Source: Omnitrophica WOR_2 bacterium GWF2_43_52
Lineage (GTDB): Bacteria > Omnitrophota > Gorgyraeia > Gygaellales > UBA12090
Direction: 5' to 3'
DNA: 33,928 bases
NCBI GenBank assembly: GCA_001805445.1
Contig: MHGF01000034.1
Location: 1 to 33,928 of the forward strand
Shown: positions 1 through 33,928 of the stretch, piece after piece
How positions within the stretch are numbered: position 1 is the stretch's first letter
Layout: each line of letters starts with the position of its first letter
The notes under the pieces: model-generated
Databases searched by the model: none
What the model saw: the letters and a program-made list of their open reading frames with translations, nothing else
What the model was told of the DNA's origin: nothing
Translations under genes and position numbers: made by a program

Positions 1-1064
1 TCAATCCGGTCTTTATCTGGATGCAAAACTCCTTCAATAGAGGCGGTTGTCTGGTAAACCGTGGAATAGGCCTCAAGCTCGCGCATAGAGCTGACCCTGA
101 TTGAGCCGTATTTACAGACCCGGCCCAAGTCATTGCGCATTAAATCCACAATCATCAGCAGTTCAGCCTTATCTTTAGGGCTTTGAAGTAAATCCCGCTT
201 ATGGCGCGCGTCCGCCTGAGGGTTTATTCCCCGCGGCCGGGTTCCCTTCATCGGCCGGGTGGAAACTTTTTTTCCGTAAAAATTAAGGAACCTCTCCGGG
301 GAAGAGCTGATAATCTGAAAATCTCCGCAGTCAAGGTAAGCCGAGAAGTCGCTGGGTGAAGCCCGGCGCAGTTTCTGATACAAATCAAAACTGTTTAAGG
401 CGGTTTCCGCGCTAAATCTCTGAGAAAGATTAACCTGATAGATGTCGCCTTTACGGATATAATCCTTGGCCTTATTTACCGCCTCAAAATATCCCTCCTT
501 GGTGAAATTAGCTGTAGGGGCGGTCCCTTGTGGCCGCCCGATAGGAATCATCTTACCTATATGTTTACGGCCCTGCGGCAATAACCCTACCACCTGCCTC
601 AATCTCTCTTTAGCCCTCTTTTTTGCCGCAAGGCCAGACCTTTCGGGAAAACCGGTGGAGAAAATAGTCAACTTTCTTTGCCAATGGTCAAGCGCGATTA
701 TGGTATCGTAAAACCCGAAAAATACATCCGGAATACCCAAGTCATCCTTGGCTCTTTCTTCAATATTTTCTAAGCTTAAGCCGAAATCATAGGCCAGATA
801 GCCGACTGCCCCGCCTAAAAAAGGAAATTTTGGGTTTACTAACTTGTAGCGCTTAAGCAGTTCCCTTAGCTGATTTAGCGAATCTTTTTGGCCTTTGGCC
901 TTTAAGATATAAAACGGATCAAAACCTAAGAATGAATACCGGCCTAAGGCCGGACGGCGCAGAGAACTGTCTAAAAAAAAGACATTTTGCTTGTCCTTAA
1001 TTGCTTCAAAGATTCCCCAGGCATCCTGCTTCCAATCAAATGACTTATATATTAAATAAGGCAT
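1..1064 (-). CDS. pabB: Aminodeoxychorismate synthase component I (3' end off the window)
   Basis: Component I of aminodeoxychorismate synthase makes 4-amino-4-deoxychorismate from chorismate and ammonia for folate synthesis. The frame runs from an ATG at 1062-1064 to the left edge (354 codons visible, no stop). It shows the chorismate-binding core: KGDIYQVNLSQRF, SSPERF, MKGTRPRG and MIVDLMRNDLGR. The Lys in MKGTRPRG is the residue typical of PabB; anthranilate synthase TrpE normally has Ala there, so PabB is preferred. An extra segment (about IGRPQGTAPTA) just before the NFTKEGYFEAV block is encoded by a 27-nt hairpin repeat at 514-540 that keeps the frame open. No clear Shine-Dalgarno precedes the ATG, so the start is less certain than the gene. 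The final C-terminal part is missing because of the window edge. Confidence 0.9.
   Translation of the reverse strand, partial: MPYLIYKSFDWKQDAWGIFEAIKDKQNVFFLDSSLRRPALGRYSFLGFDPFYILKAKGQKDSLNQLRELLKRYKLVNPKFPFLGGAVGYLAYDFGLSLENIEERAKDDLGIPDVFFGFYDTIIALDHWQRKLTIFSTGFPERSGLAAKKRAKERLRQVVGLLPQGRKHIGKMIPIGRPQGTAPTANFTKEGYFEAVNKAKDYIRKGDIYQVNLSQRFSAETALNSFDLYQKLRRASPSDFSAYLDCGDFQIISSSPERFLNFYGKKVSTRPMKGTRPRGINPQADARHKRDLLQSPKDKAELLMIVDLMRNDLGRVCKYGSIRVSSMRELEAYSTVYQTTASIEGVLHPDKDRI
514..540 (-). repeat. 27-nt GTAGGGGCG hairpin repeat, copy 1, in frame in pabB
   Basis: This begins GTAGGGGCG and ends CGCCCG on the plus strand, folding into a GC-rich hairpin. It shares its layout with the copy at 3563-3589: GTAGGGGCG, 2 nt, CCC, 2 nt, GTG, 2 nt, CGCCCG. 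Differences fall at the variable stem and loop positions and keep the ends complementary. It lies inside pabB and contributes codons without a stop. Confidence 0.75.
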
Positions 1065-1077
1065 AGTTACATTGTAA

Positions 1078-1180
1078 ACCCCGTCAGAAAGGACAAGGCT
1101 TTTACTCCGCCCTTTCTATAAGGAATTAAACTTTCATATCTTTCATCCCCGCCATTTATGGCGGGGCTTTCTAACGGGGT
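1078..1180. repeat. Nested palindromic repeat downstream/upstream junction of pabB
   Basis: An outer arm ACCCCGTCAGAAAG (1078-1091) is complementary to CTTTCTAACGGGGT (1167-1180) at 13 of 14 positions. A perfect inner hairpin CCCCGCC-ATTTAT-GGCGGGG lies at 1147-1166. It sits in the non-coding gap 1065-1296, just upstream of pabB, and looks like a dispersed palindromic element rather than a gene. Confidence 0.6.
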
Positions 1181-1183
1181 AAA

Positions 1184-1278
1184 CACGAATTCCCACGAAT
1201 CAAAAACCGAATTAACACAAATAAATAATCATGACTTTAATTCGTGTGTATTCGTGTGCAATTTGTGCACATTCGTGT
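1184..1278. repeat. Inverted pair of ~10-nt tandem arrays
   Basis: The left arm repeats a CACGAATTCC-type unit (1184-1201). The right arm repeats the complementary ATTCGTGTGT-type unit about four times (1240-1278). A spacer of about 38 nt with no gene separates them. The exonuclease-WYL gene ends just beyond. Same logic as the heptamer array pairs elsewhere in the window, with a longer unit. Confidence 0.6.
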
Positions 1279-1296
1279 TCTTTTTTGCGTTCATAA

Positions 1297-2121
1297 TTAA
1301 ACAACCTCCAAATCAAGTATGGCATTTATTTTAAAAGTGCGCTCATCTTTACGCAGGTGGCAGTAGCCGACTAAGTATTTGGATTTTCCTTCTTGGCGGA
1401 TTTCCTTGGGGCTGACTTTTCTTTCCGTTACTTCCTGCGCGGAGCCGGAATAATACCGTATGTTCAACTCTACGCCTAAGTCAATTGCCCGCTGTATCGC
1501 GTTTATACGTTGAGCACTGAGGCCTTCTATGAGTTTAAGGTTAGTGCCAAAAAGGTTGTAAAAATGCAAAAAATCATCCAGCCCTTTATCTTTAAGTTTG
1601 CCTACCAAATGCGCAAATACCTGCGCCGTCATTTCCACATCGCTTAAGGCGCGATGTTGCTGCGGGCTTCTGATGCCTAAGTATCTTGAGACGCTGGCTA
1701 ACCCATAGCTGTCAATGCGCGGCAAAATACTCCTTGCCATTCTGATAATATCAACTACCGCGGTATCTTCCGCGAGGCTCTCTCCGAAAAGCTGCATTTC
1801 ATTTTCCAAAAACCCTATATCAAAACCCACATTATACCCGGCAAGACAGCCTTTTCCGGCAAACTCTAAAAATCTCGGGATAACTTCACACGCCAAAGGA
1901 GCGCTCTCAACCATCTCTTGACTGATATGATTTACCGCAAACGCCGCAGGTGAAATTTCTCTTTCGGGATTGAGTAACGATGAAAACGAATCATACGGCT
2001 TGCCGCTACGAAAACGCATCGCGGCAATTTCAATTATACGATCTCCCGATCGGGGCAAGAGGCCGGTTGTTTCCACATCAAAGATGACAAAATCTATATC
2101 GCTGATTTTATTATGTAGCAT
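1297..2121 (-). CDS. DEDD 3'-5' exonuclease fused to a C-terminal WYL-like domain
   Basis: The 274-residue protein starts with an exonuclease domain of the DnaQ/PolC-epsilon type. DVETTG (D15, E17) is Exo I, and HRALSDVEMT near residue 155-165 is the DEDDh-type Exo III with His and Asp. After about residue 200 comes a WYL-like segment: ELNIRYYSGS, ERKVSPKEI, YLVGYCHLRKDERTFKINAI. This matches the usual Y...G...R.V.P...YL.GYC..R...R.F.I pattern of ligand- or nucleic-acid-sensing WYL domains. The combination suggests a nuclease gated by a bound nucleic acid or nucleotide; that is inference. The upstream YkgJ-DUF2156 gene ends 30 nt before its ATG, so the two are probably co-transcribed. No strong ribosome site is visible. 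The exact substrate cannot be told from sequence. Confidence 0.8.
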   Translation of the reverse strand: MLHNKISDIDFVIFDVETTGLLPRSGDRIIEIAAMRFRSGKPYDSFSSLLNPEREISPAAFAVNHISQEMVESAPLACEVIPRFLEFAGKGCLAGYNVGFDIGFLENEMQLFGESLAEDTAVVDIIRMARSILPRIDSYGLASVSRYLGIRSPQQHRALSDVEMTAQVFAHLVGKLKDKGLDDFLHFYNLFGTNLKLIEGLSAQRINAIQRAIDLGVELNIRYYSGSAQEVTERKVSPKEIRQEGKSKYLVGYCHLRKDERTFKINAILDLEVV

Positions 2122-2151
2122 ACGTGCCGGTAAGCGGCTGCCTATTCTGCG

Positions 2152-3492
2152 CTATTGATAGATACTATAACTTTTTACTTCTTGTAACGGCCGATAGGAA
2201 AGTTTTACCTTTTTTAGATTATCCAAGTCCGAGATACCCATGCTATTAATGTACGTATATCCGTCTACTCTCCGGCAAAATTCCCTGAAGATAAACTGCG
2301 CAAGGCCTTTAAGCCTCAAATCGCATATCTCAAACAAAATACAAAACATCCCTTTATGCAGAGGATACCCGAATGAGCAGGCCTTAATCTCATCATCGAC
2401 TTTAACCACATACCCTCTTAACCCAATGTTGCGATAACTTTTCAAAGCCGCGTTAAAACTCACCATACTATCTTCTATCATCTGCTGATAGAGCGCGTCG
2501 TTATTTTCTTCTTTGCGCTTGGCCATCCAGAGATTATAGAGCCCAAGGCAATCCTTAAACATGGAAGGCCGATACGGGAGAAATTCCGCTCTCTTATAAT
2601 ACTTAGAGAAATGATTACAGCTTGCGCGCTTATGTTTATAGGTGTTACCTACCAATACCGCTAAATTCTTTCTTACGTAAATATATTCTGTATCTTTTAA
2701 TTTTACTTTAAAACCCGCGCGTGTGTAGGCTGCCAAATCTTTTTCATCTACATTCTCTATACGGCTGATTTCGCTGTTTTGATTATACCAATTCATTACT
2801 TCAAAGCATTTTTTAATGGCTTCAACGCTCACCTTGCCTAAAGGAGGCAAAATCATGAACATCCCTATCGCGTCCTGATAAAAAACGCATAGACTGTTTT
2901 CAATGATGGCCCATGAAATGTGAAATAAATCCTTCCAGATGTAAATATTCACGAAATGATATGCCGAGAGATTTGTGGTATGCGCGCGCAGATATTTATC
3001 AAACAGCGGTTTATCTTGAAGCGTAAGCCTTTTAAGCCGGGGTAGATACGCTTTTTTATAGAGTTCATTGAGCTCTGCGATTATTTCAACATCTCCCTGA
3101 TAATCCGCCGCAACATGAGGATTGCTTTTGATAAGAGATACAATACCCCGCGTCGATACTATTTTTTTCAAATAATCCGTATAGCCCCTGGTATCATGTA
3201 AGGAAGGTTTCTTTTCCTCAATAAAACAACAGCTTTTATGCAGGCCTAAAGATAAAGAGCTCCCTCTCTTTATCAATAAGAAAGGGTACAGTCGGCAATC
3301 CAAAGGGCGCTTCTTGTATATTTTGCAATGATTATCTGTCTCATTAAGATGGCTGCAGCGATATCCTTCATTATTTTTCACCAAACTACATCCTGCGGGG
3401 GCCCAAATCGTCGGGCTTTCGGCAAACCGGCAGCAGCCACGGCATTTCAGGCAATATGAGGAGGGAACAAACTGTTTTAACTCTGGCATCAT
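2152..3492 (-). CDS. YkgJ-type Cys-cluster domain fused to DUF2156 (GNAT-fold) domain
   Basis: 446 residues. The N-terminus (about 15-85) has the Cys pattern of the YkgJ/UPF0153 zinc-or-iron cluster family: CLKCRGCCRF, later Cys in AGCSLV, YRCSH, HCKIYKKRPLDCRLYPF. From about residue 150 it resembles DUF2156, the GNAT-fold domain of phosphatidylglycerol lysyltransferases: FDKYLRAH, HFVNIYIWKD, GNTYKHKRASCNHFSKYY, and a C-terminal GMFCILFEICDL block. The function of stand-alone DUF2156 proteins is mostly unassigned. A transferase using an aminoacyl or acyl donor is a family-based guess. There is no membrane region, unlike MprF. It begins MM with no good Shine-Dalgarno, and a hairpin at 3501-3531 lies directly upstream. 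Confidence 0.75.
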   Translation of the reverse strand: MMPELKQFVPSSYCLKCRGCCRFAESPTIWAPAGCSLVKNNEGYRCSHLNETDNHCKIYKKRPLDCRLYPFLLIKRGSSLSLGLHKSCCFIEEKKPSLHDTRGYTDYLKKIVSTRGIVSLIKSNPHVAADYQGDVEIIAELNELYKKAYLPRLKRLTLQDKPLFDKYLRAHTTNLSAYHFVNIYIWKDLFHISWAIIENSLCVFYQDAIGMFMILPPLGKVSVEAIKKCFEVMNWYNQNSEISRIENVDEKDLAAYTRAGFKVKLKDTEYIYVRKNLAVLVGNTYKHKRASCNHFSKYYKRAEFLPYRPSMFKDCLGLYNLWMAKRKEENNDALYQQMIEDSMVSFNAALKSYRNIGLRGYVVKVDDEIKACSFGYPLHKGMFCILFEICDLRLKGLAQFIFREFCRRVDGYTYINSMGISDLDNLKKVKLSYRPLQEVKSYSIYQ

Positions 3493-3500
3493 AGATTAAA

Positions 3501-3531
3501 TTGCATCTAGAGAACAGGCCTCTAAATGCAA
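3501..3531 (-). terminator. Hairpin between the GPI fusion and the YkgJ-DUF2156 gene
   Basis: TTGCAT-c-TAGAG (3501-3512) pairs with CTCTA-a-ATGCAA (3520-3531) around a 7-nt loop, an 11-bp stem with one mismatch. On the minus strand it is followed by TTTAATC, a weak U-tract, only 8 nt before the next ATG. It could be a weak terminator or a structured 5' leader. Confidence 0.4.
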
Positions 3532-3562
3532 TGGCATTACTTTACCGCGCTGCCTTCCTTTG

Positions 3563-3589
3563 CGGGCGAACACGGGGGTTCGCCCCTAC
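3563..3589 (-). repeat. 27-nt GTAGGGGCG hairpin repeat, copy 2, supplying a stop codon
   Basis: This is the second copy of the hairpin seen in pabB, in the opposite orientation on the plus strand. Its GTAG end provides the TAG stop codon (3586-3588) of the isomerase fusion. The stem bases differ from copy 1 but pair, as expected for a structured mobile repeat. Confidence 0.75.
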
Positions 3590-5757
3590 TTTATTATACT
3601 CCCCACCTTCACCTCTCTCTGCGGGCTGATGACGCACAATCCGTTTTCATCAGAAGCGGCTAAAAGCATTCCGTTACTTTCCACGCCGCGGATAACTGCC
3701 GGCTCTAAATTAGTAATAACCGCAACTTGCTTGCCCACTAATTCTTCGGGCTTATAGGAATTCCTTATTCCGGCGACAATCTGCCTTTGATTATCCCCTA
3801 AATCAATCTTTAATAGATACAACTTATCCGCGTTAGGATGAAGATTCACCTCTATAATACGCGCTACCTTTATGTCTAATCTTCTAAACTCATCATATGT
3901 CACCATATTCCCTGCCTTGCCGGCCATCGGCTTCGCCGAGAGGCGAGCAGGCAGGCCTGCTTCGCTACCTTGTATGATTTTTTTGGTACTCAAAAGTGCG
4001 AATACCTTATCAAAGAATTCCTTTACCTCTTGTTCTGCTTCCCTCAAGCCCTTATCAACGGTAAGCAATACCACCCTGCGTTTATTCTCAAGAAGAGATA
4101 CCATTGTTCCTATGGCCTGTGCCTTTAAAAGATTCTCATCAAAGGCTAACGCCTGGGGTTGCTCTATGCTCTCTGCCATAACATAGGTAGAAAACCACAT
4201 ATCTTTTCCCGCTTCGATATTCTGATGATATGAATGGTTCTTGTCCGGGCCTTCTCCAAGCTTTGCCGGTAATTTTAATCCGCTGGTAAAAATTGTATAG
4301 CGTGCCTGCTCAAGAATAGTGTTTAGCCCTTGTGACATTCTCCCGTATGAGGTAAGTTCTACGGCTTCTAGTTTTGTTTTTTTATGTAAGACAGCCAATA
4401 TCGAAGCATACACCGCTATTGCGTCATCAAGATTGCCCGATTCTTTCTTAAGCTCGCTCTCTGTGATAATACCCGCCTCACACAGAGGGCTGTAATAAAG
4501 CTTAAGCCCTTTATATCCCGCATAATGCCACTCTTTCGGCACCCTAACTTCGCCCCCTACCTTCATCACCTCTTTCGTTGCCTTTTTATAACCTTCCACC
4601 GCGGGTTGATTCACAAAACATATATCCCAAAGATATCCAATTGCGGCAACTGCTCGTTGCAGCCCTAAAAGAATACCGCCGATAGAATTGATATCTTTAA
4701 TTTCTATTTCAAATAGAGGATACTTATTTGCCTCTAAATGTTTCCATAGCTCCTGCTCTGTTTTTTTCCCTGAAAGATTTATCCTAAAAAACACTCTGTC
4801 ATTTTGCGCGGCAGGTTTTAATTCTTTAGCTGAAAGCTTCTCCCCGTAAAAAAGGCTTATGCCTTTACCATCCTTACCTAATGATTCCTCCAGCAATTGC
4901 TCAAACCACGAAGGAAGGCTCTTTAATTCCTTGGGCACGAACATCGTCAACTTGTCTTTATTCTGGCGCGCGGCGTAATAATACAAAAACGCCCCGAGCT
5001 TTAAAAATATATCCAGCTGTATGTCTTTACACTCGTTCATTTCTTGTGCCGTGGTTAGAACAGCCTTTACTCTTTCCGGAGCAACGATAGTTAAAGGAAG
5101 AAGAAAAATATTTGTAGTTGGCGCGGTAAACCTTCCCCCGATATCGCCTTTGCCGTTAAGCTGAATTTCACGCTGAGGGTAATCGCCGGTATCCATTGGC
5201 GAACCTTTATCAGTTATTACCCACATATGCTTTTTTATATCAAGTGCCGATTTCTTATACAGCTCTTCAAAGTATTTTTTATGGGATACTGTTTCTATCG
5301 TGGTCCCGGATTTACTTATGGCAAGCACTAGCGTCTTTTCGAGCGCTTCTTTAAGCGAACCTGAAAAACCGCTTATCTCATCGAGTATTTCCTTAATTGC
5401 CTTAGGGTCAGTGGTGCGCAGGCTGTAGATTTTTACCCCTTTTTCGCCAAAGGTATCTTTTACCAGCTGTACACTTAAGCCGGAACCTCCCATCCCGCAG
5501 AAAACCACATAGCTAAAATGCTTTCGGATAGACTCTGCATCCTCGAGAACTTTTTCTACTGCCTGGTAGTTATCAAATATCCACGCAAGGTTCGATAGTG
5601 TCCATCCCAAACGGTTTTTGTCACCGTCAAAGCCAATCTTGGCCATTATAGGATTGGCTTCGGATTGAACTATTCCATAGGCAGTATTTACCTGCTCATT
5701 AAATCTTTCTTTCTTTAGCTTTTCTAAATAAATTTCCGGCGTTTCTTTTATGTCCAT
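3586..5757 (-). CDS. pgi: Phosphoglucose isomerase fused to a C-terminal tRNA-binding domain
   Basis: 723 residues. Positions 1 to about 600 form a SIS-fold phosphoglucose isomerase (glucose-6-P to fructose-6-P): FCGMGGSGLSVQLV, SKSGTTIETVS, GGRFTAPTTN and LPSWFEQLLEESLGKDGKGI. This is close to the large isomerase half of bifunctional transaldolase/isomerases. Residues 618-723 are an EMAP-II/CsaA/MetG-beta tRNA-binding domain: DIKVARIIEVNLHPNADKLY, KQVAVITNLEP, GVESNGMLLAASD. The join (about 595-617) is encoded by a GC-rich palindrome at 3911-3955. The Met at residue 618 (3904-3906) looks like the original start of a separate tRNA-binding protein. The frame is continuous, so either it is a real fusion or the second domain is also started internally. 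The gene has a strong AAGGAGG site and an extended -10 promoter, and is divergent from the helicase. Confidence 0.88.
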   Translation of the reverse strand: MDIKETPEIYLEKLKKERFNEQVNTAYGIVQSEANPIMAKIGFDGDKNRLGWTLSNLAWIFDNYQAVEKVLEDAESIRKHFSYVVFCGMGGSGLSVQLVKDTFGEKGVKIYSLRTTDPKAIKEILDEISGFSGSLKEALEKTLVLAISKSGTTIETVSHKKYFEELYKKSALDIKKHMWVITDKGSPMDTGDYPQREIQLNGKGDIGGRFTAPTTNIFLLPLTIVAPERVKAVLTTAQEMNECKDIQLDIFLKLGAFLYYYAARQNKDKLTMFVPKELKSLPSWFEQLLEESLGKDGKGISLFYGEKLSAKELKPAAQNDRVFFRINLSGKKTEQELWKHLEANKYPLFEIEIKDINSIGGILLGLQRAVAAIGYLWDICFVNQPAVEGYKKATKEVMKVGGEVRVPKEWHYAGYKGLKLYYSPLCEAGIITESELKKESGNLDDAIAVYASILAVLHKKTKLEAVELTSYGRMSQGLNTILEQARYTIFTSGLKLPAKLGEGPDKNHSYHQNIEAGKDMWFSTYVMAESIEQPQALAFDENLLKAQAIGTMVSLLENKRRVVLLTVDKGLREAEQEVKEFFDKVFALLSTKKIIQGSEAGLPARLSAKPMAGKAGNMVTYDEFRRLDIKVARIIEVNLHPNADKLYLLKIDLGDNQRQIVAGIRNSYKPEELVGKQVAVITNLEPAVIRGVESNGMLLAASDENGLCVISPQREVKVGSIIK
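3911..3955. repeat. GC-rich palindrome forming the linker of the isomerase fusion
   Basis: CCTGCC at 3911-3916 pairs with GGCAGG at 3950-3955, with an inner CGGC-TTC-GCCG stem. It encodes the Ala/Gly/Pro-rich linker between the isomerase and the tRNA-binding domain, and may have joined two genes by removing the stop of the first. Confidence 0.55.
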
Positions 5758-5795
5758 GAGAAAAATCCTCCTTTTTGTATATGATTGAAACTATT

Positions 5796-5804
5796 ATTAT
5801 ACCA
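5796..5804 (-). promoter_or_regulatory. Extended -10 promoter of the isomerase gene
   Basis: On the minus strand TGGTATAAT gives a perfect TATAAT with an upstream TG motif. No good -35 lies at 17 bp. It is followed by a short leader carrying AAGGAGG before the ATG at 5757. Confidence 0.55.
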
Positions 5805-5889
5805 TTTAATTCGCCTGTGATAAATCTTATTGTATTGGCAGGGCTATAGTTGATTCATAACAATAAAATAATACTTGGAACTCTGAATA

Positions 5890-5898
5890 TGGTATACT
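5890..5898 (+). promoter_or_regulatory. Extended -10 promoter of the helicase gene, giving a near-leaderless mRNA
   Basis: TGGTATACT ends 6 nt before the ATG at 5905. With usual spacing, transcription would start at or next to the A of the ATG. No Shine-Dalgarno precedes the gene, which fits a leaderless transcript. Confidence 0.5.
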
Positions 5899-5904
5899 CT
5901 AGCT

Positions 5905-7833
5905 ATGATTTACGACCGTTTTCAGCAAGAAGCTATTGACTTTATTAATCAAGGGCATTCCGTTATTGTGTGCGCTCCCACAGGAGCCGGTAAAACCGCC
6001 ATTGCCGAACATGTCATTGAGCAATCGTTACACGCAAATCAAAAAGTAATTTATACCGCCCCTGTCAAAGCCCTCTCTAACCAGAAATTCCGCGATTTTC
6101 AGAAACAACATCCTGACAAAGTAGGCATATTGACCGGGGATGTTTCCATTAATCCTGACGCGCCGATTTTGATTATGACTACCGAGATATTCCGCAACAA
6201 AATCCTTGATGAGCCGCAATCACTTAAGAAATTTTCCTGGGTAATTTACGATGAAATTCATTATATCGACAATTATGAGCGCGGCACCGTCTGGGAGGAA
6301 TCGCTCATGCTCTTGCCTAATCATATCCGTATCGTAGGCTTGAGCGCGACTGTCCCTAATATAGAAGAGTTTAGCAGCTGGCTGGAATCAGTGCACAAAA
6401 CCCCGCTTAAAGTTATTATCGAGAAAAACCGCCCCGTTCCTTTACACTTTCGCTTTCAATGCCACAATAAAATCATCGATGATTTTAAAGAACTGCGACA
6501 TTTAAGTTTTAAAACAATCCGCTACTCCTATAGGGGAAAACGTTCCGAGTTTCATAAAGAGGCCCATCCCAACCGGCTCCAGACGATTATTCACACCATC
6601 CGAGATAACAACGAACTGCCTTGCATCTATTTTTGCTTCTCCCGCAGGCGCACTGAAGAATTAGCGCAAGAACTCTTTAATTTTGATTTTCTGGAAAACA
6701 CTGAACGCGATGAAATTATCCGCTTATTCAATGAGCTTATTCATCGCTTCGATCTAGCCCATGAGCCGAGTGCTTCACAGATGTACCCTTTGATCACCCG
6801 AGGAATCGCCTACCACCACGCGGGAATGCTTCCCACCTTGAAAGAAGTCATCGAGCAATTATTTACCTCCCGGCTCTTAAAGGTAATCTTTACTACCGAA
6901 ACCTTTGCCTTAGGGATAAATATGCCCGCGCGTTCGGTGGTTTTTGACGACTTAAGGAAATTTTACGGCAATTATGTGCGCAATTTAAAAACCCGGGACT
7001 TTTACCAGATGGCCGGCCGTGCCGGCAGGCGCGGCATTGACGCGGAAGGTTTTGTCTACAGCCGGATAAACTTCCATAAAATAGAGTTTGATGAAGTAAA
7101 GCGCATCATTTTTGGCGAGCCGGAAAGGGTTAACTCACAATTTAATACTTCCTATGCCACGCTCCTTCATCTTTACGAAAAATACCGGGATACGTTTTTA
7201 GAGATTTATCCGCTTTCGTATCACTTCTATCAGTCAAATATCCGTAAAAAAGAGGAGGCATATAACCTCCTTCGCCAAAAGATAAACTTTTTGAGAACCT
7301 TTGGTTATATTGAGAATACTGCCCTTAGCCCCAAAGGCATTTTTGCCTCAAGCATGTATGGTTATGAAATTATACTTTCCGAATTATTTGAACGCGGCCA
7401 TTTGGAGAATTTCAACGAAACTGAACTTGCCATTTTGATGGCGGCAGTAGTATTTGAACCGCGCAAGAATGATGAGCATCCAAAGCTTTCGCGCTCCTGC
7501 CGCAACCTCATGAACCTTACGGAAAATATTATGAAGCAAATCCTGCGCCAGGAGGAACGTTATAAAATCTATCCGGTGAGTAAAATGCCTTATTTTCATT
7601 TAGCCAATGCTGTCGAGGCATGGATTAAAGGCCAGCCGTTTAACAAGGCTTTGATGGAAACGACTGCCGATGAAGGCGAATTTGTGCGGTATTTGAGAAT
7701 GTCACACCAACTCTTGAGGGAAATTCTCGCAAACCGCCTGAGTTCGGAAACCCTCAAAGAAAAGGTACGCCATCTCATCCCTAAGATTAACCGTGATATT
7801 GTTGACGCGGAAAGGCAGTTACGCGCGGGTTAA
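5905..7833 (+). CDS. Ski2-like superfamily II helicase
   Basis: 642 residues, the only clear plus-strand gene. It has motif I APTGAGKT (residues 24-31), motif Ib region LSNQKFRDF, DEIH box (116-119), GLSAT (motif III, 145-149), TTETFALGINMPARSVVFDD (motif V region) and QMAGRAGRRG (motif VI). DEIH plus AGRAGRRG and the GINMPAR block point to the Ski2/Mtr4/Brr2 RNA-helicase group, which is uncommon in bacteria. A remote DNA role (Hel308-like) is possible. It probably unwinds structured RNA or RNP using ATP in the cytoplasm. The C-terminal 250 residues are helical and lack an obvious KOW/arch domain. It converges with the STAS-PilZ gene with only 3 nt between stop codons and no terminator between them. 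The -10 is so close to the ATG that translation is probably leaderless. Confidence 0.88.
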   Translation: MIYDRFQQEAIDFINQGHSVIVCAPTGAGKTAIAEHVIEQSLHANQKVIYTAPVKALSNQKFRDFQKQHPDKVGILTGDVSINPDAPILIMTTEIFRNKILDEPQSLKKFSWVIYDEIHYIDNYERGTVWEESLMLLPNHIRIVGLSATVPNIEEFSSWLESVHKTPLKVIIEKNRPVPLHFRFQCHNKIIDDFKELRHLSFKTIRYSYRGKRSEFHKEAHPNRLQTIIHTIRDNNELPCIYFCFSRRRTEELAQELFNFDFLENTERDEIIRLFNELIHRFDLAHEPSASQMYPLITRGIAYHHAGMLPTLKEVIEQLFTSRLLKVIFTTETFALGINMPARSVVFDDLRKFYGNYVRNLKTRDFYQMAGRAGRRGIDAEGFVYSRINFHKIEFDEVKRIIFGEPERVNSQFNTSYATLLHLYEKYRDTFLEIYPLSYHFYQSNIRKKEEAYNLLRQKINFLRTFGYIENTALSPKGIFASSMYGYEIILSELFERGHLENFNETELAILMAAVVFEPRKNDEHPKLSRSCRNLMNLTENIMKQILRQEERYKIYPVSKMPYFHLANAVEAWIKGQPFNKALMETTADEGEFVRYLRMSHQLLREILANRLSSETLKEKVRHLIPKINRDIVDAERQLRAG

Positions 7834-7836
7834 AGG

Positions 7837-8559
7837 CTATTGTATACATCCTGAAGGCAGGTTTCTGTTCACAAAATCAACAATCTGTTTCTGGGTATGG
7901 CTATCGAGCTGATAAAACTCCAAACCCATTGCGGGATACATCTCGGGCTGCAGTTCCTTCTGCACAAGCCAGACTACTCTTGCCTTAAGATCCACAACTC
8001 CAGGCTTCGGCAAAAGAGAAAGCTTCACCTCTAAAACTTCTCCTAAAGGGCAGGATTTATTGGCAAAAATAAGCATACCCACAGCGCTGAGGTTCAACAA
8101 CTTCCCCTTATGAAAGTGCTTCTCTTCTTTAGCCACAGATTTAAAGTGTACGACGATATCAATAGGCAGGCGTTTGAATCTCCTGCGCAACTGCTTCTTT
8201 TGAATCTCTTCAATAATCTTATCTTCCTTAAAGCTATTTACGGCATGGGTTTCACTGTCATATATCTCGAAAACCTTGTCCAAACACATTAATGAAAAAA
8301 CCTTTTTGATGTGGTCAGGGACATTGAGGAATTTAACCCTTCCTTTATGGTTGACGATGTTCTTTAAGGCGATCGCCAATACCGAGAGGCCGGCATAGTC
8401 TACAATATTAACATTTCCAAAATTGCATAAGATATCCTCATAGCCGTTTTCCAGGCACCATCCGATTTTTTCAATAAAGATAGACGCGTCGATATCGATA
8501 TTTCCGGATAAATCCAAGATGCCAATTGTTTTATTCTTTCGAAAGGCTATTTCTAACAT
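7837..8559 (-). CDS. STAS domain-PilZ domain protein (c-di-GMP effector-like)
   Basis: 240 residues. An N-terminal STAS fold (1 to about 105) of the anti-anti-sigma type (VKFLNVPDHIKKVFSLM) is joined to a C-terminal PilZ domain. The PilZ part has RRRFKR (125-130) and NLSAVG (156-161), the RxxxR and [DN]xSxxG motifs that bind cyclic di-GMP. The usual phosphorylated serine of anti-anti-sigma factors is replaced: the motif is DYAGL (54-58) instead of DSxGL. Control by a SpoIIAB-like kinase at that site is therefore unlikely, and c-di-GMP is the more likely input. The output partner is unknown. It lies downstream of a micro-gene and its terminator, so expression may depend on read-through. The ribosome site is weak. 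Confidence 0.82.
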   Translation of the reverse strand: MLEIAFRKNKTIGILDLSGNIDIDASIFIEKIGWCLENGYEDILCNFGNVNIVDYAGLSVLAIALKNIVNHKGRVKFLNVPDHIKKVFSLMCLDKVFEIYDSETHAVNSFKEDKIIEEIQKKQLRRRFKRLPIDIVVHFKSVAKEEKHFHKGKLLNLSAVGMLIFANKSCPLGEVLEVKLSLLPKPGVVDLKARVVWLVQKELQPEMYPAMGLEFYQLDSHTQKQIVDFVNRNLPSGCIQ

Positions 8560-8581
8560 AGTTTTATTCCATTACAAAACC

Positions 8582-8621
8582 AGCCCTTTCTGGGAGAAGG
8601 TTCTCTTTTCCAGAAAGGGCT
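8582..8621 (-). terminator. Intrinsic terminator of the micro-gene
   Basis: A perfect 12-bp stem AGCCCTTTCTGG / CCAGAAAGGGCT, with an inner GAGA/TCTC helix, is followed on the minus strand by GGTTTTG. It lies between the 22-codon gene and the STAS-PilZ gene, and probably separates or attenuates them. Confidence 0.65.
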
Positions 8622-8662
8622 TTAGAATTCCAACGTAGTACGCACCTTAAAACAAAGGCTTA

Positions 8663-8731
8663 CTACTTCTTCTTTTTCTTTGCCTTTGTCGTTGGCTTTT
8701 TCTTCTTTGGAGCACATGTTCCACAACCCAT
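8663..8731 (-). CDS. 22-residue Cys/Lys-rich micro-protein
   Basis: A 23-codon frame from ATG (8729-8731) to TAG (8663-8665). It encodes MGCGTCAP followed by a tail made only of Lys, Thr, Pro and Ala, with 11 Lys in 14 residues. A perfect AAGGAGG lies 7 nt upstream of the ATG. It has its own promoter (8788-8816), a 5'-terminal hairpin (8752-8786) and a terminator (8582-8621), so it is an independent short transcript. The CGTC pair could bind metal or be redox-active, and the Lys tail suggests binding of nucleic acid or an acidic partner; both are guesses. I do not recognise the family. It may instead be a regulatory RNA whose frame is incidental, but ribosome site, start and stop are all well placed. 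Confidence 0.7.
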   Translation of the reverse strand: MGCGTCAPKKKKPTTKAKKKKK

Positions 8732-8751
8732 CGTATGCCTCCTTTCTTTTT

Positions 8752-8786
8752 AAGGCTTTGCCTCTTGCTTAAAGAGGTGTAGCCTT
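8752..8786 (-). promoter_or_regulatory. 5'-terminal RNA hairpin in the micro-gene leader
   Basis: Two stacked helices, AAGGCT/AGCCTT and CCTCTT/AAGAGG, are separated by a symmetric 3x3 internal loop and closed by a 5-nt loop. The predicted transcription start (about 8781) falls at the base of the stem, so the RNA would begin with the hairpin. It could stabilise the message or act as a regulatory structure. Confidence 0.6.
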
Positions 8787-8787
8787 G

Positions 8788-8816
8788 CGTATATGTTACA
8801 CTTTACGCTCTTTCAA
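8788..8816 (-). promoter_or_regulatory. Sigma-70-type promoter of the micro-gene
   Basis: TTGAAA (8811-8816) and TATACG (8788-8793) on the minus strand, separated by exactly 17 bp. They lie just downstream of the carbohydrate-binding-like gene. Confidence 0.6.
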
Positions 8817-8825
8817 CGCCGTACA

Positions 8826-9449
8826 CTATTTTTTTACCAACCGTACATTGTCAAAATACAATGTCCCCTTTGCCTCTGATTTCGGTTCAAACTGAAAAAC
8901 TTTAATGGGGAAATTAAGCTCGCCGTTTTTATCCGCTTTTTCCGGCTGCCAGTCTCCGCGGGCGAAAAAATCAGCAAAAGGAATAACAAGCTCTTTCCAT
9001 CCGGTGAAATCATCGTCAATGAGATAACGCCAGTACTCTGAACCGTTATCAACGATATCTATTGCTATCTGTGTTCCTGTATTAGCTCCGTACATATAAA
9101 CAGCAAGAGCATTATATTTGGTAAAATCGATTTCTTCCGGTTTGACCAGCCAGCAACCCGCGCCTTTAACCGTCAAATCGTATCCCCGGGCAACCCACAT
9201 ATATCCACCGGCAATCGCGTCAAATTTCACTTCTAAGGCCTGTTCCCCGTGTTGTTTAATTTCTTTAGAAGCCTTTACTTCAACCTTTGAGTCATTGCCC
9301 GCGCCGAAATCCACGGTTCCGTTTTCCCCACCCGAAATCTCCGCCTCAAAATCATCGATAAGCAGTTCATTATTTTCTTGCGCATGAACAGCGCAGCTTA
9401 CCGCAAAAAACGCGCTTACTATTACTGCCGCAAATGTACGCAGCTTCAT
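8826..9449 (-). CDS. Exported carbohydrate-binding-like (CBM11/CIA30-type) protein
   Basis: 207 residues. An N-terminal signal peptide (MKLRTFAAVIVSAFFAVSCA) is followed by a likely signal peptidase I site after AVHA; a lipoprotein site at AVSC is less likely. The mature part begins LLIDDFEAE and ends LYFDNVRLVKK. These are the first and last strands of CBM11/CIA30-like jelly-roll domains, with WKELVIPFADFF between. Such domains bind polysaccharide or act in assembly. No catalytic domain is attached. It has a strong GAGGAGG site. The leader contains a palindrome at 9467-9489. Confidence 0.72.
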   Translation of the reverse strand: MKLRTFAAVIVSAFFAVSCAVHAQENNELLIDDFEAEISGGENGTVDFGAGNDSKVEVKASKEIKQHGEQALEVKFDAIAGGYMWVARGYDLTVKGAGCWLVKPEEIDFTKYNALAVYMYGANTGTQIAIDIVDNGSEYWRYLIDDDFTGWKELVIPFADFFARGDWQPEKADKNGELNFPIKVFQFEPKSEAKGTLYFDNVRLVKK

Positions 9450-9466
9450 ATTTTCCTCCTCAATGA

Positions 9467-9489
9467 GCCCGCCAATCTTTGTGGCGGGC
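9467..9489. repeat. GCCCGCCA hairpin in the leader
   Basis: GCCCGCCA (9467-9474) pairs perfectly with TGGCGGGC (9482-9489) over a 7-nt loop, directly upstream of the ribosome site of the preceding entry. This is a dispersed GC-rich palindrome of the kind seen several times in the window. Confidence 0.5.
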
Positions 9490-9552
9490 GAATTGATCCC
9501 GCTCTTTTATACCTAAGCGCTCTTCTTTTTTAAAACCACCTTTAGGTTAGGC

Positions 9553-9915
9553 CTATGCTTTTACCTTCGCGTAGTCACTCGCTCCTGACCAATCAATCAA
9601 TACTACCGGCTCATTTCCCACGACCCACGCGTCATGGCCACCAGGAAGCGCGGAAACCTCACCCGGGCCAGCGTCAAACTCCTGGCCGTCGGAAGTCTTT
9701 ATGTGGATTTTCCCTGAAACATGGTACTGAAAATGTGGCGCCTCGCACCATGTTGTTCCTGCTATCTGCTTTACATGGGTAGACCAGCGCCATCCGGGTT
9801 CAAGGGTAAGCTTCCCCACAACCCCACCGCCTATAGTAAGCAACTCCAGTTTACCTTTTTCGAAGGTTCGCACTTCATCCGGAGTTTTAAAACTCTTACG
9901 TTCAATATGTATCAT
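9553..9915 (-). CDS. Small cupin-domain protein
   Basis: 120 residues forming a single cupin barrel. LEPGWRWSTHV and HFQYHVSGKIHIKTSDGQEFDAGPGEVSALPGGHDAWVVG show the two cupin motifs, with His residues (around 47, 61 and 65) that could bind metal. Small cupins of this type have varied or unknown roles, so no substrate is assigned. AAAGGGAGG precedes the start and a near-consensus promoter lies at 10000-10028, so it is probably a single-gene unit. The exported protein gene follows after about 100 nt and may be partly co-transcribed. Confidence 0.75.
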   Translation of the reverse strand: MIHIERKSFKTPDEVRTFEKGKLELLTIGGGVVGKLTLEPGWRWSTHVKQIAGTTWCEAPHFQYHVSGKIHIKTSDGQEFDAGPGEVSALPGGHDAWVVGNEPVVLIDWSGASDYAKVKA

Positions 9916-9999
9916 GGCGACCTCCCTTTATGGATAAAGCGATACTTTATTCTCCTGTACTGTTTGAAGTCTGCCGTTTTTTCTAAAGTTACTATATAT

Positions 10000-10028
10000 A
10001 CTATACCACACCCATCATCGATTCTCAA
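10000..10028 (-). promoter_or_regulatory. Sigma-70-type promoter of the cupin gene
   Basis: TTGAGA (10023-10028) and TATAGT (10000-10005) on the minus strand with 17 bp between them. It lies downstream of the tRNA terminator. Confidence 0.6.
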
Positions 10029-10059
10029 GAATTTTTGATAGAAGATTCTCATTCTAAGC

Positions 10060-10090
10060 AAAAAGCACCTTTATGCGTAAGGTGCTTTTT
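10060..10090 (-). terminator. Intrinsic terminator after tRNA-Asp
   Basis: AAAAAGCACCTT pairs with AAGGTGCTTTTT over a short loop, with U/A runs on both sides. It starts 7 nt past the tRNA-Asp 3' end and can work in both directions. Confidence 0.8.
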
Positions 10091-10096
10091 GATAAA

Positions 10097-10172
10097 CGGG
10101 GTCGACGGGATTTGAACCCGCGGTCTTCGCCGTGACAGGGCGATGTGTTAAACCGAACTACACCACGACCCC
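10097..10172 (-). tRNA. tRNA-Asp (GTC)
   Basis: A 76-nt cloverleaf. The acceptor GGGGTCG pairs with CGACCCC, the anticodon loop is CTGTCAC (anticodon GTC), and the T arm is GCGGG-TTCAAAT-CCCGT. Discriminator G; CCA is not encoded. Confidence 0.95.
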
Positions 10173-10180
10173 AGAAATAC

Positions 10181-10611
10181 AGAAATAAGAGTAAAGAGGT
10201 AAGAGTAAAGAAAATTTAAAATCTTAGAGATTTAACTATTTTACACAAAATTTTAATTACTTCAATGTTTTCTTTTTCTATTATTGATATTTTCTCCTTA
10301 TCAGGAATGATTTCGGTATCTTTTAAGACTTGCAGCCAATTATCCAACTCATACGCTGAATTCAAAGCAATTTGAAAATAACTCTCTTTTTGCTTGGGTG
10401 CCGCTGATTCGTTTCCTTCCGCGATATTCGCGCCTACTGAAGTAACACAACCAAGACACTGATCTATAATGCGGCCATACCTCGAGCTGCAATCTTTTAT
10501 TAACGCTATCAAGATAAGCGCGTTTTTATGCGCCTTTTTCCATACCACCAACCTTCTATACCGAGGCTCATCCTCTAACATCTTTTCTCTTAACTCTTTA
10601 CTCTTACCTCT
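10181..10611 (-). mobile_element. Four-helix-bundle cassette 1 with inverted heptamer-array ends, between two tRNA genes
   Basis: Left end 10181-10215: five 7-nt units (AGAAATA, AGAGTAA, AGAGGTA, AGAGTAA, AGAAAAT). Right end 10584-10611: four units of the same sequence in inverted orientation (TTTCTCT, TAACTCT, TTACTCT, TACCTCT). A 17-nt stretch of one end is perfectly complementary to the other in the transcript. The gene fills the space: its stop touches the left array and its ATG is 3 nt from the right one. The cassette lies 7-8 nt from tRNA-Val on one side and tRNA-Asp on the other, in their transcription direction. That it is mobile is inference. Confidence 0.6.
10216..10581 (-). CDS. 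Four-helix-bundle protein (23S rRNA intervening-sequence protein family)
   Basis: 121 residues, the usual family length. Diagnostic pattern: VVWKKAHKNALILIALI, GCVTSVGANIAEGNES (the S.GANIAEG motif), YFQIALNSAYELDNWLQVL. The family (S23/IVP, related to Avd accessory proteins) is known from ORFs in intervening sequences of 23S rRNA, where it forms small helical oligomers. Its biochemical role is unsettled and RNA or DNA binding is suspected. Here it sits between tRNA-Val and tRNA-Asp, bracketed by inverted heptamer arrays. It has no promoter of its own that I can see, so tRNA operon transcription probably feeds it. The purine-rich array upstream supplies AGAGG-like ribosome sites. Confidence 0.88.
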   Translation of the reverse strand: MLEDEPRYRRLVVWKKAHKNALILIALIKDCSSRYGRIIDQCLGCVTSVGANIAEGNESAAPKQKESYFQIALNSAYELDNWLQVLKDTEIIPDKEKISIIEKENIEVIKILCKIVKSLRF

Positions 10612-10618
10612 GTTTTAA

Positions 10619-10692
10619 TGGGCGATAGAGGACTTGAACCCCTGACCCTCTGCGTGTAAAGCAGATGCTCTAACCAGCTGAGCTAATCGCCC
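10619..10692 (-). tRNA. tRNA-Val (TAC)
   Basis: A 74-nt cloverleaf. Acceptor GGGCGAT/ATCGCCC, D arm GCTCAGCTGGTTAGAGC, anticodon loop TTTACAC (anticodon TAC), T arm AGGGG-TTCAAGT-CCTCT. Discriminator A; CCA not encoded. It is upstream of cassette 1 and tRNA-Asp. Confidence 0.95.
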
Positions 10693-10730
10693 GATAAAAA
10701 TTGCTAGTTCGTAAAAATAACTATTGCATT

Positions 10731-10815
10731 CTAACCAGTCCGCCTACGCTCGTTTCGCTCACTACGGCGGACCCGCCGAAGCACAAAGTGCGTAGGCGGG
10801 CTGAGCTAATCGCCC
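10731..10815 (-). pseudogene. tRNA-Val 5'-half copy split by a palindromic repeat
   Basis: CTAACCAG (10731-10738) and GCTGAGCTAATCGCCC (10800-10815) reproduce the D-loop/D-arm and 5' acceptor end of tRNA-Val. They are interrupted by a GC-rich palindromic repeat of about 61 nt (10739-10799, CCGCCTACG ... CGTAGGCGG). The anticodon, T arm and 3' acceptor are missing, so it cannot be a working tRNA. It lies just upstream of the true tRNA-Val. Confidence 0.75.
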
Positions 10816-10839
10816 AATAAAGCTAAAAACTAAGAAATC

Positions 10840-11226
10840 TTAGTCGTGCTCTTCTGGTTTCTGCGCTTCACATTCCTTGCGCACTTCTTTAAACTTTTCT
10901 TTCTGCTCGTCAGTCAGGAGGCCGGCGATTACATCGTGGGCTTTTGACCTGATTTCTTTTATTTTGCCTTTTGCCTCTACCCACACTGCCTTGCTGTCTT
11001 CTTTTGCCTTGGTAAGTATTTCCGTGACCTGCGCTTGCTGTTCGGCGGTAAGAGTCAGCTTTGCGGTTAAATCGTCAAGTTTAGCCTTAAATTTCTCTGC
11101 TTTACTGAGTGTAGTATCCGGGCACGCTATTTTCTTTTCATTAACCGCCTCTTTATCGGCAAAAGCGCTCTTTGCCTGAGAGGTAAGTGCTAATGCTACA
11201 AACAAAATAAACACATACTTACGCAT
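10840..11226 (-). CDS. Spy/CpxP-like periplasmic LTXXQ protein
   Basis: 128 residues with a signal peptide (MRKYVFILFVALALTSQAKS, cleavage near AFA-DK). The rest is a charged, helical domain with two LTxxQ-like motifs: LTAEQQAQV and LLTDEQKEKF. These mark the Spy/CpxP family of ATP-independent periplasmic chaperones and metal/stress sensors. The acidic His-containing tail and two Cys (CPD and CEA) are additional. It has a consensus promoter (11278-11306) and a GGGAGGCGG ribosome site, so it is probably a single-gene transcript that may run into the tRNA pair. Confidence 0.8.
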   Translation of the reverse strand: MRKYVFILFVALALTSQAKSAFADKEAVNEKKIACPDTTLSKAEKFKAKLDDLTAKLTLTAEQQAQVTEILTKAKEDSKAVWVEAKGKIKEIRSKAHDVIAGLLTDEQKEKFKEVRKECEAQKPEEHD

Positions 11227-11277
11227 ACCGCCTCCCTTTTCAGTTATTAACCCTTATTTTACATCCTGAGTTTATCT

Positions 11278-11306
11278 ATATTACGCTGTGATTAATTGCC
11301 TGTCAA
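11278..11306 (-). promoter_or_regulatory. Strong sigma-70-type promoter for the Spy-like gene
   Basis: Perfect TTGACA (11301-11306) and TAATAT (11278-11283) on the minus strand, 17 bp apart, about 45 nt upstream of the ribosome site. Confidence 0.7.
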
Positions 11307-11362
11307 CTATAAACTCAGATTTTGCATCAGCTACTTGAATTTAGCGGGCTAAATAAGACGCT

Positions 11363-12079
11363 TTACCATAAACCTTTTAGTGCTTCTTGGGGGTCTTTCG
11401 CTTCTAGGATCGGCCTGCCTACTACCAAGAAGCTACTGCCTGCCTTTAATGCCTCAGGGGCTGTGGCAATCCTTTTTTGGTCATCCCTAGAACCTGTTTT
11501 TGGGCGGATACCGGGAGTAACTATGATACATTTCTCTTTGATATTTTCCCTGAGGAATTTTACTTCTTGCGCTGAACATACAACTCCGTCCAAGCCGAAT
11601 GATAACCCTGACTTTGCCAATCGTAAAATATCTTCCCGGCTTGCCTCCTGGCTGGTTAAAACCGTAACGCCGACTAAAAGCGGCCTCTTTACTTTTAAGC
11701 GTAACGCCTCACTCTTTGCCGCTTTCACCGCTTCTTTTAGCATCTGTTCTCCACCGGATATATGCAACGTAAGCATCTTTACCTCAAGTCGTGCTGCCTG
11801 GCGTACCGCATTGGCTACGGTATTAGGGATATCGTAAAACTTTAGGTCTAAAAATACTTGCGCGCCTTTTTTATGGATAAACTCTATTATCTTGGGGCCA
11901 CTGCCGGTAAAAAGCTGTGAGCCAACCTTAAAAATTCTTATTTTAGGATATAAAAGATTGACAAAGTATTTTGCTTTAGAAAAGGTATCGACATCCAAGG
12001 CAAGAATGAGCTTTTGGGTACTGGGTTCTGCCGCCTTCGGCGAGCCTCGCCTTTGGCGGGGGGTCAGGGGTCGAGTCAT
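11363..12079 (-). CDS. pyrF: Orotidine 5'-phosphate decarboxylase
   Basis: Converts OMP to UMP, the last step of the pathway. 238 residues. LALDVD, DLKFYDIPNTV (the catalytic D-x-K-x-x-D), VGVTVLTS and TPGIR (phosphate-binding) are all present. The ATG overlaps the pyrD stop as ATGA (12076-12079), so translation is coupled. The first 20 or so residues (TRPLTPRQRRGSPKAAEP) are extra: they are encoded by short tandem units flanking a GC-rich palindrome at 12015-12074. The native start was probably near KLILALD. It is the last gene of pyrK-pyrD-pyrF. Confidence 0.95.
   Translation of the reverse strand: MTRPLTPRQRRGSPKAAEPSTQKLILALDVDTFSKAKYFVNLLYPKIRIFKVGSQLFTGSGPKIIEFIHKKGAQVFLDLKFYDIPNTVANAVRQAARLEVKMLTLHISGGEQMLKEAVKAAKSEALRLKVKRPLLVGVTVLTSQEASREDILRLAKSGLSFGLDGVVCSAQEVKFLRENIKEKCIIVTPGIRPKTGSRDDQKRIATAPEALKAGSSFLVVGRPILEAKDPQEALKGLW
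12015..12074 (-). repeat. Heptamer units with nested palindrome at the pyrF 5' end
   Basis: GGGTACT and GGGTTCT units (from 12015) and GGGTCAG, GGGTCGA units (12061-12074) flank a GC-rich palindrome (about 12030-12060) built from GCCGCC-TTC-GGCG and related arms. The insertion encodes an extra N-terminal segment of PyrF. Confidence 0.55.
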
Positions 12080-13011
12080 ATTATAAGGCTTCCAACGAGG
12101 GCTTTTATGCCGCTGATTTTGTGTTTCTCTAAATACTTCTTAAGCCCTGCAATAATATCAATAGTTGTTTTGGGATTAATAAAATTCGCGGTCCCCACGC
12201 TTATAGCGCTTGCTCCGGCAAGAAAAAACTCGAGGGCGCTTTCTGTATCCATTATCCCACCCATGCCAATGATGGGAATTTTTACTTTTTGATACACTTC
12301 CCACACCATGCGCATAGCAACAGGGCGAATTGCCGGGCCGCTTAAGCCGGCAGTAACCATGGCAATTTTAGGTTTTCTAGTTTTTACGTTAATACTCATT
12401 CCCATAAGAGTATTAATCAGCGCAACAGCATCAGTTCCCGCGCGTTCCGCGGCAAGGGCAATTTCCGTAATATCCGTAACATTGGGTGATAATTTAGTAA
12501 TTAACGTTTTGCGCGTAACGTTACGCACCGCCTTAACCACTTCGTAGGTAGCTTGTGGATTCTGGGAAACAAGTCGTCCCTCGTCCCTCGCCCTTCGTCC
12601 TTCGTGAATATTCGGGCACGAAATATTCAACTCAATCGCCGAAACTTCTTTAATCGCGTCTAAGCGCCTAGCCAGGGTTATAAATTCATCTGTATCGCTC
12701 TCCGAAGCAATACTCACAATTATCGGCACGCCTGTCTTTTTTAAAAAGGGCAGTTTTTCCTGAATAAATTTCTCCATGCCCGGGTTTTCTAAGCCAATGG
12801 AATTAAGCATTCCTGCCGGAGTCTCGCAGGTACGCGGCGGCGGGTTGCCTTGACGAGGCTTTAAGGTTATAGTCTTAGTGACAATCACCCCTAATTTCTT
12901 TAGGTCTACAAAATCTTTAAATTCCTCGGCATACCCAAAAGTACCCGAGGCAACCATTACGGGATTTTGTAATTCCATTTTTCCAATTTTTACTTTTAGA
13001 TTGGGTTTCAT
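12076..13011 (-). CDS. pyrD: Dihydroorotate dehydrogenase B, catalytic subunit
   Basis: Class 1B enzyme, oxidising dihydroorotate to orotate with FMN and passing electrons to PyrK. 311 residues: NPVMVASGTFGYAEEF at the N-terminus, LENPGMEKF, ELNISCPN (active-site Cys of class 1B), TKLSPNVTDI, VTAGLSGPAIRP, GMGGIMDTESALEF (phosphate/FMN site). About six residues more than usual follow SCPNI: HEGRRARDEGR is encoded by a heptamer array at 12574-12608, in frame, in a surface loop. It starts 3 nt after the pyrK stop and ends overlapping pyrF. Confidence 0.96.
   Translation of the reverse strand: MKPNLKVKIGKMELQNPVMVASGTFGYAEEFKDFVDLKKLGVIVTKTITLKPRQGNPPPRTCETPAGMLNSIGLENPGMEKFIQEKLPFLKKTGVPIIVSIASESDTDEFITLARRLDAIKEVSAIELNISCPNIHEGRRARDEGRLVSQNPQATYEVVKAVRNVTRKTLITKLSPNVTDITEIALAAERAGTDAVALINTLMGMSINVKTRKPKIAMVTAGLSGPAIRPVAMRMVWEVYQKVKIPIIGMGGIMDTESALEFFLAGASAISVGTANFINPKTTIDIIAGLKKYLEKHKISGIKALVGSLII
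12574..12608 (-). repeat. Heptamer array inside pyrD
   Basis: Five consecutive 7-nt units on the plus strand: TCGTCCC, TCGTCCC, TCGCCCT, TCGTCCT, TCGTGAA. It is read through in frame by pyrD as Arg/Glu/Gly-rich residues. Confidence 0.75.
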
Positions 13012-13013
13012 CT

Positions 13014-13925
13014 TTACCAGATTATCTCCCCTGCTTCAAACACCGGGCCTTCTTTACATACGCGCTTGTATTCAAAGACGTCCTTCGTCTCTCGTTCTAC
13101 GTCCCTCGTTTTTATAACGCACCCCATGCACGCCCCAATGCCGCAGGCCATGTGCGATTCTAAGGATAGCTGCGCGGGAATAGTATGCTCAAGGGATATG
13201 CGGCTGATTTCTTTGAGCATTGGGATGGGGCCGCAGGCGTAAATAGTCAATATCCGATAGTCAATAGTCGATAGTTCCTTTTTAAGCAAATTAGAAACAT
13301 ATCCTTTGAAACCGCGGGAACCGTCGTCGGTAGCAACCCTTACCTCACATCCTAAGTCCCTAAATTCCTTTTCACACAAAATGCTATCCTTTGTCTTTGC
13401 CCCAATTAACACTTTCGTCCTTCGTCTTTCGTCTTTCGTCCCTCGTTCCCTTAATCTCTCCGCCAAAAACACAAGCGGCGCCGTCCCCATTCCTCCGGCA
13501 ACTAAAACTATTCGTCCATCGTCCTTCATCCTTCGCCCGCCACACTGCTCTGGCGGGCGTCCGCCAGCGCTTTGTGGCGGACGTCCTTCGTAGTCAAAGC
13601 CATTCCCTAACGGGCCGATAACATCCAAATATTCACCCGCCTTCCTAGTGGAAAGAATCTCTGTCCCTTTTCCTACCACTTCATAAAGCATTACTATAAA
13701 TTCTTTTTCTTTTGACGTGTGACTTTGTGACCTTGCAACCTTGCGACCTATTCTGTGAATAGAAAGCGGCCTGCGCAACAGCGGCTCGCTACCATCGCTA
13801 ACCTTAATATTCACAAACTGCCCCGGCAGAGCGCTTTTGGCTATTTGCTGGGCAGTTAAAGCAATCTCGAAGTAATTTTTCTTAATTTTATTATTATAAA
13901 TGATTTTTGCGCTTACCTGAAACAT
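13014..13925 (-). CDS. pyrK: Dihydroorotate dehydrogenase electron-transfer subunit
   Basis: Iron-sulfur flavoprotein that hands electrons from PyrD to NAD. 303 residues, longer than the usual 250-260. RRPLSIHRI (FAD site), GGMGTAPLVFLAERL (NAD site), CGPIPMLKEI, and CGIGACMGCVIKT plus RVCKEGPVF (the four 2Fe-2S Cys). The excess length comes from four repeat insertions, all in frame. They are an octamer array near residue 60, a palindrome-bearing array near 115-140, a heptamer array near 165, and a heptamer array between the third and fourth cluster Cys. The last could affect the cluster. It starts the pyrK-pyrD-pyrF set and follows the methyltransferase gene. Confidence 0.93.
   Translation of the reverse strand: MFQVSAKIIYNNKIKKNYFEIALTAQQIAKSALPGQFVNIKVSDGSEPLLRRPLSIHRIGRKVARSQSHTSKEKEFIVMLYEVVGKGTEILSTRKAGEYLDVIGPLGNGFDYEGRPPQSAGGRPPEQCGGRRMKDDGRIVLVAGGMGTAPLVFLAERLRERGTKDERRRTKVLIGAKTKDSILCEKEFRDLGCEVRVATDDGSRGFKGYVSNLLKKELSTIDYRILTIYACGPIPMLKEISRISLEHTIPAQLSLESHMACGIGACMGCVIKTRDVERETKDVFEYKRVCKEGPVFEAGEIIW
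13079..13113 (-). repeat. Heptamer array in pyrK (2Fe-2S region)
   Basis: Five units: CGTCCTT, CGTCTCT, CGTTCTA, CGTCCCT, CGTTTTT. It encodes an extra Asp/Glu/Arg-rich loop (about RDVERETKDVFE) between CMGCVIKT and YKRVC of the 2Fe-2S domain. Confidence 0.75.
13414..13448 (-). repeat. Heptamer array in pyrK (NAD domain)
   Basis: Five units: TTCGTCC, TTCGTCT, TTCGTCT, TTCGTCC, CTCGTTC. It encodes the basic stretch ERGTKDERRRTK after the NAD-binding motif. Confidence 0.75.
13511..13592 (-). repeat. Heptamer array with nested double palindrome in pyrK
   Basis: TTCGTCC, ATCGTCC, TTCATCC, TTCGCCC units (13511-13538) and a GTCCTTC unit (about 13583-13589) have the same orientation. They flank two GC-rich palindromes (GCCCGCCA...TGGCGGGC and TCCGCCA...TGGCGGA). 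It is in frame and encodes EGRPPQSAGGRPPEQCGGRR. Confidence 0.7.
13719..13750 (-). repeat. Octamer array in pyrK
   Basis: Four 8-nt units: GTGACTTT, GTGACCTT, GCAACCTT, GCGACCTA. It encodes RKVARSQSH just after the FAD motif. Confidence 0.65.
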
Positions 13926-13935
13926 TTAAACCTGC

Positions 13936-14622
13936 CTAACTTTTACTGTTGCCATTTCTATTTAAATATACCACAAGGAGAAAAAATAATCCCAAAAGCA
14001 AAATAAAAGCCCCGAATTCCTTATAATATACCTTAAACCCCTCGTGAAGGACATCATTCAAAGACTCAATAATGAGTATTCCTACGATAAAACCTATGAC
14101 GCTGCCAATCTCTTTTTTAATCCAGGATATTTTTAGCGGCAATATTTCTCTGATGTCTTCCTGAAGAAGCATGTGCAATTTAGGCAGTATCCGGGGGGTA
14201 GACCGCATATAATCCTGATACTCCCGGCCGAACTTCTCAATAAGCCGCTTTTCTTCCTTAAAGATAAGCTTCATATAGCGCGCGGCAAAAATCACAATAA
14301 ATATTACATTTGCCCACCATTTAAAAAGTATCAATACTACCCCTAAGCCAATCATCGCGATACCCAAATACATTGGATTGCGCGCTAACTTATACGGCCC
14401 CTCGCCTACTAAGGCATAACCTTCCTTTGAACTTTCAGATTTATAACCCCGCGCCGAAATTCTTAAAAGCAAGCCGAACAAAACTAAGGCAAAACCAAAT
14501 ACCTCCGAGAAATCATTGAGAGGGCTAAGAGAATCCGGGCGTAAAAAGAATTTAGGAAAAACCAGGACAAGGCAGGTTGCCAGAAACATTAACACCCCGT
14601 TAATTTTTAGCCTTTTTTTCAT
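13936..14622 (-). CDS. Isoprenylcysteine carboxyl methyltransferase (ICMT/PEMT)-like membrane protein
   Basis: 228 residues. Two hydrophobic segments near the N-terminus are followed by the ICMT/PEMT signature: GPYKLARNPMYLGIAMIGLG, then EEKRLIEKFGREYQDYMRSTPRILP. These form the SAM-binding helix hairpin and the conserved E-x-x-L...F...Y.Y motif. Bacterial members methylate small or lipid substrates that are mostly unknown. Two more membrane helices (about 165-220) follow, an extension not found in the shortest family members. It lies 15 nt downstream of mutM and 10 nt before pyrK, so it is co-transcribed with repair and pyrimidine genes, without an obvious functional link. Confidence 0.8.
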   Translation of the reverse strand: MKKRLKINGVLMFLATCLVLVFPKFFLRPDSLSPLNDFSEVFGFALVLFGLLLRISARGYKSESSKEGYALVGEGPYKLARNPMYLGIAMIGLGVVLILFKWWANVIFIVIFAARYMKLIFKEEKRLIEKFGREYQDYMRSTPRILPKLHMLLQEDIREILPLKISWIKKEIGSVIGFIVGILIIESLNDVLHEGFKVYYKEFGAFILLLGLFFLLVVYLNRNGNSKS

Positions 14623-14637
14623 ATCATCTTGCGCATA

Positions 14638-15438
14638 TTACTTTTGACACTTGGGGCAAAAAAATGTCCCTCTGCCGCCAAGGGCGATTCTTTTTATTGG
14701 TGTTTTGCAAACTAAACACGGCTTGCCTTCTCTGCCGTAGGCTTTATGATGTGCCGCATACCCTCCGGGCTTGCCGGAAAGGCGCACGTAATCATCTACC
14801 GATGAGCCGCCATAACGTATTGCTTCGTTTAAGGTATCTTTGATTTCCCTAAAAAGTAGTTCCTTTTCTTTATCGGATAAACTATTCGCCGGCCTCTCGG
14901 GATGGATTTTTGCCCGGAATAAACTCTCCGCCGCGTAGATATTGCCGATACCGGAAACAAACGCCTGATCCATTAAAAGCGGTTTTATCTTGGTTTTCTT
15001 TTTAGAAAGCATTTCCTTAAACCGCGCTTCGCTGATATCAAAGGGCTCCGGGCCCAGGCCTTGGATAAATTTTAGAGCGCGCCAATCATCTAAAAGATGA
15101 AGCTCGCCAAATAATCTCTGGTCGTTAAAATCTAATTGCCTGCCATCAGACAAATGAAAACTTACTCTACTTTTGGGGCTTCCCCCCGGATACACCAGCT
15201 GGCCGGTCATCTTTAAATGAATGGCCAAAGACTTTCCGTTAGAAAGCTCAAGGATCAACACCTTTGCCTTACGAAGTATATTTTTTATACTCGCGCCTTC
15301 TAAACCTTTTCTAAATTTATCAACTGACATCTGGCGAATGACTGCCGCTTGATGCACGCAGACTTCGGTAATCTTTTTTCCCACGATTACCTTCTCTAAA
15401 TCCCTTTTTATAGTTTCTACTTCTGGTAATTCAGGCAT
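14638..15438 (-). CDS. mutM: Formamidopyrimidine-DNA glycosylase
   Basis: Removes oxidised purines such as 8-oxoguanine and nicks the abasic site. 266 residues. MPELPEVETI supplies the catalytic N-terminal Pro and Glu. IHLKMTGQL, QRLFGELHLL, GIGNIYAAESLFRAKIHP (helix-two-turn-helix) and the zinc finger CLVCKTPIKRIALGGRGTFFCPKCQK are all present. The length and motifs are intact. It lies between a small membrane protein and the ICMT-like gene in one direction. Confidence 0.97.
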   Translation of the reverse strand: MPELPEVETIKRDLEKVIVGKKITEVCVHQAAVIRQMSVDKFRKGLEGASIKNILRKAKVLILELSNGKSLAIHLKMTGQLVYPGGSPKSRVSFHLSDGRQLDFNDQRLFGELHLLDDWRALKFIQGLGPEPFDISEARFKEMLSKKKTKIKPLLMDQAFVSGIGNIYAAESLFRAKIHPERPANSLSDKEKELLFREIKDTLNEAIRYGGSSVDDYVRLSGKPGGYAAHHKAYGREGKPCLVCKTPIKRIALGGRGTFFCPKCQK

Positions 15439-15473
15439 CTATAACCCTATTTCATGTGACTTTTTATTAGCAC

Positions 15474-15803
15474 CTATCGTGGAAAAAGTAAGAGCCAAAG
15501 AATAATAAAAATAATTTCCGCGATTAAATACAGTAATACAGACCTGCCCCACGCCGACTTCTTTGCGGGATTCTCATTTTTTTCTGCCCGCCAAAAAAAA
15601 ATACTTCCTATTAATAAAAGCGGATTCAGGAAAAAATGCAAAAATCCATTGATTATAAAAAACAGAAGGGTTCCATTTAAGAATTTCCCATGTCCTGCTT
15701 TTACCGCCACATGCGCCGTCATAATTGCTATACCTGCGACAATAATAAACCATAGTATAAAGCACGTATTGCCTGTTATTTTATACGCTTTTACTTTATT
15801 CAT
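15474..15803 (-). CDS. Small three-helix membrane protein, unknown function
   Basis: 109 residues with about three transmembrane segments: CFILWFIIVAGIAIM, LLFFIINGFLHFFLNPLLLIGSIFFW and LLYLIAEIIFIILWLLLF. A positively charged loop (RAEKNENPAKKSAW) separates the last two. I do not recognise the family. It has a plausible GGGGAG ribosome site. The upstream region carries a heptamer array with a nested palindrome that also overlaps the yjbQ stop. Confidence 0.65.
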   Translation of the reverse strand: MNKVKAYKITGNTCFILWFIIVAGIAIMTAHVAVKAGHGKFLNGTLLFFIINGFLHFFLNPLLLIGSIFFWRAEKNENPAKKSAWGRSVLLYLIAEIIFIILWLLLFPR

Positions 15804-15819
15804 TTATTATCCACTCCCC

Positions 15820-15884
15820 TAACTTCCAACTACAAACTTCTTCCGCCGCAGGCGGATCCGCCTGCGGCGGAAACTTCTAACTTC
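15820..15884 (-). repeat. Heptamer array interrupted by a perfect palindrome, overlapping the yjbQ stop
   Basis: TAACTTC, CAACTAC, AAACTTC units (15820-15840), then a near-perfect 28-nt palindrome (CCGCCGCAGGCGG / CCGCCTGCGGCGG, 15843-15870). AAACTTC and TAACTTC units then resume in the same orientation (15871-15884). The yjbQ TAG (15877-15879) lies within the array. Confidence 0.75.
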
Positions 15885-16272
15885 CTAGTATTTTCACCCA
15901 CACTTCTCTAGTACGCGGCCCATCGCCTTCCACAAAATAAATCCCCTGCCAAGTGCCTAAGACAAGCGCGCCGTTTTCTATAAAAACATTTAAAGAAACG
16001 CCCAATAACGATGATTTTATGTGGCCGTCTGAGTTGCCTTCGGCGTGGCTGTAATTAGCATTATGCGGGATAAGGCGGTTTAAGGTATTATTAATATCCG
16101 TTTGTACCGACGGGTCGGCGTTCTCATTGATAGTAAGCCCCGCGGTGGTATGCGGGCAGAAAAGATAACACATCCCATCTTTAACCTGCGATTTCAAGAC
16201 TATTGCATTAACCTTATCGGTTATGCTAATTAACTCTGTATGACTTTCTGTCTTTATCTTAATCTTTTCCAT
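15877..16272 (-). CDS. yjbQ: YjbQ/UPF0047 family protein
   Basis: 131 residues with the UPF0047 signature: [61 protein letters not shown]. Family members show thiamine-phosphate synthase activity in vitro; the physiological role is uncertain. The ATG (16270-16272) overlaps the 3' end of carB by 14 nt, so translation is probably coupled to carB. The stop codon is formed inside a heptamer array. Confidence 0.92.
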
Positions 16273-19200
16273 GTCTCTTTTTCGTCCCTCGTCCCCCTGC
16301 CCTGAGCGGCTTGTGGTGAGCGTAGTCGAACCAAGTCGAAGGGTCGTCCTTCATCCTTCGTATTTTATGATACGCCTGTATCGGCTTTACCTCTAACCTG
16401 TGTTTAATAAGCGCCTCTATCCCCCGCGCGCAGGCATCTGCGCCGGGCAGCGTCGTGACTACCGGTATCCCCAAGGAAATCGCGGTGGAGCGGATTTTCA
16501 CTTCATCCTGCCGGGGAATTTTTCCGGAAACGGTATTAATGATAAGCTTGATTTTTCCCTCTTTCAGTAAATCAAGAACATTCGGATTACCTTCGCTTAC
16601 TCTTTGTATTGTCCGGGTAATAATTCCACTTGCTTCAAGAAATTTCGCGGTTCCCAGAGTTGAAATTATATCGAATTTCAAATCCTTTAACCTCTTGGCG
16701 GTTTTTACCATACTCGGTTTCTTATCCTTATCTTTCACGCTAATAAACACACTTCCTTTTTCTGTGGGTAAATTTTGATACGCGGCTAACTGGCTCTTGG
16801 CGTAGGCGCGGCCAAATTCCGTATCTATCCCCATAACCTCGCCTGTTGACTTCATTTCCGGGCCTAAGGTAATGTCTATCCCGGGGAATTTTACAAAAGG
16901 CAAGACAGATTCTTTTACGGCAATATGTTTGGGAATAATTTCCTTAGTAAAACCTAAATCCTTAAGCTTCTCACCCGCCATTACCTTGGCGGCTAATTTT
17001 GCCAAAGGTACTCCTATTGCCTTTGAGACAAACGGCACGGTGCGGGATGCCCGGGGATTTACCTCCAGAATATACACGGTTCCGTTTTTAAGGGCATACT
17101 GCACATTCATTAAGCCGATGACATTTAATTCCTTGGCCAATCGGTAGGTATAGTCTCTGACTTTATTAATTGTCTCTTGGGCCAACGTATGCGGCGGAAG
17201 CACCATTGCGGCATCGCCCGAATGTACTCCGGCTTCCTCAATATGTTCCATAATTCCGCCGATAACAAAAGTTTCTCCGTCCGCAACCATATCCACGTCA
17301 ACTTCAATAGCATCCTCAATAAACTTATCTACCAATACGGGCCGCTCCGGAGATGCCCAGACAGCTTTTTGCATATAATGTTCTAACGCCTTGTCATCAT
17401 AGACAATTTCCATCGCCCTGCCGCCTAAAACATACGACGGCCTGACTAAGACCGGATAGCCGATTTTTTTAGCAACTGCTTTTGCCTCACTAACCGTAAC
17501 CGCAAGGCCATTTTCCGGTTGTGTTAAGCCCAATTTTTCCACCAGCTCTGAGAAACGTTTTCTGTCTTCAGCCCGGTCAATAGCATCCGCGCTTGTACCG
17601 ATAATTTTGACGCCGGCTTTTTCAAGGGGGACTGCCAAATTAAGAGGGGTCTGTCCGCCAAGCTGCACAATAACACCATCAGGCTGTTCTTTATCTATGA
17701 TGTTCAAAACATCCTCTTTCGTCAACGGCTCAAAGTATAATTTATCAGAGGTGTCGTAATCCGTTGAGACCGTTTCCGGATTAGAATTAACCATAATAGT
17801 TTCATAACCTAATTCCTTCAAGGCAAATGAAGCGTGCACACAGCAATAATCAAATTCAATCCCCTGCCCAATCCTATTGGGCCCGCCGCCTAAAATCATA
17901 ATCTTCTTCTTGGCTGTTTTTCTAATCTCATCGTCTCTCGTCTCTCGTCTTTCATCCTTCGTCTCTCGTATAAATGGCGTCTCGTAAGTAGAATAATAAT
18001 ACGGGGTAAACGCCTCAAACTCCGCCGCGCAGGTATCTACCAGCTTATACACCGGCTCAATACCGCTTTCTTTTCGTAAACGCCTTATCGCGTCTTCGTC
18101 GGAATTGAGTATTTTAGCTATCTGCCTGTCGCTAAAGCCCAACTGCTTGGCCTTTAGCAATAGTCCACAGTCCACGGTCCACGGTCCACGGTTTTGTGTC
18201 TGTGACTGGTGACTGGTGACTGGTGACCGAAGTTTTTCTTCAAACTCAACAATCTCTTTTAAATTCTGCAGAAACCAGCGGTCGATTTTAGTTAAGGCAT
18301 AGAGCTTGTCCAAAGAATACTTCTCTTTTATTGCCTCATAGAGGTAAAATAGCCTCTCGGCGTTCGGCCTTTTTAACTGTGCCTCCAGTTCCGCGGTATC
18401 CTTATACTGTATTCCGCTGAGGCCATCGCGTTTTATCTCAAGGCCGCGGATACCCTTTTGCAAAGCCTCTTTGAAGGTGCGTCCGATTGCCATTACTTCT
18501 CCAACAGACTTCATCTGGATAGTCAGCGTAGAATCCGCCGTGGGAAATTTCTCAAAGGCAAAACGGGGAATCTTTACCACGCAATAATCTATTGTTGGTT
18601 CAAAAGAGGCAGGAGTATTTTTGGTAATATCGTTAGGAATTTCGTCTAAGGTGTAACCGATTGCGAGTTTCGCGGCAATCTTGGCTATAGGAAAACCGGT
18701 GGCTTTAGAAGCAAGGGCTGATGAACGGGAAACGCGGGGGTTCATCTCAATAATCGTCATTCTCCCGTTATCCGGATTGAGGGCGAATTGGATATTTGAG
18801 CCGCCGGTCTCTACGCCGATTTCCCGTATACAGGCAATTGCCGCGTCGCGCATTTTCTGATATTCCCTATCAGTCAATGTCTGGGCAGGGGCAACCGTAA
18901 TAGAATCTCCGGTGTGCACACCCATCGGGTCAAAGTTCTCTATTGAACAAATAATAACCACATTATCTTTTTTATCCCGCATAACCTCAAGTTCGTATTC
19001 CTTCCAGCCAAGGATAGATTCCTCAACCAGAATCTCGGAAATCATGCTTGACTCTAAACCCCGCTGGGCGATAATCTCGAATTCTTCTTGGTTATATGCT
19101 GTGCCGCCGCCTGTTCCTCCAAGAGTAAACGACGGACGAATAATAACCGGAAAACCGATTTGTTGTGCTACTTTTCGCGCCTCTTTCATTGTATAGGCAA

Positions 19201-19642
19201 GGCCGCTTTTGGGTAAATCAAGGCCGATCTTCTGCATTGCCTGCTTAAAAAGCTTACGGTCTTCGGCCTTTTTGATTGCCTTACGGTCTGCGCCAATCAT
19301 CTGGACTTTGTATTTATCCAGAATTCCTGCCTCTGCTAACTTTATGCTAATATTAAGCCCGGTCTGGCCTCCCAAAGTCGGCAGTAACGCGTCGGGACGC
19401 TCTTTCTTGATTATTTTTTCTAGCATCTCTACCGTTATCGGCTCAATATAGGTTTTATCCGCGACCTCGGGATCGGTCATAATTGTCGCGGGGTTTGAAT
19501 TGACCAAAATCACCCTATAGCCTTCTTCCCGTAAAGCCTTACAAGCCTGAGTCCCGGAATAATCAAACTCACAGGCCTGGCCGATAATGATTGGGCCAGA
19601 GCCGATAATCAAAATCTTTTTTATGTCTGTGCGTTTGGGCAT
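16259..19642 (-). CDS. carB: Carbamoyl-phosphate synthase large subunit
   Basis: 1127 residues, about 50 longer than usual. It makes carbamoyl phosphate from bicarbonate, ATP and ammonia delivered by CarA. Both ATP-grasp halves are complete: [19 protein letters not shown] and the second-half [26 protein letters not shown] and [29 protein letters not shown] and [16 protein letters not shown]. The C-terminal methylglyoxal-synthase-like allosteric domain is also present. The extra length comes from repeat arrays: [13 protein letters not shown] in the oligomerisation domain, [14 protein letters not shown] in the linker between halves, and a tail of about 30 residues ([15 protein letters not shown]...) that extends into yjbQ. 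All insertions are in loops or ends, so the enzyme is probably active. It is separated from carA by cassette 2. Confidence 0.97.
16281..16364 (-). repeat. Heptamer array with nested long palindrome at the carB 3' end
   Basis: TTCGTCC and CTCGTCC units, then a palindromic element of about 49 nt (16295-16343; CCCTGAGC and GTAGTCGAACC signatures), then TCGTCCT, TCATCCT, TCGTATT units in the same orientation. It encodes the extra CarB tail. Confidence 0.7.
17931..17972 (-). repeat. Heptamer array in the carB inter-domain linker
   Basis: Six units: TCGTCTC, TCGTCTC, TCGTCTT, TCATCCT, TCGTCTC, TCGTATA. It is read as alternating Arg/Glu/Asp/Lys in the linker before the second ATP-grasp half. Confidence 0.8.
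18162..18229 (-). repeat. Two different heptamer arrays back to back in carB
   Basis: AGTCCAC, AGTCCAC, GGTCCAC, GGTCCAC (18162-18189) are followed after about 12 nt by GTGACTG three times and GTGACCG (18202-18229). The two units are different sequences. They form a single in-frame insertion in the oligomerisation domain. Confidence 0.8.
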
Positions 19643-19651
19643 AGTATGAAA

Positions 19652-20067
19652 TTATAAGTTATAAATTATGAGTTATGAGTTAGCAAGCCTGGATTCACTG
19701 GTTTTAACAATTGCTGTTAAAATATTAATAATTTCATTAGCTTCGGTCAATAAATTTGGTAAATTACTACTTTTTGTTAATTCCGTATCATTAATAAGCC
19801 TTAACCAATATTTTGTTTCACGCGCTTCTTTCTTGGCAATATTGATTTTATTCACGAAATCTTTTTTACTAGATGCTCCTTGAGCCTCTTCTATATTTGC
19901 GCCTATTGACGTTCCAGACCTAATTAATTGTCTTGCTAAAGATACAGTTGCGGTATTATAAGGCATGCTTTTAACAAATTTAACTATTTCTAAAGCAAAA
20001 TCGTAAGTTCTATCTTGAATCTTTTCTTTCTTCATAACTTATAATTTATAACTCCTCATTTATAACT
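19652..20067 (-). mobile_element. Four-helix-bundle cassette 2 with inverted heptamer-array ends, between carA and carB
   Basis: Left array 19652-19679: TTATAAG, TTATAAA, TTATGAG, TTATGAG. Right array 20033-20067: CATAACT, TATAATT, TATAACT, a diverged CCTCATT, TATAACT, i.e. the inverse unit. About 20 of 21 nt can pair between the two ends in RNA. The gene's ATG and stop codon are both formed by array units, and the right array also contains the carA stop (20056-20058) and its last codons. Unit sequence differs from cassette 1 but the plan is the same. Confidence 0.6.
19673..20035 (-). CDS. Four-helix-bundle protein (23S rRNA intervening-sequence protein family), second copy
   Basis: 120 residues: YDFALEIVKFVKSMP, ARQLIRSGTSIGANIEEAQG (SGTSIGANIEEA signature), FVNKINIAKKEARETKYWLRLI. 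This is the S23/IVP family, but a different subfamily from the copy at 10216, so the two are not a recent duplication. It lies between carA and carB in their direction. It is presumably translated from the operon mRNA: the ATG is 21 nt past the carA stop, with a GAGGAG sequence about 16 nt upstream of the ATG. The last residues (LANS) and the TAA are encoded by heptamer units. The role is unknown; a link to the flanking arrays is inference. Confidence 0.88.
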   Translation of the reverse strand: MKKEKIQDRTYDFALEIVKFVKSMPYNTATVSLARQLIRSGTSIGANIEEAQGASSKKDFVNKINIAKKEARETKYWLRLINDTELTKSSNLPNLLTEANEIINILTAIVKTSESRLANS

Positions 20068-21156
20068 TCTAATCAACTTAACAAATCTTTCAAACAAATA
20101 CCGGGCATCATGCGGCCCAGGGCCTGCTTCTGGATGATACTGTACGCTAAAAAGCTTCAGTTTCTTATGCTCTAGCCCTTCGGCTGTGCCGTCATATAAA
20201 TTCTGATGGGTCATTACTAAATTTTTATCAGACAATGATTTCATATCCACATTAAAACCGTGATTTTGGCTGGTAATGGCAACTGCCCCTGTTTTTACAT
20301 CTTTGACCGGATGATTTCCCCCATGATGGCCGAATTTAAGTTTATAGGTCTTGCCGCCTAAAGCTAACCCTAACATCTGGTGGCCTAAACAAATCCCGAA
20401 GATAGGAAGTTTCCCTATAAGTTTACGTACAGTTTCAATAACATAGGTTACTGCCTCTGGGTCGCCCGGGCCATTTGAAAGCAAGAGCCCATCGGATTTA
20501 AGTTTTAGTATTGCTTCTGCGGGCGTGTGTGCCGGAACTACTTTAACCTTACAGCCAACTCTGGTTAAATTCCGCAAGATATTAAACTTCACCCCGCAAT
20601 CTAAAACAATCACTTTGTAACGAGGGATGAGAGACGAGGGACGAGGGACGGATAACCAATCATACGGCTCTTTACACGTTACCTCTTTCACCAAATCCAC
20701 GCCCGCGAGCCGTGGCGCTACTTTTAGTTTTTTCATCAGGCTATGTATGTCAAAATCTTCACTGGAAATAACTCCTTGCATTGCGCCTTTTATGCGTAGA
20801 TGACGGGTTAATGCCCGGGTATCTATTCCCTGAATTCCAACCACCTTATATTTTCTCAAATATTCATCAAGGTTCATTGTAGAACGCCAATTTGAGCGTA
20901 TTGAGCTTAGTTCTTTAACCACAAAACCTTCAAGCCAGGTTTTACAAGATTCAACATCTTCCTCATTGACGCCGTAATTGCCGATTAAAGGATACGTCAT
21001 CATCACGATCTGCCCTTTGTAAGAGGGATCGGTAATAATTTCTTGATAGCCGGTAATTGAGGTATTAAAAACCACCTCACCAAAAGCTTCGCCTTGAGCG
21101 CCAAAATGTTCGCCCTCAAAAATCGTCCCGTCTTCTAAGAGTAATATTGCTTTCAT
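20056..21156 (-). CDS. carA: Carbamoyl-phosphate synthase small subunit (glutaminase)
   Basis: Class I glutamine amidotransferase subunit that releases ammonia for CarB. 366 residues. N-terminal domain: ILLEDGTIFEG, FNTSITGYQEIITDPSY. Glutaminase: LLSNGPGDP, IFGICLGHQMLGLALG (nucleophile Cys), SVQYHPEAGPGPHDA (catalytic His-Glu). A heptamer array at 20621-20648 adds VPRPSSLIPRY between the domains. The last residues RSYK and the TGA are made by the right-hand array of cassette 2. It starts 21 nt after the SLOG gene, apparently in the same operon. Confidence 0.97.
   Translation of the reverse strand: MKAILLLEDGTIFEGEHFGAQGEAFGEVVFNTSITGYQEIITDPSYKGQIVMMTYPLIGNYGVNEEDVESCKTWLEGFVVKELSSIRSNWRSTMNLDEYLRKYKVVGIQGIDTRALTRHLRIKGAMQGVISSEDFDIHSLMKKLKVAPRLAGVDLVKEVTCKEPYDWLSVPRPSSLIPRYKVIVLDCGVKFNILRNLTRVGCKVKVVPAHTPAEAILKLKSDGLLLSNGPGDPEAVTYVIETVRKLIGKLPIFGICLGHQMLGLALGGKTYKLKFGHHGGNHPVKDVKTGAVAITSQNHGFNVDMKSLSDKNLVMTHQNLYDGTAEGLEHKKLKLFSVQYHPEAGPGPHDARYLFERFVKLIRSYK
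20621..20648 (-). repeat. Heptamer array in carA
   Basis: Four units: CGAGGGA, TGAGAGA, CGAGGGA, CGAGGGA. Here the purine-rich strand is the plus strand, opposite to the arrays in carB and pyrD. It is in frame between the two CarA domains. Confidence 0.72.
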
Positions 21157-21177
21157 CTTTTTGATATATCCCTAAAA

Positions 21178-21648
21178 TTAACTGATTTCCATATACAACT
21201 TAATCAACTCCACTATCTTTTTCTCGGCCTCTTCTACGGTCTTTACCTGTATTACCCCGGGGATATCCCAGCTTCCTAAGCTCACCACCGGTTTTTTAAA
21301 CCGTAAGGCAAAAGCGATTTCGGATAATGTACCATATTCACCCGGTAATGCAACTATGATATCTCCTGACTGCACCACTAAAACATTTCTGGCATCGTTT
21401 AAGCCCGTGGGAATAACAATATCGCAATATTCATTAGCGTCACTTTTATCGTAACTCGTTATTATACCAATAGTTAAGCCATTTTCTGCCTTGGCACCCT
21501 TGCAAACAGCCTTCATAATCCCCTCTAAACCGCCACAAACCAATATTGCACCCACTTTTGCTATAATTTTACCAATTTTATGGGCTGTTTGCTCCACCTC
21601 ATTAGAACATTTGTTTCCGCCTATGACACTAATAGTTATTTTACGCAT
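21178..21648 (-). CDS. SLOG/LOG-like Rossmann-fold protein (TIGR00725/YvdD type)
   Basis: 156 residues: ISVIGGNKCSNEV, VGAILVCGGLEGIMKAVCKGA, TIGIITSYDKSDAN, GLNDARNVLVVQSGDIIVALPGEYGTLSEIAFALRFKKPVV. The GG-x-x-G-x-M and PGE-x-GTLSE motifs are those of the SLOG/LOG superfamily. Members bind nucleotides, and some are cytokinin-type nucleotide phosphoribohydrolases. The position before carA in the pyrimidine block suggests nucleotide metabolism, but substrate is unknown. It has a CTAGGAGA ribosome site and a possible promoter at 21672-21700. Confidence 0.82.
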   Translation of the reverse strand: MRKITISVIGGNKCSNEVEQTAHKIGKIIAKVGAILVCGGLEGIMKAVCKGAKAENGLTIGIITSYDKSDANEYCDIVIPTGLNDARNVLVVQSGDIIVALPGEYGTLSEIAFALRFKKPVVSLGSWDIPGVIQVKTVEEAEKKIVELIKLYMEIS

Positions 21649-21671
21649 ATTTCTCCTAGAGTAAATTTATT

Positions 21672-21700
21672 TTGATAATTTTTGGCATCTAATTCGTCAA
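21672..21700 (-). promoter_or_regulatory. Possible promoter of the SLOG-carA-carB operon
   Basis: TTGACG (21695-21700) and TATCAA (21672-21677) on the minus strand, 17 bp apart, 24 nt upstream of the SLOG start codon. The -10 is weak. Confidence 0.4.
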
Positions 21701-21795
21701 TTGATATAGAATAATCTCATACCTACCAATTAAACTCCTGACAAGCCTGAACCCCGCAACGCACATAAAGAAGCAATTCCTTTTTACTTTTATAA

Positions 21796-21867
21796 TGCGC
21801 CTGGCAGGAATTGAACCTGCACCAGCAGCTTCGGAGGCTGCTGCCCTATCCGTTGGGCCACAGGCGC
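21796..21867 (-). tRNA. tRNA-Arg (CCG)
   Basis: A 72-nt cloverleaf. Acceptor GCGCCTG/CAGGCGC, D arm GCCC...GGGC, anticodon loop CTCCGAA (anticodon CCG), T arm GCAGG-TTCAATT-CCTGC. Discriminator A; CCA not encoded. Confidence 0.94.
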
Positions 21868-22162
21868 GTCACTACGCTATAGGCTTATCCTGGCTTGCAA
21901 GTAAACCTATAAAACTTATCTATTTTCAATGCTTATTTCGTATTTTAAGGACGCTTCGTTCCCCATAGGGAAACCCCATGGTTTCCCTATGGCGCTCCTC
22001 GCTATCGCTCGTCGCTGTCACCCTTCCTTCGATGCTTAAATAACATCGCTTGGAAATGAAACGGTCTTTTCTCCCCAAACCCTCTTTTTAGGTTTTTTGC
22101 AATTGTCATTTATTCGTAAACTCTATCCCTCTTCGCGGGATAATTGCTAAAACCTATTGTCC
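21868..22162. other. Non-coding stretch between tRNA-Arg and endoQ
   Basis: No convincing gene in 295 nt. It contains a perfect 13-bp hairpin (21963-21992, CCATAGGGAAACC / GGTTTCCCTATGG, 4-nt loop), followed by a repeat-like stretch rich in CGCTCCTCGC and CGCTCGTCGC. A short hairpin ATCCC/GGGAT near 22125-22142 could be a weak terminator for endoQ. The tRNA promoter should also lie here but no strong -35/-10 pair stands out. Confidence 0.5.
21963..21992. repeat. Perfect 13-bp palindrome upstream of tRNA-Arg
   Basis: CCATAGGGAAACC (21963-21975) pairs completely with GGTTTCCCTATGG (21980-21992) over a CCAT loop. It is a dispersed palindromic repeat and has no U-tract. Confidence 0.6.
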
Positions 22163-23401
22163 TTAAAACAAACTCAATTGCTCCTCGTGTTTCTTGGGTT
22201 TTTCGTCATCGCCAAAGATGGAGATCTTTCCGTATTCGCCGTCATAGCCGGGGGCAATATGGAGACGGCCTTCGCGCACCCGTATAATGGCATCTGCGAT
22301 GCGGTTATCTATACCTTTCAATAATTCTTCCTTTGGCACCTTTCCCAAAACATCTAATTCGGTTCCAAACTTGGCAATGATGCTACGGTATTCCAGCTCA
22401 ACTGCCTGCGAAGCTTTGCCCATGCCCTTTGCCTCGGCTATAATTTCATCCAAGGGAATAAGGTTTTTAAAGGGTATCGCGTTATCCGGCTTAAATCCCT
22501 CCGGCCTGTCCGCAAGCTGATCAACCCTGTTCATTACGCCGATAGTCAGAGGCTTTTTGCACTTGGGGCAGATATTTTTATGCGCCTTGCTTTCCTTGGG
22601 CGAAAAAGTTATTCCGCAAAGGCGGTGGCCATCGTAATGATATTTTCCTTCTTCGGGGTAAAACTCTATAGTATAGAGAAATTTCTTTTTATCCTTAGTT
22701 TTTAATGCGGTAATAATTTCGTTATAGCTTAATTCGCAATCAAAGACATTCGCTTCACGCCCTATTTTGGAAGGAGAATGGCTGTCGCTGTTTGAAATCA
22801 AGCTAAACCTATCAAGCGCGCTCACACGCCAATTCATTGCCGGGTCGCTTGAAAGGCCGGTCTCTAGGCAATGAATATTTTTTGCCTGCTCTTCAAAGCA
22901 ATCCTCAATACGGTCAAAGCCTGAAGCTGAGCCGAATAAGCTAAACCACGGCGTCCAGATATGCCCCGGGACAAAAAAGCAATTGGGGTCAATATCAAAA
23001 ATAATCCGCGCGAGCTCCGCCGCGTCCAAACCTAGAATAGGACGGCCATCGGAAGCCAAATTTCCAATCCCTGCCAAGTAAGCATTTATCTTTTCAACCG
23101 TTTTAAATGAGGGGGCAAAAATGACATTGTGGATACGGTAGCCCCGGTTATTTTTGGAATAGATACAGCTTATCTCGGAAGTCAGCATAAAATGTATACC
23201 GTTGTACGCATACAGTCCGTTACCTTGATCCTCTAATTTTCCGCGCAATTCCTCAAGCCATAAATGATGGGTAAAATCGCCTGTGCCGATAAGCTGGATA
23301 CCTTTAAGCTTCGCCCATTGAGCTAAATGCTCTACATCCATATCCTTGCTGGTAGCGCGCGAGTATTTGGAATGAATATGAAAGTCTGCGACGAATTCCA
23401 T
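22163..23401 (-). CDS. endoQ: Endonuclease Q-like PHP-domain DNA repair nuclease
   Basis: 412 residues. PHP motifs are intact: ADFHIHSKYSRATS (HxH), GTGDFTHHLW, LTSEISCIY, HNVIFAP, VPGHIWTPWFSLFG, SNSDSHSP (DxH). A Cys segment (CGITFSP, CPKCKKP) and a helical C-terminal domain follow. This is the layout of EndoQ, which in archaea and a few bacteria cleaves 5' of deoxyuridine, hypoxanthine and abasic sites. The last residues are EEQLSLF, a textbook sliding-clamp-binding motif; archaeal EndoQ uses PCNA instead. It lies downstream of mut7C in the pyrR-pyrB-pyrC operon. A link between uracil-in-DNA repair and pyrimidine supply is possible but speculative. Confidence 0.85.
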   Translation of the reverse strand: MEFVADFHIHSKYSRATSKDMDVEHLAQWAKLKGIQLIGTGDFTHHLWLEELRGKLEDQGNGLYAYNGIHFMLTSEISCIYSKNNRGYRIHNVIFAPSFKTVEKINAYLAGIGNLASDGRPILGLDAAELARIIFDIDPNCFFVPGHIWTPWFSLFGSASGFDRIEDCFEEQAKNIHCLETGLSSDPAMNWRVSALDRFSLISNSDSHSPSKIGREANVFDCELSYNEIITALKTKDKKKFLYTIEFYPEEGKYHYDGHRLCGITFSPKESKAHKNICPKCKKPLTIGVMNRVDQLADRPEGFKPDNAIPFKNLIPLDEIIAEAKGMGKASQAVELEYRSIIAKFGTELDVLGKVPKEELLKGIDNRIADAIIRVREGRLHIAPGYDGEYGKISIFGDDEKPKKHEEQLSLF

Positions 23402-23405
23402 ATAA

Positions 23406-23464
23406 ACTGTTAAATGGTTAAACTGCTAAACTGTCAACAATTTAACTGTTTGGCAATTTAGCAA
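23406..23464. repeat. Inverted octamer-array pair between endoQ and mut7C
   Basis: ACTGTTAA, ATGGTTAA, ACTGCTAA, ACTGTCAA (23406-23437), then CAA, then TTTAACTG, TTTGGCAA, TTTAGCAA (23441-23464), the inverse unit. It folds on itself. It overlaps the mut7C stop (23442-23444) and lies 5 nt upstream of the endoQ ATG. The same octamer family occurs at 26150-26200. Confidence 0.7.
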
Positions 23465-23900
23465 TTATTTCTTTTACATTACCCCTGTGGCTGCCCTGCC
23501 AGTAAATCTTTTGGCAACGCGGACAATTGACAAAATTCTCCTGTGACTTAAATACATATTCGGGAACTTTATCTTTAACCTTTTCTTTTTCTATCACGCT
23601 GAGGGCCTCATTACAGAGAATACAGCGTGTAAACATTTGCGTTTCATCTGCCGCGAATGAAAGTTCCGATAACACCTGCTGTATCTGCGCGTACACACTA
23701 TCGGATTTTATGTACAACGTTCTTATGCCGGAGTGCGCCCCCCAATGGCTATTACGCGTGAGCACTATCCTGTCTTCTTGTAATGCCCTTAGGCTAAGGC
23801 TTCCCTCTTTATTTTCAGCGTGATATTCCGTGTCAAACCCTAAAATCTTCAACCACTTAGCCAACCGCCCCAACTCTTTTGTAACAATGAACTTCATCAC
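23442..23900 (-). CDS. Mut7-C (DUF82) putative RNase domain protein
   Basis: 152 residues: FIVTKELGRLAKWLKILGFDTEYH, ALQEDRIVLTRN, and the C-terminal zinc ribbon CILCNEAL...CPRCQKIYWQGSH. This is the Mut7-C domain, a PIN-like fold with conserved Asp residues plus a four-Cys zinc ribbon, found in eukaryotic Mut-7 exonucleases and as small bacterial and archaeal proteins. It is predicted to be an RNase; substrate unknown. The start overlaps the pyrC stop (ATGATGA context), so translation is coupled. The last residues and stop lie in the octamer array. Confidence 0.85.
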   Translation of the reverse strand: MMKFIVTKELGRLAKWLKILGFDTEYHAENKEGSLSLRALQEDRIVLTRNSHWGAHSGIRTLYIKSDSVYAQIQQVLSELSFAADETQMFTRCILCNEALSVIEKEKVKDKVPEYVFKSQENFVNCPRCQKIYWQGSHRGNVKEIIAKLPNS

Positions 23901-25174
23901 ACAAACGGATAGGCAAGGGCTCCGTTACAAATCGTATATTCCACAACGCCCTTTAATTTTCTGCCTAAAAATGGCGAGTTTTTCGATTTAGAAACTATGC
24001 CTTTTTTCTCTACCACCCATTCCGCGGCAGGATTAACGATGACGATATCCGCGCGGCCTCCTACGCTTAAGGTGCCTTGCTCTATCCCTAAGATTTTAGC
24101 CGGAGCCAGCGACATTTTTCTTACTAATTCCGTCCAATCCAATATTCCTGTATCCACCAACTCAGTAATGGCAACTGCCAATTCGGTTTCCAGGCCAATG
24201 ACGCCGAATTCCGCCCTCTCAAATTCTATGTCTTTCTCATTTTCGGTATGCGGGGCATGGTCTGAAGCTATCGCGTCAATGGTGCCGTCTCTTAATCCTT
24301 GCTTAATTGCCTCGCTATCTCCTTTTTCCCGCAGGGGCGGATTCATCTTTTTATTCGCGTCATAGTCCAAAACATCCTCTTCGCTTAAAGAAAAATGGTG
24401 CGGGGCGGCTTCGCAGGTAACATTAATTCCTTTTTTCTTTGCCTTTTTAATTATCTCTATAGATTCCGCGCAACTTATATGAGCAATATGTATCGGGGCA
24501 TCCGCTTTTTGGGCCAACTGAATGTCTCGCGCTATCCTGAGATACTCTGATTCTTTGGAAATTCCCCGTAACCCAAGGCGCGTAGAAGTAAACCCAAGGT
24601 TTACCGCCCCATGATTAGCTAAAATTTTATCCTCGCAGTGGCAGCTCACCAAAAGCTTATTTTTTTTTGCCCTTTGTAAGGCTTCCAACATAATCTCCTC
24701 ATCATCCACCGACGCGCCATCATCCGAAAGCGCACGCACCCCCGCCCTCTTTAAAGCCGAAATGTCCGTCAAGGCCTTCCCTGAGCGCTCTTTAGTAATT
24801 GCCCCACAGATAAAAACATTGATGCACGCGCTTCTTTTTATGATTTCCCGCAGCAATTGCACATTTTCAATGGTATCCATCGCGGGTATGGTATTCGGCA
24901 TAGCTAAGACCGTCGTTACCCCACCTTTGAGCGCGGCCCTCGTCGCGGTTATTACCGTTTCCTTATCCTCTCTGCCCGGCTCGCGCACATGCACATGTAA
25001 ATCAATAAGCCCCGGCATAACAATTTTATCCGCGGCATCAATGACCATATCGGCAGGGCATTTAATATTCTTTGCTACTTTGGATATTGTATCGTGCTCT
25101 ATCAAGATATCCAAAACTTCATCTCGCTGATTTGCCGGATCGATGACTCTACCGTTTTTAATGAGGAGTTTCAT
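23897..25174 (-). CDS. pyrC: Dihydroorotase (class I)
   Basis: Cyclises carbamoyl-aspartate to dihydroorotate. 425 residues, the length of class I enzymes. DLHVHVREPG (zinc ligands), GGVTTVLAMPNT, DDGASVDD, VSCHCEDK, IHIAHISCAES and AIASDHAPHT (catalytic Asp) are present. It begins 26 nt after the pyrB stop with TGAGGAG before the ATG, and overlaps mut7C at the other end. Confidence 0.97.
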   Translation of the reverse strand: MKLLIKNGRVIDPANQRDEVLDILIEHDTISKVAKNIKCPADMVIDAADKIVMPGLIDLHVHVREPGREDKETVITATRAALKGGVTTVLAMPNTIPAMDTIENVQLLREIIKRSACINVFICGAITKERSGKALTDISALKRAGVRALSDDGASVDDEEIMLEALQRAKKNKLLVSCHCEDKILANHGAVNLGFTSTRLGLRGISKESEYLRIARDIQLAQKADAPIHIAHISCAESIEIIKKAKKKGINVTCEAAPHHFSLSEEDVLDYDANKKMNPPLREKGDSEAIKQGLRDGTIDAIASDHAPHTENEKDIEFERAEFGVIGLETELAVAITELVDTGILDWTELVRKMSLAPAKILGIEQGTLSVGGRADIVIVNPAAEWVVEKKGIVSKSKNSPFLGRKLKGVVEYTICNGALAYPFV

Positions 25175-25183
25175 GGTGTAACC

Positions 25184-25218
25184 ACTTTACTATCTATTAC
25201 CTACTGCCTGCTATCTAC
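25184..25218 (-). repeat. Heptamer array at the pyrB-pyrC junction
   Basis: Five units: ACTTTAC, TATCTAT, TACCTAC, TGCCTGC, TATCTAC. It contains the pyrB stop codon (25201-25203) and encodes its last residues, VDSRQ. Confidence 0.68.
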
Positions 25219-26142
25219 TTTTTCATTGGCCTGTGCCGCCAAAAAAAGCACCGCCATACGTACCGCGATGCCGTTAGTAACCTGCTCTAAGATTACCGAA
25301 TGTTTCCCATCGGCAACAGCGCTCGATATTTCTATCCCGCGGTTAATAGGCCCAGGATGCATTACGACGATATTCTTTTTTGCCTTTATCAGGCGCTCTT
25401 CGGTAATGCCGAAATTTTTAAAGTATTCTAACTGTTTGGGGAACGCGTTTTGGTTGTCCCTTTCAAATTGCATACGTAACACATTGACCGCGTCTGCTTC
25501 TTGTAACGCTTCGTCTACATCGTGGGTTACCGTAACTCCCATGCGCTCTATCGCCTGCGGAATCAGCATCTTGGGCGCGCAGACACTCACCTTTGCCCCG
25601 AGCTTCGTTAAGCCCCAGATATTAGAACGGGCAACCCGCGAATGCGAAATATCGCCGATAATACTTACCTTTAAGCCTTCTATGGTTCCTAATTTTTCCT
25701 TAAGGGTAAAAATATCCAAGAGTGCCTGGGTAGGATGCTCGTGCCAGCCGTCACCGGCGTTAATAACGCTTATATCGACGTTACGCGCCAGCAATGTTGG
25801 CGCGCCCGAATAATTATGCCGCATCACGATGATATCTGCTTTGAGGGCCTGAATATTTTTACCTGTATCAATAAGGGTTTCGCCTTTTCGCACACTTGAT
25901 GTTTCCGTAGCGATATTAATGACATCGGCGGATAATCTCTTTGCCGCCACTTCAAAGGAAACCCGTGTCCTGGTTGACGGCTCATAAAAAAGGTTAACCA
26001 CGGTTTTACCGCGTAAGGCCGGGACCTTTTTGATATCTCGTGTTGAAACTTCTTTAAATGAGGCTGCGGTTTCTAAAACAAACTCTATTTCTTCCCGGTT
26101 TAGATATTCTAACCCCAACAGGTCTTTCTTAGTCCAGAGCAT
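25201..26142 (-). CDS. pyrB: Aspartate carbamoyltransferase catalytic subunit
   Basis: Condenses carbamoyl phosphate with aspartate. 313 residues: FYEPSTRTRVSFEVAAKRL (carbamoyl phosphate site), AGDGWHEHPTQALLDIFTL, IGDISHSRVARSN, MHPGPINRG. No regulatory subunit pyrI is nearby; as in other PyrR-controlled operons, control is probably transcriptional. It lies 54 nt downstream of pyrR, and the gap is filled by an octamer inverted array. Confidence 0.97.
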   Translation of the reverse strand: MLWTKKDLLGLEYLNREEIEFVLETAASFKEVSTRDIKKVPALRGKTVVNLFYEPSTRTRVSFEVAAKRLSADVINIATETSSVRKGETLIDTGKNIQALKADIIVMRHNYSGAPTLLARNVDISVINAGDGWHEHPTQALLDIFTLKEKLGTIEGLKVSIIGDISHSRVARSNIWGLTKLGAKVSVCAPKMLIPQAIERMGVTVTHDVDEALQEADAVNVLRMQFERDNQNAFPKQLEYFKNFGITEERLIKAKKNIVVMHPGPINRGIEISSAVADGKHSVILEQVTNGIAVRMAVLFLAAQANEKVDSRQ

Positions 26143-26149
26143 ATTTATA

Positions 26150-26200
26150 ACTGCTAAACGGCTAAAAACAGTTTAACAGTTTAGCAATGTAGCAATTTAA
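26150..26200. repeat. Inverted octamer-array pair between pyrB and pyrR
   Basis: ACTGCTAA, ACGGCTAA (26150-26165), AAA, then CAGTTTAA, CAGTTTAG, CAATGTAG, CAATTTAA (26169-26200), the inverse unit. It contains the pyrR stop (26197-26199) and is the same octamer family as 23406-23464, in the same operon. Confidence 0.7.
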
Positions 26201-26742
26201 CTATTGTCCTTCTCTATAATCACCACTTCATCGCAGCCGTCGCTTTCTGCTAAGCGCACTTCCACTGTTTCATTGCAGGCAGTGGGAATATTCTTTCCCA
26301 CATAGTCAGCGCGGATAGGCAGCTCCCGATGGCCCCTGTCCACGAGTACCGCAAGTTGTATGGTCTTTGGCCTGCCAAAATCTATGAGTTCGGATAAAGC
26401 GCAGCGAATCGTACGCCCCGTATACAACACATCGTCTACTAAAATAATGTTTTTATCGGTGATATCAAAATTGATTTCCGTTTTATGCACCACGGGTTGG
26501 TAATTAAGAAGCGTCAGGTCATCCCGGTACAAGGTAATATCCAAAATTCCTACCGGCACTTCCTTACCGTCTATTTTCTTAACGCAGTCTGCTAAGCGCT
26601 TGGCAAGGTGCGCCCCGCGGCTTCTGATACCTACAATTGCCAGGTTATCGGTAATACGATTGTGTTCTAATACCTCATGGGCAATGCGTATCAGGGTTCT
26701 GGATATTGTCTGTGCGTCTAAAATTTTGGTTTTTTCTCTCAT
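26197..26742 (-). CDS. pyrR: Bifunctional pyr operon regulator / uracil phosphoribosyltransferase
   Basis: 181 residues from the ATG at 26740-26742; an upstream in-frame TTG at 26758-26760 lies in the attenuator stem and is unlikely. [16 protein letters not shown] is the PRPP-binding loop; [17 protein letters not shown] and [14 protein letters not shown] are PyrR-type. PyrR binds operon leader RNA in the presence of UMP and favours termination, and can also make UMP from uracil and PRPP. The start is only 5 nt beyond the attenuator U-tract, with no good ribosome site, so initiation may be weak or leader-controlled. It is the first gene of pyrR-pyrB-pyrC-mut7C-endoQ. Confidence 0.94.
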
Positions 26743-26747
26743 GTCAT

Positions 26748-26784
26748 AAAAAACCCTCAAACCGTAATTTACAGTTTGAGGGTT
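26748..26784 (-). terminator. Attenuator terminator of the pyr operon
   Basis: On the minus strand AACCCTCAAAC pairs with GTTTGAGGGTT, with an inner GTAA/TTAC helix, followed by TTTTTT. It lies between the pyr promoter and the pyrR ATG and can also stop read-through towards pyrR. Confidence 0.85.
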
Positions 26785-26821
26785 ACTTTTATGCTAATGA
26801 TACGTTGTCTATCCATTTTTT

Positions 26822-26848
26822 ATCCTTACCGGCCTCTCTTGGGCTGGA
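26822..26848 (-). promoter_or_regulatory. PyrR-binding RNA element (anti-antiterminator)
   Basis: The leader RNA reads TCCAGCCCAAGAGAGGCC then GGTAAGGAT. This fits the PyrR-binding loop pattern UCC...AGAGAGG...AAGGA known from Bacillus pyr leaders. ATCC/GGAT and GCC/GGC can form the stem. It lies between the promoter and the attenuator, as expected. The antiterminator pairing could not be worked out by eye. Confidence 0.75.
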
Positions 26849-26864
26849 TTTAAAGGCTATAACA

Positions 26865-26892
26865 AGTATAGCATGTATTTCTACATAGTCAA
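26865..26892 (-). promoter_or_regulatory. Promoter of the pyrR operon
   Basis: TTGACT (26887-26892) and TATACT (26865-26870) with a 16-bp spacer, on the minus strand. The -35 is 4 nt beyond the glmS stop. The predicted start is near 26858, giving a leader of about 116 nt. Confidence 0.7.
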
Positions 26893-26896
26893 GGCT

Positions 26897-28738
26897 CTAT
26901 TCTACCGTAACGCTCTTGGCCAGGTTACGCGGCTGATCAACATCTGCGCCTCTTTTTACCGCGATATGATAGGCAATTAATTGCAGGGGAAGCGCAACTA
27001 GGAGCGGTGAAAATATTTCTTCACACTGTGGTATAGAGATAACTTCCTTAGTTTGCCTTTTAATGCTCTCGTCGCCGCTGGTGGCGATAGCGATAATTCT
27101 TCCTTTTCTTGCGCGTATTTCCTGTAAATTTGAAACCATCTTCTCGTAAACATGGGATGCGGGCGTAATACAGACTACTGCTCGATATTCATCGATAAGC
27201 GCGATCGGGCCGTGCTTCATTTCTCCCGCGGCATAGCCTTCCGCGGGGATATAAGAAATCTCTTTTAATTTTAACGCGCCCTCAAGCGCCGAGGGGTAAT
27301 TGATATTTCTTCCTAAATACAAAAATGAGCCGAAATGCGCGTGGCGCCTGGCAAGAGTGGCAATTGTATTTTGATGTTTAAGAATTTCTTCCTGCTGGCG
27401 GGGGATTTTTTTTAAGCCGTTTACATATTTTTCTAACTCTTCTTTCCCGAGGCAACCACGTAAATTCCCAAGATACAAGGCCAAAAGATAAAAGGCCAAA
27501 AGTTGCGCGGTATAGGCTTTGGTTGAGGCTACGCCGATTTCCGGCCCGGCATGGGTATAAACAACTCCGTCTGACTCGCGCGTGAGGCTTGAGCCCAAGA
27601 CATTGCAAATGGAAAGCACCGCTGAGCCAAGGCGGCGCGCTTCTTTTACGCCTGCTAAGGTATCCGCGGTTTCTCCCGACTGGCTTACGGCAATGACTAA
27701 GGTATTTTCATTAATTAACAGGTCGCGGTATCTAAATTCACTGGAAACATCCACCTGCGTAGGGATAGCGCATACGCTTTCTAATATATATTTTCCTACC
27801 ATGCCCGCGTGATACGCGGTGCCGCAGGCAACAATAGAAATGTTCTGTATTTTTTTTAGCTTCTCATCTGGAATTTTCTGCTCCTCAAAGTGTATTTTCG
27901 CGTTATTTCCTTGTATGCGCAGCTTGAGCAAATGTTCGGCAATCGCCGGCTGTTCATTTATCTCTTTAAGCATAAAATGCTTATATCCCTGCTTTTGTGC
28001 TTGGGTTATATCCCAGTTAATACGTACCGCGGTTTTTGAGAGAGGAGAGCCGTTTAAATCAGTAATTTTCAAACTATTTTTGGTTAAAACCACCAGCTCA
28101 TTCTCATCCAAGAAAATTATGTCCTTGGTTGAGTCTAATACCGCGGGAACATCCGAAGCCAGGAAATTTTCGTTTTTTCCCACCCCTACAATTAAGGGGC
28201 TTCCTAAACGAGCGCCGATAAGCTTATCCGGCTCTCTGGCAGAGATAACGCCGATGGCAAAAGAACCAATTAAAAGTTTGAGGCTTTTACGCACCGCGGC
28301 TTCAAGCGAAATATTGTTTTTGTAAAATTTCTCAATGAGATGGGCGATAACTTCGGTATCTGTCTGGCTGATAAAACGATGGCCTTCTTTAATGAGGATT
28401 GCTTTTAAAGATTCGTAATTTTCAATAATGCCGTTATGAACAAGCGCGATATTTCCTGTGCAATCGTAATGCGGATGAGCGTTCAGGCGTGTTGGCGCTC
28501 CATGAGTTGCCCAGCGAGTGTGAGAAATACCGAGGTTACCGAAAAGCGGCTTTTTCTTTAAAAGATTTTCTAAAGCGTTGATTTTCCCGGGAGATTTTCT
28601 TAAGGAAATGGTATTTTTATCAGGGAGGATTATCGCTATGCCGCTTGAATCATACCCGCGGTATTCCAGGCGTTTCAGGCCGTTTAAGAGGATGTTTTGG
28701 GCTTGTCGATTACCTACGTAGCCGGTTATGCCGCACAT
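26897..28738 (-). CDS. glmS: Glutamine-fructose-6-phosphate aminotransferase (isomerizing)
   Basis: Makes glucosamine-6-phosphate for peptidoglycan and lipopolysaccharide. 613 residues. The N-terminal glutaminase begins MCGITGYVG (Cys nucleophile) with RLEYRGYDSSGIA and GISHTRWATHG. Two SIS domains follow: IVACGTAYHAG, VSQSGETADTLAG, GPEIGVASTKAYTAQ. The C-terminus is DQPRNLAKSVTVE. It is a complete standard-length enzyme. No glmS ribozyme core is evident upstream; the leader holds a heptamer array with a palindrome and tRNA-Glu, so the gene probably shares the tRNA transcript. Confidence 0.97.
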   Translation of the reverse strand: MCGITGYVGNRQAQNILLNGLKRLEYRGYDSSGIAIILPDKNTISLRKSPGKINALENLLKKKPLFGNLGISHTRWATHGAPTRLNAHPHYDCTGNIALVHNGIIENYESLKAILIKEGHRFISQTDTEVIAHLIEKFYKNNISLEAAVRKSLKLLIGSFAIGVISAREPDKLIGARLGSPLIVGVGKNENFLASDVPAVLDSTKDIIFLDENELVVLTKNSLKITDLNGSPLSKTAVRINWDITQAQKQGYKHFMLKEINEQPAIAEHLLKLRIQGNNAKIHFEEQKIPDEKLKKIQNISIVACGTAYHAGMVGKYILESVCAIPTQVDVSSEFRYRDLLINENTLVIAVSQSGETADTLAGVKEARRLGSAVLSICNVLGSSLTRESDGVVYTHAGPEIGVASTKAYTAQLLAFYLLALYLGNLRGCLGKEELEKYVNGLKKIPRQQEEILKHQNTIATLARRHAHFGSFLYLGRNINYPSALEGALKLKEISYIPAEGYAAGEMKHGPIALIDEYRAVVCITPASHVYEKMVSNLQEIRARKGRIIAIATSGDESIKRQTKEVISIPQCEEIFSPLLVALPLQLIAYHIAVKRGADVDQPRNLAKSVTVE

Positions 28739-28742
28739 AGAA

Positions 28743-28810
28743 AGCTCTCAGCTCTCAGCTCTCAGCTCTCAGCTGAAAGCTTGCGCCGTAGGCGCATCCG
28801 CCTGCGGCGG
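28743..28810 (-). repeat. Heptamer array with adjoining palindrome upstream of glmS
   Basis: AGCTCTC repeated four times (28743-28770), AGCTGAA and AGCTTGC, then a GC-rich palindromic element of 28 nt (28783-28810). Its right half is identical to most of the palindrome at 15843-15870. It starts 4 nt upstream of the glmS ATG. Confidence 0.75.
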
Positions 28811-28839
28811 AGACAGCTACTTTATTTTTATGTTTAAAA

Positions 28840-28913
28840 TGACCCCAACGGGATTTGAACCCGTGTCGAGAGCTTGAAAAGCTCTTGTCCTAACCAGGCT
28901 AGACGATGGGGTC
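28840..28913 (-). tRNA. tRNA-Glu (TTC)
   Basis: A 74-nt cloverleaf. Acceptor GACCCCA/TGGGGTC, D arm GTCTAGCCTGGTTAGGAC, anticodon loop TTTTCAA (anticodon TTC), T arm ACGGG-TTCAAAT-CCCGT. CCA not encoded. The 5' end is 1 nt after the stop codon of the upstream gene. Confidence 0.95.
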
Positions 28914-28914
28914 G

Positions 28915-29364
28915 TTAATTTTCAGGACGTCTTTCTTCTAAGAATACTACTGACCTTATTCTTAACAAGTCTTTTTGTATTTCTATAATTCTAAATGATT
29001 TCTGTAAGCTATGCTGCTGATCGTAGATTAAAATCACTTGGTCATCGTCTGGCGAGACTTCCCATGTCCCTGATTTTAGGTAATGCGCGTCGGCTGGATG
29101 TAAGACTAACCATTGACAAGAACCGTCTTCTTTAAAAATATATTCATTACGGAACCTACTGGGTGGAAATTCCTTAAACCCCTCTGGACGATATGTCTCG
29201 ATGGATTCGGTACGGCTCTCTTGTTCTTCATAGGAATTAAACCAGGTCTGATATAAATACTGAAGATTCTCCAAAGCTGCAAAACTATTTGGCGTCTTTT
29301 GGAAAAATGTAACTATTAAGAAAGGAAAGACAAGAAATATTAAATTTCTATAAGTAGATTTCAT
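28915..29364 (-). CDS. Small exported protein, unknown function
   Basis: 149 residues. An N-terminal signal peptide or anchor (LIFLVFPFLIVTF) is followed by a Glu/Arg-rich segment. Then comes a beta-rich region, YIFKEDGSCQWLVLHPADAHYLKSGTWEVSPDDDQVILIYD, which reads like one sheet of a lipocalin-like fold. That is a weak guess and I do not recognise the family. The ATG follows the gyrA terminator U-tract by 3 nt, and the AGAGG ribosome site lies inside the terminator stem. The stop is separated from tRNA-Glu by 1 nt, so the tRNA must be processed from the same RNA. Confidence 0.7.
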   Translation of the reverse strand: MKSTYRNLIFLVFPFLIVTFFQKTPNSFAALENLQYLYQTWFNSYEEQESRTESIETYRPEGFKEFPPSRFRNEYIFKEDGSCQWLVLHPADAHYLKSGTWEVSPDDDQVILIYDQQHSLQKSFRIIEIQKDLLRIRSVVFLEERRPEN

Positions 29365-29367
29365 TTT

Positions 29368-29406
29368 AAAAAACCTCTGTTAACCTCGTAGGTTAACAGG
29401 TTTTTT
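29368..29406 (-). terminator. Bidirectional hairpin terminator after gyrA
   Basis: AAAAAACC-TC-TGTTAACCT pairs with AGGTTAACA-GGTTTTTT over a CGT loop, with a 2-nt bulge. It has A/U runs on both sides. The gyrA TAA (29405-29407) overlaps its edge. Confidence 0.8.
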
Positions 29407-31837
29407 ACTCTGCTTCTTCCGCGATTACCGGTGCTACACACGATACGCGGTCTTTATCATCCAGCTTTATCAAACGCACACCCTGGGAGGCACGGCCGGT
29501 TTCGCGGATATCTTTTACGGCACAGCGCAAAAACATACCGTTCTGGGTAATTACCATAAGCTCATCCTGGTCATTTACCGTCTTTAAGCTTACCGCGGAG
29601 CCGTTTTTGTCCGTAACTGTAATGTTTATAATACCTTTGCCGCCTCGTCTGGTCAAGCGGTATTCCTTAAAAGGTGTCCTTTTGGCAAACCCTAATTCGG
29701 TAACGGTAAGGATGTTTGCCTCTTTTTGGGCAACTATCATGGCAATTACTTCGTCATTTTTAGCGAGATTGATCCCCCGCACGCCTTTGGCGCCTCGGCC
29801 CATGTCCCGCACCTGCGTTTCGGGGAAACGCACTGCCTTACCATCTTTGGTGCCGATTAAAAGTTCCTCTTTACCGTCAGTAAGCTCTACTCCGATAAGC
29901 GCGTCATCCTTCTCTAGGGAAATTCCGATAATCCCGCCTTTACGCGGATTGCTATAGGCGTCAAGGCGCGTCTTTTTAATTAAACCTTGCCTGGTGACCA
30001 TAACCAGAAATTTATCCGCGGAAAATTCCTTAACCGGAATAGTAGCGGCAATTTTCTCATCCGTTTTTACCTGTAATAAGTTAACAATAGCCTTGCCCTT
30101 AGAAATACGGCTGCCTTGAGGGATTTCATATACCTTCTGCCAATGCACCTGCCCTTTATCGGTAAAAATCAGCAGATAATCCTTTGTTGAGGCTACAAAA
30201 AGATGCTCAATAAAATCCTCTTCTTTTACTTCCGCTCCCGTTGCTCCTTTGCCGCCTCGTTTCTGTTTACGGTAGGCGGCAACCGGAAGCCGCTTGATGT
30301 AGCCGCCATGGCTTATGGTCACTACCACATCTTCTTCTGCGATCAGGTCTTCTATTTCCAGGTTTTCCACTTCCCCGACTATTTCGGTACGGCGTTCATC
30401 TCCATATTTTTTCTTTAACTCCGTAAGTTCATCCTTAATAATCACCTCTATCTTTTTCTCGGAGGCCAGGATTGCCCTGCACTGCTCGATTTTTTTCAAA
30501 AGCTCCGCGTATTCTGCGTCAATCTTATCGCGCTCTAAAGCGGTCAGGCGCTGCAGTTGCATCTCTAAAATTGCCTGTGCCTGGATTTGAGAAAGCTCGA
30601 ACTCTTTGATTAAGTTTTCCCGCGCTGCCTCAACGCTTTTTGAAGTCTTAATGACCTTAATGATCCGGTCTATAAACTTTAAGGCTATCTTTAAGCCTTC
30701 TAAAATGTGCGCTCTTTTAAGGGCTTTATCTAATTCAAACTGCGTGCGCCTGCGGACAATTATTTTACGGTGGCCGATGTAACAATCAAGCATTTGGCGT
30801 AGATTGAGCACCCGCGGGCGATTTTCTACCAGCGCTAGCATAATAATTCCAAACGTCGTCTCAAGCTGGGTATGCTTAAAGAGCTGATTAAGCACTATCT
30901 GCGGCTCCACATCGCGCTTTAGCTCAACCACAATGCGCATACCCTCCCTGTCTGACTCATCGCGGATATCTGAAATACCCTCAATTTTTTTATCATCCAC
31001 CAGGGCCGCGGTGGCCTCAATCAAGCCTGCTTTTTGCACCTGATAAGGGATCTCGGTAACGATAATTAAGTCTTTACCGTTTTTTTGACGCTCGATCATT
31101 GCGCGGGCACGCACCGTAAGCTTACCGCGTCCGGTTGCATAGGCGTCTTTTATCCCTCCCTTGCCGCAGATAATCCCGCCTGTCGGAAAATCAGGGCCTT
31201 TTATATAGCGCATCAGGTCTTTTATCTCTGCCTGCGGCGTATCCAAAATATGAATAATCGCGTCTGCCACTTCATTGAGATTATGCGGCGGGATATTGGT
31301 TGCCATACCGACAGCAATACCGCTTGACCCATTCACCAAAAGGCTGGGCAGTTTTGCCGGAAGTAAAAGCGGTTCTTTTAAAGAGCCGTCAAAATTTGGC
31401 CCGAAGTTAACCGTATCCTTCTCAATATCCTCAAGCATGGTCTCGGCAACCGCCGAAAGGCGCGCCTCGGTATAGCGCATTGCCGCGGCGGAATCGCCGT
31501 CAACCGAGCCAAAATTTCCCTGTCCGTCTACAAAGGGATAGCGAAGAGAAAAATCCTGCGCCATACGCACCAAGGTATCATACACTGCTACATCGCCATG
31601 GGGATGGTATTTACCGAGAATTTCTCCAACAATACGCGCGCTTTTTTTATACGGCTTGGTATGCTCAAGATTTAAATCCTGCATGGCAAAAAGCACCCTT
31701 CGGTGCACCGGTTTAAGCCCATCTCGGGCGTCCGGAAGGGCGCGCCCTACGATAACGCTCATCGCGTAGTTAAGGTAAGAATCCTTAACTTCATCATCTA
31801 TATGCACCGGGACTATTTTTTCGTTACGGGTATACAT
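29405..31837 (-). CDS. gyrA: DNA gyrase subunit A
   Basis: Breakage-rejoining subunit of gyrase. 810 residues. [35 protein letters not shown] (catalytic Tyr122) and the C-terminal beta-pinwheel with the GyrA box QKRGGKG mark it as gyrase and not topoisomerase IV. The quinolone-region position equivalent to E. coli Ser83 is Val (HGDVAVYD), while Asp87 is kept. That is a change known in E. coli numbering to remove the water-metal bridge contact. It lies 62 nt downstream of gyrB in the same direction and ends at a strong terminator. Confidence 0.97.
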
Positions 31838-31899
31838 TTCTGATCCTATTTAGCTAATTATTTTGCCGTAAACCATATACTATTTACCAAAAACTTTTT

Positions 31900-33928
31900 T
31901 TATATATCCAAATTCTTCACCTGATGGGCGTGATTTTCAATAAACTGCCTACGCGGCTCTACCTGATCTCCCATTAATACCGTAAACATTTTATCCGTTT
32001 CTACCGCGTCTTCTAAGGTCACTTTTAACATGGTGCGCTTTTCGGGATCCATTGTGGTTTCCCAAAGCTGCTCCGGATTCATCTCGCCCAAACCCTTATA
32101 TCTTTGTATGTGCATACCCTTTACGGCCTGCTCCTTCACATACTCTAAAATTTCTTTTAGGCAGATAAAATCCTTTTGCTCTTTTTCTGAGCTGGTAATT
32201 CTATATACTGGCTTAACCTTAGCTTCTTGCTGTTTCCCTGAGGTTTCTTTATCCTGAACCAAGGGCTCTTGGGCATATACAGCGATATCCAAGCCTAGCT
32301 TTTCAATTTTCGCAGCCGCTGCTTCTATTTCTGACGCCTCAAAAAGCTCTAATATTTCGTGGTTATTCTCTTTTCCCTCTTCCGTAAGCTTTGCCAGCTC
32401 ATCGTCAGAATAGACGAACTGGTCTTTTCCATCCACTTTTACCCTATAAATAGGCATTTTTTTGGTCTTTTTATGCATAAAAGTGAGATATTTTACAAAA
32501 TTTACTCCCTTTTTGTCCAAAATCCTGCTATATTTTTCCAGCTCTACCAATAATGCTAGAAGCTCCTTAAACTGATGGTCTGTAAATGTCTGTTTATCCT
32601 TGAGGCGGATAAGCGTATTTCCTTCCCTGCCCAAGTCGAGGATCAAATCATTCATCTTGCTTTCGGTTTGGATATATTCCTCACGCTGGCCCCTTTTAAT
32701 TTTATAAAGCGGCGGCTGCGCTATATAGACATAGCCGCCTTCTACTAATTTTGGCATCTGCCGGTACAAAAGGGTCAATAAAAGTGTCCGGATATGTGAA
32801 CCGTCCACATCAGCATCGGCCATAAGCACCAGTTTATGATAGCGTAATTTTTCCACATTAAATTCTTCCCCTATTCCTGTGCCTAAGGCGGTAATAATGG
32901 TACGGATTTCCTCGTTAGACAAAATTTTATCCAAACGTGATTTCTCCACATTCAGGATTTTTCCCTTAATAGGCAGTATTGCTTGGAACCTGCGGTCGCG
33001 CCCTTGCTTGGCACTGTTATGGACAAAAACACCACTTGCTAGAGCAAAATTATGGGTATTCGGGACTTCTATATCATAAACGTCTATTGTTTCCTTAATT
33101 TTTTCTATAGATTTAATCTTGTGATTAAAAGCTGCTACTGCCTCTTGTAATTTACTTATATCGCCTTCAAAAAATCTTTCTATCAAGGTATTCAGCTTGA
33201 CAATATTATTATTTCTTTTCTCTAAGGCTGTTCGTTCTTCATCATAACGGCTTATATCCGTGTACTTTTCATAAATCTTTTTGGCAAATGCAAGGCTTTC
33301 ATGTAAATAAACTTGATTATACGCAGCTTTTCTTTTTATCCTAAATTCTGCTGTCCACTGCTCTTTTGTCTTTTGCCTGCGCCATTCCAACAATGTGCTC
33401 TCTAGCCATTCTGTTTTTGCTTTTTTAGACAGATGTGCTTTAGCCTGAAGATTAGTTTTAAAATATTCCTTAACCCTGTTGGCTTGTTTTAACCTGTTCG
33501 CCGGATTAGACCAATGATTTCTTTGTGCCTCATTTAGTATTTTTAAATTCTTCTTTCTATACTCTTTATTGGTAGAATAAAATTCTAAATACTTCTTAAC
33601 CATATAACCTTTATATCCGGCATCCTCCCACTGTTTTTTAGCTTTTGCGCTTAGCATGCTGCCGTATTCTTCCCTAATTTTCTTAGAAATTTTTTCTCTG
33701 TATTCACTGGTCTTTTTTATTTTATTGCATTTTTCTATTGTTTCTTTGCTATGGAGCGTCCGTTTTGCCTGTTGTTTATGCAGCTCCAGATGCTCCTCTT
33801 TTAGCATTCTTACTACATTATCAGGATTATTATTTAACTTGTTAAAATCAATATGGTGCTTATGAACGCCTTTACTTTCTTTGTAAACTGCATGCTCTAG
33901 GTTATCCCTGTCCGCTAATACATGGGTA
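31900..33928 (-). CDS. gyrB: DNA gyrase subunit B, C-terminal part, with intein (5' end off the window)
   Basis: The C-extein (31903-33015, 371 residues plus stop) starts SAKQGRDRRFQAILPIKGKI and has DADVDGSHIRTLLLTLLYRQMP and QRYKGLGEMNPEQLW, i.e. the TOPRIM domain and tail of GyrB. About 170 residues between these blocks form the insert seen in Gram-negative GyrB. The frame continues to the window edge through an intein (33016-33928 and beyond). The intein sits in the TOPRIM core, where the host sequence is normally EGDSAGG|SAKQGRD. The N-extein and the start of the intein are not in the window. Confidence 0.93.
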   Translation of the reverse strand, partial: THVLADRDNLEHAVYKESKGVHKHHIDFNKLNNNPDNVVRMLKEEHLELHKQQAKRTLHSKETIEKCNKIKKTSEYREKISKKIREEYGSMLSAKAKKQWEDAGYKGYMVKKYLEFYSTNKEYRKKNLKILNEAQRNHWSNPANRLKQANRVKEYFKTNLQAKAHLSKKAKTEWLESTLLEWRRQKTKEQWTAEFRIKRKAAYNQVYLHESLAFAKKIYEKYTDISRYDEERTALEKRNNNIVKLNTLIERFFEGDISKLQEAVAAFNHKIKSIEKIKETIDVYDIEVPNTHNFALASGVFVHNSAKQGRDRRFQAILPIKGKILNVEKSRLDKILSNEEIRTIITALGTGIGEEFNVEKLRYHKLVLMADADVDGSHIRTLLLTLLYRQMPKLVEGGYVYIAQPPLYKIKRGQREEYIQTESKMNDLILDLGREGNTLIRLKDKQTFTDHQFKELLALLVELEKYSRILDKKGVNFVKYLTFMHKKTKKMPIYRVKVDGKDQFVYSDDELAKLTEEGKENNHEILELFEASEIEAAAAKIEKLGLDIAVYAQEPLVQDKETSGKQQEAKVKPVYRITSSEKEQKDFICLKEILEYVKEQAVKGMHIQRYKGLGEMNPEQLWETTMDPEKRTMLKVTLEDAVETDKMFTVLMGDQVEPRRQFIENHAHQVKNLDI
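33016..33928 (-). mobile_element. GyrB intein with HNH homing-endonuclease-like region (partial)
   Basis: At least 304 residues. The C-terminal splice block reads VYDIEVPNTHNFALASGVFV then HN followed by Ser+1, the standard block F/G arrangement. Near the right edge KHHIDFNKLNNNPDNVVRM (33847-33858 for HHID) followed by EEHLELH is an HNH nuclease signature. Between them lies a Lys/Arg-rich helical region of about 200 residues (NKIKKTSEYREKISKKI, RNHWSNPANRLKQAN), probably DNA-binding. LAGLIDADG motifs are absent from the visible part. Confidence 0.85.

Follow-up and report, generated by a model that had tools for sequence, protein, structure and literature searches.

The window analyzed here, a stretch of 33,928 nucleotides from a contig of Omnitrophica WOR_2 bacterium GWF2_43_52, carries a reading frame in which a phosphoglucose isomerase (PGI) is followed by a tRNA-binding domain of the methionyl-tRNA synthetase (MetRS) type. 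The locus raises the question of whether the two halves form one protein, how they came together, and what a tRNA-binding domain would do on a glycolytic enzyme.

Architecture of the fused gene

ORF translation yielded 723 codons without a stop on the minus strand, from position 5757 to 3586. The unbroken frame joining a PGI to a tRNA-binding domain, as described in the initial annotation, was borne out by the ORF, by the Pfam and TIGR00399 profiles, and by relatives. The window ORF is a genuine in-frame fusion of PGI with the MetRS C-terminal/beta tRNA-binding domain, and this real, conserved fusion brings two familiar domain families into a combination that is new here. The EMAP-II-like OB domain is previously known on synthetases and scaffolds, and no fusion of PGI or another glycolytic enzyme with a tRNA-binding domain or MetRS was found in open-licence papers. 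The features of the locus are listed in Table 1. The downstream gene (positions 2152-3492) encodes a 446-aa protein with a CxxCxxCC-type part and LPG_synthase_C; in G033 (locus L041), the two parts seemingly form separate neighbouring genes behind the beta gene.

Table 1. Features of the fusion locus in the window
Feature	Position	Strand	Evidence
Fused PGI-MetRS beta domain gene, 723 aa, TAG stop at 3586-3588	3586..5757	-	ORF, family profiles, orthologous fusions
PGI module, aa 1-596, transaldolase/PGI type	3970..5757	-	PF00342, NF007080, PDB 1zzg, alignment of 14 homologues
Linker, aa 597-617	3907..3969	-	Alignment to G003/G006, codon comparison
45-nt palindromic repeat, 15 codons (aa 600-614), in-frame insert; missing from the three other fusions	3916..3960	-	
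Internal ATG (Met618); stand-alone beta genes start at the homologous codon	3904..3906	-	
MetRS beta/EMAP-II-like tRNA-binding OB domain, aa 618-723; sole PF01588 match in genome	3589..3906	-	
Second dispersed hairpin repeat across stop codon; arms 3564-3571 and 3578-3585	3558..3590	.	
Downstream neighbour, conserved: CxxCxxCC (below Pfam cut-off) + LPG_synthase_C protein	2152..3492	-	
Upstream neighbour, conserved, divergently transcribed: DEAD/DSHCT helicase	5905..7833	+	

The PGI half

The front half is a divergent PGI. In the Pfam profile search, PF00342 matched residues 79-296 with 26 bits against a cut-off of 22, and the best profile was the PGI half of the transaldolase/PGI model NF007080 (1.4e-51). 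The latter match covers profile positions 424-943 of 949 and does not reach the equivalog cut-off (175.4 bits versus 712). The module scores modestly on PF00342 and under every PGI equivalog cut-off. Among solved structures, the Thermus PGI 1zzg was the best match. The segments GGSG, SKSGTT-ET, GGR, ESLGK, and QPAVE-K, the phosphate-binding and catalytic motifs of PGI, align with 1zzg and 3ifs; the catalytic His has no secure placement. Core PGI residues are invariant across an alignment of 14 homologues. The predicted structure, built from 8 input sequences, is weak, with a mean pLDDT of 59.9, values below 50 for residues 597-723, and an uninterpretable beta part; with this model, the top Foldseek matches were PGIs (6otu, E 8.7e-13), at a query TM of 0.39.

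Within residues 384-512, a conserved NHSYHQ (residues 507-512) follows QPAVEGYK, and a weak counterpart in 7e76 (-1.4 bits) precedes that motif. A subdomain order rearranged relative to 7e76 is possible, as a lead from the alignment.

This PGI type also occurs in giant open frames. L028 (G056:C35, 83,666 bp) is a whole contig with one open frame of 27,888 aa, and L029 (G045:C6, 52,332 bp) is a whole contig with one open frame of 17,444 aa. The stretch read of L028 contains phosphoglucomutase-like pieces, the PGI type of the fusion, and a second, canonical PGI; that of L029 contains a UDP-glucose pyrophosphorylase-like piece and the same PGI type. The two may possibly be giant sugar-phosphate polyproteins. 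Giant ORFs in Omnitrophota, with adhesion-type domains among the few annotated ones, are described in the accessible part of PMC10066038, the main text of which does not contain the term "glucose-6-phosphate isomerase."

The beta domain and its probable MetRS partner

At the C terminus, PF01588 (tRNA_bind) matched residues 629-720 with 103.2 bits (cut-off 27), and TIGR00399 (metG_C_term) matched residues 614-723 with 122.2 bits (cut-off 116.65). In profile searches, the fusion was both the only PF00342 and the only PF01588 match in the genome, which is 94% complete, so that a second PGI or beta copy could be missing from the assembly. Neither metG (a 516-aa frame) nor PheT (a 677-aa frame) has a PF01588 match. 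The absence of the C-terminal domain from MetG, raised in the initial annotation as a point to verify, was confirmed in the window organism and holds for 12 of the 13 genomes searched, with frames of 353-526 aa (the 353-aa frame begins at a contig end); the 13th gave no match. With the sole PF01588 and PF00342 matches in the fusion, and no such domain in MetG or PheT, the most economical interpretation has the beta domain acting in trans for MetRS and the front half working as the cell's PGI. The stand-alone beta homologues presumably serve MetRS in trans as well.

The residues that contact tRNA in Trbp111 were compared with 28 members of the order. In the window domain, K33, S82, and M85 are kept, while R75 is replaced by Ala and F78 by Arg; the full set of five that marks a Trbp111-type binder of the tRNA 3'-CA end is thus not retained. 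The S82 and M85 equivalents are kept in all 28 sequences, and the K33 position is Lys or Arg. The Arg75 position is Ala (23 sequences) or Val (5 sequences) in every member examined, fused or not; human EMAPII likewise has Ala there. The R75A exchange, at the Arg most important for tRNA binding in Trbp111, nearly abolished binding, according to the accessible part of PMC11286949. Given the replacement of this Arg in every sequence, binding of the tRNA 3' end may be weak. The fusion protein may have a tRNA-linked second role, as the initial annotation suggested.

The same fusion in related genomes

In a search of 58 genomes, G003 and G006 showed the complete architecture (residues 1-723) with 71% identity; G008 has the same fusion, interrupted by masked bases. 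The fusion-bearing Omnitrophota records are CAKKRH010000012.1, JAUSCZ010000012.1, and DOMD01000012.1 (taken as G006, G003, and G008), and all three genomes belong to another genus (g3) of the window organism's family. Four further members of the family (G002, G005, G007, and G004) have a stand-alone beta gene at this site, flanked by the same helicase and LPG-type genes, and no PGI is present there. The separate genes that the initial annotation proposed to look for at this locus were therefore found in part: the beta gene stands alone in these four relatives, but in none seen is PGI a separate neighbour.

A survey of 128 genomes of the order (E ≤ 1e-25) returned 4 with the fusion, 100 with a separate beta gene, 2 with PGI alone, and 22 with nothing. 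The separate beta genes are open frames of 105-262 aa. All four fusions fall in the window's family, represented by 9 genomes; G001, from the window's genus and 65% complete, gave no match. At E ≤ 1e-40, a survey of 384 genomes of the phylum revealed no further fusion; weaker PGI and beta matches are hidden at that threshold, which leaves room for fusions with other PGI types.

Phylogenies were calculated for both halves. The fused beta domains form one group (support 96/73) in a tree of 28 of the order's beta sequences, three of them fused; G008, with its domain interrupted by masked bases, was not included. The fused PGIs form one group (support 100/99) in a tree of 19 sequences, four of them fused. 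Both trees are compatible with a single origin of the fusion. The host-gene tree, based on 5 genes in 10 genomes with gaps for several genes in several genomes, did not group the two fused genera. With the five-gene data, the tests lean against this grouping (AU p = 0.0285; KH and SH 0.069), and in a two-gene host tree the fused genera formed one group in 14% of bootstraps. Since the host-gene trees do not group the fused genera, a single transfer, or a later disappearance of the PGI part from g2/g5, must be allowed. The presence of the stand-alone beta gene in the same slot, with the same neighbours, indicates that the beta gene was there first and that PGI was added at its 5' end.

Probable function of the fusion protein

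We consider it probable that the gene is an inherited fusion that combines PGI and a trans-acting MetRS beta subunit in one protein, with the linker repeat a secondary addition; the functional part of this reading is deduced from gene content. Synteny and trees suggest that, in an ancestor within the family, a PGI frame ended up immediately 5' of a stand-alone MetRS beta gene that was already present, and that an in-frame join followed. The product would supply the PGI of the cell, for which no second gene was detected, and the C-terminal OB domain would likewise be the one detected trans-acting beta subunit, providing tRNA binding and dimerization for a MetRS that lacks its own. Known relatives of the PGI part and of the beta part are dimers, so a single dimer could combine the two functions. 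A beta domain on the only detected PGI, and the sole such domain in the genome, would tie sugar metabolism to Met-tRNA charging.

A serious competitor, though one to which we give less than even weight, is a neutral run-on: the lineage would tend to join frames, drift would maintain the fusion, and the two domains would work independently, with the tether meaningless. Of the order's 13 matches to this PGI type outside the fusions, 9 are located within open frames of 1,210-27,888 aa, and repeats do enter frames in this genome. However, the fusion was kept across two genera at 71% identity, the junction is open in all four fusions, and the 45-nt insertion preserved the frame.

Somewhat less likely, the ORF may give two products, with free beta also made from Met618 and doing the MetRS job, and the fusion partly a by-product. 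The Met618 start is kept in all four fusions, and anti-SD pairing before it (-5.7 to -8.1 kcal/mol) exceeds the means for in-frame ATGs (-3.4 to -4.3; 14 ATGs per complete ORF in three ORFs, the internal start itself included). However, pairing is stronger both at four stand-alone beta starts, where it reaches -8.8 to -10.2, and at three PGI starts, with -11.6 to -12.4; certain other ATGs within the ORFs equal or beat Met618 (down to -10.2), and the SD-like run in the window lies only ~3 nt from the ATG. Met618 could thus act as a separate start, as initially proposed, but with a weaker ribosome-binding site than in the stand-alone relatives. The 13 codons preceding Met618 also bear on this reading. 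Between G003 and G006, their 4 differences are all synonymous (0 non-synonymous), and comparison with G008 gives 4.5 non-synonymous and 3.5-4.5 synonymous changes. In the G003/G006 pair of the sister genus, a small sample, the junction looks to evolve as coding sequence, which counts against the two-product reading.

An extension of the preferred reading makes the fusion an indispensable component of the MetRS holoenzyme, with two PGI units mounted on the MetRS beta dimer, and appears unlikely. If true, the synthetase responsible for charging both initiator and elongator tRNA-Met would physically bear a glycolytic enzyme, which may tune it by the sugar-phosphate level.

The linker repeat

The linker does contain a GC-rich palindrome, noted in the initial annotation, which belongs to a dispersed repeat with nine further matches in the genome, giving ten copies; two extra matches of 14-15 bases were counted as chance. 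No repeat copies of note were found when the fusion gene region was searched internally. Aligned to G003 and G006 and compared codon by codon, the window linker is longer by exactly 15 codons, all of which belong to the palindromic repeat. In G003, G006, and G008, the linker runs from the end of PGI directly into MVTYDEF, with no repeat in any of the three.

The proposal that the repeat itself fused two neighbouring genes draws on its dispersal in the genome and its presence in the linker. It is contradicted by the three fusions without the repeat, and the exact match of the repeat to the 15 additional codons and the lack of any separate PGI neighbour at the locus in the relatives seen make such an origin highly improbable. 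The three fusions lacking the repeat make it the later arrival, inserted into a gene that was already fused; the exception would be a traceless loss in the common ancestor of those three genomes. The second hairpin repeat does contain the TAG (3586-3588), as had been noted. However, the relatives' protein ends at the same residue, and this repeat therefore did not set the C terminus. An assembly or binning artefact, conceivable because all fusion-bearing genomes are draft metagenome genomes, is ruled out for practical purposes by the same join with conserved flanks in four separately binned genomes.

Four of the ten copies lie in long open frames: the fusion gene; SecA and DapF, both assigned by Pfam; and a 584-aa frame without a Pfam match. 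In dapF (L011:1365-2294 (+), G000 C23) the repeat is in-frame, and the residues it encodes are missing in eight of eight relatives, including G001 from the same genus. In secA (L010:1355-3025 (-), G000 C22) it is read in another frame, between the wing/scaffold domain and the SEC-C motif.

Repeat-like peptides were also observed at other sites. PheT (L107 / G000:C34:130272-130823) contains a repeat-like RRTMDEGRRTKDDGRW stretch. The peptide NPPLTKGRWGGVRNP / NSPLTEGRRGGVGNP lies in-frame inside the PGI of L024 (G003) and L030 (G008) and is lacking in the window and G006.

Comparison with known systems

Rickettsia palindromic elements are described in the accessible part of PMC10969869 as dispersed elements of ~150 bp inserted in-frame in protein genes. 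The window repeat is likewise a dispersed palindrome found in-frame in conserved genes (dapF, fusion linker), but it measures 45 nt and occurs in another phylum, and the likeness noted is one of behaviour. As part of the preferred explanation, the linker repeat would be a separate insertion resembling these elements, adding just 15 residues. It would represent a case of such a repeat entering coding frames in Omnitrophota, polarized by relatives for the linker and dapF, with the secA copy in addition.

The nearest PGI relative of the front half is the bifunctional transaldolase/PGI (NF007080), from which the window protein differs by lacking the transaldolase half and by scoring below the equivalog cut-off. 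In alpha/beta MetRS, the catalytic partner is a core without the beta domain, and the MetRS core of the window organism is likewise without it. The C-terminal half matches the MetRS C-terminal domain and the stand-alone beta protein Trbp111 over its full length (PF01588, TIGR00399; 1mkh, 1pyb, 8vtz). Those domains stand alone or sit on a synthetase; the window domain is attached to a glycolytic enzyme, and its Arg75 equivalent is Ala. Arc1p, AIMP1-EMAPII, and the aaRS-OB fusions resemble the window protein in placing the same OB domain on another protein for tRNA handling (PMC11286949, accessible part). In that part of the source, however, the partners are synthetases or scaffolds, whereas the partner in the window is a sugar isomerase.

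What the first reader, a model, noticed from the sequence alone, without database searches (positions are those of the whole stretch)
10181..10611. Four-helix-bundle gene bracketed by inverted heptamer arrays, inserted between tRNA-Val and tRNA-Asp
Seen: the gene occupies the space between two arrays of 7-nt units, AGAGTAA/AGAGGTA on one side and their inverse on the other. The ends can pair over 17 nt without mismatch. The cassette leaves only 7-8 nt to each tRNA gene and points in the same direction. Known: S23/IVP proteins are encoded in 23S rRNA intervening sequences, whose complementary ends form a stem removed by RNase III. Inference: this is an IVS-like element placed in a tRNA operon, excised from RNA through the array stem, and using the tRNA promoter.
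Basis: partly seen in the sequence, partly recalled or inferred. Interest (0 to 1): 0.88.

Follow-up and report, generated by a model that had tools for sequence, protein, structure and literature searches.

The report
Tiny mobile gene with heptamer-array ends
A small gene for a four-helix-bundle protein sits between two tRNA genes, and both its ends are inverted runs of 7-letter repeats; the same architecture surrounds most sampled genes of this family in many bacterial phyla, which points to a widespread, poorly recognised kind of mobile element that includes the classical ribosomal-RNA intervening sequences.

Summary
Gene 10216-10581(-) is an S23/IVP protein (PF05635, 69.6 bits). It sits about 7 nt from tRNA-Val and tRNA-Asp, bracketed by inverted 7-nt arrays. 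This is a general rule: 104/125 S23 genes of the phylum, 65/78 from many other phyla and 12/13 on plasmids have periodic arrays on both sides (nearly all 7 nt), against 7/145 control ORFs. The repeat unit differs between cassettes but follows S23 protein similarity, even across phyla. Empty sites, independent insertions and remnants show mobility (tRNA-Val/Asp, carA/carB, upstream of recA). The Val/Asp insertion is old, shared by two families, its protein under purifying selection (dN/dS about 0.13). A true 23S rRNA IVS (Azospirillum plasmid) has the same arrays; published Coxiella IVS data show heptamers too. So the IVS-like reading is well supported anatomically, but tRNA operons are one target among many. 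RNA excision through the array stem is plausible (20-bp stem, z -5.7) but untested. Gene-less heptamer foldbacks are common and enriched in S23-bearing genomes (p 0.004), though their units do not generally match resident S23 units. No paper found links S23 genes in general to heptamer repeats.

The parts
10216..10581 (-). S23/IVP four-helix-bundle gene (121 aa)
   Evidence: PF05635 69.6 bits (cut-off 33.8), TIGR02436 76.5 bits; AF2 pLDDT 95.2, Foldseek to 2rld/2gsc; dN/dS about 0.13 against orthologues
10580..10612 (-). 5' heptamer array (AGAGGTA AGAGTAA AGAGTTA AGAGAAA AGA on the coding strand), just upstream of the start codon
   Evidence: sequence; repeats; arms pair in RNA fold
10181..10213 (-). 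3' heptamer array, inverted copy of the 5' array
   Evidence: sequence; 17 nt 100% complementary to the other arm
10619..10692 (-). tRNA-Val(tac), upstream neighbour
   Evidence: ARAGORN and Rfam
10096..10173 (-). tRNA-Asp(gtc), downstream neighbour
   Evidence: ARAGORN and Rfam
10238..10265 (-). promoter-like TTGAAG-16-TAAAAT inside the 3' end of the S23 gene, candidate tRNA-Asp promoter
   Evidence: also present in the deletion remnants of G003 (TTGAAG-16-TACAAT) and G002 that lost most of the gene; inference from consensus only
19645..20072 (-). second S23 cassette (gene 19673-20035) with TTATAAG-type inverted heptamer arrays, between carA and carB
   Evidence: carA-carB gap in relatives
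18153..18236 (.). gene-less heptamer foldback (AGTCCAC../..GTGACTG) in frame inside carB
   Evidence: period-7 scan, sequence, ORF translation
23403..23466 (.). gene-less 8-nt foldback with a unit like that of the S23 cassette L004 (TTAGCAAT/TTAACAGT)
26150..26206 (.). gene-less 8-nt foldback of the same unit type
12570..12610 (.). heptamer array TCGTCYY in frame inside the dihydroorotate dehydrogenase-like ORF
13403..13452 (.). heptamer array TCGTCYY inside the next ORF (electron-transfer subunit-like)

Best explanation
The cassette is one member of a widespread class of minimal mobile elements consisting of one S23 gene between inverted arrays of degenerate heptamers (sometimes octamers). 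SHOWN: the architecture, its generality, empty and independently filled sites, remnants, linkage of repeat unit to protein lineage, purifying selection on the protein, co-directional placement in operons, and the same ends on a 23S rRNA IVS. INFERRED: the element inserts into transcribed spacers in the direction of transcription. In the co-transcript the two arrays pair into a long double-stranded stem that an RNase III-type enzyme can cut, releasing the flanking RNAs (here pre-tRNA-Val and pre-tRNA-Asp), so that the insertion does little harm. The S23 protein, probably a pentamer like its solved relatives, recognises the heptamer array of its own lineage as DNA or RNA and takes part in spreading the cassette and perhaps the gene-less foldbacks. 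At the Val-Asp site the element is now fixed and inherited vertically.
For: Arrays on both sides: 104/125 Omnitrophota loci, 65/78 cross-phylum, 12/13 plasmid, against 7/145 control ORFs, and 22/26 in a class-wide sample. Period 7: lag-7 self-match 0.61 and lag-14 0.57, other lags about 0.25. Arms inverted: unit similarity 0.878 read as inverted, 0.551 otherwise. Unit follows the protein: similarity rises from 0.52 to 0.84 with aa identity even between Omnitrophota and other phyla, Mantel 0/300. Mobility: Val-Asp, carA-carB and recA sites. Co-directional neighbours 155:21 upstream, 141:40 downstream; all 14 adjacent tRNAs co-directional. Stem. Classical IVS link: and PMC4990558, where RNase III cuts within the heptamer region of the Coxiella IVS in vitro. 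dN/dS 0.13.
Against: No RNA data, so no cut sites are shown. Arm-to-arm matching beyond a shared unit is only modest (18.2 against 16.4, and 18% of loci individually p<=0.05), weaker than expected if pairing were the only constraint. Unit-protein linkage could reflect joint descent rather than recognition. Units of gene-less arrays do not generally match those of the resident S23 cassettes (p 0.13). S23 has no nuclease or polymerase domain, so the moving enzyme is unknown. About 17% of S23 loci lack arrays on both sides.
Confidence: 0.6

Rival explanations
1. DNA-level element only: the arrays are terminal recognition sites for a DNA transposition or homing reaction (foldback-transposon style) and the RNA stem is a by-product.
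For: Arms share a unit family rather than an exact stem; foldbacks also lie in frame inside coding genes where excision from RNA would be harmful; empty and filled sites.
Against: Strong co-orientation with transcription and the same anatomy in rRNA IVS known to be cut by RNase III (PMC4990558) favour an RNA role; no transposase is encoded.
Confidence: 0.25
2. Passive co-occurrence: bacterial genomes are rich in heptamer simple repeats made by polymerase slippage and S23 genes merely lie near them.
For: Heptamer repeats are over-represented in many bacteria (PMC4692102) and common without S23 here.
Against: Both-side, inverted, same-unit arrays around 83% of S23 genes against 5% of control ORFs; unit tracks protein lineage across phyla.
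Confidence: 0.03
3. Retroelement moved by a reverse transcriptase acting in trans, S23 playing the part that Avd plays in diversity-generating retroelements.
For: The model resembles Avd (4dwl) and Avd in the DGR reverse transcriptase complex 8ub7 (TM about 0.75).
Against: RVT_1 is found in only 8 of 31 S23-bearing genomes and 3 of 26 without S23; no RT in the locus.
Confidence: 0.07
4. A host regulatory module: S23 binds its own arrays in mRNA and tunes expression of the operon in which it sits; spread is incidental.
For: Purifying selection; recurrent placement inside operons such as carA-carB, cas6-cas4, nrd genes; persistence at Val-Asp.
Against: Patchy distribution (32/58 relatives), decay to remnants and unrelated target genes fit a selfish element better.
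Confidence: 0.05

Closest known systems
23S rRNA intervening sequences (IVS) with S23 ORF, e.g. Coxiella burnetii IVS
   Same: One S23 ORF, about 430 nt, complementary ends forming a long stem; Coxiella has three tandem GACAGAT heptamers just upstream of the S23 start, with copy number varying between strains (PMC4990558); the Azospirillum 23S IVS has inverted heptamer arrays.
   Different: Here the host is a tRNA operon (and mRNA operons elsewhere), not rRNA; the protein is under purifying selection, whereas in Coxiella it is reported as decaying; excision is not shown.
Bacterial heptamer repeats (cyanobacterial STRR; Xanthomonas GGGAATC and Nostoc GGGGAYT, PMC4692102; TAACTGA of Beggiatoaceae and cyanobacteria, PMC4679880)
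   Same: Degenerate 7-nt tandem units, often as inverted pairs, dispersed in intergenic DNA.
   Different: Those reports name no associated protein; PMC4679880 found no transfer mechanism evident and PMC4692102 generally no association with mobile elements; here the units form both ends of S23 cassettes.
REP sequences and RAYT transposases
   Same: Short foldback repeats, one autonomous gene-bearing form flanked by them and many gene-less copies (the REP side recalled from general knowledge).
   Different: RAYTs are HUH-type transposases; S23 has no known catalytic domain; units are tandem heptamers and differ between cassettes of one genome.
DGR accessory protein Avd (4dwl, 8ub7)
   Same: Four-helix-bundle fold, TM about 0.75.
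   Different: No RT, template or variable repeat here; 12-14% sequence identity.
Drosophila Foldback-type elements
   Same: Long inverted ends made of internal tandem repeats (abstracts of PMC3573991 and PMC3688188 on Galileo).
   Different: Eukaryotic DNA transposons with transposases; much longer ends.

Membership tests
S23/IVP protein family (PF05635, TIGR02436) | profile score above curated cut-off | tested here: met
   69.6 against 33.8 bits and 76.5 against 24 bits
S23/IVP protein family (PF05635, TIGR02436) | four-helix up-down bundle | tested here: met
   AF2 pLDDT 95.2, TM 0.85 to 2gsc, 0.77 to 2rld
S23/IVP protein family (PF05635, TIGR02436) | homopentamer | not testable with these tools
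   2rld and 2gsc each hold five chains; oligomer of this protein not modelled
23S rRNA IVS | lies inside an rRNA gene | tested here: not met
   lies between tRNA-Val and tRNA-Asp; a relative, L325, does lie in 23S rRNA
23S rRNA IVS | complementary ends forming a stem around the S23 ORF | tested here: met
   20-bp stem, z -5.66
23S rRNA IVS | excised from the transcript by RNase III | not testable with these tools
   needs RNA end mapping
Heptanucleotide tandem repeats (STRR-like) | tandem units of 7 nt, degenerate | tested here: met
   lag-7 periodicity
Diversity-generating retroelement | reverse transcriptase with template and variable repeats | tested here: not met
   no RT at the locus; RVT_1 missing from most S23-bearing genomes; template/variable repeats not searched separately
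REP/RAYT | Y1 (HUH) transposase gene | tested here: not met
   the only gene in the cassette is S23
Group I/II intron | intron RNA family match | tested here: not met
   Rfam gathering scan of the window gave only tRNAs

The most novel reading that the evidence does not exclude
S23 proteins are the missing partner of bacterial heptamer repeats: each S23 lineage recognises its own 7-nt unit, and S23 cassettes plus gene-less foldbacks form one autonomous/non-autonomous repeat system found across bacterial phyla, of which rRNA IVSs and at least some of the orphan heptamer repeats of cyanobacteria and other bacteria are special cases.
Probability: 0.4. Interest if true: 0.92.

Novelty: new variant of a known kind. 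Interest (0 to 1): 0.78.

Why it matters
S23 proteins have had a fold but no function, rRNA IVSs have had no known mode of spread, and heptamer repeats have had no known maker. A tight, cross-phylum link between the three turns each into a testable question: does an S23 protein bind its own heptamer, and does the array stem get cut. It also gives a simple marker for mobile cassettes that sit unnoticed between genes of core operons (carA-carB, tRNA operons, CRISPR and ribonucleotide reductase operons) and warns that some in-frame peptide repeats in genome annotations may be insertions.

Tried and rejected
(1) Passive heptamer background: rejected by control ORFs. (2) RT in trans: RT absent in most S23-bearing relatives. 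(3) Exact compensatory pairing as the sole reason for arm similarity: an unbiased test gave only a modest excess over shuffled units; a first version that used alignment-trimmed arms looked stronger but is biased and is not relied on. (4) Gene-less arrays derived from resident S23 cassettes: not significant overall despite single good matches. (5) carA internal heptamer array as a clean insertion: alignment of relatives shows a variable linker of similar length, inconclusive. (6) Direct look at the Xanthomonas gene for 2gsc: no named Xanthomonas chromosome reachable; the nearest relative found (64% identity, L397) has no arrays. (8) Phage collection: no S23 match at the limit used. (9) Target-site duplication: the recA site suggests short TATT-like direct repeats but is not clear enough.

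Full report
WHAT IS THERE. The finding is correct as described. An S23/IVP gene (10216-10581, minus strand; PF05635 69.6 bits, TIGR02436 76.5 bits) lies between tRNA-Val and tRNA-Asp, bracketed by inverted arrays of AGAGTAA/AGAGGTA units that leave about 7 nt to each tRNA gene. The predicted fold is confident (pLDDT 95.2) and matches the solved S23 proteins 2gsc and 2rld (TM 0.85 and 0.77), then the DGR protein Avd (TM about 0.75). The transcript would fold with the arms as a stem of 20 uninterrupted base pairs (z -5.66).

IT IS A RULE, NOT A CURIOSITY. The genome (2.47 Mb) holds seven S23 genes; six of the seven show inverted repeat arms by the repeat finder, the seventh (L002) by eye. The unit differs from cassette to cassette: GTCTATA, TAGCGGT, TTATAAG, ATTGCTAA (8 nt), AGAGTAA, GTAGTAA, TTCGAAT. 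In 126 S23 loci of the phylum, 88% have complementary flanks against 7.7% of control ORFs and 4.8% of swapped pairs. Within arms, identity at lag 7 is 0.61 and at lag 14 0.57, and about 0.25 at other lags. With arms found independently by periodicity, 104 of 125 loci have arrays on both sides, 91 of them of period 7 and 8 of period 8. In loci from many other phyla the figure is 65 of 78, on plasmids 12 of 13, in control ORFs 7 of 145; a further class-wide sample gave 22 of 26. The cross-phylum set was drawn by similarity to one protein (L067) and is not a random sample of S23.

THE UNIT TRAVELS WITH THE PROTEIN. Arms are inverted relative to each other (unit similarity 0.878 against 0.551 if read non-inverted, n=165). 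Unit similarity between loci rises with S23 amino-acid identity, also when one partner is Omnitrophota and the other belongs to another phylum (0.52 below 20% identity, 0.84 at 60-80%; Mantel 0 of 300 permutations). L067-like proteins frequently carry AGTGGNN units whatever the phylum (39 of 71 non-Omnitrophota loci have AGTG units). This fits recognition of the array by the protein, or long joint descent; the data do not separate the two.

MOBILITY. At the Val-Asp site relatives are empty (spacers of 3-190 nt) or carry the orthologous cassette (G006, same family; G039, another family of the order) or its remnants: G003 keeps both arrays and the 3' end of the gene, G002 the 3' end and one array. 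Arrays of the orthologues have changed together on both sides (AGAGTAA/AGAGGTA; AGAAGGA; AGAACTA), and the protein is under purifying selection (dN/dS 0.127 and 0.129), so this insertion is old and kept. At carA-carB, 16 of 30 relatives have a gap of 25 nt or less, two genomes have S23 cassettes of different lineages with different units (G000, G006), and at least six have gene-less heptamer foldbacks with yet other units. Upstream of recA in one genus the empty site TTTTTATTGTTTGACAG is seen in several species; G036 carries an S23 with AAGCTNT units, G393 an S23 of another subtype with CTAAACC units, and G395, G394 and G293 carry remnants. Cassettes are oriented with their neighbours (155:21 upstream, 141:40 downstream). 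tRNA genes lie within 150 nt of 11 of 219 S23 genes, against 0.67% of random stretches, and all are co-directional.

LINK TO CLASSICAL IVS. L325, on an Azospirillum lipoferum plasmid, is an S23 gene inside 23S rRNA (Rfam RF02541, 1378 bits) whose ends are inverted heptamer arrays of GACAGAN type (its upstream array is short and fell below the automatic both-side threshold). The Coxiella IVS paper (PMC4990558) reports three tandem GACAGAT heptamers in front of the S23 start, strain variation in their number, and RNase III cleavage in vitro within that stem. So rRNA IVSs and the present cassette are best seen as one class with different landing sites.

GENE-LESS RELATIVES. The window alone holds many heptamer or octamer arrays without S23, several as foldbacks and some in frame inside pyrimidine-biosynthesis genes. 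In about 20 kb at tRNA loci from 57 genomes of the order, period-7 arrays occur at 5.7 per 100 kb in S23-bearing genomes and 2.35 in the rest (20 of 31 against 7 of 26 genomes; Mann-Whitney p 0.004), while most other periods are near zero. Their units match resident S23 units only sporadically (p 0.13), so trans-mobilisation is a hypothesis.

MECHANISM. Anatomy, orientation and the IVS precedent favour an element that inserts in transcribed spacers and is neutralised by cleavage of the array stem in RNA. The excess of exact arm matching over shuffled units is real but small (18.2 against 16.4, p 4e-6), which leaves room for a DNA-level role of the arrays. RT in trans is unlikely. A promoter-like motif in the 3' end of the S23 gene is retained in both remnants, suggesting that tRNA-Asp may now depend on it; this is consensus matching only.

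LITERATURE. Searches found heptamer repeats described without a protein partner (PMC4692102, PMC4679880) and heptamers in one IVS (PMC4990558), but no general link between S23 genes and heptamer arrays. The library holds open-licence papers only, so an earlier report elsewhere cannot be excluded.

Noticed in passing
window 10727-10815: A second, partial copy of the tRNA-Val 5' region (CTAACCAG ... CTGAGCTAATCGCCC) next to the tRNA-Val gene is split by a G+C-rich palindrome (TCCGCCTACGCTCG...GTGCGTAGGCGGG), which looks like another small insertion.
   Followed up: no
window 31900-33807: GyrB-like ORF begins with a long region ending IEVPNTHNFALASGVFVHN before SAKQGRDRRFQ, which looks like an intein with an endonuclease-like part at the SAKQGRD motif of gyrase B.
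   Followed up: no
window 12570-13536, 17928-18236, 20616-20656: Heptamer arrays are read in frame as peptides ([33 protein letters not shown]...GPWTVDCG) inside pyrimidine-biosynthesis genes including carB and carA; such repeats in annotated proteins may be insertions.
   Followed up: partly
L358 and genus relatives, query 179-228: A dispersed hairpin CCCTCCTTTTTACGTCTATTGAAGGTAGAAAGGGGG recurs at many places in genomes of one genus, upstream of recA and elsewhere.
   Followed up: no
L314, L315, L318: S23 genes sit inside CRISPR operons of cyanobacterial plasmids (cas6-cas4, cas10-cmr3), so annotation of S23 as a CRISPR-associated gene may be an artefact of cassette insertion.
   Followed up: partly
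window 10238-10265: Promoter-like motif within the S23 3' end is retained in remnants of the cassette, hinting at capture of the tRNA-Asp promoter by the element.
   Followed up: partly
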